Assembly: GCA_003054655.1 (NCBI GenBank) | Contig: QAYZ01000010.1 | Location: 124,001 to 188,000, forward strand | From: Spartobacteria bacterium LR76 | Lineage (GTDB): Bacteria > Verrucomicrobiota > Verrucomicrobiia > Chthoniobacterales > Terrimicrobiaceae | Length of the DNA stretch: 64,000 bases | Direction of reading: 5' to 3' | Part shown: piece after piece, positions 1-64,000 of the stretch | Layout of the letters: every line of letters begins with the position of its first letter | Numbering within the stretch: the stretch's first letter is position 1 | Made by a program: the position numbers and the translations under genes | The notes under the pieces: model-generated | The model's input: only the letters and a program-made list of their open reading frames with translations | The model's database searches: none | Told to the model about the DNA's origin: nothing

Positions 1-7
1 GCGCTCC

Positions 8-1066
8 GTGCGCCCGGCACGCTACGGCGAAGCCGCTCTGCTCTGGGCGGGGCTGCTCGCCACGGCTTACGTGCTGGTGCCGGCGGTGCGGCAGGCCGCG
101 TCGCTCTCGGTGCTGCCGTTCCTCGTCTTCCCCTTTTTCATCTGGGCGGCGCTGCGGTTCGGCATCTTTGGGGTGGGCATGAGCTCGCTGGTCTTTGGCG
201 TGGCGAGCTTTGAGCGGTTCTTCTTTTCCGGCTCCTTCCCGGAGGCGCCAGTGCTGCGCGAGGCGATGTTGTTTTACCAGACCCTGCTCATCGTGGCCTC
301 GGCGACGGGCCTGCTGGTGGCGGGTGCGCTGGCCGACCGTCGGAGGGCGGTCGAGGGGCTGGAGGAAACCGTCGCCGGGCGCACCGCCGAGCTGCGCATC
401 GCGAATGACGGCAAGGACCGCCTCCTTTCCATCATCGGGCACGACCTGCGCGCCCCGCTCTACGGCCTCGTGCGGCTCTCGGAGTACCTCATGGAATCCG
501 CCGCCCGCATCACGCCGGACCGCCTGGCGGATTACGCGGGCGAGATGCACCAGTCGGCCAAGGGCCAGATCGAGGCGCTGGAGAATCTCCTGAGCTGGGC
601 GCGCCTGCGCACGGGCCAGGTGACGTACCGCCCGGAAACCCTGCCCATCGGCGCCCTGCTCGGCCCGGTGGTGAATCTCTTCCGCCTCCGCGCCCACCTG
701 CGCGGCATCACCCTCGATCTCGCCCTCCCGGAGGAAGGTGCCCGCGTCTCCGCCGATCCCGAGATGACCCGCACCATCGTGCGCAATCTCCTCTCCAACG
801 CCCTCCCCGCCTGCCCGGAGCAGGGTTGCGTGACCGTCGAGGCGCGGGCCGACGGGGATGATCTCGTCGTGGCGGTGAACAACGACGGGCCAGGACTGAC
901 GGAGGAGGAGATACGCCATCACTTCGACGGCGAGGCGGATTCCCCGCGCGGCCTGGGGCTCGTGCTGGTGCGGGAGTTCTGCGCCGTGCAGGGCGCCCGG
1001 CTGCGGGTCGAGAGCGCACCGGGGCGCGGCACGCGCGTTTCCTTCCGCCTGCCGGTGGCTCAGTGA
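8..1066 (+). CDS. Membrane-bound sensor histidine kinase (5' end may lie outside window)
   Basis: This is a two-component sensor kinase of the inner membrane. Hydrophobic segments lie at about residues 11-27, 36-66 and 93-110. They are followed by a short linker and a HisKA dimerisation domain with the phospho-acceptor H145 in GHDLRAP. The HATPase domain shows the N box (RNLLSNA, about 259-265), NDGPG (292-296) and RGLGLVLV (314-321). The visible start is a GTG only 8 bases from the window edge, so the gene may begin further upstream. Its 3' end overlaps the convergent response regulator by 7 bp. That regulator is the obvious partner, although the two cannot share a transcript. The signal sensed is unknown. 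Confidence 0.85.
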   Translation: MRPARYGEAALLWAGLLATAYVLVPAVRQAASLSVLPFLVFPFFIWAALRFGIFGVGMSSLVFGVASFERFFFSGSFPEAPVLREAMLFYQTLLIVASATGLLVAGALADRRRAVEGLEETVAGRTAELRIANDGKDRLLSIIGHDLRAPLYGLVRLSEYLMESAARITPDRLADYAGEMHQSAKGQIEALENLLSWARLRTGQVTYRPETLPIGALLGPVVNLFRLRAHLRGITLDLALPEEGARVSADPEMTRTIVRNLLSNALPACPEQGCVTVEARADGDDLVVAVNNDGPGLTEEEIRHHFDGEADSPRGLGLVLVREFCAVQGARLRVESAPGRGTRVSFRLPVAQ

Positions 1067-1719
1067 GGCTTCACGCCCAGGGTCTGGGCAAAGCGGAGGA
1101 GCCCGGCGAGGTTTTTCACCCCGAGCTTTTGCATGATCGCGGCGCGATGCCCCTCGACCGTGCGTACGCTCAGCCCGAGCCGATCCGCGATCTCGCGGCT
1201 GCGCAGTCCGCCTGCGACGAGAGCGAGTATCTCCTGCTCCCGGCTGCTGAGCACCTTGGCAAAGGAGTGGGGGTCGCCCTGCTGCCGCCGCCGGGTCTCG
1301 GCCACGATGCGGGTGTGGAACGTCCCCCCTCCGGCGAGGGCCTCCAGCGCCTGGCGCAGGGTCTCGAGCGGCTGGTCCTTTTCCACGTACCCGGCCACGC
1401 CGAGGTCCTGCAGCCGCGTGAGGGTGAGGGCATCGGTGTACGACGTGACGGCGAGCACGCGCGTGGCGGGCAGTTCCTCCCGCAGCCGCCCGCACAGCGC
1501 GAGGCCGTCGGGTTCGGGGATGTTCAGGTCGAGGATGACGAGGTCGGGCCGCGTGCGCAGGCACAGCTCCCAGCCTTCGCGTCCATCGGCAGCCTCGCCC
1601 ACCACGGTGAAGCGCGGGTCCGACCGCACCACCTCGACCGTGAGCTGGCGAAAGAGCGCCTGGTCCTCGATGACGACGAGGCGGAGCGGAGCGCGGCGGG
1701 CGGGTGACTCGTCCCTCAT
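1060..1719 (-). CDS. NarL/LuxR-type response regulator
   Basis: This is a cytoplasmic DNA-binding response regulator of 219 residues, the normal length for the NarL/FixJ group. The receiver domain (about 12-130) has acidic E18/D19, the phosphorylation site D64 in VILDLNIP, a TS switch residue pair and a K in VEKDQP. The C-terminal LuxR helix-turn-helix covers about 157-205 (SREQEILALV, SREIADRLGLS, VRTVEGHR). It is convergent with the kinase gene and divergent from the autotransporter gene, whose start is only 108 bp away. The shared intergenic region could therefore hold a site it controls; this is inference. Confidence 0.9.
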   Translation of the reverse strand: MRDESPARRAPLRLVVIEDQALFRQLTVEVVRSDPRFTVVGEAADGREGWELCLRTRPDLVILDLNIPEPDGLALCGRLREELPATRVLAVTSYTDALTLTRLQDLGVAGYVEKDQPLETLRQALEALAGGGTFHTRIVAETRRRQQGDPHSFAKVLSSREQEILALVAGGLRSREIADRLGLSVRTVEGHRAAIMQKLGVKNLAGLLRFAQTLGVKPH

Positions 1720-1826
1720 GGCCGTTCAGAATGGCAGGCGATCGACCCGTTGCACTTTCGAAATCCACGTAGTTCTACCTGAAAACGCCATTCGACGCCG
1801 GGCGGCGGAGCGGGGAAAACGCGCCC

Positions 1827-4800
1827 ATGAAAACGTGGCGGCGCGGTGTTTTTCAGGTCCTCGCATATTCGGCATTATGCTTCTCTCTCCTTCGCGGGGA
1901 AACGCTTTATTGGACAGGCCCCTCCACGACATGGAGCACGGGGACGGCAGCGTGGGCGGACGATATCGGCGGCGCGGGCCCGGCCCAGGCATGGCACGAC
2001 GGCGCGAGCGCGTACTTCACCGCCAGCTCCGTCACTCCTCCGTACCCCGCCACGTTGATCCTGTTGGGGACTGTCTCGGTGAATGACATCACCACCAACG
2101 GCTCGGACTACTTTGTCCTCTATCCCTCGGGCGGCGCGACGCTGGCGACTGCGGATGCCACCATGACGATGCAGATCAACGACACGAGCATGTTGCTGGT
2201 CAATGCCCCCGTCACCGGCTCCGGCGGCGTGACGAAATCCGGCTCCGGGTCCCTGTATCTCACCGGCGGGTCCTCCTACACGGGCGACACTCTCGTGCAG
2301 CAGGGCAGCCTTTCCACCTCCGGCGCGGCGCACACGGGCGGGGGAAATTTCACCATCGACGCCATCGCGGGAGCCACCGCGACCGCCATGCTCTTCGCCT
2401 CCTCCACCAATGCCGATGTCACCATCGGCGCGACCGCCGCCGGTGTGAGCAACACCGCCTATCTCAACGGGAGCGCCGCCGAGTGGACCGTGCAGGACAC
2501 CCTCACCGTCGGCGCGGCGGGCACCGGCAGGCTCTCGGTGCAGAATGGCGCTGCGCTGAACACCCTCACCACCGTGATCGGAGACGGCACGGGGTCCAGC
2601 GGCCAGATCACTCTATCAAGCTCCGCCATGGGTCCCGCCACCTCCTGGCTCAACCACGGCGACCTCTTCGTGGGCCGGGACGGCGCAGGCACTCTCGTCG
2701 TCTCCTCGGGCTCCATCGCCACGGTGGCCGCCGGGGGCAGCGCATACATCGGCTACGGCGCAGGCACGGCGTCCTCCCTCGTCCAGGTCATCGGAGCCGG
2801 GAGCAAGTGGATCACAAGCGACCGCCTCGTGGTCGGCCAGGCCGGCAACGGCACCCTCTCCCTCTACCAGGGCGCACTCGTGCAGAGCCAGGATGCCGTC
2901 ATCGCCGCGGAGGCCGGGTCCACCGGCTTCGTGCTATTGACCGATCCCGGCAGCCGCTGGGAGGTCGCGGGCGAGCTCGTGGTAGGCGGCCTGGGCGACG
3001 GGCTGCTCCAGGCTACCTCCGGCAGCGCGGTGACGAGCGGCTCGGCGGTCGTCGGGGCCGGGGCGGGGGCAAATGCCAGCGTCGTCCTGAATGGCGGCAG
3101 CTGGGAAAACACCGGGTCGCTCGTGGTCGGCGAGAGCGCGTCGAGCGCCTTCGTCACCGTGTGGGGTGGGAGTTCGCTCACCTCCGGCAGTTATCTCCTC
3201 GGCCAGAATGCCGGCTCCCACGGCAGCACCTGGGTGTTCGGCGGCTCGCTGGAGACGACGACAAGCCTGACCCTCGGGGACGCCGGGGGGGCGTATTTTC
3301 AGGCCACAGCCGGCAGCACGATCACAACCGGGGGCGATGCCATCCTCGCCGCGCAGGCCACCGGCAGCGCCACCGCCAGCATCTCAGGCTCCGGCACGCA
3401 GTGGACCATCTCCGGCAACCTCTTCGTCGGCCAGCGCGGCCTGGCCGATCTCACCGTCGCCAGCGGGGCAGCCATCCAGGCGGGCGCGATCATTCTCGGC
3501 GGCGACCCAGGGTCCCAAGGCACGCTCACCATATCCGACTCCGGCTCGCGGGTGACCACGGCGGCCATGTTCATCGGCTTCAACGGCACGTCGCGCGTCG
3601 TCGTGCGCGACGGCGGCGAGTTGAATGTCACCAATCCGCTCCAGGGCATCTATGTGGGCTCCGGCAGCGAGCTCAATATCGGCGACAACAGCACGGCAGG
3701 CGCGGTGAACGCCCCCCAGGTCAACCTCGCCTCCGGGGCCACACTGCGATTTCAGCACACCTCGGCGGACTACATCTTTAACACGCGCCTCTCCGGCACC
3801 GGCGTCGTCTCGCAAAGCGGCACGGGTTCCACCACGATCACCAGCTCCAGCATCGGGATGTTCTCCGGCACTGTCCAGGTCGAGAGCGGCACGCTCCGCA
3901 CCACCAACGCCTACGCCCTCGGCATGGGCAGCGTCACCCTCTCCGGCGGCACGCTCGCACCCGCCGGCACGCTCAACATCCAGTCGCTCACCTGGAATGA
4001 CGGCCGCATCTCCCTCGCCGCCGGGGCGGATTTCCTCAACATCGCCAACACCCTCACGCTCGGCGCGGATGGCGGCGTCTTCACCCTTTCCGGCCTCGCC
4101 GCCAATGTCACCTACGACCTCCTGAGCGCGTCCAATCTCGATGCCTCCATGCTCGGGCTCTTCTCCCTCGCGGGCGGCGCGACGGGACTCAACGCGGTTT
4201 TCTCGCTTGATGGCACGACGCTCCGGCTCACCCTCTCGGGGGCGGCGACCGGCCCCATCCTGCAAAACAATGGCGGCCCCTTCACGCCGACGAACGCCGA
4301 CTTCCTCGTCAGCGGAGCAGTCCAGACAGCGACCGCCGCCGACAGCAACACCGTCAACTCGCTCACCTTCGCCCCCGGCTCGCAGCTCACGGTCCACAAC
4401 ACGCTCGGCGTCACCAGCGGAAACCTCACCGTCACGGGAGGCGAGGCCACGCTCGCGGGCGATCTGGTGGCCGTGCCCGGCGGCTTTACGAAACTCGGCC
4501 CCGGCCTGCTCAACCTCCTCGCCACCCTCATCTCCGGCGGCCCCGCCTCCATCGCGCAGGGCGTCCTTTCCGTCAATGGTGTCCTCGCCGCGCCCGATGT
4601 GATCGTGCAGCCCGGCGCGTGGCTCCAGGGCGTCGGCGCCATCCTCGGCAATGTGCTCAACCAGGGCGGCGTCGCGCCCGGCAATTCACCCGGCACGCTC
4701 ACCATCACCGGCGACTATACGCAAACCCCATCCGGCACGCTCCAGATCGAAATCGCCAGCCCGACCGTGTATGACCTGCTCCTCGTCGGCGGCCAGGCCG

Positions 4801-6188
4801 TGCTCGCGGGCACGCTCGATGTGCAGGCCTTCGGCGGCTTCAGCGGGCTCCAGTACGGCCAGCAGTACGCCTTCCTCCAGTCAGGCGGCATCAGCGGCGG
4901 GTTTGACACCATCACCATGCCCGACCCGGCGCTCTATCGCGGGCGCTTCCTCGCCGAGGGCGGCACAGGCATCCTCCTCGTCGCCCCGGCCAGCTACACG
5001 CTCGTCGCAGAGACGCAAAACCAGCGCAATGTCGCCCGCGCCCTCGATTCCTTCATCGGCGCGGCGGGCGACCGCGACGCCGTCAGCACCGCCCTCGACC
5101 TCCAGAGTGCCAGTCAATACCCAGCCGCCTTCGACGCCATCTCGCCTGCGTATTACCAGACCCTCACTGGCACCACCATCGAGCAGGCCGTCGCGCAGAC
5201 CCAGATGATCGCGCAACGCCTCGGGGCCGTGCGCCTCGGCGCGCGGGGCTTCCAAGCCATGGGCCTGGAGGCTCCGCTGAAGAATGACCGCAATGGAAAA
5301 AACGTCCTCGACGCCCGCGATGGCAAGGATCTCCTCGCCCCCGCTCCCGACAACCGCTGGGGCGTCTGGGCGCTCGGCAACGGCATCTTTTCCAAGGTCG
5401 CCACCGTCAACGACCTCCCCGGCTACCGCTTCCAGAATGGCGGTTTCTTCGTCGGGGCCGACTATGCGTGGAGCGAAAATCTCACCACCGGCCTCTTCGG
5501 CGGCTATCAGGGCGCCTATGCGAAGTATGCCAACGGCAGCATGGCCTCGGCAAACTCCGCCCTCTTCGGCGGGTATGCCACCTTCCAGAGCGGCGGATTT
5601 TACAGCGACGCCATCGTCAGCGGCGGGTACAATGGCTACGTCGCCAAGCGCTCCATCCAGTTCAGCACCATCGACCGCACCGCCCGCGCCACCCCCGACG
5701 GCGGCCAGCTTTCCGCCTACCTCGATCTCGGCCACGACTGGCGCGCGGGAGGCTTCACCTTCGGCCCGCTCGTCAGCGCGCAATACACCTACTCCGGCGT
5801 CGCGCCCTTCACCGAGACCGGCGCGGACAGCCTCGACCTCCGCGTCGGCCAGCAGGACGCCAGCAGCCTCCGCACCAACCTCGGCGGACGTATTGCCTAC
5901 ACCTGGAACGTCGCGTCCGGCCTCACCCTCGTCCCCGAGGTGCGCATGTTCTGGCAGCACGAGTACCTGCAAAACTCCACCATCATCGGCGCGAGCCTCG
6001 ACGGCGGAGCCGGGCCGTCCTTTGACTACTCCACCACCGTGCCCGCCCGCGACAGCGTCTTTGCCGGAGCCGGGCTCAGCGCCGCCTTTGGCCGCAACCT
6101 CGGCGCCTTCGTCTATTACAACGCCGACTTCGGCCGTCAGGACTACCTCAGCCACATGATCAGCACCGGCCTGAACTGGAAATTCTAG
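1827..6188 (+). CDS. Giant autotransporter with beta-strand repeats and C-terminal beta-barrel
   Basis: This 1453-residue type V secreted protein starts with a signal peptide (hydrophobic 8-24, cleavage likely near LLRGE). The passenger is a long Ser/Thr/Gly-rich right-handed beta-helix built of repeats of about 40-55 residues with LVVGxxGxGTL-like and SGSG motifs. It includes a passenger-associated repeat near 130-150 (GGVTKSGSGSLYLTG). From about residue 1170 to the end is an autotransporter beta-domain with alternating aromatic/hydrophobic strands, ending in NWKF. The terminal Phe is the usual signature for BAM-dependent outer-membrane insertion. No protease or lipase active site was recognised, so an adhesin or surface-layer role is more likely. 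The neighbouring LuxR-type regulator may control it. Confidence 0.88.
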   Translation: MKTWRRGVFQVLAYSALCFSLLRGETLYWTGPSTTWSTGTAAWADDIGGAGPAQAWHDGASAYFTASSVTPPYPATLILLGTVSVNDITTNGSDYFVLYPSGGATLATADATMTMQINDTSMLLVNAPVTGSGGVTKSGSGSLYLTGGSSYTGDTLVQQGSLSTSGAAHTGGGNFTIDAIAGATATAMLFASSTNADVTIGATAAGVSNTAYLNGSAAEWTVQDTLTVGAAGTGRLSVQNGAALNTLTTVIGDGTGSSGQITLSSSAMGPATSWLNHGDLFVGRDGAGTLVVSSGSIATVAAGGSAYIGYGAGTASSLVQVIGAGSKWITSDRLVVGQAGNGTLSLYQGALVQSQDAVIAAEAGSTGFVLLTDPGSRWEVAGELVVGGLGDGLLQATSGSAVTSGSAVVGAGAGANASVVLNGGSWENTGSLVVGESASSAFVTVWGGSSLTSGSYLLGQNAGSHGSTWVFGGSLETTTSLTLGDAGGAYFQATAGSTITTGGDAILAAQATGSATASISGSGTQWTISGNLFVGQRGLADLTVASGAAIQAGAIILGGDPGSQGTLTISDSGSRVTTAAMFIGFNGTSRVVVRDGGELNVTNPLQGIYVGSGSELNIGDNSTAGAVNAPQVNLASGATLRFQHTSADYIFNTRLSGTGVVSQSGTGSTTITSSSIGMFSGTVQVESGTLRTTNAYALGMGSVTLSGGTLAPAGTLNIQSLTWNDGRISLAAGADFLNIANTLTLGADGGVFTLSGLAANVTYDLLSASNLDASMLGLFSLAGGATGLNAVFSLDGTTLRLTLSGAATGPILQNNGGPFTPTNADFLVSGAVQTATAADSNTVNSLTFAPGSQLTVHNTLGVTSGNLTVTGGEATLAGDLVAVPGGFTKLGPGLLNLLATLISGGPASIAQGVLSVNGVLAAPDVIVQPGAWLQGVGAILGNVLNQGGVAPGNSPGTLTITGDYTQTPSGTLQIEIASPTVYDLLLVGGQAVLAGTLDVQAFGGFSGLQYGQQYAFLQSGGISGGFDTITMPDPALYRGRFLAEGGTGILLVAPASYTLVAETQNQRNVARALDSFIGAAGDRDAVSTALDLQSASQYPAAFDAISPAYYQTLTGTTIEQAVAQTQMIAQRLGAVRLGARGFQAMGLEAPLKNDRNGKNVLDARDGKDLLAPAPDNRWGVWALGNGIFSKVATVNDLPGYRFQNGGFFVGADYAWSENLTTGLFGGYQGAYAKYANGSMASANSALFGGYATFQSGGFYSDAIVSGGYNGYVAKRSIQFSTIDRTARATPDGGQLSAYLDLGHDWRAGGFTFGPLVSAQYTYSGVAPFTETGADSLDLRVGQQDASSLRTNLGGRIAYTWNVASGLTLVPEVRMFWQHEYLQNSTIIGASLDGGAGPSFDYSTTVPARDSVFAGAGLSAAFGRNLGAFVYYNADFGRQDYLSHMISTGLNWKF

Positions 6189-6370
6189 AGCGTTCTCCGA
6201 ACGTCTCCCCGACCGGGGATATAGTTATCTCCATGCGCCCGAGGCATCCCGCCAGGAAAGGGTCTGCCCCCGTCCGCCAGAACAACGCCGCCGCGAATCC
6301 GTTTGCCCGGTGCCACCCGGGGCCAATATACTGCGCTGCGCGAAGCCTCGCCCCTTCTGCGCATCCATCC

Positions 6371-6982
6371 ATGGGAACAAAACTTTGCCGCCTTTTCCTG
6401 GCCACGCTGGCTTTTCTTCTGGTCAGCCCGGGCCTCTGCCAGGCCGGGGAGCCATCCTGGAAAAGTCTCCTCCAGCTCGACGACCTCTCCGAGGCTGCGC
6501 GGCAAAAACCCGCCGCGCAATACTACCGCCTCACCGTCGAGCGGTCATTTGACCCCGTCGTCGTCATCGAGCTTTCCTGCGGCGACGACGGCACGCTGCG
6601 CATCCGCCGCATCGACCGGAAGGTCGATGAACAGAAAGGCACCGTGACCTATACGCGCCTCACCGAGGACAGCACCATCAAGGCCAGCCCGCAGGAAATC
6701 GCCGCCTTTCGCACCCTCATCGACGGGAGCGAATTCTGGAAAGCCCCCGCCGCCGACTGGCGGGAACCCGGCCTCGACGGCTCCACCTGGACGCTCGAGG
6801 GCATCCGGGACGGTCAATACCACCGGGTCACCCGCATCAACCCCTTTGTCGCCGCAAAATTCGCCACCACCGCGCCGGGCTGGGAAAAGCTCGGCCCGGA
6901 GCGCAGCTACGCCGAGGGCCTGCTCAGTGCGGCATTCGCCTACCTCTGGGCTCTCGGCGGATCGCCCGGCGAGTTATATTGA
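6371..6982 (+). CDS. Secreted protein of unknown function
   Basis: This 203-residue protein begins with a clear signal peptide (basic MGTKLCRL, hydrophobic core, cleavage around CQAG). A longer reading frame extends upstream to 6233, but the start at 6371 places the signal sequence correctly. The mature part is hydrophilic, with mixed beta-type sequence (RIRRIDRKVDEQ, TWTLEGIRDGQYHRVTR). It is reminiscent of small periplasmic proteins that flank other genes, but no family was recognised. It lies about 180 bp downstream of the autotransporter on the same strand and converges with the Fic gene, 4 bp apart. Confidence 0.7.
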   Translation: MGTKLCRLFLATLAFLLVSPGLCQAGEPSWKSLLQLDDLSEAARQKPAAQYYRLTVERSFDPVVVIELSCGDDGTLRIRRIDRKVDEQKGTVTYTRLTEDSTIKASPQEIAAFRTLIDGSEFWKAPAADWREPGLDGSTWTLEGIRDGQYHRVTRINPFVAAKFATTAPGWEKLGPERSYAEGLLSAAFAYLWALGGSPGELY

Positions 6983-6986
6983 GCAT

Positions 6987-8390
6987 TCATTTCCAGCGCG
7001 CCCTCCACTCCTGAAATTCCGAAGGCCTTACACGATATCGGGCGAAGTTCCCTTCATGAAGGCCCATCACCTCCTCCTCCACGATCTCGACCATCCGCGC
7101 GCGCTCCGGCTCCGGCAGATGGCTTTCGATCTCCCGCTGGATGTAACGGATGGCTGAGGAACGATCCATCCCCTCACGGATGATCTCTCCCACCATGCGC
7201 CGAAGCAAATCCCGATGCTTGAGCCGGAACGAGTCGGGCTCTCCGAGTGACTGCCTCACGGCGGCATAGCGGGCGGAGGAGCGTTCATAGGCCCACACGA
7301 AAATATCCCGCAGGAGCTCGATGCGGTTCCGCTCATAAACACCGAGAACCCCGTCGATGTAATCCTGCGTCGGCACATCGATAAATGACAGGGGGCAAAG
7401 ATTGCGCCGAATAAGCGGAATGTTGGCCGCGAGCCGTGAGACCCGCTTGTTCACATCCTCAAAAGGCTGCAGATAGGGAATCTGCACCATTGCAAAGAAG
7501 GCCTGCTCAAACGGATCGACGATGGCTTCCGCAGTGGCGAGGAGTTGATCAAAGCACTCGGCTATGGCCTGCGGTCCCTCCAGCGGGTGAAATACCGTCC
7601 CGCCGATCTGGACCGGGATCTCACGCACCCGCCCTCCCGCCTGCGGATCTTTGAGCAGATTGTCTGCGAGGATCGCATGCAGGTTGCAGATCGTGTAGCG
7701 GTTGAAGCCGATATGAGCCGCATCTTCGACCAGCAGTTCGATGGCCGCCTTGTGGTTTAGTATCATCTGCGCCTCTTCGCGCTCCTTGCCCTCGGCGCTC
7801 TCGCCCTGGTCGAGCAGCCTCTCCGTCTCCAGCAGCGAATAGGTATTGCCTTCCAGTCGGCTCGAGTTCCAGGTCAGGTCGATGAGGAGCCTGTTCAGGA
7901 TGTGGCGGGCATAGGTTCCGGCGGGCGATTTCTCGTCCGATGATCGCCCCAGCTCGGCCAGATGCCGGCGGATTCCCGGCGTGAGATAAGCCGTCGTGTT
8001 TGGGCGATAGGATTCCAGAAATTCCCGCCTGTAACCGACCGGATGACGCGCTGGGATCGGCTGCCGTACCTCGCGCCGAATCGCCTCTCCCTCGGCGGAA
8101 AGACCTGGCAGGCTGTAGCCCTCAGGCGCAGCCGTTTTCTTCAGCGATGCGCCTCCGGTTGCTTGCGGCATCTTGCCCGGTGGCAGGAAATACCGGGTGC
8201 CACGTTTCGCTCCCGCCTGCACAATCCGCCCCGTCTCGACCAGTTCATGCAATCGGCGCTGGAGCGATCTGAGGGGGTAGCCCTTCCCGAGCACCGACCA
8301 GATTTCGCTTAACGAGGCCCCATTTTCCACTCCGTCCAGCGCCTCCAGCACTCGCTCATACTCTTCCTTGGAAATACGCCGTTTCGCCAT
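6987..8390 (-). CDS. Fic-family protein with N-terminal winged helix and H-to-Q catalytic motif
   Basis: This is a 467-residue Fic/DOC-domain protein. Residues 5-70 look like a winged helix (SLSEIWSVLG, LRSLQRRLHELVETGRI). The Fic core contains an inhibitory-type motif S176-x3-E180-G181 (SSRLEGN), placed N-terminally as in class II Fic proteins, and the signature QPFEDVNKRVSR at 308-319. In canonical AMP-transferases the signature is HPFxDGNGRxxR, so the catalytic His is replaced by Gln308 (codon CAG checked) and GNGR reads VNKR. AMPylation by the usual mechanism is therefore doubtful. Phosphotransfer-type or regulatory activity, or a repressor role through the winged helix, are alternatives. 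Phased repeats lie directly upstream of the start codon. Confidence 0.88.
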   Translation of the reverse strand: MAKRRISKEEYERVLEALDGVENGASLSEIWSVLGKGYPLRSLQRRLHELVETGRIVQAGAKRGTRYFLPPGKMPQATGGASLKKTAAPEGYSLPGLSAEGEAIRREVRQPIPARHPVGYRREFLESYRPNTTAYLTPGIRRHLAELGRSSDEKSPAGTYARHILNRLLIDLTWNSSRLEGNTYSLLETERLLDQGESAEGKEREEAQMILNHKAAIELLVEDAAHIGFNRYTICNLHAILADNLLKDPQAGGRVREIPVQIGGTVFHPLEGPQAIAECFDQLLATAEAIVDPFEQAFFAMVQIPYLQPFEDVNKRVSRLAANIPLIRRNLCPLSFIDVPTQDYIDGVLGVYERNRIELLRDIFVWAYERSSARYAAVRQSLGEPDSFRLKHRDLLRRMVGEIIREGMDRSSAIRYIQREIESHLPEPERARMVEIVEEEVMGLHEGNFARYRVRPSEFQEWRARWK

Positions 8391-8471
8391 TTTTATGGCA
8401 CATAATGGATTTCATGCGCCAAAACAAACTATTTTATGGCGTATATCTTGATTTTATGGCACATAACGAGA
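8391..8471. promoter_or_regulatory. Four phased operator-like repeats upstream of the Fic gene
   Basis: Four tandem units begin at 8391, 8411, 8432 and 8452, spaced 20, 21 and 20 bp, about two helical turns. Units 1 and 4 are identical over TTTTATGGCACATAA, which contains the perfect dyad TTATG-N3-CATAA. Unit 3 (TTTTATGGCGTATAT) and unit 2 (TTCATGCGCC) are degenerate. The first unit touches the Fic start codon. The array would place several dimers on one face of the DNA. Autoregulation by the protein's own winged helix is the simplest reading; this is inference. Confidence 0.6.
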
Positions 8472-8636
8472 CTTATCCGCCGTCGAAAAAGACGGCCTCA
8501 AGCTCGCCTCCCTCATCGACGCCGACGGCAGCAGTATTGGCAAATCCCTCCTCCCCGAGTGACCCGGGAACCACCATGGCCCGCAGGCCGCCGGGCCCAT
8601 GCCCTCTTGTCTTCGCCGATAGCCGCGTTCTTCCGG

Positions 8637-9038
8637 TCAATACTCATCCTTGCGGGAGGCGGGCGATTCGCTTTTGGCGTCGTCTTCCCCTGGTCGTTCC
8701 CCCGAGGAAACCCAGCACCTCGCCAATAACCAGCAAGGCGAGGCCAGCACAATCACCAGCGCGGGCACTAGGATATACCAGAATCTCATGAACCACCCAA
8801 AAAGGCCGAAAACGAAAAGCTCGACAAACGCACAGCCCCGCTCCAACCACACCTCATCGCCTGTCCCCTCCAGCGCCCAGCCGCTAAAAATTAGCGCAAA
8901 GAGCACCGCGAAAAGCAGAGTGAGCAGGATCGCGAGCCAGCTAAGGATCACCGCGAGGCGAAGGCTCCAATGCCTCCTGCCAGACGATCTCCCCCGGCCT
9001 TCGCCATCCTCCGGCGCATCGGGTTTGTCAGCATTCAT
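8637..9038 (-). CDS. Small inner-membrane protein, unknown
   Basis: This 133-residue protein has a charged N-terminus (about 25 residues), a long hydrophobic helix around 27-52, a second hydrophobic stretch around 72-105 that may form two membrane helices (FVFGLFGWFMRFWYILVPALVIVLASPCWLLA), and a charged Asp/Ser/Lys tail. No family was recognised. Its start overlaps the stop of the upstream membrane-protein gene by 11 bp (9028-9038), so the two are almost certainly co-transcribed and translationally coupled. Confidence 0.65.
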   Translation of the reverse strand: MNADKPDAPEDGEGRGRSSGRRHWSLRLAVILSWLAILLTLLFAVLFALIFSGWALEGTGDEVWLERGCAFVELFVFGLFGWFMRFWYILVPALVIVLASPCWLLARCWVSSGERPGEDDAKSESPASRKDEY

Positions 9039-9396
9039 GCCCGTCCTCCGTCAACGTGCCGGCCATCGCCTTTTGCCGCAGCAGGATCAGGCCTCGGACG
9101 AAGAAGAGTGCGCCCATCGTGCTGGAGAGAAATATCGACCGCAGGATCGAGCCCTCCTGGATTTGCTCGATCGTGAAGGGGTCGACCGGCCCCGTGTACC
9201 CGGCCCGGCCCATCGTATCGCAATACCAATGGAACCACCCGACGGCTACGGCGAGAGGCATCGCCGCGATGAGCAGCAGCGCGAGGTTTACCCGCCAAGT
9301 CCACGGCCTGCGGCGCCCCAGACACCACACGGCCAGAAATACCGCCAGGCTCAGCGCCATCTGCCAGAGCGCGGGAGGAAAGAACGGGGAAAACAT
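9028..9396 (-). CDS. Small inner-membrane protein, unknown
   Basis: This 122-residue protein has predicted membrane helices at about 9-27, 36-55 and 90-108, with a soluble loop between the second and third (WYCDTMGRAGYTGPVDPFTIEQIQ split around residue 70). It is the first gene of a two-gene unit with the overlapping membrane protein downstream. No known domain is visible. Pairs of small coupled membrane proteins can be transporters or immunity-like proteins, but nothing here decides this. Confidence 0.65.
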   Translation of the reverse strand: MFSPFFPPALWQMALSLAVFLAVWCLGRRRPWTWRVNLALLLIAAMPLAVAVGWFHWYCDTMGRAGYTGPVDPFTIEQIQEGSILRSIFLSSTMGALFFVRGLILLRQKAMAGTLTEDGHEC

Positions 9397-9427
9397 TGTT
9401 AGAAGGAGGGCGCAGGCTGCGTGGTTT

Positions 9428-9982
9428 TTACTGCGTCTTCAGATAGCCGATGATGACGGTGCTCTCTGGGTTGCGCCGGATCACCTCCTGCGGGTCATCG
9501 GCCCCGACGAAGCCGCCCTTCCCGCCGAACATCGCCTTGAAGATCGGCGAGCGACCCGGGACCGCCAGCTTCGCGGAAAACGCCCCGGAGGCCTGTCCGC
9601 CGCGCACCGGCATCTCCGCCTCAGTCGAGGTAAAGGGAGCCACCATGCGCATGCCATGCCACGTCATGACCACCGTCCCGTCGACCTTGCCGCCCTCCGC
9701 AGGCGGGAAATAAATCGCAGCCTTCACCGAGGCCGGGGCGGGTTCGCGTTCGTTGCCCAGCTTCCCGAGGGAGATCGTGCGCTTCAGTTCGCCTTTCACA
9801 TAGACATCCATCTCGATCTGCACGCTGCGCACCGGCGTGGCATTCTCGATCTCCACATAGATCGGCATGATCTTCAGCGGGATCGCGAGGCTGTCCCACT
9901 CCGCCCCCTTGACCTGAATCTCCCTCTCGGCGAGGAGGGTGAGCGGGGCGAGCAGACTTAGCAAAGCGAGGAGGGCTTTCAT
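9428..9982 (-). CDS. Secreted protein of unknown function
   Basis: This 184-residue protein has a strong signal peptide (MKALLALLSLLAPLTLLAE). The start at 9982 is preferred over the ATG five codons earlier because it puts the basic residue next to the hydrophobic core. The mature part looks like a beta-sandwich (MPIYVEIENATPVRSVQIEM, DVYVKGELKRTISLG) and ends with IIGYLKTQ. It shares a pattern with the other small secreted proteins around 23-24 kb (residues such as VKAAIYFPP and TVVMTWHGM), though no family was identified. It lies 31 bp downstream of the membrane pair on the same strand. Confidence 0.65.
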   Translation of the reverse strand: MKALLALLSLLAPLTLLAEREIQVKGAEWDSLAIPLKIMPIYVEIENATPVRSVQIEMDVYVKGELKRTISLGKLGNEREPAPASVKAAIYFPPAEGGKVDGTVVMTWHGMRMVAPFTSTEAEMPVRGGQASGAFSAKLAVPGRSPIFKAMFGGKGGFVGADDPQEVIRRNPESTVIIGYLKTQ

Positions 9983-10045
9983 GAAGGGAGGATGCAAAGC
10001 TTACACCCCTCGCCACAGGGCGTGTCAAGAGAGCCATTTAGCTAA

Positions 10046-10187
10046 GAGCCTGACTGAAAAAGGACGATGCGCGGACGGCAAGGCGCTGCGAGAGAGGGTA
10101 TCCGCAGCGACACGTGAAGGAGCCGGAACGCAGCCGGACTCCGCTTTCCCACCGCAAGCCGTCGGTCGGCAATTTTCAGGCAGGCTC
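10046..10187. repeat. Inverted-repeat element, family A copy 1
   Basis: A 142-bp element is bounded by GAGCCTGACTGAAAAA on the left and the complement of GAGCCTGCCTGAAAAT on the right. The interior shares GTATCCGCAGCGA, CGCAGCCG and CGCTTTCC with the copy at 58028-58189. There is no coding capacity. It is probably a non-autonomous MITE or REP-type hairpin sequence. Confidence 0.7.
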
Positions 10188-10249
10188 TCAGGTCACGCCC
10201 GCCCCCCCGGCAGGGTCATCATTCCCTGCCGCCAGGAGGTCGCCGCGCC

Positions 10250-11788
10250 CTACTCCGTCGCCGCCGGGCGGAACTTCTCCGCCACCGGCTCGACTCCGCC
10301 GCGCGGGCCGTCCACCGCCTTGTAGGTCGAGGTGGCCGCGTCCCAGGCGGTTTTCTTCGGGTACGGGTAGACGGGCATCGACCACTCCTCGCCGCCATTG
10401 GCCGCATGCCGGCCGATGAGCTCGTAGGGCGCGACGCCCTTCTCGCGCCATGCGCGCACGGCGGCGAGCATGTCCGGCGGCTTGTTCATGCCGGGGCCGC
10501 CGCCATGGGCCATGCCAGGGATGAGGTAAAACCTCAGAAACTCCTGCGCCTTTTCCAGCCCGCCCTCGCGGGTGGCCACGCGCTCGTAGTAGTCGATCGA
10601 CGCCCAGCAGGGCACGACGGAATCGACTGATCCCGCCATCATGATCATCTTGCCCCCGCGCTTGGCAAAGGCGCTCAGATCGTCATTCTCCGCGTTCAGC
10701 CACGGCCCGAGCGCGGCGGAGTACGTGTCGATGTCCGCGCCGAAGTTGATATCGGCCAGCTTCTTCTCCGGCCCGAAGACCCACTTGAACAAATACAGGT
10801 GGCCGTGCGACGACTCCAGCGAGCTCCCCGGCGGCAGCCCGCCAAAGATCCGCGCGCCCGTGCCCTCCTGCACCGGCCCGGCGAAGAGCTTCCGCAGCGC
10901 CTCGGCGTGCGCGGGCGTGAGCGTCGCGTCCTTCTTCAGCGCCAGCGCGATCACGGCCTCCTGGTCCCGCGCATCCCAGCGCGGGTCGGAGACAAACTTC
11001 CCCGCCGCCACCGGCACCTCGCGCGCAGCCAGGTATTCATTCGCCGCCGCGATCACCGCCGCCTCCTGCTCCTTGGTAAAGGGACACTTGGCAAAAATCT
11101 GGTCGTTCCACAGGAAATACGCATGCAGCGGCGCTCGGCAGTGGGCCGGGATGTTGGCCACGATGCCGTCGTAATCCTCCGGATACCGCTGCGCCTCCTG
11201 CATCGCCTGCTGGCCGCCGGTCGATCCGCCATTGAAGTACGAGTACTCCGGCCCGCGCCCGTAATACGCCCGCACGGCGTCCTTGGCCAGCACCGTCATG
11301 AGATGCGTCGCGCGGTAGCCAAAGTCGCGCCATACCTCGCGATTGCCCACGCCCGAGTCGGAGTTGGGCGCGGTGCCCATGTCGGTCGTCGCGGCGGCAT
11401 AGCCTCCCTGCGTCGGCCACGCCAGCGACCCAGGATTGATGCGGCCCGCCGCGCCGCCATTGCCGACGCCGAGCAGGCGACCGTTCCACTTTGGCTCATC
11501 CGGCAGCCAGATTTCCACCTGAATGTGCGACCCCTCCGCCGGGCGCAGCTCCGCCTTTACCACCGTGCGCGGCGGCAGGTTTGTGATGGGCGGCTTGCCC
11601 GGGATCTCCATTGTCGCCGAGTCAAAGTGCTCGACCGAGGTCACCGTCCCGCCGCCGGGCATCTCCAGGCTACGCAGCCGCGCCAGCCGCTCCTCCAGCC
11701 CGCCGCCGGGAGCCGCCGGCTCCTGCGCACTCACCATGCCAGCCGTCACCACGCCCGCCACACAGGCCACTGCAATCATCTTCAACAT
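10250..11788 (-). CDS. Tannase/feruloyl esterase-family secreted hydrolase
   Basis: This 512-residue alpha/beta hydrolase, read from MLKMIAVACVAG at 11788, has a signal peptide with cleavage near VSAQE. Frames upstream to 11854 lack a better signal. Tannase-family features are the nucleophile S189 in FNGGSTGGQQ, the RYPEDYDGIVANIPA block after it, the acid D389 in AGSVDSVVP, and H428 in PGMAHGGGP. The family normally has a Cys just before the Ser and just after the His (CS-D-HC motif) forming a disulfide. Here both are replaced (G188 and G429), so the pair was lost together. Likely substrates are ester-linked phenolics in plant material. No paired transporter is visible. Confidence 0.85.
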   Translation of the reverse strand: MLKMIAVACVAGVVTAGMVSAQEPAAPGGGLEERLARLRSLEMPGGGTVTSVEHFDSATMEIPGKPPITNLPPRTVVKAELRPAEGSHIQVEIWLPDEPKWNGRLLGVGNGGAAGRINPGSLAWPTQGGYAAATTDMGTAPNSDSGVGNREVWRDFGYRATHLMTVLAKDAVRAYYGRGPEYSYFNGGSTGGQQAMQEAQRYPEDYDGIVANIPAHCRAPLHAYFLWNDQIFAKCPFTKEQEAAVIAAANEYLAAREVPVAAGKFVSDPRWDARDQEAVIALALKKDATLTPAHAEALRKLFAGPVQEGTGARIFGGLPPGSSLESSHGHLYLFKWVFGPEKKLADINFGADIDTYSAALGPWLNAENDDLSAFAKRGGKMIMMAGSVDSVVPCWASIDYYERVATREGGLEKAQEFLRFYLIPGMAHGGGPGMNKPPDMLAAVRAWREKGVAPYELIGRHAANGGEEWSMPVYPYPKKTAWDAATSTYKAVDGPRGGVEPVAEKFRPAATE

Positions 11789-11914
11789 ATCGGGGAAATA
11801 CGAAGCCAGCATTCCTATCACCCCACAGCGTGCAAGCCAACTCTTCCGTATCAAACTAGTGAAATTCCCGGCGCTCCCGGCCCGATCACGACAGCCGCCG
11901 GGACTCTGCCGCCC

Positions 11915-12229
11915 CTACCCCGCCGACGGCCTCTGCCGAAACTCCCGCACGTGCCACGTCCGCCCATGCGGCAGCCCCAGCCATTCCTCGCTGTCGATCT
12001 GCATGCGGATGCCCAGCCGCTCCAGCCGCTCGTACTGCCGGGGCGAGATCTCCCTCGTCCCTCCCCTCAGCGCATCGCACAGATACTCAAACGCCAGCCC
12101 GCACTCCCCATGCTCCAGATACCCGCGCACCGCTGCCAGCTCCTCCGCCGAGAGACACCCCTGCGTCTCCTCCACCAGACCAGCGAGCTGCGCGCGCGTC
12201 ATTTCGTATTCATTCGGTATCTCGCTCAT
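11915..12229 (-). CDS. Small acidic protein, possible MafI-like immunity protein
   Basis: This 104-residue cytoplasmic protein starts at 12229 behind a good ribosome site (GAGGAGATCACG then ATG). The N-terminal half, with LSAEELAAVRGYLEHGECGL and a following AFEYLCDAL helix, resembles the MafI-type immunity family (helix, conserved HGEYGLA-like turn, LxxxL). The C-terminal third (RLGIRMQIDSEEWLGLPHG) is less typical. No toxin gene is adjacent, so if the assignment is right it is an orphan immunity gene. Confidence 0.55.
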   Translation of the reverse strand: MSEIPNEYEMTRAQLAGLVEETQGCLSAEELAAVRGYLEHGECGLAFEYLCDALRGGTREISPRQYERLERLGIRMQIDSEEWLGLPHGRTWHVREFRQRPSAG

Positions 12230-13082
12230 CGTGATCTCCTCGTCGTCGTACTTTTCTCCAAAGAAAAATCGTCCTGCGCTCCGATCACCCACCGGGCCAT
12301 CACACGCGCTCCCGGCCCGCCGCAAGACCGCAGCCGCCACCCGCGCCCCTCATCACCCGCATAGGCAACATCCATCCCCGTCGCCGCTCCGAGGTGGCGA
12401 CAGACAGCCCAGACGGGCACCAGCTCACTGGTCTTCATAGAACAAAAGGGGGATGAGTTCCTACTAAGACAATCCCACTTACACACATTAGCATTCCTAA
12501 TGCAATCTCTAAGTCACCCCACCCCCGAAAAACCCCACCCTGCCCCGAGAACGAATCTCATTCGCCATCCCCCGCCCGGGGAAACGGGCAAAGACCGCAA
12601 GTCTCCCGTGGTTCAGTTTTCCGACTGCGCACAAACGATGCCGCCCCGCACCGCTCCCACCGCACCCCGCACCGCTTCAAGACCTTACAGGAACAGAGCC
12701 GAGTCCGCGAAAACAGCCGGAGCCAACCCTGCGAAGACATGGCCTTCTGCGAAGAGGACACGACGCAATGAAAAATACCGCCGCGCCATGCGAAAAAGGC
12801 GGGCCGGCAACGAAACCCCACGGCCAAACCTTTGCGGCCTTCTGGTAAAAAGTATCTTCCTGCGGCTCATTCTCCCGGGGTGCGGCGGATCAGCTCGCAG
12901 CGGATCGCGCTTCCCCGGCTGTCGGAAAATTGAACCACGGAAAACTCGTTCCTCACCGCCTTTCCCCCCCGCTCACCCCCCGACGCCGTCTCGAATAATT
13001 GCGTGCTTTCCGTCCCCAAAAGCCTCCCCAATCCATCCCTCTTTACCCGTTCATTTTAGCGGAGCGGTTGCCGGCGGCATCG
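12230..13082. other. Intergenic region with inverted pair GTCGGAAAA...CACGG
   Basis: No convincing gene was found here; open frames exist on both strands but none has coding-like composition or a family motif. The region carries an imperfect inverted pair: 12601-12625, and 12921-12945 on the opposite strand (22 of 25 bases match; core GTCGGAAAA, TGAACCACGG). A third copy sits at 14900-14924. A CCTTTGCGG/CCTTCTGGTAAAAAG motif at about 12835-12856 belongs to the 9-bp phased family seen at 14.65-14.81 kb and 28.2 kb. Confidence 0.55.
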
Positions 13083-13568
13083 TTACGCAGGAGAGTCGGC
13101 GGGTCGTCGGCGCAGTTTTTTCCAGGGATCTTTATAGGTTCCAGAAACGACCTCCTGAAGGGCAGTGAATCCATGGACAATCCATGGTTGTTTTCCTTTC
13201 AACTCCTCCTCCGTGACGTCCATAAAACCGCCCTTCCAGTAGACCTGGGGCTTTGTTTTGTAGATTCCATCCGTCGTCGACATGGCCGGAGGCCACATCG
13301 CTTCAGCGTCCTCAAACGGAACGCGCCCAATAAAGACCCAATCCTTCTGATATCGACCGCCTGGCAGGGAACAGTAATAGTAAAACTTTTTCGGCGTTTT
13401 TCCCAAGAGTCGCTCCAATGATTGAGGCTCATCGTGCCGGCCGGAGAAGATGCCGACGGCACCTTTGTAGATTCGCGCATGCACGTAACGTCCATCGAGT
13501 CGAGGGATCGCCACGTAGTCTCCCAATTCGAGCAACTTGACTTTGAGTATTTTTGAAAAGGGTTTCAT
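13083..13568 (-). CDS. Imm26-like immunity protein
   Basis: This 161-residue cytoplasmic protein has the opening VKLLELGDYVAIPRLDGRYV, close to the Imm26 family pattern (G-D-x-x-A-I-P-x-x-D-G-R-Y). Aromatic-rich strands follow (KKFYYYCSLPG, DWVFIGRVPF, PQVYWKGGF). Imm26 proteins protect against contact-dependent or RHS-type toxins. No toxin lies beside it, so it may be an orphan defence gene. The nearest RHS material is at 59.7 kb. The family call rests on N-terminal motif similarity only. Confidence 0.6.
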   Translation of the reverse strand: MKPFSKILKVKLLELGDYVAIPRLDGRYVHARIYKGAVGIFSGRHDEPQSLERLLGKTPKKFYYYCSLPGGRYQKDWVFIGRVPFEDAEAMWPPAMSTTDGIYKTKPQVYWKGGFMDVTEEELKGKQPWIVHGFTALQEVVSGTYKDPWKKLRRRPADSPA

Positions 13569-13676
13569 TCCTCCACGTTCGCAATTCTTCCCCCCCTTTT
13601 CCCACTCATTTCAGCGGGGTGCCTCCCTTTACGACGTTGGCTTCGCCTGTCTCGCAGACTCGGCTCTGCAAAAATC

Positions 13677-14432
13677 TCAGGGGATAAACTTCAGCAGCGG
13701 CAGCGCCTGGTCCGGCGTCAGCGTCTCCACGTGGCCGTCGGCAAAGAGGTAATTCGCCTTCCCCTTGTGCCGCAGCGGCGCGCCCGAGTTGCACCCGTCC
13801 GGCTTCACCGCGGTCGGCGCGGTGTATTGCCAGCTCCCCGAGCGGCAGTCGATATGGTAATCCGCGCTGTCCCCCACCAGGATCGAACCCGCCGGGCGCA
13901 TGATGTTGATCTCCTTGAAGCGGTTATAAATCCGCCCGCCAAAGTTGATGTCCTGCCCGCCCACGTTCAGGTTGATATTCATCCCGTAGCCCGCCGTGTT
14001 CAGCCCGCTGTCGCGCATCGCCGTCTGGTTGCGAAACATCTTCAGGTACGCCGGGCAGATCTGCGCATTCTGGCTGATCGGCACCTCCTTCAGCCGGTAG
14101 ATATTATTAGCCCGCAGCGGCGCGGTCGTGTACGGCACCAGCTCCATCTGCCACGTCGATCCCTGGGGATTCGGATTGCTCGCCGGAGTGCCCGGATTCG
14201 CATACCGCGGCGCGGGCAGGTAGCCATCGTTGTCCTGCGCGTAGGTCTTGAAGGCCAGCGCCATGTTCCGCAGATTCGACACACACCGCCCGCTATCCGC
14301 CGCGCTCCGCACCACCCCCAGCGAAGGCAGCAATATCGCCGCCAGCGCCCCGATAATCGCCACCGCCGCCAGCAACTCCAGCAGCGTAAAAGCCCGGACA
14401 CGGGAGGAGGAAAAGGAAATGCGGCGACGCAT
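13677..14432 (-). CDS. Prepilin-type secreted protein with H-X9-DG motif
   Basis: This 251-residue protein starts at 14432 (MRRRISFSSS), a start that gives the class III signal RAFTLLELLAAVAIIGALAA. Cleavage by a PilD-like peptidase is expected before the Phe/Thr of FTLLE. The C-terminus carries RHKGKANYLFADGHVETL, an exact H-X9-DG motif of the prepilin processing-associated family that is abundant in Verrucomicrobiota and Planctomycetota. Cysteines at SGRCVSN and QICPAY recur in this family. The AraC-type regulator gene 560 bp upstream on the same strand is a likely partner. The function of these pseudopilins is unproven; they may be secreted rather than assembled. Confidence 0.85.
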   Translation of the reverse strand: MRRRISFSSSRVRAFTLLELLAAVAIIGALAAILLPSLGVVRSAADSGRCVSNLRNMALAFKTYAQDNDGYLPAPRYANPGTPASNPNPQGSTWQMELVPYTTAPLRANNIYRLKEVPISQNAQICPAYLKMFRNQTAMRDSGLNTAGYGMNINLNVGGQDINFGGRIYNRFKEINIMRPAGSILVGDSADYHIDCRSGSWQYTAPTAVKPDGCNSGAPLRHKGKANYLFADGHVETLTPDQALPLLKFIP

Positions 14433-14992
14433 GGCAGACACGATTGGGGAAATGTTGTTGGGGGGGGAACCACCCACAGCATCCCCCATCCCCGCCGCCT
14501 TGCAAACCCTAGAGATCGTCAAACTGTTGACCTCCATCTCCCCACGGACGTCGCACCCCCCAAAAAGCCAGCCACTCTCGCGGACTCCGCCCTGACCCAG
14601 CCTTCGCTCCCTTTGCTTCCTTTTGTTCGTCCCGGCCTTTGCAGCCTCCACCCTTCGCGACCTTTGCACCGTTGCCTCCGCCCTTCTCGCGGACTCGGCT
14701 CAACAAAATGCCTTTCCCGTGTCCGCGTCATCCTGCGCGCCCCCCAGACCTCAGCGCCCCGACAGCCGCAGTCACAGCTCCAACCCTTCGCGACCTTTGC
14801 GACCTTTTGTAAAAATGCCTTCTGCCTTTCCCTTTCCTACCCTCGCTTCCCTCTGCTCAGCCCTGCCCTCGGTCCGTGTTGGCCCGTACTTTCCGCAAAG
14901 TCTGAAAACCGAACCACGGAAAACCAGCCATCTCTCCCCCGCCCCATTCCAGGAGGCGCGTGGCGCAACGAAAACTTCCCACTTCCGCGATC
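14433..14992. repeat. Intergenic region with 9-bp phased CCTTTGCGA repeats
   Basis: No gene was recognised. On the plus strand the region is a patchwork of CCTTTGC/CCTTCGC units about 9-11 bp apart. Around 14786-14816 they read CCTTCGCGA, CCTTTGCGA, CCTTTTGTAAAAA in succession. A second block lies at about 14600-14665. A CTCGCGGACTCGGCTC motif (about 14686) recurs at 13643 and inverted at 12694. A GAACCACGGAAAAC copy is at about 14911. A run of eight to nine G sits just upstream of the prepilin gene start (about 14459). Confidence 0.5.
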
Positions 14993-15940
14993 CTACTTCC
15001 GACTTCGCCCGGTCTCCGACGGCCTCTCCCCAAACAACTCCCGATACCGCGTCGAGAACCTCCCCAGGTGGCTGAACCCGCACTCCAGCGCCACATCCGT
15101 CACCGACCGCGCCTCCCCCCCACGCCGCAGCGCCGCCCGCGCCGCACCCATCCGCAGACTTTCCAGGAACGCCCTCGGCGCCTCCCCAAAGGCCGTCTGA
15201 AACGCATACTCCAGCTCCCTCCGGCTCACCCCCAGCGCCACACATACATTCGGCACGCACAGCGGCTCCCCCAGCCGTTCCCGCATCAACGCCTCCGCCC
15301 TCCGCGCCAGCCGGAAGCGATTCCTCGGCGACCACGCCACCTCCCGCCGCCCCGCCACATGCTCCCACGCCGCCGTCGCCAGCGCCCGCGACAGCCGCAT
15401 CCCCGCCACCTCCGGCGACAGGCACCCCGCATCATCCCCCCGCAGGCACCGCCACGCCTCCCCGTGCAGCCGCCGCAGCCCCGCATACACCCCCGGCGGC
15501 AGCGGGATCACCTGAAACCCCACCAACTCCTCCACCGCACACCCCGCCAACACCCGGCACTCCTCCCACACCCCCAGCGGCACACTCGTCGCCACCGCCC
15601 GAAACCCCGGCGCGATAAACCCATCGATCGGCACCCCCGGCGGATTGCACAACAAGCACCCCTCCCCCAGGTCCATCCCATACTGCCGCGACACCCCGTC
15701 CCGCAGCATCAAACACAGCGCCACCCGCCCCGGCAGCAGCGGCCCGTACATCCGCGCCTTCACCCCCGCATCATAGGTATCCACCGCCCACTCCTCGCAG
15801 GCAAACCGCTCGATCGACGCCGCCGACACCAGCCGCGCCAGATAATTCACCTGCAACGTCGCCCCCGCCACCGCACAGCCAAACTCCGCCGGATCAGACA
15901 ACTGGTAGACAAACCGATGAAAACTCCTCCCCGCCACCAC
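14993..15940 (-). CDS. AraC-family transcriptional regulator
   Basis: This 315-residue regulator has an N-terminal effector-type region (about 1-200) without a recognised ligand motif. It has a C-terminal AraC double helix-turn-helix at about 215-305 (LCVPNVCVALGVSRRELEYA, then VTDVALECGFSHLGRFSTRY with the family's GFxxxGRFSxxYR signature). The arrangement resembles AraC activators of the ArpU/FeaR-like group. It is encoded just upstream of the prepilin-type gene on the same strand and may regulate it. The plus-strand sequence is extremely C-rich, reflecting third-position GC bias. Confidence 0.85.
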   Translation of the reverse strand: MVAGRSFHRFVYQLSDPAEFGCAVAGATLQVNYLARLVSAASIERFACEEWAVDTYDAGVKARMYGPLLPGRVALCLMLRDGVSRQYGMDLGEGCLLCNPPGVPIDGFIAPGFRAVATSVPLGVWEECRVLAGCAVEELVGFQVIPLPPGVYAGLRRLHGEAWRCLRGDDAGCLSPEVAGMRLSRALATAAWEHVAGRREVAWSPRNRFRLARRAEALMRERLGEPLCVPNVCVALGVSRRELEYAFQTAFGEAPRAFLESLRMGAARAALRRGGEARSVTDVALECGFSHLGRFSTRYRELFGERPSETGRSRK

Positions 15941-16497
15941 AGCTCAGCCCCCCTTTAAGAAATGCGCAGCATGAAGAGTCGCCGCAAAGTTCCGCAGATA
16001 GCAAAACGCCCCATCACCTCAAAAAAAATCCTCCGTACCCGCCACGCCGAAGACATCCCCAGATAAAAACCCGCCCCGCCCAAAAAGCAACCCCCATTCC
16101 CGCCGCCTTCGTCGACAGCCGCACATCTACGACAACAGCGGCCTCCACGAGAGCCTCACCCGCCTCGGCCTCTAGGGCCAACCGCCAAAAACAAGCCTTT
16201 CCCCGGAGAACCGTTTCCCCCAAGACCCCCATTTCTGCCAAAGCCACCCCCCAGGAAATCAGCATCCCCCAAAGCCGCCAGCAGCAAAAAAGCAGTTTCT
16301 CCACCCGGGCGGACGACCGGCAAGTCTCCGTCCCTCTCCTTATTCTAAGGCATTACGCGAGTCGCCGCCACATTGACTGCCCAAGGCGGAAAATCACCAT
16401 CTCTTCGAGTTCACACGGCATCATTCCCTCTCAGGTCATCACCAAGGCTTAGCAACAACCTCTTGAGCCACGACAGGCAAGGCTCTAAGCTCGCCCG
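15941..16497. other. Intergenic region, nothing recognised
   Basis: Between the divergent AraC gene and the next gene no coding frame could be supported. A short in-frame stretch around 16120-16170 on the plus strand looks like a decayed C-terminus (YDNSGLHESLTRLGL then stop), but it is too short to assign. The region must contain the promoters of both flanking genes; no convincing -35/-10 pair stood out. Confidence 0.4.
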
Positions 16498-17340
16498 ATG
16501 GGACATGGATACCACTGGGAAGCCGCCGCCGGAGCAGGCGAGGATGTCATTGCCAACTGGATACCCGCGATCGTGCACAAGGGATCAGTTATAGGACGTT
16601 CCACCTACCTTTGCGACGACGGAGAACACCCTCCGCGCGAAGAGCAGTGTTTCGGCGTCGCTTACCCGGACGGCCCCTTCCGCTTCGTCGCCCTCATTTC
16701 CACAAATTCCGTAAGCGAACCCAAATCCAACATTGTTTTCACTGCGTACCCATTCCCGCATGACGGCTGCGTGAACTCTCTCACGATCAAATCCGCAGTA
16801 GATTGGGTAAATCCCAACGAGGGTATCGTCAACGCCAGCACCGAGAGCGCTGAGTTCAGCTTTTTCGATCCCCTCTATTTCCTCAACAAATCCTCATACA
16901 AGATCGGATACAAGGCCGACTTCATTATCACGGCCCTCTCCTATGTCTTTCGCGCCTGCGAGCAGCACGAGATCAAGGTCGACGGCGGACCGCTCCTCGA
17001 AATCGAACGAGCCAACGCCCTGAAAGAAGACCCCAATGCCGACATCAACAAGATCACAACCGTTTCACTCTCTCTGGAGCACGCCTGCTGGCTAATGCCA
17101 GCAGATGCCAAGAGCGACTACTATTTTCGAGGCATCCCGGAATTCGTCGAGCGAATCGAAGCCGACGGACAAGGCTTCTACAAAGTAACAATCGTCCTTG
17201 CCCGCCCCGAAGAAACCGACTTCCGTGCAGCAGTCTACGCGTCCGAAGCAATCCTTGATGGCTACATTCCAAAAGTCGGCGAACCGGTAGAAGGAGTCCT
17301 ATGGCTCCAAGGCCGCCCATCAGAAGACGCCATCGCTTGA
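16498..17340 (+). CDS. Hypothetical cytoplasmic protein
   Basis: This 280-residue protein has no signal peptide or membrane segment. The N-terminal half opens MGHGYHWEAAAGAGEDVIANW and contains LCDDGEHPPREEQCFG and many aromatic residues. The C-terminus (about 215-280) has a compact beta-type domain ending PKVGEPVEGVLWLQGR, a pattern I associate with small plasmid or accessory proteins of unknown role. GC content is lower than in the flanking regulator. It lies 245 bp upstream of the Abi_2 gene on the same strand and could be part of the same accessory block, but no function can be assigned. Confidence 0.7.
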   Translation: MGHGYHWEAAAGAGEDVIANWIPAIVHKGSVIGRSTYLCDDGEHPPREEQCFGVAYPDGPFRFVALISTNSVSEPKSNIVFTAYPFPHDGCVNSLTIKSAVDWVNPNEGIVNASTESAEFSFFDPLYFLNKSSYKIGYKADFIITALSYVFRACEQHEIKVDGGPLLEIERANALKEDPNADINKITTVSLSLEHACWLMPADAKSDYYFRGIPEFVERIEADGQGFYKVTIVLARPEETDFRAAVYASEAILDGYIPKVGEPVEGVLWLQGRPSEDAIA

Positions 17341-17484
17341 GCGACGCACATTTTCCGATCCCCGGGAGTTTTTTGATTTTTACTGCCCGGCTCCCGTCTT
17401 GCCCGCAGCCAAGATCATAGTGTGGCTCAGGTTGAATACTTGCGAACAAGATTCACGTCGCCGTTGTGTAGCTCATGGGTGATC

Positions 17485-17513
17485 TTGACATTGACCCTCC
17501 TGCCGTGCATATT
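17485..17513 (+). promoter_or_regulatory. Sigma-70-type promoter upstream of hairpin RNA/abi
   Basis: A perfect -35 box TTGACA (17485-17490) is followed by a 17-nt spacer and CATATT (17508-17513; 4 of 6 matches to TATAAT). Predicted transcription start is near 17519-17521, only about 65 bases before the abi start codon and immediately before a strong hairpin. This is the best promoter match noticed in the window. Confidence 0.55.
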
Positions 17514-17518
17514 TACCT

Positions 17519-17577
17519 CAACAACACCCGCCAAGCCTCTGCGAAAGCATGCTCAAATCGGCGGGTTTCTTCTTTTT
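17519..17577 (+). ncRNA. Candidate short structured RNA preceding abi (possible RNA antitoxin)
   Basis: A predicted transcript of about 59 nt folds with an outer stem ACCCGCC (17526-17532) pairing with GGCGGGT (17560-17566). An inner TGC-GAAA-GCA stem with a GNRA tetraloop (17540-17549) sits inside. It ends in a T-rich tract (17566-17577), so it can act as an intrinsic terminator. It lies between its own promoter and the abi start at 17586. Conserved structured RNAs directly upstream of AbiF-type genes are known (the abiF RNA motif) and RNA-antitoxin behaviour has been proposed for them. This specific RNA is inferred from sequence only. Confidence 0.55.
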
Positions 17578-17585
17578 AGGCGACC

Positions 17586-18545
17586 ATGTTTTTCCCGCAT
17601 GTGATCCACCGCATTCTACGATTTTTTGGTTACGAAAAGGCTCCAACGGCAGGGACGTTTTCAAAGACAGCCCAAACCTACACGCAGCAAGTAGCCGTCT
17701 TCCAGAACCGAGGGTTGATTGTGCTCAACCCAGCTTTCGCGGAACACTGTCTGGCTCATTGCAATTACTACCGTCTTTCGGCGTACCAGTATCCGTTTCT
17801 CGCCACCACGACCCCCAAAACATTTCGCCCCGGCGTCCATTTTGAAGAAATGTGGGAACTGTATCAATTTGATCGCGAGCTTCGCCGGTTGATTAACGAA
17901 TCCGCCAAAAGAGTGGAAATTTCGGTGCGGTCCCGCTGGGCCTACGAACTTGGCCACATCTATGGACCTCTCGCCTACGCCACCCCAGCACACTTTCGAA
18001 AGCCAAAGGAGTACAAGCGCACCCTGCAAACTATCGAAAAGGAGATCGCTCGCAGCCGGGAGGAGTTTATCGCCCATTTCAAAACGAACTACGGGATGTC
18101 GCATCCGCCAATTTGGACGGTGTGTGAAGTCATGAGCTTCGGAAACGTCAGTAAAATGTATTCTCTGCTGGCCAAAGACGCCGACCGGAAACGGATTGCC
18201 TCGGCCTATGGATTATCCCAGGAAGTGTTTGGCTCCCTCCTTCACCATCTGACATACATCAGAAATCTCTGTGCGCATCATTCGCGAGTTTGGAACCGCC
18301 GCATGGTTTTCACCATCGAATTACCGAAGAAGGGGCCACCCGATCTGGTGGCCAGCTTGAACACTTCCGCCCGCCACAAAATCTACAACACTCTGGTTCT
18401 GCTTGCCTATATGAGGAGCATCATTGAGCCAACCAGCACTTGGCCCGGTGAGGTTCGCGCCCTTGTAACAGCGCAACCAGCACACGTACCTGTCGGTATG
18501 GGGTTCCCCGCAAATTGGGCGACATTGCCGATTTGGAAGCCTTGA
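17586..18545 (+). CDS. Abi_2 (AbiD/AbiF-type) abortive infection protein
   Basis: This 319-residue cytoplasmic protein of the Abi_2 family has its conserved N-terminal block (TYTQQVAVFQNRGLIV, about 31-46), HCNYYRLSAYQYPF (58-71), FDRELRRLI (95-103) and the C-terminal RNLCAHHSRVWNR (226-238). The last contains an R-x4-H HEPN ribonuclease-type motif (R226, H231). Family members stop phage propagation by killing or halting the infected cell, and HEPN RNase activity is the proposed mechanism. The start follows a terminator-like hairpin by 8 bases, so translation probably depends on read-through or regulation by that RNA. The ribosome site is weak. It has lower GC than the window average, consistent with a transferred defence gene. 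Confidence 0.85.
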   Translation: MFFPHVIHRILRFFGYEKAPTAGTFSKTAQTYTQQVAVFQNRGLIVLNPAFAEHCLAHCNYYRLSAYQYPFLATTTPKTFRPGVHFEEMWELYQFDRELRRLINESAKRVEISVRSRWAYELGHIYGPLAYATPAHFRKPKEYKRTLQTIEKEIARSREEFIAHFKTNYGMSHPPIWTVCEVMSFGNVSKMYSLLAKDADRKRIASAYGLSQEVFGSLLHHLTYIRNLCAHHSRVWNRRMVFTIELPKKGPPDLVASLNTSARHKIYNTLVLLAYMRSIIEPTSTWPGEVRALVTAQPAHVPVGMGFPANWATLPIWKP

Positions 18546-18583
18546 GAAAGGACTATTTTTACCCTGTGGGGAACCAGGGGCAA

Positions 18584-18720
18584 GGGGTCGCGCCGATAAT
18601 TTACATGTTTCGGGTCATGCTGAATGTACGGGACAAACTCCAGTCGCGGCTTCCTCGCCATGACTTCTTCTCACCGCGCATGGTACCTCAGGCCAGACAT
18701 GCAAATTATCGGCCTACCCT
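18584..18720. repeat. REP-type element, family C copy 1, with relic RAYT start
   Basis: A 137-bp element has inverted ends: GGGGTCGCGCCGATAATTTACATGT is too long for one motif but splits as GGGGTCGCGCC and GATAATTTACATGT; the right end is its near complement (ACATGCAAATTATCGGCC). On the minus strand from 18661 it encodes MARKPRLEF, the typical first residues of REP-associated tyrosine transposases, followed by degenerate codons. It is a collapsed REP/RAYT unit, 38 bp after the abi stop codon. Confidence 0.65.
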
Positions 18721-18738
18721 CTCACTTCCTCCTCTGTA

Positions 18739-19251
18739 ATGCGTGTTGCTGTGATTCCCATTCTGGTCTTGGCGGCCTTCATTTCATCCGGTCGGGCCGA
18801 CGATATTCAAAAGTTTATCGCTGGATTGGATTGGCAAAAAGATCGGCTCGAATCCGTCAGAGCCGGCGGCGACGCAGAGTTCATTGTATCCGTTGCCTTC
18901 GAAAAGAAAGATGTCTGGAGGAAGGACACTATTTCCATCGGCATCCGGGCTGTCGCCAAAAATGATCCTCGGTTTCCAATATTCGCTGGCACCGGCTGGG
19001 GAGGAACCTCTGGCAGCCGAGGAACAAGTTCGCTCATGTTACGGCAAATAAACAGAGAGGGATTTCAAGCCCACCTCGAGTTGAGCTGGACAGACAAGAT
19101 CAAGGGAAATGGAATTTTCGATCAGACCTTCCAATGCAGATGGGTCGATCACCAGTCTTGGGAAAAAGATGGATTCAAAATCGAGGTGACGATTAAGCCC
19201 AATCGCCCGCTTTCCAGCGATAGTTCCCCCAGGGAAACCAGGGGTCAGTGA
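18739..19251 (+). CDS. Secreted protein of unknown function
   Basis: This 170-residue protein has a signal peptide (MRVAVIPILVLAAFISSGRA, cleavage near GRADD). The mature part alternates charged and hydrophobic residues, has a Gly/Ser-rich turn (GTGWGGTSGSRGTSS), and contains one Cys. No domain was recognised. The 3' end runs into family C/E repeat sequence (RETRGQ stop then AGGGGTCAGTGAG), so the C-terminus may have been altered by repeat insertion. Its GC content is lower than in the neighbouring secreted proteins. Confidence 0.6.
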   Translation: MRVAVIPILVLAAFISSGRADDIQKFIAGLDWQKDRLESVRAGGDAEFIVSVAFEKKDVWRKDTISIGIRAVAKNDPRFPIFAGTGWGGTSGSRGTSSLMLRQINREGFQAHLELSWTDKIKGNGIFDQTFQCRWVDHQSWEKDGFKIEVTIKPNRPLSSDSSPRETRGQ

Positions 19252-19287
19252 GAGAGAAGGAAAGTGGGGAAAAGGCAAGGGGTCGAA

Positions 19288-19323
19288 AAGGCAAGGAGTC
19301 AGGCCTATAATTTACATGTCGGG
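19288..19323 (+). repeat. Family C repeat end, copy 2
   Basis: The sequence AAGGAGTCAGGCCTATAAT followed by TTACATGTCG matches the conserved end of the REP-like family C. It is followed at about 19335 by AACCAGGGGGGCAGTGTGCA, which resembles the start of the family E units at 62-63 kb. Only one end is present, so this is a fragment. Confidence 0.55.
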
Positions 19324-19431
19324 GTAAGAAACCAGGGGGGCAGTGTGCATATCCTTTCACCTTGGTGAACCCCAGAAACGCCCAAGGGAAAACGCTGCTC
19401 CGGGGAACCAGCTCCGACGTTTTCTTAGGGT

Positions 19432-20018
19432 TCAGTTCCCCTTGTCCCGACGGAGCGCTGCAAAGTATTCCTTGATCTCCGGGTGCTTTCCCAGATCGGC
19501 GGGGATTCCCTGATCCACGCGCACCTCGGGGCGGAGCCGCATGTACTCACGCGCCGCCGCGCTCCTAAACACATCCCTCATGCCGTGGAGATACCGGAGA
19601 TGGGGAAACAAGCGGAAATCCGGCGGGACAAACCCATGGAGATGGCTCAGCTCCAGATGTTCCAGCCTCGGCAGCGCCGGGAGGGCGCTCAGATCCTTCA
19701 GGCGCCGCAGCCGGGAAAGAGCCAGCGACTCCAGCGTACCCGCGCAAAAGCCCACGTCCACGCTCGACAGCGGCCCAAACGCCACCTCCAGCCGGCGCAG
19801 CCCCGACAGCCCCCGCAAGTCCCTCAGGTCGCGACCCGGCACTTGCGCAACCCCACCTCCTCCAGCCCGGCGTGCTCGCCCAGGGCGCTCAGATTTTCCG
19901 GCGTGCCGTGAATCGTCACCCGCTTGACCGGGAACCGGCTGAGCTCCACGCGCAAATCACAAGCCTCCTGCTCGGCCAAAACCACCAGGGCGCTGCGTTC
20001 CGGGATATGATTGATCAT
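19432..20018 (-). pseudogene. Leucine-rich-repeat protein split by a frameshift
   Basis: Two overlapping frames together encode one short LRR protein. The first starts at 20018 (MINHIPERSALVVLAEQEAC) and reads through PENLSALGEHAGLEEVGLRKC to a stop at 19824. The second, beginning at a GTG at 19842, continues RDLRDLRGLSGLRRLEVAFG and LESLALSRLRRLKDLSALP, then PRLEHLELSHL. LRR units of about 23 residues run without a break across the junction at about 19830-19842 (around CCGGGT). One indel would restore a single protein of about 195 residues. A sequencing error or programmed frameshift cannot be excluded. Confidence 0.6.
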
Positions 20019-20124
20019 GGCGACAGTACAGTGACGATCAGCCGGCAGCGTACGCCGTCTTGCCTGCTCCCGACAATGGGAAAGAGAACTCAGCAAAATG
20101 AAGCTGGAGAACCAGCAGGCAGGC

Positions 20125-20215
20125 CTGCGCCATCCATGTCGCGAAGCGTGCATGCTGCTACCCGCAGCTCCACGGACAAAAGAGCTGCGACATTGAGATT
20201 TGCTGCGCAGCCGCC
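20125..20215 (+). repeat. Family C interior fragment
   Basis: The segment CATGTCGCGAAGCGTGCATG, then CACGGACAAAAGAGCTGCGA and TTTGCTGCGCA, is shared with 21540-21615 and, inverted and more diverged, with 63590-63660. The AGCTC...GAGCT arms can form a hairpin. No coding capacity was seen. Confidence 0.55.
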
Positions 20216-20303
20216 CACCATGGCGTATTGCCTCAAATGCCTTCCCCCCCGGGGGGCAAACATGGAAACAACAGGCCCCGCCCCTCACGCCGACCTTACC
20301 CCT

Positions 20304-21392
20304 CTAGCAGGCGGCTTTCCTCCGCCGCCAGAGGCCGCAGGCACCTCCACCCAGCAGCACCAGCAGGACCGTCGACGGCTCGGGGACAGTGGCCACGCGG
20401 AAGCCTATGCTGCCGTTCTCGCTTTCGGGCAGTGCGCCCCAGCGGGAATAGGATTCCAGGTCCCCGACACTGTAGGCCCAGGAGCCTCCGCGGAGGCCCC
20501 GGCCTGTTTCCTCAATGATCGCGTAGTTCCACTCCCACACGTTGCCTCCCTGGTCAAAAGTCCCGTAGTAGCTGGCCGAGTCGGAAAAGGCTCCGCTATC
20601 CGTCAGGTAGTTCTGGTTTGGATCATAGCTCCCACTCTGCGTGACGGCAAAGTTTCCCGCACTGTTCTCGAAATTTGCCTGATTCGGCTGACCGCCGATC
20701 GTGTTTCCCGGCTCGTCGTTGGTCCGGGTGGGGTACACCCAATAGTTGGACCCGCCCCCGGCGCCCGGCGTCGGATCGTAATAGGCCGCCTTGTACCACT
20801 CGCTCTCGCTCGGGATCCACCACGTCGGCGCAGCACTCGTGTTGGGGTTGATCGCGTTTTTCGTGATGTCCACCCCGCTCGTAGCCCCATGGAGAGCATA
20901 GGCGCCATCCTCCGTGCTCGCGTCCACCTGGCCCACTCCCGTCGGCTGCCCGTTGGCCATCCAGTTGGCAAACCTCACGGCGTCAAACCAGCTCACCCAG
21001 GTCACCGGGCGACCGCCCGGGCTGCTGGCCCCGGCGGGCGCAATGCCGGAAGGGCCGATCACCGAGTACGTGAAGCTCCCGCTCGTCCCGCTCTGCTGGA
21101 TGCCTGAGACGTTCCCGCTCGTCGCCATGTTGGAGTTATAAAGCCCGTAGGTATCCGTCACCGCCACGGCATTGAGAAACGCGGCGTACTGGTCCAGGGT
21201 CACCTCGTAGGTTCCGATATCATAGACATGATCCACCGCGCCGTACAGGTCGCCTGTTGCCGGATCATTCGGGTTTCCCGCGTTGCCCACCGTCACCGTC
21301 GGTATCGTGATCTGGGCCTGTCCCGCCGGGATCCCCGCCGCCATCAGTCCCAGCGCCGCCGCCGTTCCCTTCATGATCCTCATCGGTTTCAT
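20304..21392 (-). CDS. PEP-CTERM protein with SUMF1/FGE-type domain
   Basis: This 362-residue secreted protein has a signal peptide (hydrophobic 9-25, cleavage near GQAQI) and a sulfatase-modifying-factor-type (C-type-lectin-like) fold. Family landmarks are YDIGTYEVTLDQYAAFLNA, RPVTWVSWFDAVRFANWM, WWIPSESEWYKAAYY, GGNVWEWN, RGLRGGSWAY and SIGFRVATV. The C-terminus VPEPSTVLLVLLGGGACGLW followed by RRRKAAC is a PEP-CTERM sorting signal. No catalytic cysteine pair of true formylglycine-generating enzymes is present in the domain, so it is probably a binding or structural protein. Exosortase-dependent export and anchoring is expected from the family. Confidence 0.9.
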   Translation of the reverse strand: MKPMRIMKGTAAALGLMAAGIPAGQAQITIPTVTVGNAGNPNDPATGDLYGAVDHVYDIGTYEVTLDQYAAFLNAVAVTDTYGLYNSNMATSGNVSGIQQSGTSGSFTYSVIGPSGIAPAGASSPGGRPVTWVSWFDAVRFANWMANGQPTGVGQVDASTEDGAYALHGATSGVDITKNAINPNTSAAPTWWIPSESEWYKAAYYDPTPGAGGGSNYWVYPTRTNDEPGNTIGGQPNQANFENSAGNFAVTQSGSYDPNQNYLTDSGAFSDSASYYGTFDQGGNVWEWNYAIIEETGRGLRGGSWAYSVGDLESYSRWGALPESENGSIGFRVATVPEPSTVLLVLLGGGACGLWRRRKAAC

Positions 21393-21498
21393 AAGTCTTG
21401 GGGGCCGTACAGTTCCTCCCGCTAATACTAGCCCGCCTTACACCCGTCAATGAAAAAGCATCCTGGGCGACCCTTAGGAAAATGAGGATCAGTCCTTA

Positions 21499-21625
21499 AC
21501 GGCATTAAGATCAGGCAAGGGGTCGGGCCTATAATTTACATGTCGTGAAGCGCGCATGTGCATTCGGGAGCTTCACGGACAAAAGAGCTGCGATTTGTGA
21601 ATTTGCTGCGCAAACGCCCGACCCG
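21499..21625 (+). repeat. Chimeric repeat: family D end joined to family C
   Basis: GGCATTAAGATCAGGC at about 21500 is one mismatch away from the terminal repeat of the family D element at 63016-63235. It is joined directly to AAGGGGTCGGGCCTATAAT and TTACATGTCG of family C. The interior (GAAGCGCGCATG, CACGGACAAAAGAGCTGCGA, TTTGCTGCGCA) matches 20125-20215. Adjacent insertion of two repeat families is the likely history. Confidence 0.55.
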
Positions 21626-21636
21626 AATGGCCTTCC

Positions 21637-21951
21637 CTACGGCAAGTCAACCAGCCACCCCTCGCTGCTCTTCTCGATGTAAAGTTTGGCATATCCGTAA
21701 TCCCCGTGTTCATTTCGCATCCTTGCGTTGTCGCACAAGTGCTTGGCCAGAATTGAGAACAGCTCCCAGTCCGGCACCCTGTATACGGTCGTTTTACCTC
21801 CATACTCGAAACGGGCAAACATCTTATCCGGCACTTCCGGCGAATCAGGCAAATCTCCCCGCTCAATCGAAAGCCCAACGATGTAGCCGTAAAATTTCGA
21901 CTTCTCGCCAATGGTTCCGAATTCGAATTCACGCATAAGCTCAGCCTGCAT
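21637..21951 (-). CDS. Small hypothetical cytoplasmic protein
   Basis: This 104-residue protein has no signal peptide. It contains FYGYIVGLSIERGDLPDSPE, a YGGKTTVYRVPDWELFSILA helix-strand segment and ends with a basic/aromatic SSEGWLVDLP. No family was recognised. It follows the secreted-protein gene at 21955 with its start only 4 bp after that gene's stop, so the two are probably co-transcribed. An alternative start is MREFEFG five codons downstream. Confidence 0.65.
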   Translation of the reverse strand: MQAELMREFEFGTIGEKSKFYGYIVGLSIERGDLPDSPEVPDKMFARFEYGGKTTVYRVPDWELFSILAKHLCDNARMRNEHGDYGYAKLYIEKSSEGWLVDLP

Positions 21952-21954
21952 CGA

Positions 21955-22593
21955 TCACTCGCCCACGAGCGGTGAGGTCGAGAACGAAACGCGAAGGACA
22001 TGTTCCCCCCGATCCCCGCCGGCCATGACATCAAATGCGGTCCCGAACCCATCCCACATGCCAGGCTGCTTTGGCAGCGGCGTCGCGATCTGTGTTGTGT
22101 AGTGGGTCGACAGGGCCCCGGTAGATCGGCGAAATGGATTTGAGTAGCTCTGCCTGATCGTAGTGTTCAGGTCCGGCGCCTCCAGCAGGACCACAAAGCT
22201 CCGCGATGTTCGCCAGGGGTCTTCGGATTTGCTGTCATCCGGCATCATCGTCATGCGCAGCGGAAAGAACTTCGGGCGGGACTCTCGCTTGGTGGGATCT
22301 GCAGGCAATGCGTCAAATGCAAGACTCGCCACCTCGCTGGCGCTCTGGGACCGCGTATCGATCAAGGAGATATCCACTGTAAGGAATCGTGCCGAATCAG
22401 GGATCTGAACCATCCACTGGAACGACTTGATCCCAAGTAATTCACGCAAAGTCGCCGTGTCCGGCTGCGACTGGTAGTCGTCAAAGGCGACGAGCTGATT
22501 CTCAGGCATCCCCGGCGGGCGGTGATATTGCTGCTGTGCTGATAGCGTGCTGGCACCCAGGCAAAGCGCGAGGATCGAGAGAAGGCGTTTCAT
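21955..22593 (-). CDS. Secreted protein of unknown function
   Basis: This 212-residue protein starts at 22593 (MKRLLSILALCLGASTLSAQ), which gives a clean signal peptide; an extension to 22638 does not. The mature protein begins with a run of Gln and has LGIKSFQWMVQIPDSARFLT, RPKFFPLRMTMMPDD and a C-terminal HVLRVSFSTSPLVGE. No family was recognised. It precedes and is probably coupled to the small cytoplasmic protein at 21637. Confidence 0.65.
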   Translation of the reverse strand: MKRLLSILALCLGASTLSAQQQYHRPPGMPENQLVAFDDYQSQPDTATLRELLGIKSFQWMVQIPDSARFLTVDISLIDTRSQSASEVASLAFDALPADPTKRESRPKFFPLRMTMMPDDSKSEDPWRTSRSFVVLLEAPDLNTTIRQSYSNPFRRSTGALSTHYTTQIATPLPKQPGMWDGFGTAFDVMAGGDRGEHVLRVSFSTSPLVGE

Positions 22594-22722
22594 TTTCTGT
22601 CCGAGGTGAAGCTGAGTTACAGCCAAACCGCAGCCCAAGTCAATAGAGCGGGATCGCCAGACCAGCCGGGCGCTCGTGTAACAACGAACAGCGCCCCGCT
22701 GGCCATGACCTCCAGCTCCCGG

Positions 22723-23163
22723 TTAGTCCTTTGTTTTATCCGAGCGGAACCAAGGTTGAAACTCCACCTTCCAGTCAGACGATGCCACTCCGTCTTTAAT
22801 AGTGTAAGGATAAGCGGTGTTTTTGGAACTGAATATCTCATCGGATTCGAGCATCGGACGCACCCAGATCTTGGAGACCTTTGCCGTTGAGGCAAGCGGG
22901 TGAAAATGTTGAGCCACATCATACATCTCCGTCATTTGGTTCCACATGTTCTTGCTGAGACTGGACGGAAGATAATCAACGTACAAAGCCCTCTCGCCCG
23001 TGAGCGAATCCGTTCCAACCTGGATTGCCTTGATGGTTGTCGGCTTGCCCTTTTCAAATTCGAGAATCTGCGGCGACTGGGGGCTGTAGGGGTCATACGG
23101 CGAAGCGGCAAAAGCCGAGAGTACAAATCCGGCCAACAACAGAATAGTTACGCGGGCAGTCAT
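22723..23163 (-). CDS. Secreted protein of unknown function
   Basis: This 146-residue protein has a signal peptide (MTARVTILLLAGFVLSAFAA, cleavage near AAS). The mature part is rich in Tyr/Pro at its start (SPYDPYSPQSPQ) and contains IKAIQVGTDSLTGERALYVD, DVAQHFHPLASTAKVSKIWV and YTIKDGVASSDWKVEFQPWF. No domain was recognised. It lies among a set of minus-strand secreted-protein genes between 21.6 and 24.3 kb that may form one loose operon. Confidence 0.65.
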   Translation of the reverse strand: MTARVTILLLAGFVLSAFAASPYDPYSPQSPQILEFEKGKPTTIKAIQVGTDSLTGERALYVDYLPSSLSKNMWNQMTEMYDVAQHFHPLASTAKVSKIWVRPMLESDEIFSSKNTAYPYTIKDGVASSDWKVEFQPWFRSDKTKD

Positions 23164-23219
23164 AGGGTCCTTAAGGATAGGGAGCGTCGCTGAATGGGAA
23201 AACAGGTGCCAGCCATTGA

Positions 23220-23795
23220 TTATTGATCTTTCGCGGAAGTGCCCGCCTTCGAAAACGTGAGGAAGGCAATCAGGCGGCGGTAGACGGGAGCGTCGCGGTT
23301 CGGCTTTCCCGGCTCCTTGACGATTTGTTTTTCACTCCATGAGTGGAGAACCAGCACCACCGGCTTGCCAATCTCCGCCTCACCCTCGATGCCCATGGCC
23401 CGGACGCTCTGGAAGATCGGAGCCTGGGTCGCGGAGGGAGCGAAGTAGCCCTCCAGCGTCGTAAAGTCAAAATCGACCGAATACCGCACCCGACCCTCGC
23501 CCGCCCAGGCCGGACGCACCGTCAGCGCCGCCCCGACGGGAAATTTCCCCCTGGGCGGAATCGCCACCTCGCGCATGGAGGATAGCGTCACAGGCTTGCC
23601 GGGGCGCGCCTTCAGCCGGGACGCTGCCAGCACATCCGCCCCCTTCCGCTCCGCGAGCCGCGAAAGGTCCTTCGGCAGATCAGCTCCATTCGTCGTGAGC
23701 CCCACGAGCCGTGCATCCACGAGGATCGCCGGAGGCGCTGCGATGGCCGACGCCGTGAGCGCCGCCGCGATCGCAAGGTACTGGAGGATTTTCAT
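23220..23795 (-). CDS. Secreted protein with a secretin-like beta domain (tentative)
   Basis: This 191-residue protein starts at 23795 (MKILQYLAIAAALTASAIAA, a good signal peptide). The order of motifs resembles a domain in verrucomicrobial type II/III secretion-like proteins: KGADVLAASRLKARPGKPVT, then FPVGAALTVRPAW, then RVRYSVDFDFTTLEGYFA, then QAPIFQSVRAMGIEGEAEIG. That similarity is from memory and low confidence. It is followed 34 bp upstream in the transcript by the related gene at 23830-24333, so the two may be an operon of paralogous secreted proteins. Confidence 0.55.
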   Translation of the reverse strand: MKILQYLAIAAALTASAIAAPPAILVDARLVGLTTNGADLPKDLSRLAERKGADVLAASRLKARPGKPVTLSSMREVAIPPRGKFPVGAALTVRPAWAGEGRVRYSVDFDFTTLEGYFAPSATQAPIFQSVRAMGIEGEAEIGKPVVLVLHSWSEKQIVKEPGKPNRDAPVYRRLIAFLTFSKAGTSAKDQ

Positions 23796-23829
23796 AATGA
23801 GTTTTAGCCGGGGGCTTCCGGTCGTTGTA

Positions 23830-24333
23830 TTAATGATCCTGCGGTTTCGGGTCGGCGACGAGGGAGACGCGCAGGACCTTGCCATTGATCTCCAGCGGCA
23901 CCACGGTCTCGCCGGGCTTTACAGAGACGGGGAGCTGCTGGATGCCGATGTTGCGGGATTCCCACGAGTCTTTCGAGGCCTGATAGTATTTCTGGCGCAG
24001 GATGCTGATGCGCACATTCAGGGTCGCGCCCTCCCAGGCGGATTGCGTCGTGATCGTCTGAAACTCCTTTTCATTATCCGTCGGCAGGTCCACGGAAAAC
24101 TCAGCCAGGTCCGCCGCGACCGAGATATTCAGCGGATTCTCCGAGAAGAGATCGCAGGAGATTTTCAGCTTCAGCCCCCTGCCATTCGCCTCCGCCGGAG
24201 CAGCCTCCGCAGGCGCGGCGGCCTTTTTCTCTTCGGCAAAGGCGCTGGTCCCGCAGGCCATCCCCGCCAGCAGGAGGGCGAGCAGCAGTGTGCGGATCGG
24301 GGTGATGTGGCGAGGGCGGGCGGAGAGGTTCAT
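23830..24333 (-). CDS. Secreted protein of unknown function
   Basis: This 167-residue protein starts at 24333 (MNLSARPRHITPIRTLLLAL, then LLAGMACGTSAFAEE), with a signal peptide and an Ala/Pro/Glu-rich linker (KKAAAPAEAAPAEANG). The remainder is beta-rich (LKLKISCDLFSENPLNISVA, TTQSAWEGATLNVRISIL) and ends GKVLRVSLVADPKPQDH. No family was recognised. It lies immediately upstream of the 23220-23795 gene on the same strand. Confidence 0.65.
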   Translation of the reverse strand: MNLSARPRHITPIRTLLLALLLAGMACGTSAFAEEKKAAAPAEAAPAEANGRGLKLKISCDLFSENPLNISVAADLAEFSVDLPTDNEKEFQTITTQSAWEGATLNVRISILRQKYYQASKDSWESRNIGIQQLPVSVKPGETVVPLEINGKVLRVSLVADPKPQDH

Positions 24334-24510
24334 GGGATTATTTACGAGAGAGAAAAGAGACGCCTGAGATGAAATGCGCAGTGGGCCAGGAGCAGAAGAA
24401 GTACCGCAAATCGCGTCATCATCGAAGGAAATGAGGTCTAGAACTAAACCAAAATCCGCGAGACGAGGCCAGACCAACGCTCTCCCTCTGGGAACTCCCC
24501 GGCGATTTCC
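24334..24510. other. Intergenic region between divergent genes
   Basis: This is the 5' flank of the minus-strand secreted-protein gene and leads into the minisatellite. No promoter or RNA structure could be supported. Confidence 0.3.
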
Positions 24511-24600
24511 CACCTCATCGCACCTCATCGCACCTCATCGCACCTCATCGCACCTCATCGCACCTCATCGCACCTCATCGCACCTCATCGCACCTCATCG
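24511..24600 (+). repeat. Minisatellite: nine perfect copies of CACCTCATCG
   Basis: Nine uninterrupted 10-bp units run from 24511 to 24600, followed by a broken unit (CACCTC). The array is perfect, which suggests recent expansion by slippage. It lies 164 bp upstream of the rhodanese-like gene start and 177 bp upstream of the divergent secreted-protein gene. The unit equals about one helical turn, so copy-number change could alter promoter spacing in whole turns. Confidence 0.95.
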
Positions 24601-24763
24601 CACCTCCCGCGCTTACGCTTACGTAACCATACGCTCCACCACCCTCCCGCCGCTCGACCCGGCCACCGAACCTCGCCTTTCTCACTCGTCGCCGTCGGAG
24701 CCCTCTTCGGGCATGGGGCGTAATCCTTGCCCCCGCCGCCGCTTTCGCTCCAGACTTCCCGGC

Positions 24764-25378
24764 ATGAGAATCCTCATTGCCCTCCTGATGATAGCCGCCT
24801 GCGTCGCCCGGGCGCAGGATGCGGCGTATCCCAAGGCCAAGGTCAGCTTTGAGGACTTTGCGCGGCTCGTTCAGGAGGTCGAGCCCCACCGCGCCAGCAG
24901 GCTCGTCGACCTGCCGACCTTCCTCGCCATGAGCCGCGAGCCCGACACCATCATCCTCGATGCGCGCAGCACCTTTCGCTTTGAGCGCATTCACCTCCAG
25001 GGCGCCCGGCACCTCGCCTTCACCGACTTCACGCAGGAGAGCCTCGCCAAGGTCATCCCCTCCTTCGACACGCGCATCCTCATCTACTGCAACAACAACT
25101 TTGAGGGCAACCAGACCGACTTCCCCTCCAAGATCGCCAGCCCCCGGACCATCAATAATCTCAAAGCCACCAGCCAGCTCGCCGCGCAGGAAAAGCCGCT
25201 CATGATGGCGCTCAACATCCCGACCTACATCACCCTCTACGGTTACGGATATCGCAACGTCTACGAGCTGAACGAACTCGTCCAGGTCAGCGACCCGAGG
25301 ATCACCTTCGAGGGCACTGTCATTACCCCAATCCCAACCAAGCCCACCCTCCCCTCCCCGATCTGGAAGCTGGAGTGA
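24764..25378 (+). CDS. Secreted rhodanese-like protein
   Basis: This 204-residue protein starts at 24764 (MRILIALLMIAACVARAQDA), a clear signal peptide. An open frame continues upstream through the minisatellite but lacks coding character. The mature part is a rhodanese-homology domain: RLVDLPTFLAMSREPDTIIL, DARSTFRFERIHLQGARHLA, DFTQESLAKVIPSFDTRILI, and the active-site loop YCNNNFEGNQTDFPS, whose Cys (about residue 113) is in the catalytic position. The loop is longer than in canonical thiosulfate sulfurtransferases. A periplasmic sulfur-carrier or redox role is inferred. Confidence 0.75.
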   Translation: MRILIALLMIAACVARAQDAAYPKAKVSFEDFARLVQEVEPHRASRLVDLPTFLAMSREPDTIILDARSTFRFERIHLQGARHLAFTDFTQESLAKVIPSFDTRILIYCNNNFEGNQTDFPSKIASPRTINNLKATSQLAAQEKPLMMALNIPTYITLYGYGYRNVYELNELVQVSDPRITFEGTVITPIPTKPTLPSPIWKLE

Positions 25379-25867
25379 GCCGCTGGGATCAGGGTTGGGC
25401 GGTCGATCTGATTTGCTTTTGTCGTACGAAGCCTGGCAAACTCAATCCCGCTCGACCACCTTACCCGGTTCGCTTAGGAAAACGCTCTACACCCCCGATT
25501 GCCGATGAGCGCCCTTCGTCACATCCATTCACAGATTTGCGATATTCTCGGAGGTACGCTACTCGGGAGAGAGCTGCCCAAAGCGGAGCGATCCACCTGG
25601 CAGCGAACCGCCGCGGATGCCATAGAGACGATGCAGCAGTTTCTCAAAAGGCTTTTCCGCGTTCCAAACACGACCTCAAGAAAAGAGGGCGGCAGCGCTC
25701 CACCCGCCGCCGGAAAGCCGTCTCCCCTCCGTCCCGCGCCAACGCACCATCTCGTGGCAGCCCGGTCGCTCCCGCCATCAAAAGGAACCCATCTGTTTCC
25801 AAAGGATTGATTCCGGCAGGCCCGAGCGGCACCCTGTGGGAGTCCAGATACACTCCCGCAAGCCATC
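25379..25867. other. Intergenic region, nothing recognised
   Basis: There is no supported gene on either strand. The stretch precedes an ATPase gene fragment and may hold its former promoter. Frames here look like random GC-rich sequence (Arg/Pro/Ser-rich translations). Confidence 0.35.
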
Positions 25868-26020
25868 ATGATTTCCCAGCAGTTCATCCGGCGGGTGACG
25901 CTCAAGCGCGAGACGGTCGAGACCTTCGACCGCTATCCCTTTTCGCTCCCGGCCATCCGCTCGCTCCAGCACATCGACCTGCACCCCGACGTCACCTTCT
26001 TCGTCGGAGAAAACGGCTCC
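25868..26020 (+). pseudogene. N-terminal fragment of an AAA/ABC-type ATPase, cut at the Walker A motif
   Basis: From the ATG at 25868 the frame encodes MISQQFIRRVTLKRETVETF, then DRYPFSLPAIRSLQHIDLHP and DVTFFVGENGSG. This is the start of a predicted ATPase of the RecF/SMC-like group, whose Walker A would read GENGSGKST. The frame is lost exactly after GENGSG, where the 392-bp TfoX cassette begins (26021). No continuation (KSTLLEA...) was found after the cassette, so insertion was accompanied by deletion. Confidence 0.7.
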
Positions 26021-26412
26021 GGCCTTCACTCCACGGACGCCACAGCCTCCCTCGCCCATCGCACGAATTCCCTCTTCTGCTCCACGATGGCCTGCGGGAC
26101 TTCGTAGTATTTCCGCAGCGCCTTCCTGCTGCCGGGAGTGACAAAGAAGGTGGTGCCCGCCTTCTCATAGCGCTTCCGAGTGTGCGGGCTGGTGTAAAAA
26201 TACAGTTTCCCGCCGTGGATGATTCCAAAGAAAATCTCTCCCGCATAGAGACCGAATCCGCCAAACATCCGGCGGAACCGGAGATTAGCCATCACGTCCA
26301 GTTGATCCTCAACAAGCTGCTGAAACGCGTCGGAGGCGGATTTCATGGCGATGGCAGGCGCACTTCACCCTCGCCTGATAGTCCATCCCTCGATCCGCGA
26401 CGAGCAGGAAAT
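26021..26412. repeat. 392-bp duplicated cassette, copy 1 (TfoX-domain gene)
   Basis: This segment is almost identical to 28638-29029 and has the same length. Only a few substitutions were noticed (for example CTTCTCATAG versus CTCCTCATAG, GATTAGCC versus GATTCGCC, CCATCCCTCG versus CCACCCCTCG). It begins GGCCTTCACTCC and ends GAGCAGGAAAT. It contains the whole TfoX-domain gene plus 66 bp upstream. Terminal inverted repeats were not found. Confidence 0.9.
26026..26346 (-). CDS. TfoX N-terminal-domain protein, copy 1
   Basis: This 106-residue cytoplasmic protein consists of a TfoX/Sxy N-terminal-type domain: VMANLRFRRMFGGFGLYAGE, then IFFGIIHGGKLYFYTS, then RYEKAGTTFFVTPGSRKALR and KYYEVPQ. 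In gamma-proteobacteria TfoX activates competence genes with CRP. Stand-alone short versions occur widely with no known role. The near-identical second copy is at 28643-28963 and differs at RYEK versus RYEE. Lies within a duplicated cassette that interrupts an ATPase gene. Confidence 0.85.
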   Translation of the reverse strand: MKSASDAFQQLVEDQLDVMANLRFRRMFGGFGLYAGEIFFGIIHGGKLYFYTSPHTRKRYEKAGTTFFVTPGSRKALRKYYEVPQAIVEQKREFVRWAREAVASVE

Positions 26413-26515
26413 CATCGCCATTTTTGCGGCCTCGGCCCGCACCTCTCCGGTGGTCAATCTGCGGTCTCCGCTGAACAGGGTCAGCCTGTTCAAACCATCG
26501 TTTTAGTGACTTTTA

Positions 26516-26842
26516 TTATTTGTAAACCGGAAACGTACCGACACAAACGCCATCCCGATCAAAGAACACTGCTATTGGAAAAATGAAAAACATGTGATAC
26601 ATCCTTACAACCTCCACATTACCCTTATTTTTTAGAGTTTCACTCCATTCAGTACTCTCCACGGATTGGTTCTGCTTAAAACTGAACAACAGAGTACGAT
26701 CAACGTAACTTAAAGTCTGGCCCGCATGAACCCGGTCGTATAGATAATCTGTATAGTGCAGACCAAGAAAGAGGAACACCACTGCAGCCAGCAGTCCAAA
26801 TGGCACCACCAGCAACAGCAGTCGAGGGTATAGAATTTTCAT
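26516..26842 (-). CDS. Membrane-anchored hypothetical protein
   Basis: This 108-residue protein has one strong N-terminal membrane helix (about 8-28, LLLLVVPFGLLAAVVFLFLG). A soluble domain (YDRVHAGQTLSYVDRTLLFS, SETLKNKGNVEVVRMYHMFF) follows, ending in DRDGVCVGTFPVYK. The hydrophobic patch FFIFPIAVFF near residue 88 is probably a core strand. GC content is low compared with the surroundings, suggesting foreign origin. No family was recognised. Confidence 0.6.
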   Translation of the reverse strand: MKILYPRLLLLVVPFGLLAAVVFLFLGLHYTDYLYDRVHAGQTLSYVDRTLLFSFKQNQSVESTEWSETLKNKGNVEVVRMYHMFFIFPIAVFFDRDGVCVGTFPVYK

Positions 26843-26930
26843 AGTCCTATAAGGCCTTTACATGAGAGAAGGGAGAAGGGAACAGGCCCAAATGGCATTG
26901 CTATTCTTGGCTGACCCGTTTCCATACCCT

Positions 26931-27683
26931 CTACGGAAACATCGCCTTCAAAAAGAAATACGCGATCACGGCATTGTAGGCGACATGGAGGGCGATGCAG
27001 TTCCAGAGGTTTTTCGTCTTTTCCAAGGTGAGGCACAGCGCGACCTGCAAGAGGGCCAGAATCAGGAAATACCACACTGACGCCGTCGCGGCCCTCCAGT
27101 GCGTCAGCGTCCCAAGGAAAACCAGCGACGCCACACTCACCGGCACCCCGTAGCCTTTACGGAAGCCCCGGTAAAGGAATCCCCGCATCAGCAGTTCCTC
27201 AATAAACGGACCCGCCACCAGCATCACCGCGTATAAATACGCCCCCTCGTGGGAGCCATTGGCAAACGGTTTCTGGAAGGCCAGGTTCACCGCCGCCTCC
27301 GTCGGGAATCTCGCAGCGAGGTAATTCGCCGCCAGGCCCAGCGCCAGACCGAGGAGGACGAGCGGGATCGAGACCTCACGCGGCGGAAACCGCAGCCCCA
27401 GCCGCCCGAGCAAGTCCCCCGCCGAGCGCGAACGCAGAAATACCCACACCACCCCCAGGGCAACCAGCCCACCGAGCACCGTGAGGCTGACCACACCCCA
27501 TGGCCCCATGATCCAGTACGCAAACCCCGGCGACACCACACACCCCGCCAACGCCAGCACCGCAATGGCGATCTGCGACACGTACAGCGCCGCAGCGCAG
27601 AACCAGGGGTAAGTATAAGCTTTCAGGGCGCCCGCCATCGGTAAAGCAAAGTATCCCGGGGAGGAAATAATGTTTGCGGGCAA
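26931..27683 (-). CDS. CPBP-family intramembrane metalloprotease
   Basis: This 250-residue integral membrane protein has six or more hydrophobic helices and the CPBP (CAAX protease/Abi) motifs: EE at 162-163 with R167 (FIEELLMRGFLYRGFRK), H195 in LTHW, and H233 in LHVAYNAV. These residues form the intramembrane metal site in Rce1-type proteases. Bacterial members can process peptides or give bacteriocin self-immunity. The start at 27683 precedes an amphipathic stretch; MAGALKAYT at residue 16 is an alternative. No peptide substrate gene is adjacent. Confidence 0.85.
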   Translation of the reverse strand: MPANIISSPGYFALPMAGALKAYTYPWFCAAALYVSQIAIAVLALAGCVVSPGFAYWIMGPWGVVSLTVLGGLVALGVVWVFLRSRSAGDLLGRLGLRFPPREVSIPLVLLGLALGLAANYLAARFPTEAAVNLAFQKPFANGSHEGAYLYAVMLVAGPFIEELLMRGFLYRGFRKGYGVPVSVASLVFLGTLTHWRAATASVWYFLILALLQVALCLTLEKTKNLWNCIALHVAYNAVIAYFFLKAMFP

Positions 27684-27710
27684 AAGTCAAAACGACTCGC
27701 AGACGTTCAC

Positions 27711-28151
27711 GCAATTTCACCAGGGAAACCGTATGACTCCATTCACAACGCGATCGGAGTCGATGCCGGGATTTCCGCCGGCATCTCGTACCTCATTCCC
27801 TCGCTGCTCATCGGGGAGGACGGCTACCTCTCCCACTGGACCATCTCGCGCGGAGCCGACACCACCATCGACGGCCGGACGTGCTATTCGGTCTCCCTCG
27901 AAACCAAAGGATTCGGCATCTACACCCTCGACATCGCCAAAGACGACAGCGCGATCCTGCGAGCCACCCAGGTCTCGGATGCCGCCGTGCTCAACGCCCA
28001 GCGCGAACGCGCCCACAAGGAAAACCCCGCATGGTTCGACGACCGTCCCGGCACTCCCAAGCCCTGCCTTTCATCGCGCACCATCACAGACTTCGCCGAC
28101 GTGACCTTCGACGCCCCGCTGGACGCCGCCGTCTTCAACCGGGAAAAGTGA
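27711..28151 (+). pseudogene. 5'-truncated gene for a soluble protein of unknown family
   Basis: One plus-strand frame without a usable start codon reads PGKPYDSIHNAIGVDAGISA, GISYLIPSLLIGEDGYLSHW, TISRGADTTIDGRTCYSVSL, ETKGFGIYTLDIAKDDSAIL, RATQVSDAAVLNAQRERAHK and ends AAVFNREK at the stop 28149-28151. Composition and continuity are protein-like, unlike the overlapping Pro/Ser/Arg-rich frames. The reading frame runs back without an initiator into the opposite-strand CPBP gene. The N-terminus, probably a signal sequence, has therefore been deleted. Confidence 0.55.
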
Positions 28152-28195
28152 ATACAGCATTATCGGGCCGCGCAACTCCCTGCCTTTCCAAGCAT

Positions 28196-28240
28196 CCCTT
28201 TGTGTCCTTTGCGACCTTCTGTAAGCGACCCGCTGTAAAA
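28196..28240 (+). repeat. 9-bp phased CCTTTGTGT/CCTTTGCGA repeat
   Basis: CCTTTGTGT, CCTTTGCGA and CCTTCTGTAA follow each other, with a second GCTGTAAAAATGG behind. This is the same motif family as at 12835 and 14786. It lies in the short gap between the truncated gene and the next gene. Confidence 0.5.
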
Positions 28241-28287
28241 ATGGTTCCCAGTCCTCCCACCGCAGAGAGCCTGAGCAAACGCCAGCA

Positions 28288-28626
28288 ATGACCACACCAT
28301 CCCAGCCAAAACGAACCCTCCTCACCGCCCTGCGCGAGCATTACTTCGACCCTTCGCGAAACAAATTGGCGAATGATCCGAGGTGGAAATACGGAATGCT
28401 GGCCCTCCTCCTCTTCCTGCTCGCTGGCTCCATTTGGATCAGCTTCACCATCCGTCAGCCCAACCCTGCCCGCTACCTCGGACTCGTCGTTTCCAACAGT
28501 CTGCTCCTGAATCACCTCTCGGCCTACTTCCATTTCGGCCCCAGGTACACATTCCCCTTTCGCCTGTTTGCCACCATCTTCACCCTCGCCGGAGTCGGGT
28601 ACCTGCTTGTGGCCTTGGCCAAATGA
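28288..28626 (+). CDS. Small membrane protein, unknown
   Basis: This 112-residue protein has a charged N-terminus (ALREHYFDPSRNKLANDPRW) and three hydrophobic helices at about 36-54, 62-80 and 91-109 (FATIFTLAGVGYLLVALAK). No family was recognised. It ends 11 bp before the second TfoX cassette; the sequence there (GGAGTCAGGCCT) resembles the end of family C repeats. Confidence 0.65.
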   Translation: MTTPSQPKRTLLTALREHYFDPSRNKLANDPRWKYGMLALLLFLLAGSIWISFTIRQPNPARYLGLVVSNSLLLNHLSAYFHFGPRYTFPFRLFATIFTLAGVGYLLVALAK

Positions 28627-28637
28627 AACAGGAGTCA

Positions 28638-29029
28638 GGCCTTCACTCCACGGACGCCACAGCCTCCCTCGCCCATCGCACGAATTCCCTCTTCTGCTCC
28701 ACGATGGCCTGCGGGACTTCGTAGTATTTCCGCAGCGCCTTCCTGCTGCCGGGAGTGACAAAGAAGGTGGTGCCCGCCTCCTCATAGCGCTTCCGAGTGT
28801 GCGGGCTGGTGTAAAAATACAGTTTCCCGCCGTGGATGATTCCAAAGAAAATCTCTCCCGCATAGAGACCGAATCCGCCAAACATCCGGCGGAACCGGAG
28901 ATTCGCCATCACGTCCAGTTGATCCTCAACAAGCTGCTGAAACGCGTCGGAGGCGGATTTCATGGCGATGGCAGGCGCACTTCACCCTCGCCTGATAGTC
29001 CACCCCTCGATCCGCGACGAGCAGGAAAT
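28638..29029. repeat. 392-bp duplicated cassette, copy 2
   Basis: This is the same 392-bp unit as 26021-26412. The left boundary here is preceded by CAGGAGTCAG, so the junction reads GGAGTCAGGCCT, identical to the conserved start of REP-like family C (compare 19296). The right boundary is followed by unrelated sequence, which fixes the unit ends by comparison of the two copies. Confidence 0.9.
28643..28963 (-). CDS. TfoX N-terminal-domain protein, copy 2
   Basis: This 106-residue protein is identical to the one at 26026-26346 except for one seen change (RYEEAG here, RYEKAG there). The domain order and motifs are the same (FRRMFGGFGLY, KLYFYTSPHTRKRY, KYYEVPQ). This copy is not inserted in a recognisable gene, so it may be the source copy. 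Both have the same 66-bp upstream region and should be expressed alike. Confidence 0.85.
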   Translation of the reverse strand: MKSASDAFQQLVEDQLDVMANLRFRRMFGGFGLYAGEIFFGIIHGGKLYFYTSPHTRKRYEEAGTTFFVTPGSRKALRKYYEVPQAIVEQKREFVRWAREAVASVE

Positions 29030-29228
29030 ACGGAACGCCCCACCGAGCGCTATGCCCCCACAACAGGCAAGGAAAGGAGGGTGCAGGGTCCGGGACGCCC
29101 TCAGCCGCCTCCGCTAGCATCAGATCGCCGCGACCCCAGACTGAGCGCTCAATCCCTCGCCCCGGAGCCATTTTTCCGCTCGAAATTTTCTCCTCATTAC
29201 GTATCATCCGTCATAGGCATTCCCACCG

Positions 29229-30176
29229 ATGAAAGGTCTCCCCACCCCTTTGCAACTGGTCGCCGCTCTGCTCTTCCTGACCGCCGCCTCCCTCCAGGCC
29301 GTCATCGTCGCGGGCGGAAATGGCACGCAAAACACCACCGCCCCGACCAGCGACCAGGGCTGGAGCTACGTCGGCTCGGTGAATTTTTCCAACGGCAGCC
29401 TCAACGCCAGCGGCATCTACCTCGGGCAATACGGCGGCAGCTACTGGGTGCTCACCGCCAAGCACGTCGCCGACTCGGGCCTCGGCAGCTACACGCTCGA
29501 TGGCACCACCTACGGATTTGTCACCGGCTCCGGCAAGCAGGTTGGCTCTCTCGATCTCTACGTCGTCCAGATCAGCATCACCGACCCCGGCGACCCGCTC
29601 CTTTCCGTGAGCAACCTCGCCCTCGCCACCACCTCCCCGACCAGCTCCACCGCCGTCACCATGATCGGCTACGGACGCAACCGCGCCACATCGTCCACGA
29701 CCTATTATATCGACACGTCCACGGACCCCTATACATGGTCGACCACCTTTTCCTTCGGATCGCCCACCCTCAGCGGCTATCAATACGCATCAGGCAATAC
29801 CAAACGCTGGGGTTCCAACACCTCGGAAGGCACCGTGGTAAATTCCGGCACGACCTACCTCGTCACGGACTTCGACAACACCTCCGGCCAGGGCCAGGCC
29901 GCGGTGGGCGACTCGGGAGGAGGCGTCTTTGCCTACAACTCCGCCACCGGCACCTACGAACTCGCCGGAGTGATGGACCTCGTCACCTCCTACAGCGGCC
30001 AGCCCGGCGAGACCGCCATCTTTGGCAACCAAACCTACTCCATCGACATCGCCACCTACCGCTCGCTGATCCTTTCCACCGTCCCCGAGCCCGCCCCGAT
30101 CGCGCTCCTCCTGGGATCGGGCCTCCTGCTCCTGCGGGGACTCTCCACCCGCCAGCGCCGCCAGCCCGCAGCCTAG
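29229..30176 (+). CDS. Trypsin-like serine protease with PEP-CTERM tail
   Basis: This 315-residue secreted protease has a signal peptide (cleavage near LQAVIVAGG). The chymotrypsin-fold triad is visible as H79 in LTAKHVAD, D109 in SLDLYVVQI and S229 in GDSGGGVFAYN. The C-terminus VPEPAPIALLLGSGLLLLRG followed by LSTRQRRQ is a PEP-CTERM signal, so exosortase-type processing and surface attachment are expected. The extra Ser/Thr-rich loop (YGRNRATSSTTYYIDTST) is unusual but compatible with the fold. The protein stands alone, with no inhibitor or substrate gene beside it. Confidence 0.88.
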   Translation: MKGLPTPLQLVAALLFLTAASLQAVIVAGGNGTQNTTAPTSDQGWSYVGSVNFSNGSLNASGIYLGQYGGSYWVLTAKHVADSGLGSYTLDGTTYGFVTGSGKQVGSLDLYVVQISITDPGDPLLSVSNLALATTSPTSSTAVTMIGYGRNRATSSTTYYIDTSTDPYTWSTTFSFGSPTLSGYQYASGNTKRWGSNTSEGTVVNSGTTYLVTDFDNTSGQGQAAVGDSGGGVFAYNSATGTYELAGVMDLVTSYSGQPGETAIFGNQTYSIDIATYRSLILSTVPEPAPIALLLGSGLLLLRGLSTRQRRQPAA

Positions 30177-30285
30177 CCGCCCCGCAGAAAAGAAAGCCGA
30201 GCCTTCCCCTGCCTGCAGGGAACCTTGGCCAAGCGCTCGGTGCCCGGCGAGGCGATTCGCCGCGCTCCACGATAGGCGATCCCCT

Positions 30286-31386
30286 CTACCCTACCCGCAC
30301 CTTCGCCAGCCCGAGAAACGCCGCCAGCGGGCGCAGTGCGGCGAGCACCACCGTGCGATCCGCCACATTCGTCGTGGCGACGAGTTCGCCTGCGGCGCGA
30401 TCCGCCCGCGGGTCGACATGGCCCACGATCTCGCCCCCGGCCATCAGCGGCAGCGCGTAGTACCCGCGCACGCGCTTCGCCGCCGGGGTGTAAACCTCCC
30501 ACGTATAATCAAAGCTCCACACCGCGCGCGCCACCGCCCGGTCGTAAACCACCGGGTCCAGCGGAGCCAGCAGCATCGGCCCAAGGTTCGGCGGCGCTCC
30601 ATCGAAGAGCTCGGCATCCTCCCGCAGGCAGTACAAAATCCGCCCGCCGTCCACGCGCACCGGCTGTATCACCTTGTCCACCAGCCCGCGTTGCGCTGGG
30701 GTCAGGTGCGCCAGCCTTCTCTGCCGCAGCCGCTCCAGCACGAGCCACCGCGCCTCCTCGCGCGGCGTGGCCGCCCGCGCCGCCAGGATCTCGCGCGGCA
30801 GCACACGCTCCGTCAGGTCAAAGACCCGGCGAAAATTCTCCCGCCGCGCCACCATCAGCCGCCCGTGGAGGAAGAGCTTGTCCAGCGTCGTCCGCGCCAG
30901 CGAACCCATCGTCCCCCAGCCCGTCTCCGACCGCGCGTCATTCGTAAAAGCTCCCGTTCCCAGCGGCCCCTCATCGCGAATGCGCCGCAGGATCACCCGC
31001 GCCATCCGCCGCTGGTCCGCATCGAGCATGCCGCCGTACCCCTCCCGTGTGCGCCGCGCCCGCATCGCGCGCGAGAGATATCGGTACTCCGTCACCGGCA
31101 GCGCCACCAGCACGCCCCGCCCCGGGATGTAATGCTCAAAGAACTCCCGCTCCCCTGCCGCATACAGCGTCTCCAGCAGGCCGTCGCGCCGATACCCCGC
31201 CACGCGATTGCGCAGGATCAGGTCATGCATCTTGCCGCATACATCGATCGGGTCCATCTGCACATACCCGAGGTGCCGTATTGCCTCTCCCACCGACGCC
31301 CACGGAGCCGCCAGCCCACCAGCCCGCACCACAAACCCGCGAGCCTCCGCCACCGTCACCTCTCTGGGAACCAATCCACGTGCCAT
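30286..31386 (-). CDS. YcaQ/AlkX-like winged-helix DNA glycosylase
   Basis: This 366-residue protein of the YcaQ family (HTH_42, DUF1006) starts at 31386 (MARGLVPREV) behind a strong AGAGGAGG ribosome site; a longer frame to 31569 has none. Family landmarks are AIRHLGYVQMDPIDVCGKMH (QxD-type active-site region), EREFFEHYIPGRGVLVALPV, a winged helix around ARVILRRIRDEGPLGTG, and LLAPLDPVVYDRAVARAVWS with FDYTWEVYTPAAKRVRGYYA near the C-terminus. The E. coli homologue repairs interstrand DNA crosslinks. The last region matches the family's conserved LLxPFDxxxxDR...YExYxPxxKRxxGYY pattern. Confidence 0.88.
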   Translation of the reverse strand: MARGLVPREVTVAEARGFVVRAGGLAAPWASVGEAIRHLGYVQMDPIDVCGKMHDLILRNRVAGYRRDGLLETLYAAGEREFFEHYIPGRGVLVALPVTEYRYLSRAMRARRTREGYGGMLDADQRRMARVILRRIRDEGPLGTGAFTNDARSETGWGTMGSLARTTLDKLFLHGRLMVARRENFRRVFDLTERVLPREILAARAATPREEARWLVLERLRQRRLAHLTPAQRGLVDKVIQPVRVDGGRILYCLREDAELFDGAPPNLGPMLLAPLDPVVYDRAVARAVWSFDYTWEVYTPAAKRVRGYYALPLMAGGEIVGHVDPRADRAAGELVATTNVADRTVVLAALRPLAAFLGLAKVRVG

Positions 31387-31402
31387 AAATGAACCTCCTC
31401 TA

Positions 31403-31522
31403 TGCCCCAAAGCCGCCCCCCTGTCGATCCATGCGTACCGAGACAAGGAAGCCAGGGAGGAGAGCAAAATCCTCCTCTTTGAAAAACGAAGCTTATCAGA
31501 AAAAGGTCGTCCCATCCGATGA
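31403..31522 (+). pseudogene. 3' fragment of a zinc-ribbon-type small protein gene
   Basis: In frame to the stop at 31520-31522 the sequence reads PLSIHAYRDKEAREESKILL then FEKRSLSEKGRPIR. This aligns with the C-terminus of the intact small protein at 32396-32635 (TLSIDPEAGRMGARDESKIQ then LFEKRSP). DNA identity is high over about 45 bp (GCCAGGGA, GAGAGCAAAAT, CTCTTTGAAAA). The N-terminal zinc-ribbon half is missing and the fragment abuts the start of the YcaQ gene. Confidence 0.6.
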
Positions 31523-31756
31523 ACACAGCCGAATCTCCCGGAGTTTCGGAGTCCGCAGGAATGAGCCAATACCGGAATGCCCGCAAACCTGCCGAGGCCG
31601 AATCACCCGCCTTCACGATCCGCCCTCGACCGCGAACCCGCACCGTGATTTAGTAATTGGCAATCCATACAGACCCGAGCCGGGGAGGTCGTTCACACAT
31701 CCGGCGTCACTGCACACCCGTCCGCCCACCACACCCAGCCAACCCCTCCACACCCC

Positions 31757-32359
31757 ATGGCCCAGAAATACATGCAGCTCGTCCTCACGCCCGCCGTGCA
31801 GCGGGCGCAGGATCACTACTTTGGCGGCCACGATGTCGTCGACGACGCGCCGGAGATGGACCCCTTCACCGAGCACGAGGCGGGCTTCATCACCTCCCGC
31901 GACAGCTTCTACATGGCCACCGTGAGCGAGACCGGCTGGCCCTACCTGCAACATCGCGGCGGCCCGGCAGGCTTCGTCAAGATCCTCGGCCCGAACTTCC
32001 TCGGCTTCGCCGACTTCCAGGGCAACCAGCAGCTCCTCTCCACCGGCAACCTCGCCACCAACGACCGCGTCGCCATCTTCATGATGGACTACCCGCGTCG
32101 CGCCCGGCTGAAGCTCCTCGGCCACGCCCGCGTGCTCGATGCCCGCGAGCATCCCGAGCTCGTCGAGACCCTCGCCCCCGCGCCCCTCCGCTCCCGGGCC
32201 GAGCGCATCTTCCTCATCAAGGTCATCTCCTACGACTGGAACTGCCCAAAGTACATCACCCCGCGCTTCACCCAGCAGGAGGTGGAAAAACTCATCACCC
32301 CGCTCAAAGCCCGCATCGCCGAACTCGAGGCCCAACTCGCCAAACGCCCGCCCGCCTGA
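31757..32359 (+). CDS. Pyridoxamine 5'-phosphate oxidase-family flavoprotein
   Basis: This 200-residue cytoplasmic protein has a split-barrel FMN-binding domain of the pyridoxamine-phosphate-oxidase superfamily: FYMATVSETGWPYLQHRGGP (35-75), FLGFADFQGNQQLLSTGNLA, DRVAIFMMDYPRRARLKLLG and HARVLDAREHPELVE. The C-terminus is a coiled helix (KLITPLKARIAELEAQLAKR). This subfamily is usually annotated as a general stress or nitroreductase-like protein. True PNP oxidase activity is unlikely. It is monocistronic, downstream of the divergent YcaQ gene. Confidence 0.85.
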   Translation: MAQKYMQLVLTPAVQRAQDHYFGGHDVVDDAPEMDPFTEHEAGFITSRDSFYMATVSETGWPYLQHRGGPAGFVKILGPNFLGFADFQGNQQLLSTGNLATNDRVAIFMMDYPRRARLKLLGHARVLDAREHPELVETLAPAPLRSRAERIFLIKVISYDWNCPKYITPRFTQQEVEKLITPLKARIAELEAQLAKRPPA

Positions 32360-32395
32360 ACCCGGACACACGCGAATCTCCGATCGCGCAGGATC

Positions 32396-32635
32396 ATGAA
32401 CGTGAAAAAAATCTCCGCTCCCAGGAAACTTCCGATCGCCTTCGATCCCAAGAGATCATGGCCGAGAAAAGACGGTTATTACTACGAGTGCATGATTTGC
32501 CAGGACACCATCTCCAGCATGGTGCCGACATACGTTCGCTGTAGATGCCGAACTCTCTCCATCGATCCCGAGGCGGGCAGAATGGGTGCCAGGGACGAGA
32601 GCAAAATTCAGCTCTTTGAAAAGCGAAGCCCATAG
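32396..32635 (+). CDS. Small zinc-ribbon-type protein
   Basis: This 79-residue protein has a Cys pattern typical of a small metal-binding ribbon: YYYECMICQDTISS (CxxC) and VRCRCRTLSID (CxC). It then has GARDESKIQLFEKR, a C-terminal motif that recurs in a widespread family of short uncharacterised proteins often found near polymorphic-toxin loci. The start ATG at 32396 has a plausible GCAGGAT ribosome site. A decayed second copy lies 0.9 kb upstream (31403-31522), so this locus once held tandem paralogues. Confidence 0.65.
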   Translation: MNVKKISAPRKLPIAFDPKRSWPRKDGYYYECMICQDTISSMVPTYVRCRCRTLSIDPEAGRMGARDESKIQLFEKRSP

Positions 32636-32718
32636 GAAGCGCCCCGCCCGATCACTTAGAGTTTCGGAATGACATTCCGGTCGCTTTGCTTATGCTTTCC
32701 TGCAACCCAAAAGGCCCC

Positions 32719-33399
32719 ATGATCTCGCCCTGCAAAACCACGCTTCTCCTCAGCATTTGCTTGGTGATGTCCCAAAACGTCGCCCACGCTCAGACCGTCC
32801 CGCTGAGGGCCTATTGCTACAGCCTTCCCAGCGCGGAGGCGCTGGCTTTCATCCTCGCTCACAACCCCACCGGCCAGCCCGGCGAGAGCGTAGACGCCCT
32901 CAATTCCCTCGTCAAAGAGAAGAAAGCCGCACTCGCCGCCTCGGCTGCCGTCAGCGTTCCTCCCGGCCAGAGAGAGAGCCTCACTAAGGGCGACCTGAGC
33001 CTCGACGCCGAGATAACTCCCTCTGCGGACCGGTCGGCCTACGCGGTCACCTGCCAGACCTCCTATAAGGGAGCCAACATCATGGGCCGCTCGCTCCTCG
33101 CACCGAATCAGTTCGCCTTCTTCGGCCTGATCCCGAACACCAGCGATCCCGATTCCGTGCTCCTGATTTATCTTTTGATATCCGACGCCACCGCAGCGGT
33201 CGACTTCGGCAAGGACGGCACCCCCGTCCGCGCTCCCGGCATGCCCCCCGGCATGAGCATCCGCAACCCCTATACCGGCCAGACCTGGACCGTCCAACCC
33301 GACCACACCGTCACCTTGGCCACAGACAGGCAGGACAACCATATCACAATCCAACCCACGAAAGATCCCACCCCGCAACAGCGCACCGTCTCACCATGA
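32719..33399 (+). CDS. Secreted protein of unknown function
   Basis: This 226-residue protein starts at 32719 (MISPCKTTLLLSICLVMSQN, cleavage near AHAQ); two in-frame ATGs up to 33 bases upstream are alternatives. The mature part has PLRAYCYSLPSAEALAFILA and a long helix, AAVSVPPGQRESLTKGDLSL, and a conserved-looking C-terminus with NPYTGQTWTVQPDHTVTLAT. It overlaps the next secreted-protein gene by 4 bp (ATGA), so the two form an operon. No family was recognised. Confidence 0.7.
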   Translation: MISPCKTTLLLSICLVMSQNVAHAQTVPLRAYCYSLPSAEALAFILAHNPTGQPGESVDALNSLVKEKKAALAASAAVSVPPGQRESLTKGDLSLDAEITPSADRSAYAVTCQTSYKGANIMGRSLLAPNQFAFFGLIPNTSDPDSVLLIYLLISDATAAVDFGKDGTPVRAPGMPPGMSIRNPYTGQTWTVQPDHTVTLATDRQDNHITIQPTKDPTPQQRTVSP

Positions 33400-33842
33400 A
33401 GCTGTCGCTCCATATCATTTTGTATTTAGCAGCCGCGTTCTCCCTCCAGGCGCTGACATTCTCGGTCTCGGACGAAACTCCGGGAGAATTCGTGAGAGAT
33501 GCCTCCATCATCTGCATCGGCGAGGTCCTGCAGGATGGAGAGAGTCAATATCGATTTCGCGTCGCCCAGAGTCTCAAAGGAGACGCTGTAGTTGGAAAAA
33601 CATATGCGGTAGGAGGAGACCACGCCCACCTCGCCATAGGCGATTTTGAAAAGAACTTCCGGTCGAAACAGACGATCTTCCTCGGCGCACTAACCACCGA
33701 GGGCGTGATGACGACCTCATACATATATTGGTCTTTCTGGCCGCAAGGATTTGAACAGGTTCCCGGAAACATCGGCAGGACATTTGCCGAAAGCTTGAAG
33801 TTCATCAAAGACACCCAGGCCAAACAGGGTAAGACACAATGA
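33396..33842 (+). CDS. Secreted protein of unknown function
   Basis: This 148-residue protein has a signal peptide (MKLSLHIILYLAAAFSLQAL). The mature domain looks like a small beta-barrel with ASIICIGEVLQDGESQYRFR, VAQSLKGDAVVGKTYAVGGD and FRSKQTIFLGALT. This pattern is seen in proteins annotated as tissue-inhibitor-of-metalloprotease-like or OB-type, but the match is too weak to assert. It is coupled to the upstream gene through an ATGA overlap. Confidence 0.65.
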   Translation: MKLSLHIILYLAAAFSLQALTFSVSDETPGEFVRDASIICIGEVLQDGESQYRFRVAQSLKGDAVVGKTYAVGGDHAHLAIGDFEKNFRSKQTIFLGALTTEGVMTTSYIYWSFWPQGFEQVPGNIGRTFAESLKFIKDTQAKQGKTQ

Positions 33843-34132
33843 AATGACTTTCCGCACCCTTCCCATGAAACCGGCCCTCCTCCTCTCCATGCACGCCGCA
33901 ACACGTTCGCCGAACGCCGGTTCCAAGACCAGAGACCTCGCCACCCTTGCAACCCAGATCCCCATCGAAAATCCACCCGGACTTTCTTCTCCAAATCCCA
34001 TTTGACGCCAGCGCCCCGCAGGAGTAGTGAGGAAAGCAAGTTGGTCAACGTCCCGTGGAATCGGCATTCCCGCAAGGTCAGGCCGGTCCGCAGTGCGGAG
34101 ACCGGCGCAAATTCTACAATTCACTCCACACA
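33843..34132. other. Intergenic region, nothing recognised
   Basis: This is 290 bp without a supported gene. The last 60 bases contain GGCCGGTCCGCAGTGCGGAG, an imperfect dyad just upstream of the small periplasmic protein gene, which may be part of its promoter region. Confidence 0.3.
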
Positions 34133-34369
34133 ATGAAAACCACCCTCACCCGCAGCGCCCTCGCGCTCGCCGCCCTCCTCGCCGTCTTCACCGTGCCCGC
34201 CCATGCCGACCAGCCGCACATGGACGCCGCGCTCAACTACCTCCAGCAGGCCAAGGCCGAACTCCAGCAAGCCGAGCACAACAAAGGCGGCTGGCGCGTC
34301 GAAGCCATCAAGCAGGTCGACGCCGCCATCCAGAGCATCCAGAACGGCAAAGCCGCCGCCGATTCCTAG
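34133..34369 (+). CDS. Small periplasmic helical protein (SmbP-like)
   Basis: This 78-residue protein starts at 34133 (MKTTLTRSALALAALLAVFT, cleavage near AHADQ). The 50-residue mature part is a two-helix hairpin: MDAALNYLQQAKAELQQAEH, then NKGGWRVEAIKQVDAAIQSI. The HNKGGWR turn and the alternation of H/E/D resemble small periplasmic metal-binding proteins of the SmbP type, but histidines are fewer here. An intrinsic terminator lies 85 bp downstream. Confidence 0.65.
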   Translation: MKTTLTRSALALAALLAVFTVPAHADQPHMDAALNYLQQAKAELQQAEHNKGGWRVEAIKQVDAAIQSIQNGKAAADS

Positions 34370-34378
34370 GATTCGCTA

Positions 34379-34438
34379 AAGCAGTCTAGCTGAAGACGCA
34401 GCCGCCAAGCATTGGCTGCAGATTTCCTGAATCTGCTC
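34379..34438. repeat. Inverted-repeat element, family B copy 3 (internally deleted)
   Basis: A 60-bp remnant: the left 26 bases (AAGCAGTCTAGCTGAAGACG onward) align without gaps to the left end of the 58323 copy, with mostly transition differences. The right end TTGGCTGCAGATTTCC...CTGCTC aligns to its right end. The middle of about 100 bp is missing. Confidence 0.5.
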
Positions 34439-34453
34439 TCGACCTAACAAAAG

Positions 34454-34486
34454 AGCCCGGCCGAGCAATCCGCCGGGCTTTTTTTA
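34454..34486 (+). terminator. Intrinsic terminator
   Basis: A GC-rich stem AGCCCGGC (34454-34461) pairs perfectly with GCCGGGCT (34472-34479) around a 10-base loop and is followed by eight T residues. It terminates the small periplasmic protein transcript. It is the clearest rho-independent terminator noticed in the window. Confidence 0.9.
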
Positions 34487-34623
34487 TTCCGGGTAAAGAG
34501 AGAAGCCCGCAGCATATCGGAACGGAGTCGCGCCATCTGCCATCGCCCGATTTCCGGCAAAATCATGCCGGCCTGCTCCCGCAGTTCCAACGCCACATCG
34601 CTTCTCCAAATAATCACCCGCCC

Positions 34624-34998
34624 TCAATCCCTCGGCCCCCGCTCGCGCACCGCGAACTGCCACCCATCCCCCTGCTCGTCGATCACCATCACCAAATCGT
34701 AATCCCCCGCATGTCCCCGCACCTTGCAATAGAACGTATACGGCGGCACTCGTGTCCCCACCCCGGTGCGACCCTCCATCACATCCACGCTGCGCGGCCC
34801 GAGCCGCAGCGCGACGCCCACGCGATCCACGTCAAAAGCCTCGTCGATCACCCGCAGCAGCCCCGGCGCATCCCGAGTCAGCCGCCCCCGCACATCCTCC
34901 CACGCCATGCTCCCGCCGGCCCGCGCCATCGGCGCGGAGAGTTGCAGGATCAGGCAATAAAAAACGATCCGTGCCGCCGAAGAAAGCCGCGTCCTCAC
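34624..34998 (-). CDS. Secreted protein of unknown function
   Basis: This 124-residue protein starts at GTG 34998, chosen because a strong GGAGGGAGG ribosome site lies 5-9 bases upstream and the following residues form a signal peptide (ARIVFYCLILQLSAPMARAG). The mature part has WEDVRGRLTRDAPGLLRVID, VGVALRLGPRSVDVMEGRTG and YTFYCKVRGHAGDYDLVMVI, ending in FAVRERGPRD. No family was recognised. Confidence 0.6.
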   Translation of the reverse strand: MRTRLSSAARIVFYCLILQLSAPMARAGGSMAWEDVRGRLTRDAPGLLRVIDEAFDVDRVGVALRLGPRSVDVMEGRTGVGTRVPPYTFYCKVRGHAGDYDLVMVIDEQGDGWQFAVRERGPRD

Positions 34999-35347
34999 GT
35001 CCAGCCTCCCTCCTCGGAGAGAGTCCCCGCCGGACGAGAGTTGTCGCACAAATATGGCTTCACAGCGGAGACATGATAGCAAAGCCCTCATCCCCCGTCA
35101 CTCTCCGGCGCACGGGTTTAGCAAAAAGCCCCGGGATTACGTAACAGTCCGCTCACGGTTACGCCCGACGCCCTCGCTGCGAGGCCAGCATGCCCCCGAA
35201 GCACCCCCAGATCGCCTGAGCCAAAGATCGACAAACCGCCCGGCGCGGCTTAATCATCACCTCCGCATCCACAGACCAGCGCTCCGGGAGGAGCCAATAA
35301 GCGAGTCCGATCCACCGGCCAAAGGGCTATCGACCACCACGCACGAT

Positions 35348-36439
35348 ATGAAACCTTTCCTCACCATCGACCCCACCCTCACTCGCCCCGCCCTGCTGCT
35401 GCGGCTCGCCCTCATCGGCCTCGTCCTCGGCGGCGCCGCCGCTCTCTTTGCCTGGCGGGCCGGATGGTTCACCCCACACACCCTCACGCAAGACACCGTC
35501 ATCGACACCTTTCAGAAGGTCAACGGCGTCTTCCCCGGCTTTCGCCGCAACCACGCCAAGGGCGTCTGCTTTCGCGGCTACTTCGAGAGCAATGGCAACG
35601 CCGCCGCGCTCTCGCGGGCCGGGGTCTTCTCCCCTGGCCGCATCCCCGTGCTCGGCCGGTTTTCCCTCGGCGGCGGCCTGCCCTACGTGACCGACGCCCC
35701 CGCCACCGTGCGCGCTCTCGCGGTCCAGTTTCAGCTCCAGAATGGCGAGGAATGGCGCACCGCCATGATCAACCTCCCCGTCTTCCCCGTGCAAAACGTC
35801 CAGCAGTTCGCCGAGCAGCTCGTCGCCTTCGCGCCCGATCCCGCCACTGGCAAACCCGACCCCGCAAAGATCCAGGCCTTCGTCGCCGCCCATCCCGCCA
35901 CGGCCCGCGCCCTGCCGCTCATTCAGCAGCGCCCCATTTCCTCCGGCTTCGCCGACAGCCCCTACTACGGCCTCAATGCCTTCACCTTTCTCGACAAAGG
36001 AGGCAAGCCCACCCCCGTCCGCTGGACCATGGTCCCCGAGCAACCCTTCCAGCCCAGCCCGGCGGTCGACCCCGGCGCGACCGACAAAAACTATCTCTTC
36101 GACGGACTCATCGCCGCCGTCCGCTCCGCCCCGCAGAGGTGGCGGCTCATCCTCACCCTCGGCCAGCCCGGCGACCCCACCAGCGACGCCACCATCACCT
36201 GGCCCGCCGACCGCCAGACCATCGACGCCGGCACCCTCGTCGTCGACCAGATCGAGAGCGAGGCCGTCAGCCCCGCGCGGGATATGAACTTCGACCCGAC
36301 CATCCTGCCCGATGGTATTGCCGTTTCCGACGACCCGCTGCTCAGCGCCCGCTCGGCCGCATACTCCGTCTCATTCACCCGCCGCGAAGGCGAGCGCAAG
36401 GAACCCAGCGCGGTCACCACCGCCGAAACCGGGAAATAA
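35348..36439 (+). CDS. Membrane-anchored catalase-related peroxidase (SrpA-type)
   Basis: This 363-residue protein starts at 35348 (MKPFLTIDP) and has an N-terminal membrane anchor (about 13-36). The catalase-like core contains FRRNHAKGVCFRGYFESNG (catalytic-His region, HAKG), RFSLGGGLPYVTDAPATVRA, LAVQFQLQNGEEWRTAMINL, PVFPVQ and PYYGLNAFTF (proximal-Tyr-type region). It is the length of the small catalase-related peroxidases, much shorter than monofunctional catalases. The cytochrome b561 gene starts 2 bp after the stop. This pairing is common and suggests a membrane peroxidase fed with electrons by the b561. Confidence 0.9.
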   Translation: MKPFLTIDPTLTRPALLLRLALIGLVLGGAAALFAWRAGWFTPHTLTQDTVIDTFQKVNGVFPGFRRNHAKGVCFRGYFESNGNAAALSRAGVFSPGRIPVLGRFSLGGGLPYVTDAPATVRALAVQFQLQNGEEWRTAMINLPVFPVQNVQQFAEQLVAFAPDPATGKPDPAKIQAFVAAHPATARALPLIQQRPISSGFADSPYYGLNAFTFLDKGGKPTPVRWTMVPEQPFQPSPAVDPGATDKNYLFDGLIAAVRSAPQRWRLILTLGQPGDPTSDATITWPADRQTIDAGTLVVDQIESEAVSPARDMNFDPTILPDGIAVSDDPLLSARSAAYSVSFTRREGERKEPSAVTTAETGK

Positions 36440-36441
36440 CC

Positions 36442-37023
36442 ATGAACCCAAAGCCACGCACCCAGTTCGCCATCCAGTCGCGCCTCCTCCACTGGCTCAT
36501 GGCCGTGATGATCCTCGCCATGCTCTTCATCGGCGTGGCCATGGTCTCCTCGCTCGCCGACTACCGCTGGCTCGTCGCCCTCCACCGCCCCCTCGGGATC
36601 GCCATCCTCATCCTCGCCATCATCCGCCTCGTCAACCGCAAGCTCACCAAGCTCCCGCCGTTTCCCCCCACCATGTCCCCGCTGGAGCGTCGCATTGCCT
36701 CCTCCTCGGAAAAACTCCTCTACGCCCTCATGATCGCCCTGCCCCTCATCGGCTGGGGCATGCTCTCGGCGGGGCATTACCCGATCGTGATGTTCGGCGC
36801 GGTCCACCTCCCGCCCATCCTCCCCGCGCACCCGCTGCTCTTCGCCATCCTGCGCGCCGCCCACACCGTCCTCGCCTACCTGCTCTTTGCCACCATCCTC
36901 GCCCACGTCGGCGCGGTACTCTTTCACACCCTCATCGTCCGCGACCGCATCCTCGACCGCATGGCCCTCTGGCCCATCCGCCGCCCAAAAACCCCAGCCC
37001 CCGACGCCAACCCCGCCGAGTAA
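36442..37023 (+). CDS. Cytochrome b561-family protein
   Basis: This 193-residue membrane protein has four helices of the bacterial cytochrome b561 (YceJ-like) family. Haem-ligand histidines are visible in RLLHWLMAV, VALHRPLGI, RAAHTVLAYL and ILAHVGAVLFH. The MSPLERRIASSSEKLLYALM block is the conserved cytoplasmic loop. It is translationally coupled to the catalase-related peroxidase upstream (2-bp gap), which it probably supplies with electrons from the quinone pool. Confidence 0.9.
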   Translation: MNPKPRTQFAIQSRLLHWLMAVMILAMLFIGVAMVSSLADYRWLVALHRPLGIAILILAIIRLVNRKLTKLPPFPPTMSPLERRIASSSEKLLYALMIALPLIGWGMLSAGHYPIVMFGAVHLPPILPAHPLLFAILRAAHTVLAYLLFATILAHVGAVLFHTLIVRDRILDRMALWPIRRPKTPAPDANPAE

Positions 37024-37088
37024 ACTCCCTAAGCGCTGGGCTAAACGTACGCTCACATCTCCGAATCACCTCGTGATTCGCCGCGGCG

Positions 37089-37817
37089 TCAGCGGGCTGC
37101 CTCCTTCGGATCAGCCGCCACCACATCCGACCACGAAGGCCCGGAGAAGGACAAATTCCCCTCGATCAGCTTTCTGGGGTAATGGATTTGCCCGTTGATG
37201 ATAACCCCCTCCGAAGACTCAAAGGTCCAGCAGGTCGCGCCGGCCATTCGGGCGATGAGGAAGAGCACATCGGCCAGCCGCACGCCATTGTGTTCCGTCG
37301 CCTGATCGGGAGTCACCCCGAGGCTCGCCATCATGCCGGGGCTCAGCCTCATGGCATGGCTGGCCAGGTAGGTCTTGGTGGATTCGAGAAGAAACAGGCT
37401 CATTTCACCCGCCTCCGGGTCGAACTTAATCGCATCCAGGGCCTCGCCCAAGGTGCGCCATTTCTCCGGCGGAGATGCGAGCGTGACGCGCCGCTCCACC
37501 ACCGGCCCAGTGTGAACCTCCGGCGCCGCCTTGGGCCGGATCAACACCTCACTCCCCCTGTCCTCAAGGACATACCCGGTCTGCTGCTCCATCACCTTTC
37601 CCAAGTCTGTCCAACTCTGCCTCGCCTCGGCCATCGCCACGCTGCCATGAATTTCCTCATGCTCGTCCCACAAGGCTACGGACTCAATCCCCAGACAGCT
37701 CCTCGAATGATCCGCCATCAGGTTCAACGCGATCCAACTGGCCGACTCGGATTCCTCTGCCACAGCCGTCAGGCTGAAAGCGCCTAAGACCATAAGAATG
37801 CATAGGGGTATTTTCAT
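37089..37817 (-). CDS. Secreted protein of unknown function
   Basis: This 242-residue protein has a signal peptide (MKIPLCILMVLGAFSLTAVA). It contains WTDLGKVMEQQTGYVLEDRG and EKWRTLGEALDAIKFDPEAG, two stretches resembling the short N1/STN-type domains of secretins and TonB receptors. RLSPGMMASLGVTPDQATEH and VIINGQIHYPRK follow. The STN resemblance is weak. The gene is convergent with cytochrome b561 (65-bp gap). Confidence 0.6.
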   Translation of the reverse strand: MKIPLCILMVLGAFSLTAVAEESESASWIALNLMADHSRSCLGIESVALWDEHEEIHGSVAMAEARQSWTDLGKVMEQQTGYVLEDRGSEVLIRPKAAPEVHTGPVVERRVTLASPPEKWRTLGEALDAIKFDPEAGEMSLFLLESTKTYLASHAMRLSPGMMASLGVTPDQATEHNGVRLADVLFLIARMAGATCWTFESSEGVIINGQIHYPRKLIEGNLSFSGPSWSDVVAADPKEAAR

Positions 37818-37846
37818 CGCAAAACGGTCAGGGATCGTACCGCCAG

Positions 37847-37973
37847 GAGCGGGTTAAATAAAGATGTAACCGCTGATCGGGGAATGCCGGGGATTGGCGT
37901 GGCGACGCAGTACGGGGGTACATACAGCCCATGAAGCCGACGCGCAATGGCCTTAGGTTTGCTTAATCCGCTC
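37847..37973. repeat. Inverted-repeat element, family B copy 1, abutting the RAYT gene
   Basis: A 127-bp element has ends GAGCGGGTTAA (37847-37857) and the complement of GAGCGGATTAA (37963-37973). It shares AAATAAAGATGTA, CGCTGATCGG and GCCGGGG with the copy at 58323-58486. Its right boundary shares one base with the stop codon of the RAYT gene (TAG, 37973-37975). The element-transposase adjacency suggests that this RAYT acts on family B; this is inference. Confidence 0.75.
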
Positions 37974-38992
37974 TACGCCCCTGCCCGCACCAACCGCTCC
38001 CACGAGCGCCAGCGTTTTTCGCCGGCCAGCGCGGCGTGGGTGCCTTGGTCAACGCTTCGGACCTGCTGGCTGACGTTCGCGGCGGTTCGGAGGCCGAGCG
38101 TCTCGGCGATCCAGGCTTGCGATTCGTTCGTGCGGGAATGCAGCGCCCAGGCGGCGGCGACCCGCGCGGCTCGCGGAGCCTTGGCAAAGTCGCCCGTCAC
38201 GCCGAAGTGCTTCCGCGCGAGGTCGAGCCATTCCTGCGCCTTGCGCCGGTCGCGGGGGCGTATGGACTGCGCCGCGCGCGGCTTCAGGCGAGCCGACGGT
38301 TTCTTCAGGCGCTTGAGCAGTTGTTCGCGGAAGGCCGGGCTGCCCCAGTACCACCCGCGATGCAGCGTACTCTGCGCACCGTCGTTCGGCCCCGTCACCT
38401 CGCCTCCCGTCTCGCGCGCCAGCGCCTCCGTGCGCTCGACGAATCTCCTCCGGTCCGCCGCCCGGTCCGCGAGGCCGTATCGCTGCAAACCCGCCTCCAC
38501 CGCCAGCCACGCCGGGCGATCCGACGCCGCCACCGCATACCCCGCCGCGAGGCTGCTCCAGGCATACCCCGCCAGCGCGCCATCCTTGCGCGATTTCACG
38601 ACGCCCGAGCGCACGGGATTCAGATGCACGAAATCCACCAGCGCCTCCAGATAACCGCCCCCCGTCGCCTCCACCACGATCGCGCGATAGCGGTCGCCAA
38701 ACACCTCGCCCCATCCCGCGTGACGCCCGTTCAGCCGGCGCGTGTACGTATTCTGCAGCCACTTCATTCCCGTCGAGAGATTCCCCTCCGGCGTCTCCAC
38801 CACGAGGTGGTAATGATTCGCCATCAGCACATACGCATAAACCCGCCACCCGCCGCGCACGCAGGCCTCGCCCACCGTGCGCAGAAACACCTCCCGATCC
38901 TCATCATCGTGAAAAATCGCCGCCCCATCGCGCCCCCGCGCCACCACATGATAAACCGCCCCATCGTACTCGATACGCAACTGCCGTGCCAT
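37973..38992 (-). CDS. REP-associated tyrosine transposase (RAYT, Y1_Tnp)
   Basis: This 339-residue protein is an intact RAYT. The N-terminal 160 residues are the IS200-like catalytic domain: MARQLRIEYDGAVYHVVARG, the HUH-type motif HYH at 60-62 (MANHYHLVVE), and the nucleophile Tyr83 in LQNTYTRRLN, followed by GEVFGDRYRAIVV and DFVHLNPVRSG. The long C-terminal part has a helix-turn-helix-like end (ESQAWIAETLGLRTAANVSQ) typical of large RAYTs. These enzymes cut and join single-stranded REP hairpins. The downstream family B element touches its stop codon. Confidence 0.9.
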   Translation of the reverse strand: MARQLRIEYDGAVYHVVARGRDGAAIFHDDEDREVFLRTVGEACVRGGWRVYAYVLMANHYHLVVETPEGNLSTGMKWLQNTYTRRLNGRHAGWGEVFGDRYRAIVVEATGGGYLEALVDFVHLNPVRSGVVKSRKDGALAGYAWSSLAAGYAVAASDRPAWLAVEAGLQRYGLADRAADRRRFVERTEALARETGGEVTGPNDGAQSTLHRGWYWGSPAFREQLLKRLKKPSARLKPRAAQSIRPRDRRKAQEWLDLARKHFGVTGDFAKAPRAARVAAAWALHSRTNESQAWIAETLGLRTAANVSQQVRSVDQGTHAALAGEKRWRSWERLVRAGA

Positions 38993-39050
38993 CCGCCGAT
39001 TCAGCAGAGCACGCGCATATTGTCAAGATTTGCTGACAGGCCCTATTACT

Positions 39051-39722
39051 CTACTTCCCTCCGGTCACCGCTCGCTGAAACTCCAGCATTCCGCGTTCCT
39101 TGACGGCATTGCACTCCTCCAGCGAGATCGAACCACCTGGGAAAAGGAAAGTCTCATCCGGGATCGCCCCCTTCTTCACGGACTTGTATTCAATCCAACC
39201 CGGTCGGTCCGCCGCCACGATCCACGCGACAGCGTGAGTGACGTCCCCTTTGGTCCAAAACGCCGCCGGAGCATTCCGCGACTCCTTGAGTGCCATGCAC
39301 GCCACCGCTTCATACCGGTCCGGCGTACCGAGAGAGGCATGGAGAGCACGCAAAAGCCGGGCGACATGCTCCGCGCTCAGTTCCGGCGACACCGCCGCCA
39401 TGGCAAAGCCAGTCACCGCGCGCCCGCCAAAGATCACCACTCCGGAAGACTTCAGGGCCCCGACCTCCCTTTGGAAAAAATAGAGCTTCCCATCTGCCAC
39501 ACCCGATGCCGTTACCGGTTTGTCGTCTCCGAGAAACTCGCGGACCGGCCCTGTCGCCTCCAGAGTCTCCTGCGCCCCATCGCCGATGCTGACGATGTTC
39601 AGACGCGGATATTCCGACTCAGCCGCATGGCTCGAGATAATGACACCCGATATGGATAGACACGCCAGAAGGACAAGACCATACACCGCTCTCCGAGCGA
39701 CAGACTTGAAACCCACGGACAT
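39051..39722 (-). CDS. Secreted protein of unknown function
   Basis: This 223-residue protein starts at 39722 (MSVGFKSVARRAVYGLVLLA, hydrophobic to about 28, cleavage near SSHAAE); the frame extends to 39857 without a better signal. The mature part contains FLGDDKPVTASGVADGKLYF, GVVIFGGRAVTGFAMAAVSP, and KESRNAPAAFWTKGDVTHAV. No family was recognised. It is on the same strand as the lipoprotein gene 38 bp upstream (39761-40270), so a short operon is likely. Confidence 0.6.
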   Translation of the reverse strand: MSVGFKSVARRAVYGLVLLACLSISGVIISSHAAESEYPRLNIVSIGDGAQETLEATGPVREFLGDDKPVTASGVADGKLYFFQREVGALKSSGVVIFGGRAVTGFAMAAVSPELSAEHVARLLRALHASLGTPDRYEAVACMALKESRNAPAAFWTKGDVTHAVAWIVAADRPGWIEYKSVKKGAIPDETFLFPGGSISLEECNAVKERGMLEFQRAVTGGK

Positions 39723-39760
39723 GGGATTGAAGCCGCAGGAAAAGCGCCGCCCCGGAGCGA

Positions 39761-40270
39761 TCACCTGCCGACCTGGACGTAATTCACCGTCACGCCGAAT
39801 CTTCCCTCCGCGATCCGCACCGCCTGCACCGTGACGTACAGGTTCACCTTCGCCCAATCGTTATCTTTCGGGTACGTGTGAAGGTAGACTTCACCATAGG
39901 TTTCCTTCGTCGTGCCCTCGGGCTGATGCGTTCCCCACATCGAGGAGGGCTTTGTCACCGGCAGATGAAAGTCCGCTATGATCCGCTCGCGGATTCTCAT
40001 CGCGATCTGCTCCGCTGTGCCCGCCTCGCGCTTTTCCCTGGATTCGACGAGGATGAAGGCCGAGTTCGTATCGAGCGTCACGCCCCCAGGCATGGCATTG
40101 CTGTTCATCCCACCGGCCCATGCGCGATCTCCTCCCACGATCACATAGTCTGGCAGAGCAGCGGCGACCACACTGCGAATTTCACATTCGACAAACTCTG
40201 CCGCCCGACCCGCACCGCAGCCCGTCGCCAACGCCAGGACTGCCAGAAAGAGAGCGAATCTGTTCTTCAT
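39761..40270 (-). CDS. Putative lipoprotein of unknown function
   Basis: This 169-residue protein has a type II signal peptide: MKNRFALFLAVLALATGCGA, with the lipobox LATGC placing lipidation at Cys18. The mature part has AALPDYVIVGGDRAWAGGMN, LDTNSAFILVESREKREAGT, and a C-terminal beta region KVNLYVTVQAVRIAEGRFGV. No family was recognised. It probably shares an operon with the 40299 membrane protein (28-bp gap) and the 39051 secreted protein. Confidence 0.65.
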   Translation of the reverse strand: MKNRFALFLAVLALATGCGAGRAAEFVECEIRSVVAAALPDYVIVGGDRAWAGGMNSNAMPGGVTLDTNSAFILVESREKREAGTAEQIAMRIRERIIADFHLPVTKPSSMWGTHQPEGTTKETYGEVYLHTYPKDNDWAKVNLYVTVQAVRIAEGRFGVTVNYVQVGR

Positions 40271-40298
40271 CGAGATTTCATTCGTAAACGATCGTCCC

Positions 40299-40640
40299 TC
40301 ACGCCACCGACAGCGCCCGACCCGAGGGCGGCAGCGGCGCGATGAAGAAATACAGCACCGCGCCCAGCGCGTTGAGCAGGATCACCACCAGCAGCCACAC
40401 GATGCGCTCCGTGCCCTCCAGCGAACGATTGCACAGCAGATGCACCAGCGCACCGACCCAGAACAGCGCCGAAACCCCCGACACGACGAGCCCCGCCACC
40501 GTCACCGTCAGGGAAAGCATTTCAATGTTCGCCGCATTCCCTCGGGAGACATCCGGGGAGAAAACCGACGTCCCGACCATGATGCCAATCGCCGCGACAC
40601 CGATCAGAAAAGCGATATAGAAAATCGGAAAGGATCGCAT
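40299..40640 (-). CDS. PLDc_N-like membrane protein
   Basis: This 113-residue protein has three hydrophobic helices (about 6-24, 44-70 and 82-102). The third region, LEGTERIVWLLVVILLNALG, ends AVLYFFIAPLPPSG. It has the W-x-x-(V/I)(V)-(I/L)xxxxxGxxxYxF pattern of the PLDc_N (phospholipase-D nuclease N-terminal) family of short membrane proteins, whose function is not established. It heads a minus-strand run of three genes. Confidence 0.65.
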   Translation of the reverse strand: MRSFPIFYIAFLIGVAAIGIMVGTSVFSPDVSRGNAANIEMLSLTVTVAGLVVSGVSALFWVGALVHLLCNRSLEGTERIVWLLVVILLNALGAVLYFFIAPLPPSGRALSVA

Positions 40641-40866
40641 GCCAACTTAGCTAAGTTATTTGGCCCCGCCAGTCAATCCCCATGCCCGGCAACACATGGA
40701 TCATCGTGCTTTGCCTCAAATTTCCTCATCCGGAACAAACCATCCCCGGTGCGCTGCTTTTCCAAGAAACATCTCCTTTGCCTCCTGGTCTGCCAGACAG
40801 CTCCATCAGCTCGGCCCGGCGACACCAATTTAAATCTTGCTTCTCGCTTCTCCATGACAGGAACTT

Positions 40867-41892
40867 GTGGGCGCGCTTCGCTTGAAAAGGAAAAGGTCCA
40901 TTCTCGAAAGATTTATCGAGGCCGTATCGGGCTTCACGAAGATGCACATGTGCATCTACGACCTCTCCTACTTCACGCGGGATGAAGAGAAGCTGAACCT
41001 CCCTCCGACCCTGCGGGAGCACTGCTCGCCCTTTTGCCAGAAGATCAAGAGCAACAAGGAGGGCTGGAATCGCTGCATCAAGGATGAATACTTCCGCGCG
41101 GCCCAGGCTCAACAGCAAAACGGTCCGTTCCTGCACACCTGCCACGCAGGCTTGACCGACCTCGTCGTCCCCATCCGCCGCGGGGAAAAACAGATCGGAG
41201 CCATTTATCTCGGTCAAGCCGTCACGATCCCGCCCAAGGAAACCCGTGCGGCCATTGTGCGTCTCATCCGTGACTTCAAATTCCCGGCGGAGGAACTCAC
41301 CGGGCTCCTCGCCGCACAGCCCCACATCACCGCCCGCCGCCTGAAAGAACACGCCGACCTCCTGAATGGAGTGCGCGACTACGTCGAGCTGGCCGAGACA
41401 GTCATCGGTTTCCGCCAGACCTCCCACGCCAGCGTGGGGCCATCCGTCGGCACGGCGCTGGAGATGAAAGACATCCCCACTTTCTTTCTCGATCAGTTGC
41501 GCCCGCAGTCGGAAAACATCCAGAAAGCCATCCGCATCATCAAGACCCGCTACTGGCAGCCGATCTCGCTTTCGCAGACCGCCCGCGAGGTCGGCCTGAG
41601 CGACTCCCACTTCACCCGGCTGTTTCAAAGGGAGACCGGATTCACCTTCCGCCGATGCCTCGTGGAGGCCCGCATCAATGCAGCCCTCTATCTGCTGAAG
41701 CGGAGCCATCTCAATGTCGGCCAGATCGCGGAGCTCGTCGGGTACGAGGACGTGTCCTCCATGGGACGTGCTTTTCGCAAGCAGGTGGGGGCCAGCCCCA
41801 GGCAATTCCTGCGCATGCAGCCTCCCCCCTGGCTCGTCGACGACCTCGCCTCGGCCCAGTCCCCCAAAGAGCAGAAAATGCCGATTTTATAG
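40867..41892 (+). CDS. PocR-domain AraC-family transcriptional regulator
   Basis: This 341-residue regulator starts at GTG 40867 with AGGAA six bases upstream. Residues about 10-180 form a PocR ligand-binding domain with its spaced cysteines and His (REHCSPFCQKIKSN, WNRCIKDEY, FLHTCHAGLTDLVVPIRRGE, IGAIYLGQAV). Residues about 215-315 are an AraC double helix-turn-helix (ISLSQTAREVGLSDSHFTRL, NVGQIAELVGYEDVSSMGRA). PocR domains bind small hydrocarbon derivatives or sugars. It precedes the prepilin/LamG/PEP-CTERM/beta-helix operon on the same strand and is its likely activator. Confidence 0.9.
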   Translation: MGALRLKRKRSILERFIEAVSGFTKMHMCIYDLSYFTRDEEKLNLPPTLREHCSPFCQKIKSNKEGWNRCIKDEYFRAAQAQQQNGPFLHTCHAGLTDLVVPIRRGEKQIGAIYLGQAVTIPPKETRAAIVRLIRDFKFPAEELTGLLAAQPHITARRLKEHADLLNGVRDYVELAETVIGFRQTSHASVGPSVGTALEMKDIPTFFLDQLRPQSENIQKAIRIIKTRYWQPISLSQTAREVGLSDSHFTRLFQRETGFTFRRCLVEARINAALYLLKRSHLNVGQIAELVGYEDVSSMGRAFRKQVGASPRQFLRMQPPPWLVDDLASAQSPKEQKMPIL

Positions 41893-41947
41893 CAGTATCT
41901 GCTCTGGCGAACCCCAGGCCATCCGATAAGATGCAGACGTCCCCAGA

Positions 41948-42586
41948 ATGCCCCCCACGTCTCACCATATCGGAACCCGCAAAGACAGGCCGCGCTCCGC
42001 TCCGACGGCCCACGGTTTCACCCTGCTGGAGCTGCTGATCGTCATCGCCATCGTAGCGATCGTCGCCGCCCTGCTTTTTGGCGGCGCGAAAACGTTTCAG
42101 GAAAAGGCAAAACGCATCAAGTGCGTCGGGAACCTGAAAACCATCGGCACGGGCGTATTGCAGAATACCGCCGACCTCCAGGGCAAATGGCCCGCCGTCT
42201 ACGATGGGAAGCCCTGGTACACGGTGTTGAATCAGAGTTACGGCGTAACCACCAACACCTTCTTTTGCCCCTCCGCCAGAAATCCCGCCTTCACGGCCGA
42301 CCGGATCTCCTATGGGTACAACATCACTCTTGGCGGGGGAGCAGTCAGCGCTCCTCCGAAATATCCGCTCTCCGTCACTCGAAAGCTCAGCGAGCTTATC
42401 ATCGTCGCCGACAGCATCGATACCGGCTCCCAGCAATATTATCTCGTCAATGGCGATCCGCCTCGCATGGGGACGCGGCACGAGGGAAAAGCCAATATCT
42501 TCTGGGGAGACGGACACCTCACCGCCGAATCCCGCGCCGCCCTCACCAACGTCAAGTATTGGAAACCCGATTATGTCGAACCCTAA
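41948..42586 (+). CDS. Prepilin-type secreted protein with H-X9-DG motif
   Basis: This 212-residue protein has an N-terminal class III signal (GFTLLELLIVIAIVAIVAAL, G at 23 and F at 24) after a 23-residue leader. The C-terminus has MGTRHEGKANIFWGDGHLTA, an exact H-X9-DG motif. The middle contains KCVGNLKTIGTGVL and FFCPSARN, the Cys positions common to the family. It overlaps the next gene by 14 bp. It is first in a run with LamG-like, PEP-CTERM and beta-helix genes, an order mirrored on the minus strand at 48.9-51.0 kb. Confidence 0.85.
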   Translation: MPPTSHHIGTRKDRPRSAPTAHGFTLLELLIVIAIVAIVAALLFGGAKTFQEKAKRIKCVGNLKTIGTGVLQNTADLQGKWPAVYDGKPWYTVLNQSYGVTTNTFFCPSARNPAFTADRISYGYNITLGGGAVSAPPKYPLSVTRKLSELIIVADSIDTGSQQYYLVNGDPPRMGTRHEGKANIFWGDGHLTAESRAALTNVKYWKPDYVEP

Positions 42587-43310
42587 GCGAAACACTCTCC
42601 GCCCCCTCCGTCACCCCGCTTTCCGGAGCCTCCTTACGCTCCTGGCCTCCGGCGGCCTCCTCGCCGCCCAGGATTCCTCCGTCGAGTTTTCCGACCAGCC
42701 CGCATTTGAACAGGCCTTTACCGCGCTCAAGCCCAGCGGCGAGATCACAGGCGGCATCAACCCCATGTCCACCGGGGAAATCGTGTTCGACAAAGGCGGC
42801 AAGGGCAGCATCTCCTACATCCTCAATCCGGCAGGCACTCAGCCCACGGGGGCCGATGCGGCCATCAGCGTGACGGCAGCCTTTCGCCTCGTCGGCAGTT
42901 GGGATGTCGGCAGCTTCGGCCTCTGGGCCGGGGTGGACTCCGACAAAACCAACGGCTGGCTGGCACTGGCCAATCTTCTTTCCCCCAACGAGGTGCGCCT
43001 CCGCATCTTCGGACGCGACGCCGCCCCTGGCAGGGAAAAGCTGCCTCCGCCGATCCTGGATCAAACCGTCCAGACCCGATCCACTCTCGAAAAGTCCGCC
43101 TTCGTCAGGCTCCGCCTGGTGATCAAACCCGAAAAGGACGGTAGCGCCATCCGCGTCTCCCTGCTTTCCGATTCCTCGGACGAAGTCCTCGCCGAGGTCC
43201 AGACCACGGAGGGCGGCACCTCCCCCGCCGCCGCAGGCCTCGTCGGAGTGCGCCTCGCCGGGGAACGCGTGCTTTGGAAAAACCTCAGCATTTCCCGGCG
43301 GCCGGAATGA
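42573..43310 (+). CDS. Secreted LamG-like/concanavalin-fold protein
   Basis: This 245-residue protein starts at 42573 inside the end of the prepilin gene (14-bp overlap). After a short signal sequence (SLLTLLASGGLLAAQDSS), beta-sandwich strands follow: ISVTAAFRLVGSWDVGSFGL, NGWLALANLLSPNEVRLRIF, SAFVRLRLVIKPEKDGSAIR and AAGLVGVRLAGERVLWKNLS. The same strand order appears in the PEP-CTERM protein encoded next (ASMGFWLHGN, AYLGLINLVSTTSVQLRIFD, GQVGLRLSSQNLLVNDFSV), so the two proteins are paralogues. This one lacks the PEP tail. A carbohydrate-binding jelly-roll role is inferred. Confidence 0.75.
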   Translation: MSNPKRNTLRPLRHPAFRSLLTLLASGGLLAAQDSSVEFSDQPAFEQAFTALKPSGEITGGINPMSTGEIVFDKGGKGSISYILNPAGTQPTGADAAISVTAAFRLVGSWDVGSFGLWAGVDSDKTNGWLALANLLSPNEVRLRIFGRDAAPGREKLPPPILDQTVQTRSTLEKSAFVRLRLVIKPEKDGSAIRVSLLSDSSDEVLAEVQTTEGGTSPAAAGLVGVRLAGERVLWKNLSISRRPE

Positions 43311-43372
43311 CCCTTCACCCCTCAACCCTGCACACCTCATCAGCATCCCCCAACCTCATACCAGTCAATACC

Positions 43373-44215
43373 ATGAAACTCCACCGCTCCCTCCGCCATC
43401 TCACCGCGGTCGCCGTCCTTTGCCTGGGCGTCCTCCCCGCGCACCGCGCCCTGTCCCAGGTCATCTTTTCCACCGACTTTCCCGACGCCGCCAGCTACGA
43501 TGACAATTTCGTAAAGCTCGCTCCCAACGGCACCGGCAACACCGTGTGGAGCTCCGGTAGACTGAGCAAGACCGGGACCGGCACGCAAAGCATCATCTTC
43601 GACACCTCGGCCACCGGAGGCAGCGGCGGCAGCGGCGGTTCCTCCGGCGCGCAGGCGGACGCCGGTTACACCAATGTCACCGTCTCCTCGGAGTTTCAGG
43701 TCTCGAGCCTCAGTGCCGCCTCGATGGGATTCTGGCTGCACGGCAATGCCGCCTCCACCTCCGCCTATCTCGGCCTCATCAATCTCGTCTCCACAACCTC
43801 GGTCCAGTTGCGGATATTTGATTCGAACTCCAACCCCACATCCACCGCAATCGGCACCGTGCTGGTGAACCAGACGATCAGCCTCGCGCCCTCCACCCTC
43901 GCGCCCAATACCTACTACACCGGCGTCTTCACGGCGGAAAATAACGGCACCACCTCGGTGAATTTCACCCTCGCGCTCTACGACGCGACCGGCACCACAC
44001 TCATCGCCTCCATCACGGGCGCGGATACCACGAGCCCCGTCCTGTCCGGACAGGTCGGCCTCCGGCTTTCCTCCCAAAACCTGCTGGTGAATGACTTCTC
44101 GGTCGTCCCGGAGCCCAATCAACTCGGCCTCCTCTTCCTCGGGTGCGCCCTGGTCGCCTACCGGCTGCGCAAGCGTTCGGCCCAGCCCCTCAACACTGCG
44201 ACGAAAGGCTGCTGA
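43373..44215 (+). CDS. PEP-CTERM protein with LamG-like domain
   Basis: This 280-residue protein has a signal peptide (cleavage near RALSQV), then a jelly-roll domain related to the preceding gene product, with a Gly/Ser linker (GGSGGSGGSSG). It ends VPEPNQLGLLFLGCALVAYR followed by LRKRSAQ, a PEP-CTERM signal. It is likely exported and processed by an exosortase. Its stop codon touches the start of the beta-helix gene, so the two are tightly coupled. Confidence 0.85.
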   Translation: MKLHRSLRHLTAVAVLCLGVLPAHRALSQVIFSTDFPDAASYDDNFVKLAPNGTGNTVWSSGRLSKTGTGTQSIIFDTSATGGSGGSGGSSGAQADAGYTNVTVSSEFQVSSLSAASMGFWLHGNAASTSAYLGLINLVSTTSVQLRIFDSNSNPTSTAIGTVLVNQTISLAPSTLAPNTYYTGVFTAENNGTTSVNFTLALYDATGTTLIASITGADTTSPVLSGQVGLRLSSQNLLVNDFSVVPEPNQLGLLFLGCALVAYRLRKRSAQPLNTATKGC

Positions 44216-46318
44216 ATGTTTCGGACCCTCCGGCATCTCTGTCTTGGCGTCGCCCTCCTGGCCGCCGGGAACGCCATTGGAACGACCTACCATGTCGCCG
44301 GGCAGAACCCCGCCGCGTCCGACGACAACCCCGGCTCGGAAACCCTGCCATGGCGGACGATATCGCGCGCCGCTCAGGCGCTGGAGCCCGGTGACACCGT
44401 CCTGATCGGCAGCGGCGTCTATCGGGAGCGAGTCAGCCCGGCCCGCGGCGGCGCGAGCGCGGAGGCTCCCATCACCTATCGCGCCGCCGCGGGCGCGACG
44501 CCCGTGATCAAGGGCTCCGATGTCTGGAAACCAGACTGGAAGCCCGTCGAGGCCATGCCCGGCGTCTTCTCCGCCCGATTGGACGAGTCCCTCTTTTCCC
44601 ACTACGAAACCGACGACGAGCCCGCCCTCATCGCGACCGGCAATCCTTTCAAGACCCGCATCAGCATCTCCAACGGCCAGGACAAGATGGTCAAACCCAC
44701 CACCGGCCTCGCCATCAGCCTCGTCGCCCGCCCCGACGACGAACCGCCATTCCCGCAGGTGCTCGGGCAGATCTATGCCGATGGCGACCCGCTGGCGCAA
44801 GCGGCGGGAAAGGACGAGCTGGCCCGCACCCCGCGCAGTTTCTTCGTCGGCGCACAAGGCGATGAAATCCTCCTTCACTGGCCTGCCGACGCGCCTCCGC
44901 TCGCGGACGTCACCTTCGAGATCACGACCCGCGCCAGGATCTTCGCCCCTCAAATCCGCGGCCTGGGCTACATCCACCTGGAGGGCCTCAGTTTCGAACA
45001 CGCCGCCAATCAAGGGCCATTCCCTCAGGTCGGAGCCGTCAGCGTACGCAGCGGGCACGACTGGATCATCCGCGGCTGCCGCATCCGCTACGCCCAGACT
45101 CTCGGGCTCGACGTGGGCAGCGAGTTCTTCGACGACCGGCTGCGCGACGGCAACCCCCGCTCCAGCGGCCATATCATCGAGGGCAACACCATCACGGACA
45201 ATGGCCTCTGCGGCATCGCCGGGTACAACTGCCACGACGTCCGCATCTCCGGCAACCGCATCGAGCGCAACAACCGGCTCGGCTTCATCCAGGGGCTGAA
45301 TGCCTCATGGGAGGAATACGCCGGCATCAAGATCCTCGGCTCCCGCCAGGTCCTCGTCGCGGACAATCTCGTCCAGCAAAACGGAGCCTTTGGCATCTGG
45401 TTCGACAACCAGTGGGCCGGCTCCCGCATCACGCGCAACCTCGTCCTCCAAAATCAGATGGCGGGCATTTTCATTGAGCTGGGCAATGCGCCGGAAGCCC
45501 CCCTTCTGGTGGACAACAACGTCGTCGCCTACACCAGCGGGCACGGGATTTATTGTCACGACGCCAGTGATGTCATCATCGCCCACAACCTTAGCTATCG
45601 CAACTCCGACTGGGGCATCTGGCTGTGGACCATCTCTCCACGCGGAGACCCCGGCGGATGCAGCAACAATCAGGTGAGGAACAACGTGGTCTTCGGCAAC
45701 GGGGCCGGAGCCATCAGCCTCCCGTTTCCGGGAAAGCTGAACGAAAATAATTCATCCGATTTCAATCTCGTTGATTCCTACGGCACCTTCATCGGGATCA
45801 AGCCAGCCGCCTTTCAGCTCAACCTCACCCAGGGAAAGTATCCGGCGAAAAAGCGCGATCTGGTCGCCGCCGTGCTCGACACCTATCAAAAATATAACAT
45901 CCCCCCGTCCCGCAGGCTAAGCGAGGAGCTTCTCAGCCAGCAGCCCATCACGTTCGATCTCGATCTGTGGCGGCTCGTCAGCGGCAACGACCGACACAGC
46001 CGGACAGGCCCGTTCCAAAAGAGCTTCCTCCGTACGGGCGTGCCGGACTTTGAGTGCGTCCTCGGCGAGGGCTACACCCCGTTTTGCCAGGCGGTGCCCG
46101 GAGTTTCCCAGGACTACTTCGGAGACCCGATCCCCGCCGCCGCGTGTTATCCCGGTCCGTTCCAGGCTCCCCGCGTCGATCCCGCCGCGTTCGCCATCTT
46201 CGAGAAATACAGCCGCAACAAAGAAGGCAACCTGTTCATCGAAACCCAGAAGCAGACCGGGCGAAACCGGTTCATTCTCTGGCCAAAATCTCCCATCCCC
46301 TCGCAAGTCGCTCCATGA
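44216..46318 (+). CDS. Secreted right-handed parallel beta-helix protein
   Basis: This 700-residue protein starts directly after the previous stop codon. Signal peptide is followed by a DUF1565-type beginning (TYHVAGQNPAASDDNPGSET, LPWRTISRAAQALEPGDTVL), then a ladder of beta-helix coils (HDWIIRGCRIRYAQTLGLDV, SGHIIEGNTITDNGLCGIAG, CHDVRISGNRIERNNRLGFI, RQVLVADNLVQQNGAFGIWF, GSRITRNLVLQNQMAGIFIE, DVIIAHNLSYRNSDWGIWLW). A C-terminal domain from about residue 530 is unassigned. Proteins of this type are lyases or glycosidases acting on acidic or plant polysaccharides. The catalytic residues are not identifiable, and a PEP tail is absent. Confidence 0.8.
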   Translation: MFRTLRHLCLGVALLAAGNAIGTTYHVAGQNPAASDDNPGSETLPWRTISRAAQALEPGDTVLIGSGVYRERVSPARGGASAEAPITYRAAAGATPVIKGSDVWKPDWKPVEAMPGVFSARLDESLFSHYETDDEPALIATGNPFKTRISISNGQDKMVKPTTGLAISLVARPDDEPPFPQVLGQIYADGDPLAQAAGKDELARTPRSFFVGAQGDEILLHWPADAPPLADVTFEITTRARIFAPQIRGLGYIHLEGLSFEHAANQGPFPQVGAVSVRSGHDWIIRGCRIRYAQTLGLDVGSEFFDDRLRDGNPRSSGHIIEGNTITDNGLCGIAGYNCHDVRISGNRIERNNRLGFIQGLNASWEEYAGIKILGSRQVLVADNLVQQNGAFGIWFDNQWAGSRITRNLVLQNQMAGIFIELGNAPEAPLLVDNNVVAYTSGHGIYCHDASDVIIAHNLSYRNSDWGIWLWTISPRGDPGGCSNNQVRNNVVFGNGAGAISLPFPGKLNENNSSDFNLVDSYGTFIGIKPAAFQLNLTQGKYPAKKRDLVAAVLDTYQKYNIPPSRRLSEELLSQQPITFDLDLWRLVSGNDRHSRTGPFQKSFLRTGVPDFECVLGEGYTPFCQAVPGVSQDYFGDPIPAAACYPGPFQAPRVDPAAFAIFEKYSRNKEGNLFIETQKQTGRNRFILWPKSPIPSQVAP

Positions 46319-46632
46319 GATGACTCTCTCCCGGATGCAAGACGACAGGACTGCATCGCATACCGCCTTGGCTGGAGCGGGTTTCAGAAAAGATGTGGCC
46401 GGAATTGACGCGCGCCACGCGACGGCAGGCAGGAGCAAGCGAGCAGTTGCAGCCCCGGCCCTACTGCCCCAAGCGCAGCGACACCGCCTTACGACTCGTG
46501 CCGCCATGCATGATCGGCTATATTTTTTCTGAAACCGTCCCGAGCTTTTCCCCTCACCCTCGGCTGGATCACCACTCTCGTCGTCCGGTTTCTCCGGGAG
46601 AATTAGGTAATACACGCCCCCCGGCAGCGCGC
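46319..46632. other. Intergenic region between convergent genes
   Basis: About 310 bp without a supported gene lie between the convergent beta-helix and FAD oxidoreductase genes. No clear terminator hairpin was recognised. A minus-strand frame here reads proline- and glycine-rich sequence with no family motif. Confidence 0.35.
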
Positions 46633-47934
46633 TCAGGCGCATTGCAGCACGGCTCCGTCGCTCATCGCCGCCCGCACATCCTCCCCGCGCAGATGCTCCA
46701 CCGGGGTGCGGGAGCTGATCGACAGGCCTGCGGCAGCCCCCGCCGCCTGGCCGAGGGACATGCACGTGGACATGACCCGAAAGCTCCCCGCCGCCGCATG
46801 GGAGGCGCTGATGCACCGCCCGGCCGCCAGGATGTTGCTGTACCCCCGGGGGACCAGGCAGCCAAAGGGTATCCCGTAGTAAATACGCTGATCGTGAGTC
46901 ATCTCGGTGCCGCTCCCCTCGGAGGAGTGGATGTCTATGGGGTAGGAGCAGTAGGTGACCGAGTCCGCTGGTCGCACGCTCCCGACGACATCTGCGGTGG
47001 TCAGCGTTTTCAACCCCACGATCCGGCGGGTCTCTCTCACCCCGATCTGCGGCCCCGTCGCCAGGAGGTAGGAACGGGCAAAGCCCGGGACATAGCGCTT
47101 GAAGAACGCGGCCAGCTCCCGCGCCTGCCGTCGCCCCTCCTTTTCGGCCCGGCTCAGTTGCTCGGGATCGCAGCCGGAAAATCCCTGGATGCGCGTGCCA
47201 TTCACGGTGACATGCGCTGGGTCTCGCGGCGAGGTCCACCACATCGCGATATCCTCGCGGGGGATCGTCCAGTCGCCCGCCGCGCGCGCTCGCGCGATCT
47301 CCGGAGCTCGCGTACACCCCTCGCAGGCGAAGCGCCCGTCGTGCAGCCTGCCGCCAGCCTCCCCGTACGCCTCCGGATCAAACCCGCCGAGCTGGACCAC
47401 CATCGTCATCGGCTGCATGTCTCCCGGGCGCCCCGCCTTTCCGTAAGCCACCTCCACGCCCAGCTTGGCACAGACATCCGCATCGCCCGTGGTGTCGATG
47501 ACATGCGTCGCCCGCACCTTCACCTCGCCGCCTTTTGCCACAAATCGCAGCACATAGCCATCGCCATCGCCCTCGATCGTGTCAAACATGCAGTGATACA
47601 GCACCCTGACCCCCGCTTCCTCGAGCGACCGCTCCGCCGCAGACTTCAGCGATTCGATGTCAAAGAAATCCACATGCGGCTCATCCGCGGAGTACCACCC
47701 TCCGTCCTCCTTCAACCTCGCGATCAGCTCCTGATAGATGCTCTCCGAAAGATCATGGATGCCATCGAGATGATAGTTGATAAAGGCCGAGAGTCCGGCG
47801 GCTCCCCCCATTCCCCCGAGGTATCCATGCCGCTCAATGAGTGACACCTTTGCGCCGCCTCGCGCCGCGGCCAGAGCCGCTCCATAACCGGCGGGGCCGC
47901 CGCCGACAACCACACAACTCGTGCGAAATTCCAT
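46633..47934 (-). CDS. FAD-dependent oxidoreductase (FAD_oxidored family)
   Basis: This 433-residue protein starts at 47934 (MEFRTSCVVVGGGPAGYGAA), which brings the dinucleotide-binding GGGPAG to residues 11-16. Family landmarks are SLIERHGYLGGMGGAAGLSA, THVIDTTGDADVCAKLGVEV, LATGPQIGVRETRRIVGLKT and a C-terminal SNILAAGRCISASHAAAGSF with FRVMSTCMSLGQAAGAAAGL. These define the FAD-dependent family often found with glycoside hydrolases in Verrucomicrobiota, Planctomycetota and Bacteroidota. It probably oxidises a sugar or cleaves by oxidation-elimination; the substrate is unknown. It is preceded by the IclR gene on the same strand (116-bp gap). Confidence 0.88.
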   Translation of the reverse strand: MEFRTSCVVVGGGPAGYGAALAAARGGAKVSLIERHGYLGGMGGAAGLSAFINYHLDGIHDLSESIYQELIARLKEDGGWYSADEPHVDFFDIESLKSAAERSLEEAGVRVLYHCMFDTIEGDGDGYVLRFVAKGGEVKVRATHVIDTTGDADVCAKLGVEVAYGKAGRPGDMQPMTMVVQLGGFDPEAYGEAGGRLHDGRFACEGCTRAPEIARARAAGDWTIPREDIAMWWTSPRDPAHVTVNGTRIQGFSGCDPEQLSRAEKEGRRQARELAAFFKRYVPGFARSYLLATGPQIGVRETRRIVGLKTLTTADVVGSVRPADSVTYCSYPIDIHSSEGSGTEMTHDQRIYYGIPFGCLVPRGYSNILAAGRCISASHAAAGSFRVMSTCMSLGQAAGAAAGLSISSRTPVEHLRGEDVRAAMSDGAVLQCA

Positions 47935-48050
47935 GCCTTCACCATAGCTCTCCCCATCGGAAATCCACTCCGCCACGCCCCGGATCGGCCACTTCGATTT
48001 TACCAGTGAAACAAAACCCGGAGAGAGGCGCTGATGTTACCGGCGACTCC

Positions 48051-48815
48051 TCAGGCCGCGCCCGGGTTCAGCCGGGCAGACAGTTCCCTGGCAATCTTCA
48101 GCACCTGCTGCCTGAGAGTTTCACGATCCTGGATCACCCAGTCCGCATAGGGAAACAGCAGAGCCACCGCCATCCGGCTTTGACGACACAGCTCCTTCAC
48201 CGGAGCCGCCACCGAAAAGTACGCGCTGGTCTCGCGCTCGTTCCAGGCCACGCCGCTTTGCGCCGCCTGCCGGATCTCCTCCAGGTAGCGCACGGGATCG
48301 AGATTCGTCCGGCTCGTCACCGCTACATCGCCCTCCTGCGGCGCAAAGTCCGCCCAGGCGCTCTCGGGCAGTTGCGCGATGAGCACCTTGCCGCACGATG
48401 TCGCATAGGCCGGCCCGCTGCTCCCCAGGATCGTCGTATCGCCAAATGGCCCCGACGCACAAACCACGTAGGAATGCCGCCCCGCCAGCATCGAGAGATA
48501 TATGCTGCACCGCAGCTCCCGCGCCGTCTCGCGAATGAAAAGCGACGCCTTCTCCGTCGGGTGAAAATGGCTCGTCAGATAATGAAAGAAGCCAAAGATC
48601 TGCGGGCTGAGAAAATACTTCCTCGAGGCTGTCTGCTGCTCGACATACCCGAGCTGGTGAAAGGCCCGCAGTATCCGAAACGCAGTCGCTTTGGGCAGCC
48701 CCGTCTGGGTCGCGACCTGGCTCACTCCCAGGGAGGAGCTTGCTTCGATCAGGCATTTTAGGACGGTAAATCCCAGCTTGAGAGACGGGGTCGCATTGCC
48801 CTCCTTAGGATCCAT
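48051..48815 (-). CDS. IclR-family transcriptional regulator
   Basis: This 254-residue regulator is read from MDPKEGNATPSLKLGFTVLK (48815); upstream GTG/ATG codons at 48839 and 48830 are alternatives. It has an N-terminal winged helix (LGVSQVATQTGLPKATAFRI, LRAFHQLGYVEQ). Its IclR effector domain contains YLSMLAGRHSYVVCASGPFG, GPAYATSCGKVLIAQLPESA and the C-terminal FSVAAPVKELCRQSRMAVAL. IclR regulators typically control aromatic or sugar-acid catabolism. It probably regulates the downstream FAD oxidoreductase and perhaps the neighbouring cluster. Confidence 0.9.
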   Translation of the reverse strand: MDPKEGNATPSLKLGFTVLKCLIEASSSLGVSQVATQTGLPKATAFRILRAFHQLGYVEQQTASRKYFLSPQIFGFFHYLTSHFHPTEKASLFIRETARELRCSIYLSMLAGRHSYVVCASGPFGDTTILGSSGPAYATSCGKVLIAQLPESAWADFAPQEGDVAVTSRTNLDPVRYLEEIRQAAQSGVAWNERETSAYFSVAAPVKELCRQSRMAVALLFPYADWVIQDRETLRQQVLKIARELSARLNPGAA

Positions 48816-48931
48816 ACTGAAACCTCGCATCTTCAGCACCCAAAATCACCCCTTTTCCTGAAACCGGGCGCGTCTTTCGGCACGGCCCCCGGCAGATTCC
48901 ACACCCGCTCCCGGATCCCGTTGGCAGCCTT

Positions 48932-49594
48932 CTATTTTGAGAAATTCCAGAGATTGGGCGGCCCCTGGGTTTCCGCCTTCCGGATCATCCGCACGCTTCC
49001 ATCGGCCATTACGTAAAGGTTGCCGTCCGGATAAAAATCCCCGGTGCCATTCAGTCGCGACAGGCTATGGCCCAGGGCATTGTTCACCGTGTTGTCCACC
49101 GTGCGGAGCTCGCCCGCGAGTATCGTATTGGCGGGCTGCTGGATGGCTATCATCTTCACGGGCGTCACCGTCCCCGATGTATTATTATTCTGCACGGCAA
49201 AGTTCAGCCCATAGCTACAAACCAGGTCGTTCCGATCCGATCGCACCACCTTGTCGAGCGGCGAGCGAAACATCCTGCCCAGCCTCCGGCTGCTCGCATA
49301 GCTCTCCTGCGTACCGTAGGGGATCCCGCTGATCTGGGCGATCAAGGTGCGCGCCCAGCGCTCCGTCGATGTGGCGGAGTTTACCCCAGGCAGCGACCCG
49401 TTGTTATCCGTCGCATAGGCGATGATCGCACCGCCGATCTGCCGCAGGTTGTTCACCGATTGCGCCTTCTGCGCCCCGCTCAGAGCCCGGTTCAGGGCCG
49501 GGATCGCGAGCGCAGCCAGCGCTGCGACCACGCCGAGCACGATGAGGATCTCGGCCAGGGTAAAGCCTCTGGAGGGGAACCGCTGCGGCTTCAT
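48932..49594 (-). CDS. Prepilin-type secreted protein
   Basis: This 220-residue protein has an N-terminal class III signal (RGFTLAEILIVLGVVAALAA, cleavage expected before the Phe). It has the family middle (AQSVNNLRQIGGAIIAYATD, NDLVCSYGLNFAVQ) and a C-terminal DGNLYVMADGSVRMIRKAET with DG but without the His of H-X9-DG. Its start codon overlaps the stop of the LamG gene upstream by 4 bp, so it is the last member of a minus-strand PEP-CTERM, LamG, prepilin operon. Confidence 0.85.
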   Translation of the reverse strand: MKPQRFPSRGFTLAEILIVLGVVAALAALAIPALNRALSGAQKAQSVNNLRQIGGAIIAYATDNNGSLPGVNSATSTERWARTLIAQISGIPYGTQESYASSRRLGRMFRSPLDKVVRSDRNDLVCSYGLNFAVQNNNTSGTVTPVKMIAIQQPANTILAGELRTVDNTVNNALGHSLSRLNGTGDFYPDGNLYVMADGSVRMIRKAETQGPPNLWNFSK

Positions 49595-50325
49595 TGCTCG
49601 GGGAGAAACCCGGCGGGAGCGAGAGCCGCGCCGCTCAGCCGCACCTCGGAGATCATGCCGACCCAGCCCCTCGCGAGAGAACCCTCCGCCGCTCCGCCGC
49701 TGGAGGCTCCGATCGCCACCGACATCCGGGGATCGGTAAAGACTCCTCCCGCCCCGGCCTCATTGCGTGCCACCTCCTTGCCATCGACATACAGCGTCAC
49801 TTTCCCGGATGCCTGCTCATACACCCCCGCGATACGCGCCCATTCCTTCAGCGGGAGCACCGCGATGGGTGCCTCTGCCGAGACAGGTTTGTCAGGCACC
49901 TCACGCGGCCACACCACGAAGCGGAGCAGCAGCCCCTCCTTGCCTGGGAAGACATCCAGGCAAAACATCCCGTTCATGCGCACGAGCGTGCCGATCTTGC
50001 CTTTATCCAGGTACGCCCGGCACTCCACCGTCAGATCCTCGATCACCCTCGCCTTGAGCGGCGGAGCCGAGACCAGGGAGGCCCCGTCAAAATAAAGCGC
50101 CGGTCTGCCCTGCCACCCCTGCGCTGTCCATTGCGGGTCCTGGGCCTCCTCCGTCGCGTCAAAGCCCAGCACCGCCTCGTCATCTCCGGCGAGATTTCGC
50201 ACCACCTGGCCGGAACCCTCCTCCAGCTTCCAATGGGCAAGATCCTCGGCAGGCAACACACCCAGCAGGGCGGACAAACAGCAGACGAGCAGGTACGGAC
50301 GCGCTCTTTCAGTAAACAGGTTCAC
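49591..50325 (-). CDS. Secreted LamG-domain protein
   Basis: This 244-residue protein has a signal peptide (RPYLLVCCLSALLGVLPAED) and a concanavalin/LamG fold: AHWKLEEGSGQVVRNLAGDD, RPALYFDGASLVSAPPLKAR, LTVECRAYLDKGKIGTLVRM, WARIAGVYEQASGKVTLYVD, GKEVARNEAG and GMISEVRLSGAALAP. These are classic LamG strands, with a carbohydrate-binding role likely. It lies between a PEP-CTERM gene and a prepilin gene, the mirror of the plus-strand trio at 41.9-44.2 kb. Confidence 0.85.
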   Translation of the reverse strand: MNLFTERARPYLLVCCLSALLGVLPAEDLAHWKLEEGSGQVVRNLAGDDEAVLGFDATEEAQDPQWTAQGWQGRPALYFDGASLVSAPPLKARVIEDLTVECRAYLDKGKIGTLVRMNGMFCLDVFPGKEGLLLRFVVWPREVPDKPVSAEAPIAVLPLKEWARIAGVYEQASGKVTLYVDGKEVARNEAGAGGVFTDPRMSVAIGASSGGAAEGSLARGWVGMISEVRLSGAALAPAGFLPEQ

Positions 50326-50345
50326 AGCGGGGAGGGGGGGTTAGC

Positions 50346-51029
50346 TTACTTTCTCCGGCGGAAGATCGCGAGGGAAATCCCGGCCAGCGCGCAAAGCGCC
50401 ACCGTCCCCGGCTCAGGCACGGGCGTCACGCTCAGGTTAGGTGCCGCTGATGCCCCCGCATCGGCCGAGCTGAAGACGAATGCGTTGATGACGCCATCCG
50501 CGTTGGGCAGCGTGCCATTGCCCACCACAAACTTGAAGGCCACCACTTCATTCGACACGATCTGGCTCTTCACGTAGGAGGTCACATCCAGCGTGAGATA
50601 TTCATTGATCGTGGAGCTGGAACTCGCGAACGAGCTGATGAGCAGCGCACCACTCGAGTAGTCATTCGTCTTGGCATTCGCATCCGTGCCGCGGTTCGAC
50701 AGGCCGTAAAGATTGAGCACCAGCGACCCGACATTGGTCAGCCCGATCAGCTTGATGTTGAGCGTGACCTTCGTCGCCGTGGAAATTGCCGCGATGTCGG
50801 AGACGCTGAGGGAAAAGGGGATGTAGCCTTGGGAGTTGTTCGTATCCACCGCCGTCTCGCCGCCCGTCAGATTGGTCGAGGACAGCGACCCAAACGTCGT
50901 GTTGGAGAGGAGGTTTCGGTCGAGATAGTTCGTGCCGTTGTTCGCGACGGTGATTACGACAGCCGCATTGGCGGCAGGGAGGAGAATCAAACTTGCCGCG
51001 GCCAGCGTGAGGAGGGACTTTGTGATCAT
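50346..51029 (-). CDS. PEP-CTERM protein with DNRLRE-like beta domain
   Basis: This 227-residue protein has a signal peptide (cleavage near ANAAV) and a beta-sandwich with N-terminal VVITVANNGTNYLDRNLLSN, GYIPFSLSVSDIAAISTATK, VTLNIKLIGLTNVGSLVLNL and YLTLDVTSYVKSQIVSNEVV. This order resembles DNRLRE/TGFb-propeptide-like domains of secreted sugar-binding proteins. It ends VPEPGTVALCALAGISLAIF RRRK, a PEP-CTERM signal. It is first in the minus-strand trio and is divergent from the GH42-like gene (225-bp gap). Confidence 0.85.
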   Translation of the reverse strand: MITKSLLTLAAASLILLPAANAAVVITVANNGTNYLDRNLLSNTTFGSLSSTNLTGGETAVDTNNSQGYIPFSLSVSDIAAISTATKVTLNIKLIGLTNVGSLVLNLYGLSNRGTDANAKTNDYSSGALLISSFASSSSTINEYLTLDVTSYVKSQIVSNEVVAFKFVVGNGTLPNADGVINAFVFSSADAGASAAPNLSVTPVPEPGTVALCALAGISLAIFRRRK

Positions 51030-51254
51030 GGATGGGGTGTTAATATCCGGCTACTTAGCTTCCGGCCTTCCATCCCGTCAAACGCCATACACCCTCCCGG
51101 AGAGAGTCGGTTTCACAGGTGAAACACCCGCCGCCCGCAGCCTCGTGCCCCCCTCCCTCCGGCTCTTTGTTTCTCCAGTGAAACACAAGTCCCGCTCTTT
51201 CCCATTGAGCGCTGGAGCCGGGCTTCCCCGCTCTTCAATAATGCCCGGCGCGAT

Positions 51255-54224
51255 ATGTTGACCTCCCCTGCCCGCTCCCTGGCCCTCTGCGCCATCACCC
51301 TTTGCACAAGCTCGCTCCGATGCGCAGATGCCCCGGCTGGCAACATCGCCCCGGCCGCCGAGGTCACCGTCTCAAGCTGGCTGGAGACCATGACCGGCGA
51401 TCACCTGGTCAATGGCAACCGCAGCTTCATCTGGCGCAAGGACGGCTGGCGCTCCGGCACCCGCTTTCCCGCCCCCGCCGGGGTCTTTCGCCAGGAACCC
51501 ATCACCTTTGACTTTCATCGCTCGCTACCGGCAGAGATCGAGGGCGTGGGCGTCTTCGGGCGCTCACCCCTCCTTTTTGCCGTCGACGTATGGGATCAAG
51601 GCTCATGGCGCGAGGTGGCGACCAACGCCTCCGCTCAACCTGCCGGCCCGCCCTCCCAGATCCTGCGATTTGCCCCCGTCCCCGCCCACTCCGTCCGCGT
51701 CCGGCTCCTCGGCCACGCAGTACAAAAGGATGCCGAGCATTACATCCTCGGCGAGATCGAGATCTACGGGACTCTCCGCGGGAAAAACCTCGCTGCCGGG
51801 CTGGAGGTGGACATGGGCACCCCAGCGGAGCGCACTTTCCCGCAGGGCCAGAGAGTGACGCTCCCGCTGCGGCTCTCATGGAGATCCCTTCCCGCCGGGT
51901 TCTCTCCCCAGGACTTTTCCGCCCAGGTCACCGTCGGCAAACGCTACGGGGATCGTGCGATGAAGGTGCTGCAGTCCGATGTCTCCAGCGCGCCCTCCCT
52001 CATCGACCTCGGTCCTCTCGCCCCTGGCGCGTACCGGGTTGAGCTGCAGCTCCGCGTGAAAACCTCGGGTGCCGTCATCCGGCGCGAGACGACTACCGTG
52101 GGGGTGATCGATCCCCGCTGGGAAAAGGGCGAGACCACGCCCCAGCTCGCCGATGCCTCCCACTACACCTCTCCGCTCGGCATCGACGCCTCCGCTCGCA
52201 TGCCCCGCGCCTGGCTGCGGGGCGCGGATGTCAACGGCCTCGACAGCATCCACGACATCCCCGATATCGACTACTACCTCCAGGCTGTCCGCGACAGCGG
52301 CGCGGTCGCCGAGATCTTCCTCCCCTGGGGATCTCTGGAACCCCTGCCCGGTGTCTTTGACTTTGACCTGGCGGACCGCTGGTTCACCGCCGCTGCAAAA
52401 TACGGGCTGAGGCTCCGCGTAAACCTCAACCCGCCCCTCGCGGGAAACCTGCCCGCATGGCTTGAGGCTGACGTCCTGCACGAGCAATTCCTCGACGGTC
52501 GCAACGAACCGGTCCAGATGGCCTCTCTCTTCAGCCCCACCGTGCGCCAGCACGCCCCCCGCCTGTGGCGGCTCCTCATGACCCGCTACGGCCAGCATCC
52601 CGCCGCCGGCCTCTGGGTACTCAATATCAATGGCGAGTACCTCTGGCGCATCCACGCCAACCGCTACGAGGATGCCTCGCCATGGGCGCTGCGCGCCTAC
52701 CGCAAGGATCTCGCCACCCGCTACAGCTCCATCGAAAATCTCAACGCCGCATGGCACCGGCACTACGCCGCCTTTGAGGACATCCCGCTGCCCGAGCGCG
52801 GGGCCAACCTGGGATGGACCACCTTTTGCGACTTCATGCTCAGGGAGACCACTGCATTCTATGAGCCCATCGCCGCCTCTGCCCGCGAGATCCTTGGCGA
52901 CAAGGCGATCCTCCTCACGACCGCAGGCCATCTCGCGGCGGAACCCTTCGTCTCCTTCGCCAGGAAATACCAGATCTGGCAGTCCAACCACTCGCAGGAA
53001 AACCCGCAATTTCTCGGCTGGGCCTCCCTCTGGCGCTCCCATGGCGTCACCTGCTTCGGCGAGCCGGGGTTTGTGAATGTCGAGATGCTCGACGTCAACC
53101 GCACCTTCTTCCTCAGCGCCGTCGGCGGCCTCGTTCACTATACCTATCGTCAATACAACTGGCCCAACCCCAGCGCCTGGGTGGCTTTTGGCAACCAGCA
53201 AAAACTCGGCGACAAGCTCGTCAACGCCACCCCCATGCGCTCCGATTTCGTCCTCGCCGGCATGTTTGAAACTGGCTTGGTGGCTGGCTCCAACACGTTC
53301 TCCGTCGGCTCCGTCTGGATACCCGTCGGCTCCTTCTACGACGCCTGCCTGAAGATCGGCGCTCTCCCCGACTTCTACGATGGGCACAATCCCTCCATCC
53401 TCCAGTCGACCCGCGCCGTCGTCGAGCTCGGCTCCGTCATCTTCCCCGACGCCGCCATCACCGACCTCTCACGCTACGTCGCCGACGGCGGCAGGCTCAT
53501 CCTCTTCCCCCAGCTCACCGGCACCGCCCCGCGTCGTGTCTGGACTGCTCCCGACGACACCCGGCGCGACGTTCTCCTGGAAAAGATCGCCCCATCCTTT
53601 GCCAACGCACACGTCTCCGCCCGCACCCAGGTCCGTGCGCCGGGCGGATGGCTCGCAGGTCTCCCGGCCCTGACCAGCACCGGAGCCTGGCTGCCCGACG
53701 GAAAACTCCCCGACGCAGCGACCGTCCTGGCCTCCACCTCCTCCGGCACACCCGCCATCCTTCAGTGGCCTTGCGGCCAGGGCACCGTCACCGCTTTCCC
53801 CTTCGGCCTGCCCGATCGCATCGTCCCCGGGAATGACAGGAGAGGCCCCGGCGGCACAGGATGGAATCACACCTTCACCAACCCCGAGACGATCGAGTTC
53901 ATCAAGCTCCTCATGAAGGACATCGGCATTCGCCTCCCCTTCACCATTGCGAGCGACCAGAAAGACACCTGGAGCTGCGGATTCGAAAACGGCCCCATCC
54001 GCTACATCCTGCTCTACAACAACCACGAGACCCTGCCCGCGACAGTCTCGATCGGCAGCCTCGACCCGGCGAGATTCCCCGCCACAACATATCGGGCCTC
54101 GCTTCACCATCTCGCCGTGGCACTCCAGGAGGAGACCCTCCCGGAGCAAGACACCGACCGCCTGCAGATCAAGGCCACCGTACCACCCTACGGCCTCTGC
54201 CTCGTCGAGCTGACTCCGCCGTGA
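51255..54224 (+). CDS. Secreted GH42-like beta-galactosidase with N-terminal discoidin-like domain
   Basis: This 989-residue protein has a signal peptide (cleavage near LRCADA). A discoidin (F5/8 C)-like domain covers about 28-175 (AEVTVSSWLETMTGDHLVNG, ITFDFHRSLPAEIEGVGVFG, HSVRVRLLGHAV). A TIM barrel starts near 315: PDIDYYLQAVRDSGAVAEIF, WGSLEPLPGVFDFDLADRWF, the acid/base candidate E461 in LNINGEYLWR and a nucleophile candidate E603 in TCFGEPGFV. A trimerisation-type domain (VVELGSVIFPDAAITDLSRY, VADGGRLILFPQ) follows, as in GH42. The exact family and substrate are unsure; it probably releases galactose-type residues from plant or algal polysaccharide. Confidence 0.8.
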   Translation: MLTSPARSLALCAITLCTSSLRCADAPAGNIAPAAEVTVSSWLETMTGDHLVNGNRSFIWRKDGWRSGTRFPAPAGVFRQEPITFDFHRSLPAEIEGVGVFGRSPLLFAVDVWDQGSWREVATNASAQPAGPPSQILRFAPVPAHSVRVRLLGHAVQKDAEHYILGEIEIYGTLRGKNLAAGLEVDMGTPAERTFPQGQRVTLPLRLSWRSLPAGFSPQDFSAQVTVGKRYGDRAMKVLQSDVSSAPSLIDLGPLAPGAYRVELQLRVKTSGAVIRRETTTVGVIDPRWEKGETTPQLADASHYTSPLGIDASARMPRAWLRGADVNGLDSIHDIPDIDYYLQAVRDSGAVAEIFLPWGSLEPLPGVFDFDLADRWFTAAAKYGLRLRVNLNPPLAGNLPAWLEADVLHEQFLDGRNEPVQMASLFSPTVRQHAPRLWRLLMTRYGQHPAAGLWVLNINGEYLWRIHANRYEDASPWALRAYRKDLATRYSSIENLNAAWHRHYAAFEDIPLPERGANLGWTTFCDFMLRETTAFYEPIAASAREILGDKAILLTTAGHLAAEPFVSFARKYQIWQSNHSQENPQFLGWASLWRSHGVTCFGEPGFVNVEMLDVNRTFFLSAVGGLVHYTYRQYNWPNPSAWVAFGNQQKLGDKLVNATPMRSDFVLAGMFETGLVAGSNTFSVGSVWIPVGSFYDACLKIGALPDFYDGHNPSILQSTRAVVELGSVIFPDAAITDLSRYVADGGRLILFPQLTGTAPRRVWTAPDDTRRDVLLEKIAPSFANAHVSARTQVRAPGGWLAGLPALTSTGAWLPDGKLPDAATVLASTSSGTPAILQWPCGQGTVTAFPFGLPDRIVPGNDRRGPGGTGWNHTFTNPETIEFIKLLMKDIGIRLPFTIASDQKDTWSCGFENGPIRYILLYNNHETLPATVSIGSLDPARFPATTYRASLHHLAVALQEETLPEQDTDRLQIKATVPPYGLCLVELTPP

Positions 54225-54282
54225 CTCCGCCACCCGCTCTCCAGCATTGACTCTGCGTATTGACGGAGTAACAAGGCGATCT

Positions 54283-55440
54283 ATGAAGATCGCCCCCCAC
54301 GTTCTTGCGGTCGCGTCGTCCCTGCTCCTCCTCGCCTCCGCCACCTCCCGCGCCGTCGACTACGCGCCATTCAACTACTCCGGCCCAGGCGCCACCGTCA
54401 TCACCGGCATCCGCGGCGCCAGCGCCATCGATGGCGACGCCGTCATCACCGGCTCGCTCAGCATTCCCGACAGCGGCGGCAACACCCAAGCCATCATCTA
54501 CGAGGGTTCCATCTATAGCCAGAACGGCACCTGGACCCCGCTCACCCCCACCATCAGCGGGCAGACCATCACCACCTCCACCCTCTACGGGCCAAACACC
54601 GGCTACTACGACCCCTCGCTCGGCGTGAATGGCATCCGCGCCGTCGGCAGCTACAAATACTCCACCGGCGGCTCCTACGACCACGGCCTCATGTACACCC
54701 GCATCGGCGGCGTCGAGACCTGGAGCCAGTTTGACATGCCCGACTCCGTCGCCGGAGGGACCGTCCTCTACACCATCGCCCACAGCACCATGGGCAGCCT
54801 CGTCGTCGGCAACTACGACACCCAGCTCGATGAGGGCCACGCCTTCGTCTACGACCTCAACACCTCCACCTTCCGCAATTTCCTCCCCGTCGTTCAGGGC
54901 ATCGCCTTCGACAGCATCACCGCCTATGGCATCTGGAAAAACGCCAACGGCACCTACACCATCGCCGGAGGCTACAGCAACCTCGCCAACAACGTCCTCG
55001 ACGCCGGCTACCTCGTCGATTACGACCCCTCCCAGTCCGGCAGCGACGCCTACACCCACTTCACCTCCTTCCAGTACGACAACCAGCCCCTCGCCTCGCT
55101 CATCTCCCACTTCGACGGCATCGTCGCCACCGAGGATGGCTACAACCTCACCGGCGACCACGCCACCCTCGCCGACCCGCAAAACCAACTCGGCTTCTTC
55201 GCCCAGGTCACCCGCAACGAGGACGGCAGCTTCAACACCACCGCCGACTGGATCTCCATCGAGTACCCCGGCAACGCCATCACCAGCGGCAACACCGTCT
55301 ACGGCGACAGCGTCCTCGGCGTCTCCACCGGCTCCACCACCACCAGCTACATCGCCACCGTCCCCGAACCCTCCAGCCTCGCCCTCCTCGGCCTCGCCAG
55401 CCTCACCGCCCTGGCGACCATCCGCCGCCGCCATGCGTAA
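54283..55440 (+). CDS. PEP-CTERM protein, beta-propeller-like
   Basis: This 385-residue protein starts at 54283 (MKIAPHVLAVASSLLLLASA, cleavage near SRAVD). The body repeats a pattern GIRGASAIDGDAVITGSL, GVNGIRAVGSYKYSTGGSYD, STMGSLVVGNYDTQLDEGHA, and TAYGIWKNANGTYTIAGGYS. These are beta-propeller-like HAF-type repeats (GxxxxAxGINxxGxxVG). It ends VPEPSSLALLGLASLTALAT followed by IRRRHA, a PEP-CTERM signal. It lies 58 bp after the GH42-like gene and is probably in its transcript. Confidence 0.85.
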   Translation: MKIAPHVLAVASSLLLLASATSRAVDYAPFNYSGPGATVITGIRGASAIDGDAVITGSLSIPDSGGNTQAIIYEGSIYSQNGTWTPLTPTISGQTITTSTLYGPNTGYYDPSLGVNGIRAVGSYKYSTGGSYDHGLMYTRIGGVETWSQFDMPDSVAGGTVLYTIAHSTMGSLVVGNYDTQLDEGHAFVYDLNTSTFRNFLPVVQGIAFDSITAYGIWKNANGTYTIAGGYSNLANNVLDAGYLVDYDPSQSGSDAYTHFTSFQYDNQPLASLISHFDGIVATEDGYNLTGDHATLADPQNQLGFFAQVTRNEDGSFNTTADWISIEYPGNAITSGNTVYGDSVLGVSTGSTTTSYIATVPEPSSLALLGLASLTALATIRRRHA

Positions 55441-55563
55441 ACCCGGCGCGCAAGCCGACCACGCCATCCACCGGGTGCCTGCCACCGTTACGCCGAATGG
55501 TATCTTCCCCCGTCGCGTCAGCGCCCCGCGCCCGGTGATCGCAAAAATCCGGCATTCCTCCGC

Positions 55564-56019
55564 ATGAGCTACGACCTCATGGTTTTCGCCCCCGAGGCCG
55601 CGCCTGCAAACCGGGCCGGATTCATGGCCTGGTATCGCCAGCAGACAAAGTGGGATGAGGGGCATCGCTACGACGATCCCGACATCTCCACCCCCGGGTT
55701 GCGTGCCTGGTTCCTCGACATGATCCCCCACTACCCCATGATGAACGGGCCTTACGCCACCGAGGACGACACCTCCCGGGCGACAGACTACAGTATTGGC
55801 CGCTCCGTCATCTACGCCGCCTTCGCCTGGTCGGAATCCGGGCCAGCCCGCGAGACCGCCTTCCGCCTCGCCGAGAAACACCACGTCGGCTTCTTTGATG
55901 TCAGCGTCGGCCATGGCGGAGTCTGGGTCCCCGCCGCCGATGGACAATACACCTGCCTCCACGGCCAGGGAACGCACCAGCCCGGCAAGCCCTGGTGGCA
56001 GTTCTGGAAACGCCCCTGA
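55564..56019 (+). CDS. Conserved hypothetical protein (MSYDLMVF family)
   Basis: This 151-residue cytoplasmic protein belongs to a widespread family recognised by the start MSYDLMVFAPEAAPANRAGF, then MAWYRQQTKWDEGHRYDDPD, LRAWFLDMIPHYPMMNGPYA, a Tyr/Ser-rich middle and FRLAEKHHVGFFDVSVG. Related genes often sit near polymorphic-toxin or immunity loci, but no function is established. The C-terminus KPWWQFWKRP is aromatic-rich. A GNAT gene follows in the same direction. Confidence 0.75.
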   Translation: MSYDLMVFAPEAAPANRAGFMAWYRQQTKWDEGHRYDDPDISTPGLRAWFLDMIPHYPMMNGPYATEDDTSRATDYSIGRSVIYAAFAWSESGPARETAFRLAEKHHVGFFDVSVGHGGVWVPAADGQYTCLHGQGTHQPGKPWWQFWKRP

Positions 56020-56071
56020 GGCCTGTTTCCGCTCGACACACCTCTCCGCCCGGCGAATCCTCCACCCAGCC

Positions 56072-56533
56072 ATGCCCAAGGCCCCGCTCATCACCATCTG
56101 CGAGGCCCCCATCCCCCGCTCTGAATACCTCCGCCTCGTGGCAGACGCCGGATGGACCCGCTTCGTCAATCCCGATGCCGTTGACACTGCATTGAGCGGC
56201 TCCCTATGGAGCGCCACCGCCCGTGATCAGTCAACCGACGAGATCGTCGGATGCATCCGCATCGTCGGCGACGGCGCGATCTTCTTCTACATCCAGGACC
56301 TCATCGTCGCAAAATCCCACCGCCGCCAGGGCATCGGCCGCAGCCTCATGGAACACGCCGACCGCTTCCTCCAGCGCACCGCCCCGCGCAAAGCCTCAGT
56401 CGGCCTCTTCACCCATCCCACCAAGGCGGGCTTCTACGAAAAATTCGCCTTCCACGGCCCCCGCCCCAGCCTCATCGGCATGTACCGGGCCGCCAGCCCC
56501 ACCCACCCTCGACACAAAAAGGGCCAGTCCTGA
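56072..56533 (+). CDS. GNAT-family N-acetyltransferase
   Basis: This 153-residue protein starts at 56072. The GNAT fold is visible as VGCIRIVGDGAIFFYIQDLI (beta 3-4), VAKSHRRQGIGRSLMEHADR (motif A, with RRQGIG binding the acetyl-CoA pyrophosphate) and SVGLFTHPTKAGFYEKFAFH (motif B). The short N-terminal part ITICEAPIPRSEYLRLVADA is typical of the small single-domain group annotated as YjaB/ArsN-like. The substrate is unknown. It lies 52 bp downstream of the MSYDLMVF-family gene. Confidence 0.88.
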   Translation: MPKAPLITICEAPIPRSEYLRLVADAGWTRFVNPDAVDTALSGSLWSATARDQSTDEIVGCIRIVGDGAIFFYIQDLIVAKSHRRQGIGRSLMEHADRFLQRTAPRKASVGLFTHPTKAGFYEKFAFHGPRPSLIGMYRAASPTHPRHKKGQS

Positions 56534-56612
56534 AATCCTTCGCGGCGTCCCGTGCAGTCCCCGCGCCCGACAGGCACGTCGTCTCAAGGCCACCCGCCTG
56601 CGGCGAGAGTCA

Positions 56613-57896
56613 TTATGCCGCCTTCCCCTCCCGGTCCGGGCGCCGCAGTTGGATCGCCGCCACCCACATCGCCAGCGCCAGCGCCACCACCGCAAAGCCG
56701 GTGGCCACCCAGAAAGGCATGAGGGTTCGCACCTCAAATAGCGCGGTGGAAAGCGGGATCGCCACGATCTTGCTCGCAAAGGACATGCTGCTCGCCACCC
56801 CCATCACAAATCCCCGGCTCCTCTTCGGCGAGTGCAGCGAGATCAAGGCCATCGTCGTCGGCGATACGATCGCATACGCCGCCGCGATCAAGACCAGCGC
56901 CGCAAAAAGCAACACCAGGTCGACAAACACGCAAAACACCGCCAGCCCGATCAACTCCCCCAGCATCGCCCACTGGATCAGCCGCACCTCCCTCACATAC
57001 ACCTTCATCTTTTGCAGCAGGTACAGTTGGACCACCGCGGCCACGAACCCCGCAAAGCAGAGCATAAAGCCATACAGCCGCTCATTCCCCGCATGATATT
57101 CTCCCCGGATGTAATACCCCAGGCTCGCCTCCCAGATCACCGCAGCCATCCCGTAAGCCAGCATCATGATCATGCACACCACCAGAAACCGCGACCGCAG
57201 CACCAGGCGGCCGCCCTTGGCCAGGCTGCTGAGAAATGGCTCGCGCGCGACCTCCATCCGGCTTTCGGAAGGCGGCAGCGTCTCCGGAAAACGAAAGAAC
57301 AGCAGGAGCAGATACATCGCCGCCATCACGGCGGCACCCATCGCCGGAAACCCGTGCCCCAGCGAATCCAGAAACGCGCCGAGCGGAGGCCCCGCCAGAA
57401 ACCCGCACGACACCCCCGCCCCGATGAACGCCATGCCCTTCGTCCTCTCCGCCGGCGAAACCACGTCGCTGATCGACGAACTCGCCACCGTCCCCATCAC
57501 CGCAAACACCCCGCCCAAGGCGCGAATAATCGCAAACACCGTCAGATCCGTGCAGACGCTAAACGTCGCATTGCAAAGCAAAAGCCCCGCCCCGCACATC
57601 AGCAGCACCGGCCGCCTCCCCCACCGATCCGACAACCCGCCCAGGATCGGATTAAAGAAAAACTGCATCAGCGGATAAAGCGAAACGACTAATCCCATCT
57701 GAAAGGGAGACACCCCAAAGTGCTTCGCAAAGGTCGGGATGCAGGGAATAAACATCGAGTACCCCGCCTGCTCCAGAAACCGCGTGAAAAACAGCACCCA
57801 CCGCACCGAGTTTGCCTGCGACGGGGTGAAGACCTGGGAAGGGCCGATGGAACCCTCGGCGGGAACTTGATCGATATGCAAGCTCCCTTTTCCCAT
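56613..57896 (-). CDS. Major facilitator superfamily transporter
   Basis: This 427-residue inner-membrane protein has 12 predicted helices. MFS signatures are GGLSDRWGRRPVLLMCGAGL between helices 2 and 3 and SDVVSPAERTKGMAFIGAGV with GPPLGAFLD near helix 5, as in DHA1-type drug/proton antiporters and TetA-like proteins. The central loop (RFPETLPPSESRMEVAREPF) is of normal length. The substrate cannot be deduced; no regulator gene is adjacent. It ends 79 bp from the convergent GNAT gene. Confidence 0.9.
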   Translation of the reverse strand: MGKGSLHIDQVPAEGSIGPSQVFTPSQANSVRWVLFFTRFLEQAGYSMFIPCIPTFAKHFGVSPFQMGLVVSLYPLMQFFFNPILGGLSDRWGRRPVLLMCGAGLLLCNATFSVCTDLTVFAIIRALGGVFAVMGTVASSSISDVVSPAERTKGMAFIGAGVSCGFLAGPPLGAFLDSLGHGFPAMGAAVMAAMYLLLLFFRFPETLPPSESRMEVAREPFLSSLAKGGRLVLRSRFLVVCMIMMLAYGMAAVIWEASLGYYIRGEYHAGNERLYGFMLCFAGFVAAVVQLYLLQKMKVYVREVRLIQWAMLGELIGLAVFCVFVDLVLLFAALVLIAAAYAIVSPTTMALISLHSPKRSRGFVMGVASSMSFASKIVAIPLSTALFEVRTLMPFWVATGFAVVALALAMWVAAIQLRRPDREGKAA

Positions 57897-58027
57897 TGCC
57901 TAATGCCCCCGCTCGCGCCGCGCCACCCGGCAGACTCCCGCCGCCATGCCCCTCAACGCTCCCCCGCCGCCGCCTCGGGCAACGAGCACCCCCCGCCCGA
58001 AGCAAAAACGAATACCGGGGGTTCTCC

Positions 58028-58189
58028 GAGCCTGTCTGAAAAAAGACCATGGGCCGATGCCCAGGGAAAATGGCGGACCGCCTGGCGCGGCGACCAAGCG
58101 TATCCGCAGCGATACATCAGGAAGCCGCAACGCAGCCGAACGCCGCTTTCCCGACACAAGCCATCGACCGGCAATTTGCAAACAGACTC
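58028..58189. repeat. Inverted-repeat element, family A copy 2
   Basis: A 162-bp element from GAGCCTGTCTGAAAAA to the complement of GAGTCTGTTTGCAAAT. The interior block (GTATCCGCAGCGA, CGCAGCCGAACGCCGCTTTC) matches the copy at 10046-10187. Confidence 0.7.
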
Positions 58190-58322
58190 TCATGGAAGGG
58201 GGGGGGACTTCGTAAGCAAGAGTATCTCAACCTTACACTTTCACAAGCCCCATGTTAAGCATCACAAAAACCGCCAGCCAAAGCGCCCGGCCAGTCCCAA
58301 TGCCCCAGGCACACTTTGCTTA

Positions 58323-58486
58323 GAGCGGTTTAAATAAAGATGTAGTCGCTGATCGGTGAGCGCCGGGGGTCGACATGGTGCGGCGTTGCGACGAGGCAGT
58401 AGGGATACATGCTGCCCAAGCGACCGACGCGCCAGGACGGCCCTCGCCGCCGCCAAACTGTGGCTACAGATTGCTTTCATCTGCTC
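58323..58486. repeat. Inverted-repeat element, family B copy 2
   Basis: A 164-bp element from GAGCGGTTTAAATAAAGATG to a right end whose complement begins GAGCAGATGA. Left 60 bases match the RAYT-adjacent copy at 37847-37973 closely; the middle is longer by about 37 bp. Confidence 0.7.
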
Positions 58487-58607
58487 TAGAGATCGACGAC
58501 AAAGCCACGCACTCCCCCACCAGGCCACAGCCGCAAAAAAACCGCCCCCACAGCCAAGAACACCCCGCACAACCCAAGCCCCTGCGCACCGGCTGATACA
58601 ACCCTCA

Positions 58608-58695
58608 GAGCCTGTCTGAAAAAGAACGATGAGCGAACGGCACGGCACGGCGACCGAGCGCCTGGAAACAGATTCTGCGCCCGGCAGTCAGGCTC
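58608..58695. repeat. Inverted-repeat element, family A copy 3 (short)
   Basis: An 88-bp version with ends GAGCCTGTCTGAAAAAG and the complement of GAGCCTGACTGCCGG. Most of the interior is missing, so it may be an internal-deletion derivative. Confidence 0.6.
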
Positions 58696-58768
58696 TCGAT
58701 TACACCGCAGATTACTTGGAAAGACATTCCCAAACCCGCCCTATCTTGCCGCCATTCACGCCAGGCCT

Positions 58769-58986
58769 GAATGCACCAAGATAAGGAGCCTTTTTCAACA
58801 GAGCAATTCCCGCGCAAAATGCTCGAAAATCGCCTGAACACAGGCTCCGGCGCGGCAGTCGGGCTCCGGACTGCCTCGCAAATCGGCTGGGAAGGAAACA
58901 ACCGCCCGGGAGCAAGACCGATCAAAGCCCGCGCCGCCCTCCCACAGGACAGGCACTCCCAAAACACCCATATCTTGCTGCCATCC
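58769..58986 (-). repeat. MITE-like element, family D copy 2
   Basis: A 218-bp element, the diverged reverse complement of the 220-bp element at 63016-63235. Shared stretches on the minus strand include GTTTTGGGAGTG, CTTGCTCCCG and TTTTCGAGCA. Its ends (GAATGCACCAAGATAAGG, and the complement of GGATGGCAGCAAGATATGGG) correspond to the terminal repeats. CAGGCCTG occurs near both flanks (58762-58769 and 58991-58998). An additional family D end at about 58738-58757 lies just outside. Confidence 0.7.
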
Positions 58987-59016
58987 GGATCAGGCCTGGA
59001 ATTTCCCGATCCCACA

Positions 59017-59104
59017 CCGGAGAACGCATTCGTGGCGGTCATCTCCCCGTTCGCATCAGCGCTCCGAATCGTCAGATCGCGGCGCTTCATTCAACCACGC
59101 ATCC
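59017..59104 (+). repeat. Family C-related segment
   Basis: CCGGAGAACGCATTCGTGGC and the following 65 bases, including ATCGCGGCGCTTCATTCAAC, align with 63548-63632 inside the family C copy at 63517-63679. The terminal repeats of family C are absent here. Confidence 0.5.
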
Positions 59105-59318
59105 CATCACAGCCCTCCCATTCCCACCGATCCCCAGCCAACCCAGCCGCCAATCCTCCAAAGGCAATGGGGGAGTGACCCGTAGTCCGAGCCAATCCGG
59201 CCTCCCTTCCCCCAAGGCAACCAGATGCATATTTGACCACCCCCACCCGGCCCCCCATGATTCATGCCGCCTTTTCCAGCGACACCAGCCCCTCCCCCGC
59301 CCTGCCGTAAATCCTCCC

Positions 59319-59636
59319 ATGCATCACCTCGACCAGCCGATGGAAAGCCACCGCCCAGCCGGCACAGACCGCCTCAGGCGCAAAGCCGCCCGGAGCCTCC
59401 GTGCCTCCCTCCTCTCCGGTCTCCTCGCCCTCGCGCTCCTGGTCCTCACCACGCTAACCCTCCTCACCTGCTTCCTCGCCCGCATCGATCCCTTCGCCCA
59501 CCCCACGCTCGTCCTCTACCTCGCCGCCGCCGTCCCCGCCATCCCCCTCCTCGCCCTCGCCTGCTGGCTCCTCTCCCTCCGGCACCTCACCCTCCTCCGC
59601 ATGGCCGACGAAAAAGACCCGCCCAGCCGCCCCTGA
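59319..59636 (+). CDS. Small membrane protein, unknown
   Basis: This 105-residue protein starts at 59319 (MHHLDQPMESHRPAGTDRLR). A basic N-terminus is followed by two long hydrophobic helices (about 31-52, SLLSGLLALALLVLTTLTLL, and 63-88, TLVLYLAAAVPAIPLLALAC). The C-terminus is charged. No family was recognised. It lies between the repeat field and the RHS cassette, and its coding status rests on composition and helix pattern only. Confidence 0.5.
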   Translation: MHHLDQPMESHRPAGTDRLRRKAARSLRASLLSGLLALALLVLTTLTLLTCFLARIDPFAHPTLVLYLAAAVPAIPLLALACWLLSLRHLTLLRMADEKDPPSRP

Positions 59637-59715
59637 CCCACCTGCAAAAACTGCCCCACCCAAGAGACACGCACCGCCCTCCATCCGCATATTGCCCCCC
59701 GGCAAAGACCTCCCC

Positions 59716-59836
59716 CTAAGAGTATGTCGGATCAAGCGGGCTGCGCCGCTTGAAGAAGATCGCCTATGCGCCCGCCAATGCCCTGACCTCCGTGATCTCC
59801 TCGCACGAATACACCTACCAGCCGGGAGGAAACATC
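59716..59836 (+). repeat. 121-bp RHS core segment, copy 1
   Basis: This matches 62059-62179 with few differences. It encodes EY(V/F)GSSGLRRLKKIAYAPA and SSHEYTYQPGGNI. In this copy the codon before GAG reads TAA, whereas the other copy has TAC, so the reading frame is closed just upstream. Confidence 0.85.
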
Positions 59837-61306
59837 ACGACGTGGAAGAGGAACAACGGATTGACCGACACGATCACGACCTATGGCTACGACGCAGCGG
59901 ATCAGTTGCTCACGGCCTTGACAGCCGCCACGGCAACGCCGAGCGTGACGACTGAGACGTTTGGCTATAGCTACGACAAGGCGGGCAACCGCCAGAGCGA
60001 GCAGCGGGATACGGTGATGGCCGGATTTACCTTCAACAACCTCAATCAGGTGCTGAGCCGCAATGGCGGCGGAGGGATATTGGTGCGGGGCAATACGGAT
60101 GAACCCGCGCAGGTAACGGTCAATGGAAAGTCCGTCACGGCTGCGGCGGACAATACCTTTGAAACGGTGGTGCCCGGTACGAACGGAGCCAACACCATCG
60201 CAGTGACGGCGAAGGATTTCAGCCCGTCCCAGAATACGCAGACCAAATCGTGGTCGGCGACGATGAGCGCTGGAGCGACTGCCACCTACACATACGATGG
60301 CAATGGGAACATGACCGGAGACGGAAGCCGGACATTCCAGTGGGATGCGAAAAACCGCCTGACCAGGATTGTCTATTCCGGGACCAATGCGAGCACCGAG
60401 ATGGCCTATGATGGTCTGGATCGCCGGGTTTCCATTGTGGAGAAGGACGGCACAGGCACAGTGGTGAGCAGCAAGGCCTTCGTCTGGAATGGTCTCTCCA
60501 TCGCCGATCAACGGATCGGGAGCACGATCTCAAAGCAGTATTTTTCCGAAGGTTGGAGAGACGCGAGCGCGGGAACCAACTATTTTTACGAGCGAGATCA
60601 TTTGGGAAGCGTGCGGGAGGTGGTCAATGCCAGTTCCGGCGTATTGACTCGGTATGGGTACGACGCCTATGGGAGGGTGACGAAATTGAGTGGAACGGTA
60701 GAAAGTGATTTTCAGTACACTGGGCATTATGCTCATTCGCCGGGCGGGCTTTATCTCGCGCCATTTCGAGCTTATGACGCCGAGCTTGGGAGGTGGATAA
60801 GCCGAGATCCACTTAATAATGCGGAAATGCTCCAAGGGCCGAACCTTTACGCGTATGTCGCCAATTCACCGATTCAAAGGCTGGATCCGGATGGGAGAGA
60901 CGCTTGGAACGCGTGGGGATTCGGTGGAATGCGTGCTCCCGGTCAAGCAGCGGCAGGAGTATATAATCGAACGGGAAATGCAGGTCTAGCGCTCGATACA
61001 GCAACCGGCCTTGGTGACGCTTCATTTCGTGATCAAGCGACTCAACAAGCTTTGGCGTTTGGAGCCTTGGGGGCAGCCGGCGCTGTTGCGCTGGCGCCGG
61101 CCGCAGCAATGGACGCGTGTCCCGCTATGGTTGCTATGGCTACTATGGCCATCAATGGAGTCTTAATGAATCCGGAAAAAGCCATAGCTGCTGCCGAGTT
61201 TTTGGTGGGAGCTCTCGATCCCAACCCTCCGACAATGACCGACAGTAAGGCCTCGATATTGGGAGGAGCAGCGGCAGGTCTCTTTAATCAACTCGGAGGT
61301 GATTAA
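59750..61306 (+). CDS. 5'-truncated RHS protein with hydrophobic C-terminal tip
   Basis: This 518-residue frame is the 3' part of an RHS/YD-repeat polymorphic toxin. It has YD-type repeats (YGYDAADQLLTAL, YSYDKAGNRQSEQRD, YTYDGNGNMTGDGSRTFQWD) and an inserted Ig-like sugar-binding-type module (PAQVTVNGKSVTAAADNTFE). The RHS core follows: YFYERDHLGSVREVVNASSG, GLYLAPFRAYDAELGRWISR, DPLNNAEMLQGPNLYAYVAN, SPIQRLDPDGR (about 320-383). The variable tip (384-518) is Ala/Gly-rich with two hydrophobic stretches (ALAFGALGAAGAVALAP, CPAMVAMATMAINGVLM), suggesting a membrane-active toxin. A TAA lies just upstream of the conserved region and the only early start is TTG, so expression as drawn is uncertain. 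AT content rises in the tip. Confidence 0.75.
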   Translation: MKKIAYAPANALTSVISSHEYTYQPGGNITTWKRNNGLTDTITTYGYDAADQLLTALTAATATPSVTTETFGYSYDKAGNRQSEQRDTVMAGFTFNNLNQVLSRNGGGGILVRGNTDEPAQVTVNGKSVTAAADNTFETVVPGTNGANTIAVTAKDFSPSQNTQTKSWSATMSAGATATYTYDGNGNMTGDGSRTFQWDAKNRLTRIVYSGTNASTEMAYDGLDRRVSIVEKDGTGTVVSSKAFVWNGLSIADQRIGSTISKQYFSEGWRDASAGTNYFYERDHLGSVREVVNASSGVLTRYGYDAYGRVTKLSGTVESDFQYTGHYAHSPGGLYLAPFRAYDAELGRWISRDPLNNAEMLQGPNLYAYVANSPIQRLDPDGRDAWNAWGFGGMRAPGQAAAGVYNRTGNAGLALDTATGLGDASFRDQATQQALAFGALGAAGAVALAPAAAMDACPAMVAMATMAINGVLMNPEKAIAAAEFLVGALDPNPPTMTDSKASILGGAAAGLFNQLGGD

Positions 61307-61494
61307 TGAAAATTAGGAATTGTCAGTCTCTAGTCTATGGTGGAATATTAATGGCGGTCGGGGCAATTTATCTAGTTACCCAGAAAGCTCAAAGAAATAT
61401 GGGGCCCCTCATTGAGGGCACGCAAGCAGTTATTCTTGGAATAGCCTGCATGATTATTGGAGCGCTGTTTCTTGTTAATGCTTTCAGAAAATAG
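61306..61494 (+). CDS. Small membrane protein, candidate RHS-tip immunity protein
   Basis: This 62-residue protein starts within the RHS stop codon (TAATG, one-base overlap) behind a strong GGAGGTGA ribosome site five bases upstream, so it is translationally coupled to the RHS tip. It has two hydrophobic helices (VYGGILMAVGAIYLVTQ and AVILGIACMIIGALFLVNAF). Position, small size and low GC are what is expected for an immunity protein against a membrane-acting tip. No known immunity family was recognised. Confidence 0.65.
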   Translation: MKIRNCQSLVYGGILMAVGAIYLVTQKAQRNMGPLIEGTQAVILGIACMIIGALFLVNAFRK

Positions 61495-61501
61495 GAGCGC
61501 G

Positions 61502-61912
61502 ATGAGTTTTCGAATTATAGCATTTTATTTTCTGGTTATTGCATCCCAAGGGATGGGGCTTGATGATATTGAAAATAAGTTAATTGGCAGTTGGAAATAC
61601 GAAGAGTCAAACGCATGCCTTGAAGTCACGTACAGCCAGGGCGGAGTTTATTTTGGCGCATTGCGCATAGATAACGTTGAGGTTTGGAGGTTTTCGGGAA
61701 AGTGGCGAATTGTTAATGGTGGAATTGAAACGGAGTATACTGATTCGTCTTCTCCCAGAGTTGCGGTTGGAAAATTAGACTTTGATGAGATTATTGAAAT
61801 AGATGCCATAAAGCTAAAGATAAGAGCGTCTGACGGCGATATTCGCACTTATCGAAAAATGAACTCGCGAACCACTGAGTCGGCGCAGCAACGCAAGCGA
61901 AATGGGAACTAG
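61502..61912 (+). CDS. Secreted/periplasmic protein, second candidate immunity gene
   Basis: This 136-residue protein starts at ATG 61502, 7 bp after the previous stop. It has a signal peptide (MSFRIIAFYFLVIASQGMGL) and a lipocalin-like mature part: ENKLIGSWKYEESNACLEVT, YSQGGVYFGALRIDNVEVWR, FSGKWRIVNGGIETEYTDSS, IIEIDAIKLKIRASDGDIRT. The GSWKYE...FSGKW pattern is common in small periplasmic proteins of lipocalin type. It is strongly AT-rich compared with the window. The C-terminus runs into a family E repeat (stop 2 bp after ACT AGG), so the end may have been replaced. Confidence 0.6.
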   Translation: MSFRIIAFYFLVIASQGMGLDDIENKLIGSWKYEESNACLEVTYSQGGVYFGALRIDNVEVWRFSGKWRIVNGGIETEYTDSSSPRVAVGKLDFDEIIEIDAIKLKIRASDGDIRTYRKMNSRTTESAQQRKRNGN

Positions 61913-61996
61913 GGGGCAGTGTGCAAGACCTTGCATGGATGAGTCGACCGTAGAGGTAAGAGGTGGAAGGAAGAGAGCTTGGCGAGGGGTGTGCGG
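61907..61996 (+). repeat. Family E unit 1
   Basis: The unit AACTAGGGGGCAGTGTGCAA, then GACCTTGCATGGATGAGT, then GGAAGAGAGCTTGGCGAGGG. The palindrome TGCAAG-AC-CTTGCA can form a hairpin. The last part corresponds to the start of a RAYT gene (MARSVR) but is degenerate here. Confidence 0.6.
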
Positions 61997-62179
61997 TCTG
62001 ATGGAAACTCGGGCCGGGTGGTGTCCTCGGCCTTCCCCGGCAGCGGGCTGGCCTCTCTCTACGAGTATTTCGGATCAAGCGGGTTGCGGCGCTTGAAGAA
62101 GATCGCCTATGCACCCGCCAATGCGCTGACCACTGTGATCTCCTCGCACGAATACACTTACCAGCCGGGAGGAAACATC
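61997..62179 (+). pseudogene. RHS core fragment interrupted by an IS66 end
   Basis: In-frame residues SGRVVSSAFPGSGLASLYEY, FGSSGLRRLKKIAYAPANAL and TTVISSHEYTYQPGGNI match RHS core sequence; the last 121 bp duplicate 59716-59836. The homology stops at 62179, where GTAAGCG begins, the conserved terminal bases of IS66-family elements. A family E unit lies on the upstream side. This fragment is non-functional. Confidence 0.75.
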
Positions 62180-62389
62180 GTAAGCGTCACACGTAGCACC
62201 TCTGGTTGAGGTTTCATAGACGTCATAGATTTCGATCTGACATCTATGAACGAGACAGAGCAAATCCTCAAAGTGGACGGAGCGGGGCGGGTGAGAACAC
62301 CGAGGGCGAAGCAGGAGGAAGTGCTTGATGGGTTTGAGCGGAGCGGGATGACGGGGATGCAGTTCGCCAGGCACATCGGGATAAAGTAG
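62180..62389 (+). mobile_element. IS66-family left-end fragment
   Basis: The fragment begins with GTAAGCGTCACACG, matching the GTAAGCG terminal signature of IS66 elements, and lies directly against RHS sequence. It contains a short TnpA-like start (62246-62389) and is cut at about 62389, next to IS5-type sequence. Confidence 0.6.
62246..62389 (+). pseudogene. IS66 TnpA-like N-terminal fragment
   Basis: A 47-codon frame, MNETEQILKVDGAGRVRTPR, AKQEEVLDGFERSGMTGMQF, ARHIGIK then stop, matches the opening of IS66 accessory protein TnpA (typical continuation after GIK is Y-x-T-F). It is too short to be functional; the stop arises at the junction with unrelated sequence. Confidence 0.65.
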
Positions 62390-62405
62390 TCGGTCCTGAA
62401 AAAGG

Positions 62406-62796
62406 TCACGCGATTTTAGGTGATAGAGGGAAGTAGAGGAGCAGGAGGAGGCGGAGCCAAAAAGAGGCAAGTTGGCGCATCCACTTTCGGAGGTTCCAGG
62501 CGGAGGCGGCCAGCATCAGGTTGATTTGATCGCCCGAGAAGCCTTTGAGGAAGCAGCGCAGGAGGCGGTATTGGTGTTTGAGATGGCTGATGACCGGCTC
62601 GATGGCGGAGCGGCGGCGGAACCGGGCCCGCATCCGCGCAGATTGCGCTTTGCTTTGTCCATTGGGTGGGCGGTTGGGCGTGAGGACTTCGGTCCCCTCG
62701 ACCCATCGGCGGCCGCGATAGCCGCGATCCACGATGGCTTTGGCCGCCCGGCGACCTTGCACGGCCTCGGCCATTTGCAGGACCTCCGGCAGAGGA
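62406..62796 (-). pseudogene. IS5-family transposase, C-terminal fragment
   Basis: About 130 residues of a DDE transposase C-terminus are visible: AKAIVDRGYRGRRWVEGTEV, RARFRRRSAIEPVISHLKHQ, YRLLRCFLKGFSGDQINLML, AASAWNLRKWMRQLA. Glu in SAIEPVISHLK is in the place of the catalytic E of IS5-group enzymes. The N-terminal D-containing part is missing; the frame enters from family E sequence at 62797. The last bases at about 62390-62425 (GGTCCTGAAAAAGGTC) could be the element's end. Confidence 0.75.
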
Positions 62797-62867
62797 ACTA
62801 GGGGTCAGTGTGCAAGACCTTGCATGGACGAGTTGACCGGGAAGATGAGAATTGGCATGAGAGAGGC
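62797..62867 (+). repeat. Family E unit 2
   Basis: This complete unit reads AACTAGGGGTCAGTGTGCAA, GACCTTGCATGGACGAGTTG, ACCGGGAAGATGAGAATTGG, CATGAGAGAGGC, and leads into the ATG of a RAYT N-terminal fragment. Confidence 0.65.
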
Positions 62868-63000
62868 ATGGCGAGGAGTGTGCGGATCGAATATGCGGGA
62901 GCGTATTACCACGTTATGGCGAGGGGGAATCGAAGGGAGGCGATCTTTCAGGACAAGGAGGATCGGCGGTTCTTCATGAAATGCCTGTCGTGCCTGGGGA
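62868..63000 (+). pseudogene. RAYT N-terminal fragment 1
   Basis: MARSVRIEYAGAYYHVMARG, NRREAIFQDKEDRRFFMKCL then SCLG is the conserved start of a REP-associated tyrosine transposase (compare MARQLRIEYDGAVYHVVARG of the intact gene at 37973-38992). The frame stops at the next family E unit. The HUH and Tyr motifs are absent. Confidence 0.75.
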
Positions 63001-63004
63001 CTAG

Positions 63005-63246
63005 GGGTCAGTGTGGAATGGCATTAAGATAAGGCCGTTTTGGGAGTGTTTGGCCCGGTTGGAGAGCGTTGCAGGTCTTGATCCGGCGTGCTCCCGACCG
63101 ATTCCCTCGTTCCCAAACAATCTACGGGATAATCGAGGGCCTGACCGATGGGCACGAAACCTGTTTTCAGGAGCTTTTCGAGCAGTTTGCGGGTTGATTT
63201 CTCCCTCGAAAAGACGCCTTATCTTAATGCCATTCGGGTCAGTGTG
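63005..63246. mobile_element. 220-bp MITE (family D) flanked by 11-bp direct repeats
   Basis: The element spans 63016-63235. Its terminal repeats are perfect over 20 bp (GAATGGCATTAAGATAAGGC at 63016-63035; the complement at 63216-63235). The flanks are perfect direct repeats GGGTCAGTGTG (63005-63015 and 63236-63246), as for a target-site duplication. The target was a family E unit, which resumes as CAATATCTTGCA on the far side. The interior has no long coding frame. A diverged copy is at 58769-58986. Confidence 0.85.
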
Positions 63247-63398
63247 CAATATCTTGCACAGACGAGTTGGCAGAGAGATGGGAATTGGCAGGAGAGCGAC
63301 GAGGCGAGGAGTGTGCGGCGGCGGGAAACTAGGGGTCAGCGTGCAAGATCTTGCATGGATGAGTTGACTGTGGAGATGAGAGTTGGCAGGAGAGGGGC
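63247..63398 (+). repeat. Family E units 3 and 4
   Basis: Two consecutive partial units follow: CAATATCTTGCACAGACGAG, TTGGCAGAGAG leading into GCGAGGAGTGTGCGG, then ACTAGGGGTCAGCGTGCAAG, ATCTTGCATGGATGAGTTGA, TGAGAGTTGGCAGGAGAGGG. The repetition of unit plus RAYT start shows tandem amplification or nested insertion. Confidence 0.6.
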
Positions 63399-63509
63399 AT
63401 GGCGAGGAGTGTGCGGATCGAGTATGCCGGGGCGTATTGCCACGTGATGGCGAGCGGGAATCGGAGGGAGGCGATCTTTCAGGACGAGGAGGATCGCGGT
63501 TCTTCCTGA
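63399..63509 (+). pseudogene. RAYT N-terminal fragment 2
   Basis: A 36-codon frame, MARSVRIEYAGAYCHVMASG, NRREAIFQDEEDRGSS then stop, is nearly identical to fragment 1 up to EDR, where a one-base difference shifts it out of frame. It is followed by a family C element. Confidence 0.75.
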
Positions 63510-63516
63510 GGCAGGA

Positions 63517-63679
63517 GGGGTCGGGCCTATAATTTATATATTTGACCCCGGAGAAGGCATTCGAGGCAATACTCCCATGGTTCGCGTCAGGGCAGCGAAT
63601 CTCCAAATCGCGGCTCTTCTCTGAAGCATCCAATCACCGCTTACACGCTTTGCGACATGTATATTATAGGCCCGCCCCC
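63517..63679. repeat. Family C element, copy 4 (both ends present)
   Basis: A 163-bp element has ends GGGGTCGGGCCTATAAT and the complement of GGGGCGGGCCTATAAT. The interior carries the CGCGGCTCTT/GCTTTGCGACATG segment shared with 20125-20215 and 21540-21615 in reverse orientation. It is the most complete family C copy in the window. Confidence 0.7.
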
Positions 63680-63743
63680 TTCCCGTTTCCCCGTAAATTT
63701 CGTCAAATTCCTCCCACGTCAGATTTTGACCGCCCGCACATTT

Positions 63744-63980
63744 CTACCGTGTGGCTGTCTTCCTCCAGTCGATCTCGGCGTACAGCCTTCGCAGGATTTC
63801 CTCTCCCTTCTCGGAAAAGGACTGCAGCTCCGCAGAAAACACACCCCACTCTTCCCAATCCGAAAGTTCACCATCCCAAAGCAGAAGTCGCTCCCCATCG
63901 ACCACCAGCCACCTTTGGTCATCGACCGCCGTATTCCCCTGCTCGCTAAGCTGTACGATCTGCCTCATGAACTCATTCAT
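63744..63980 (-). CDS. Small hypothetical protein
   Basis: This 78-residue cytoplasmic protein contains NTAVDDQRWLVVDGERLLLW, DGELSDWEEWGVFSAELQSF, SEKGEEILRRLYAEIDW. It is Trp/Glu-rich with alternating strands then a helix. Size, acidity and closeness to RHS remnants are compatible with an immunity protein, but no family was recognised. The start could also be MRQIVQLSE, four codons downstream. Upstream sequence reaches the window edge. Confidence 0.55.
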   Translation of the reverse strand: MNEFMRQIVQLSEQGNTAVDDQRWLVVDGERLLLWDGELSDWEEWGVFSAELQSFSEKGEEILRRLYAEIDWRKTATR

Positions 63981-64000
63981 GAATGTCGGCGAGTGGCCCT

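Follow-up and report, generated by a model that had tools for sequence, protein, structure and literature searches.

An AbiF-AbiFr type RNA-toxin locus in a Verrucomicrobia bacterium and solitary abiF RNAs in phages

The abiF RNA motif was reportedly first described by Weinberg et al. in 2017. Classical type III antitoxins contain repeats. In C. difficile, RCd22, an RNA with RF03085 motifs, represses and neutralises the toxin AbiFCd and co-purifies with it; RCd22 activity is lost when the stem is broken and retained when the stem is compensated (PMC12373285). Toxicity of AbiFCd requires the conserved residues R202 and H207 (PMC12373285). An antitoxin role has also been reported for the RNA of PbAbiF (Zilberzwige-Tal et al., Cell 2025, via PMC12737573), and the same review gives 8VZ6 as the AbiF-RNA complex of PbAbiF (PMC12737573), in which each monomer reportedly binds one RNA. 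The HEPN domain of CRISPR-Cas13 is reported to be related to AbiD/F (PMC12165695).

The locus described here lies in a window of 64 kb, the whole stretch of DNA analysed, and belongs to this known AbiF/abiF RNA type. The original prediction had taken the RNA, and the pair that it forms with the gene behind it, to be possibly diverged and undescribed. The pair is in fact of a described kind and still recognisable: the RNA exceeds the gathering score of the stock Rfam model, the toxin is clearly related to the AbiF of 8VZ6, and the antitoxin role of the C. difficile RNA is published (PMC12373285). The sequence-level features of AbiF-AbiFr systems that were tested are present at the locus, its promoter and terminator being predictions. 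As in AbiFCd/RCd22 of the C. difficile phi027 prophage, an Abi_2 HEPN toxin with the catalytic R and H stands behind an RF03085 RNA, in the same gene order; the RNA's own promoter, present in C. difficile, is predicted here. RCd22 contains the abiF motif twice and has a terminator distinct from it, whereas the RNA here has one motif with the T-tract fused to its stem, and the window protein is about 27-28% identical to the C. difficile phage homologues. No sign of a prophage was noticed at the locus. In PbAbiF-AbiFr (8VZ6) the toxin is homologous over residues 33-318, and the reported single RNA per monomer is consistent with the single motif here; the PbAbiF host is one of the Prevotellaceae, unlike the Verrucomicrobia of the window.

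ToxIN and other type III systems share the underlying logic, with an antitoxin RNA preceding the toxin gene and termination in between. The ToxIN toxin is ToxN and its antitoxin a repeated pseudoknot, whereas here an HEPN Abi_2 protein is preceded by a nested hairpin, and neither the tandem repeats nor the ToxN family of classical type III systems was found. Cas13 is a large protein with two HEPN motifs; the window protein has 319 aa, one motif and a fixed RNA with no guide. The window provides a well-supported Verrucomicrobia addition to the AbiF family, which is reported to be ancestral to Cas13.

Promoter, abiF RNA and toxin gene

When the complete window was searched with every Rfam model, a scan that covers the abiF search proposed as a check by the original prediction, a single match appeared: RF03085 at 17527-17566, with 43.8 bits where the gathering score is 37. 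It is the one RF03085 match above the cut-off in the entire 4.75-Mb genome, and it sits directly ahead of the genome's sole Abi_2 gene on the same strand, which bears out the claim that a conserved abiF RNA precedes an AbiF-type gene. The motif occurs once, and the RF03085 search revealed no tandem repeats genome-wide. The gene order on the plus strand is a promoter-like site, the 59-nt RNA and the Abi_2 frame (Table 1). The RNA folds with -16.9 kcal/mol, compared with a mean of -10.3 for shuffled sequences (z -2.7; 2 of 200 shuffles equally good). Its 7-bp stem, GNRA-capped hairpin and T-tract had been described correctly, coordinates included, as had the end of the RNA eight bases ahead of the start codon.

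Table 1. Coordinates of the features at the locus in the window.
Feature	Position	Strand	Basis
Predicted sigma-70-type promoter	17485..17513	+	consensus scan, 10/12 positions
abiF RNA, predicted antitoxin, 59 nt including T-tract	17519..17577	+	RF03085, fold, covariation
Outer 7-bp stem	17526-17532 and 17560-17566	+	fold: 6 G-C and 1 A-U
Inner stem AGC/GCU	17534-17536 and 17551-17553	+	fold; RNAalifold on MAFFT alignment
Apical hairpin UGC-GAAA-GCA	17540..17549	+	fold
T-rich tract, predicted intrinsic terminator or attenuator with stem	17567..17577	+	directly 3' of outer stem
AbiF/Abi_2 HEPN toxin gene, 319 aa	17586..18545	+	PF07751, PADLOC AbiD, 8vz6 phmmer
HEPN motif RNLCAH, residues 226-231, predicted RNase active site	18261..18278	+	sequence

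The claimed perfect TTGACA box with a 17-nt spacer is present in the consensus scan (-35 at 17485-17490, CATATT at 17508-17513). Taken alone the match is not remarkable, with two promoter-like sites found in the region and 0.9 expected. A promoter-like site scoring at least 9/12 at the fixed distance from the RNA occurs, however, in 16 of 27 relatives, compared with 10 of 560 control positions drawn from the same upstream regions, and this constant spacing is noteworthy. At the other end of the RNA, T makes up half or more of the 12 nt past the stem at 24 of the 25 toxin-linked loci counted, compared with 9% of background windows; L005 and L008, where the 3' arm is misplaced, were left out of this count. 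With T-rich tails and promoter positions conserved in this way, the stem of the abiF RNA probably also acts as the terminator in this clade. The hairpin is absent from the list of the terminator-like scan because its loop exceeds the size that the scan allows.

The predicted toxin matches only Abi_2 in Pfam (PF07751, 195.5 bits) and AbiD in PADLOC (239.6 bits); a search of NCBIfam gave no curated match. A phmmer search against solved structures returned one match, chain A of 8vz6 (E 3.9e-50, residues 33-318), in which RNSCCH aligns with RNLCAH, so that both the R and the H of the motif are kept. The claim of an Abi_2 protein with an R-x4-H HEPN motif is confirmed, and the protein contains one such motif.

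Conservation and covariation among relatives

An Abi_2 gene is present in 39 of 388 genomes of the phylum. We compared 30 related Abi_2 loci (L002-L031), whose proteins are 25-46% identical to the window protein except for that of L002, a near-identical relative with 99% identity and the only locus found when genome contigs were searched for related loci. Rfam's present model detects the abiF RNA at 11 of the 30, whereas a wider model, R1, built from the aligned upstream regions, detects it just upstream at 26, a figure that is a description rather than an independent test because the same sequences trained the model. L024, outside the training set, gave a weak R1 match (E 0.023); R1 matched no RNA upstream of L019 and L031, and the contig of L027 stops 187 bases upstream of its domain. 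The phylum relatives retain the same order of promoter, RNA, T-tract and gene, and the loop-side sequence GCCTCT...ATGCTCAA is strongly conserved among them.

The upstream alignment that had been proposed as a check for compensatory changes supports the fold. In an alignment made by MAFFT from sequence only, RNAalifold found standard pairing at the inner-stem pair 17534-17553, A-U in the window, for 27 of the 28 sequences: AU (12), CG (8), GC (3), UA (2) and GU (2). It found the inner stem only, because MAFFT misaligns the 3' arm where linker lengths vary. The outer stem was regained after realignment with a covariance model, and six of its seven pairs show changes on both sides among relatives. 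Over the whole structure, this model-fitted alignment, which is biased toward the given structure and includes the weak matches of L024 and of window position 34447 (E 0.19, probably chance), gives 37 both-side changes, where shuffles give 15.4, and a covariation score of 0.301, which no shuffle reaches, compared with 0.109. The RNA of L002 differs from that of the window at exactly two positions, A replacing G at 17541 and T replacing C at 17548. The two bases pair with each other in the apical hairpin, G-C here and A-U in L002.

At one related locus (L018:2181-2366), two abiF RNAs lie about 130 nt apart ahead of a single Abi_2 gene, and a TTGACT box stands upstream of each. The layout resembles that of C. 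difficile, but each motif in L018 has its own promoter-like site.

Proposed working and alternative readings

From the observed RNA family, structure and covariation, the gene family, and the order and conservation of the parts, we read the locus as a complete Verrucomicrobia toxin-antitoxin module of the AbiF-AbiFr RNA type, with a probability of about 0.93. How such a module would act, in termination and read-through, binding, neutralisation, RNase activity and antiphage effect, we infer from the studied relatives, following the published mechanism (PMC12373285; PMC12737573, reporting Cell 2025). A single promoter would drive the short abiF RNA, and the majority of transcripts would probably stop at the T-tract just past the hairpin, so that in this proposal the RNA would be made in excess; rare read-through would yield the toxin mRNA. 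AbiF would be an HEPN RNase, probably dimeric, that RNA binding keeps inactive, and the RNA would also limit the toxin mRNA through termination. Depletion of the RNA or disturbed transcription, as during phage infection, would then free the toxin, leading to RNA cleavage and growth arrest.

Some observations speak against a module of this kind. The motif is present in a single copy, compared with two in the C. difficile RNA and repeats in classical type III systems. There is no separate terminator hairpin at the locus; the abiF stem must serve. The immediate neighbours carry no recognised defence domain: the flanking genes at 16498-17340 and 18739-19251 gave no Pfam, PADLOC or NCBIfam match, and therefore no defence island is visible at the locus.

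Were the hairpin a chance structure that, with an ordinary promoter, happens to precede an Abi_2 gene, one would expect scans such as those for promoters and terminators, which by themselves lie near the shuffled expectation and are uninformative alone. The RF03085 score above gathering, the covariation and the compensatory change in L002 leave a chance origin with a negligible probability; a chance hairpin was ruled out by the Rfam match together with the covariation in relatives. It is also highly improbable that the locus is a decayed remnant with an inactive toxin. Other genomes of the phylum do have abiF RNAs ahead of Abi_2 genes that are truncated or carry internal deletions, but in the window the frame is intact over the full Abi_2 domain, RNLCAH is kept and identity to L002 is 99%.

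We regard it as very unlikely that the hairpin acts solely in cis, as an attenuator or 5' UTR element that holds down the toxin mRNA, and has no antitoxin role in trans. Such an element would fit the T-tract that ends eight bases before the start codon, and deletion of the RNA in C. difficile does lift toxin mRNA 17-fold (PMC12373285). The conservation of GCCTCT...ATGCTCAA, however, far exceeds what a terminator requires; the studied C. difficile relative acts in trans and binds the toxin (PMC12373285); and phages retain the RNA without any toxin gene to attenuate.

abiF RNAs without an intact toxin gene

An exact search of IMG/VR for the RNA core GCCTCTCAACGATGCBCAA gave at least 120 places (L054-L173); this pattern picks out a single RNA version by one search method, and the viral set holds near-duplicates and fragments. 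Among the matches listed, an Abi_2 gene lay downstream at 1 of the 68 loci with at least 1.3 kb of downstream sequence. A closing stem of at least 6 bp was found in 80 of the 120 matches listed (56 distinct RNAs); some matches that lack it may be something else. The variable inner pair, which the search pattern does not constrain on the 5' side and hardly constrains on the 3' side, is standard in 87 of the 95 distinct viral sequences among the matches listed; 2000 shuffles gave 60.9 on average and 71 at most. RF03085 scores among the matches listed reach about 62 bits (61.9), with the window copy lower.

Isolated phages that carry an abiF RNA include the cyanophages S-SZBM1, S-CREM1 and S-SRM01, Acinetobacter phage Acj61, T7-like phages of Aeromonas, Salicola phage CGphi29 and Omegavirus mycobacteriophages; in mycobacteriophage Redno2 (NC_022066) the solitary RNA lies at about 90558-90594. 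Many viral contigs are fragments; when 20 viral or phage records were searched whole, RF03085 exceeded the cut-off in 19 and Abi_2 was found in one, and the eight GenBank phage records given as whole genomes (L174-L181) contained no Abi_2. Lytic-type T4-like and T7-like phages, T4-like cyanophages included, are among the carriers of a solitary abiF RNA with no Abi_2 gene found. A tblastn search with the window Abi_2 protein matched a different set of phages, mostly of Streptococcus, Clostridioides and other Bacillota.

A T-rich tail follows 17 of 55 viral copies among the matches listed, compared with 24 of 25 toxin-linked copies; the viral RNAs thus retain the conserved core, but most have lost the attenuator part. 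The likeliest and simplest reading of the solitary phage RNAs, to which we give even odds, is that they act as decoy antitoxins that would silence host AbiF toxins, of which the window's is an example, during infection. A precedent is the pseudo-ToxI of phage PhiTE, directed against ToxIN (PMC3475682). The S-CREM1 copy is annotated without a decoy reading (PMC9964418), and the RF03085 literature examined, seen in part and with the Cell 2025 paper outside it, contains no proposal of such a role for solitary abiF RNAs. If they are decoys, phages would widely counter AbiF with RNA mimics, and this would argue strongly that AbiF does serve as a defence against phages.

Among the matches listed, 29 of 95 distinct viral RNAs have a same-strand tRNA gene no more than 150 nt away, compared with 99 of 1900 random positions, and for most of the 29 the tRNA gene is within 10 nt. 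This adjacency could alternatively reflect processing or another tRNA-linked role. In several phages the abiF RNA is wedged between tRNA genes (L175:2005-2041 and L174:2001-2048; also L109, L117 and L070).

Within the phylum, an abiF RNA scores above the cut-off at 23 places. At 10 of these no intact Abi_2 follows: the RNA stands ahead of a broken Abi_2 gene at five and ahead of other genes or nothing recognisable at the other five. The RNA is kept before a truncated or internally deleted Abi_2 in L043, L047, L051, L052 and L053, with two RNA copies each in L047 and L052, as expected if toxins decay and the antitoxin stays. In L040 (1494-1547, minus strand) the RNA lies between two phage tail-region genes, with Phage_tail_2 upstream, in a prophage-like stretch where a toxin is not seen; in L042 (2148-2248, minus strand) two tandem RNAs lie between Fic-domain and DUF3800 genes, with no Abi_2. 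Elsewhere the RNA stands directly before a 380-aa protein without a Pfam match (L045:390-446) or a Schlafen AlbA_2/HATPase_c_4 protein (L048:2070-2131), genes that are possibly new partners or replaced toxins.
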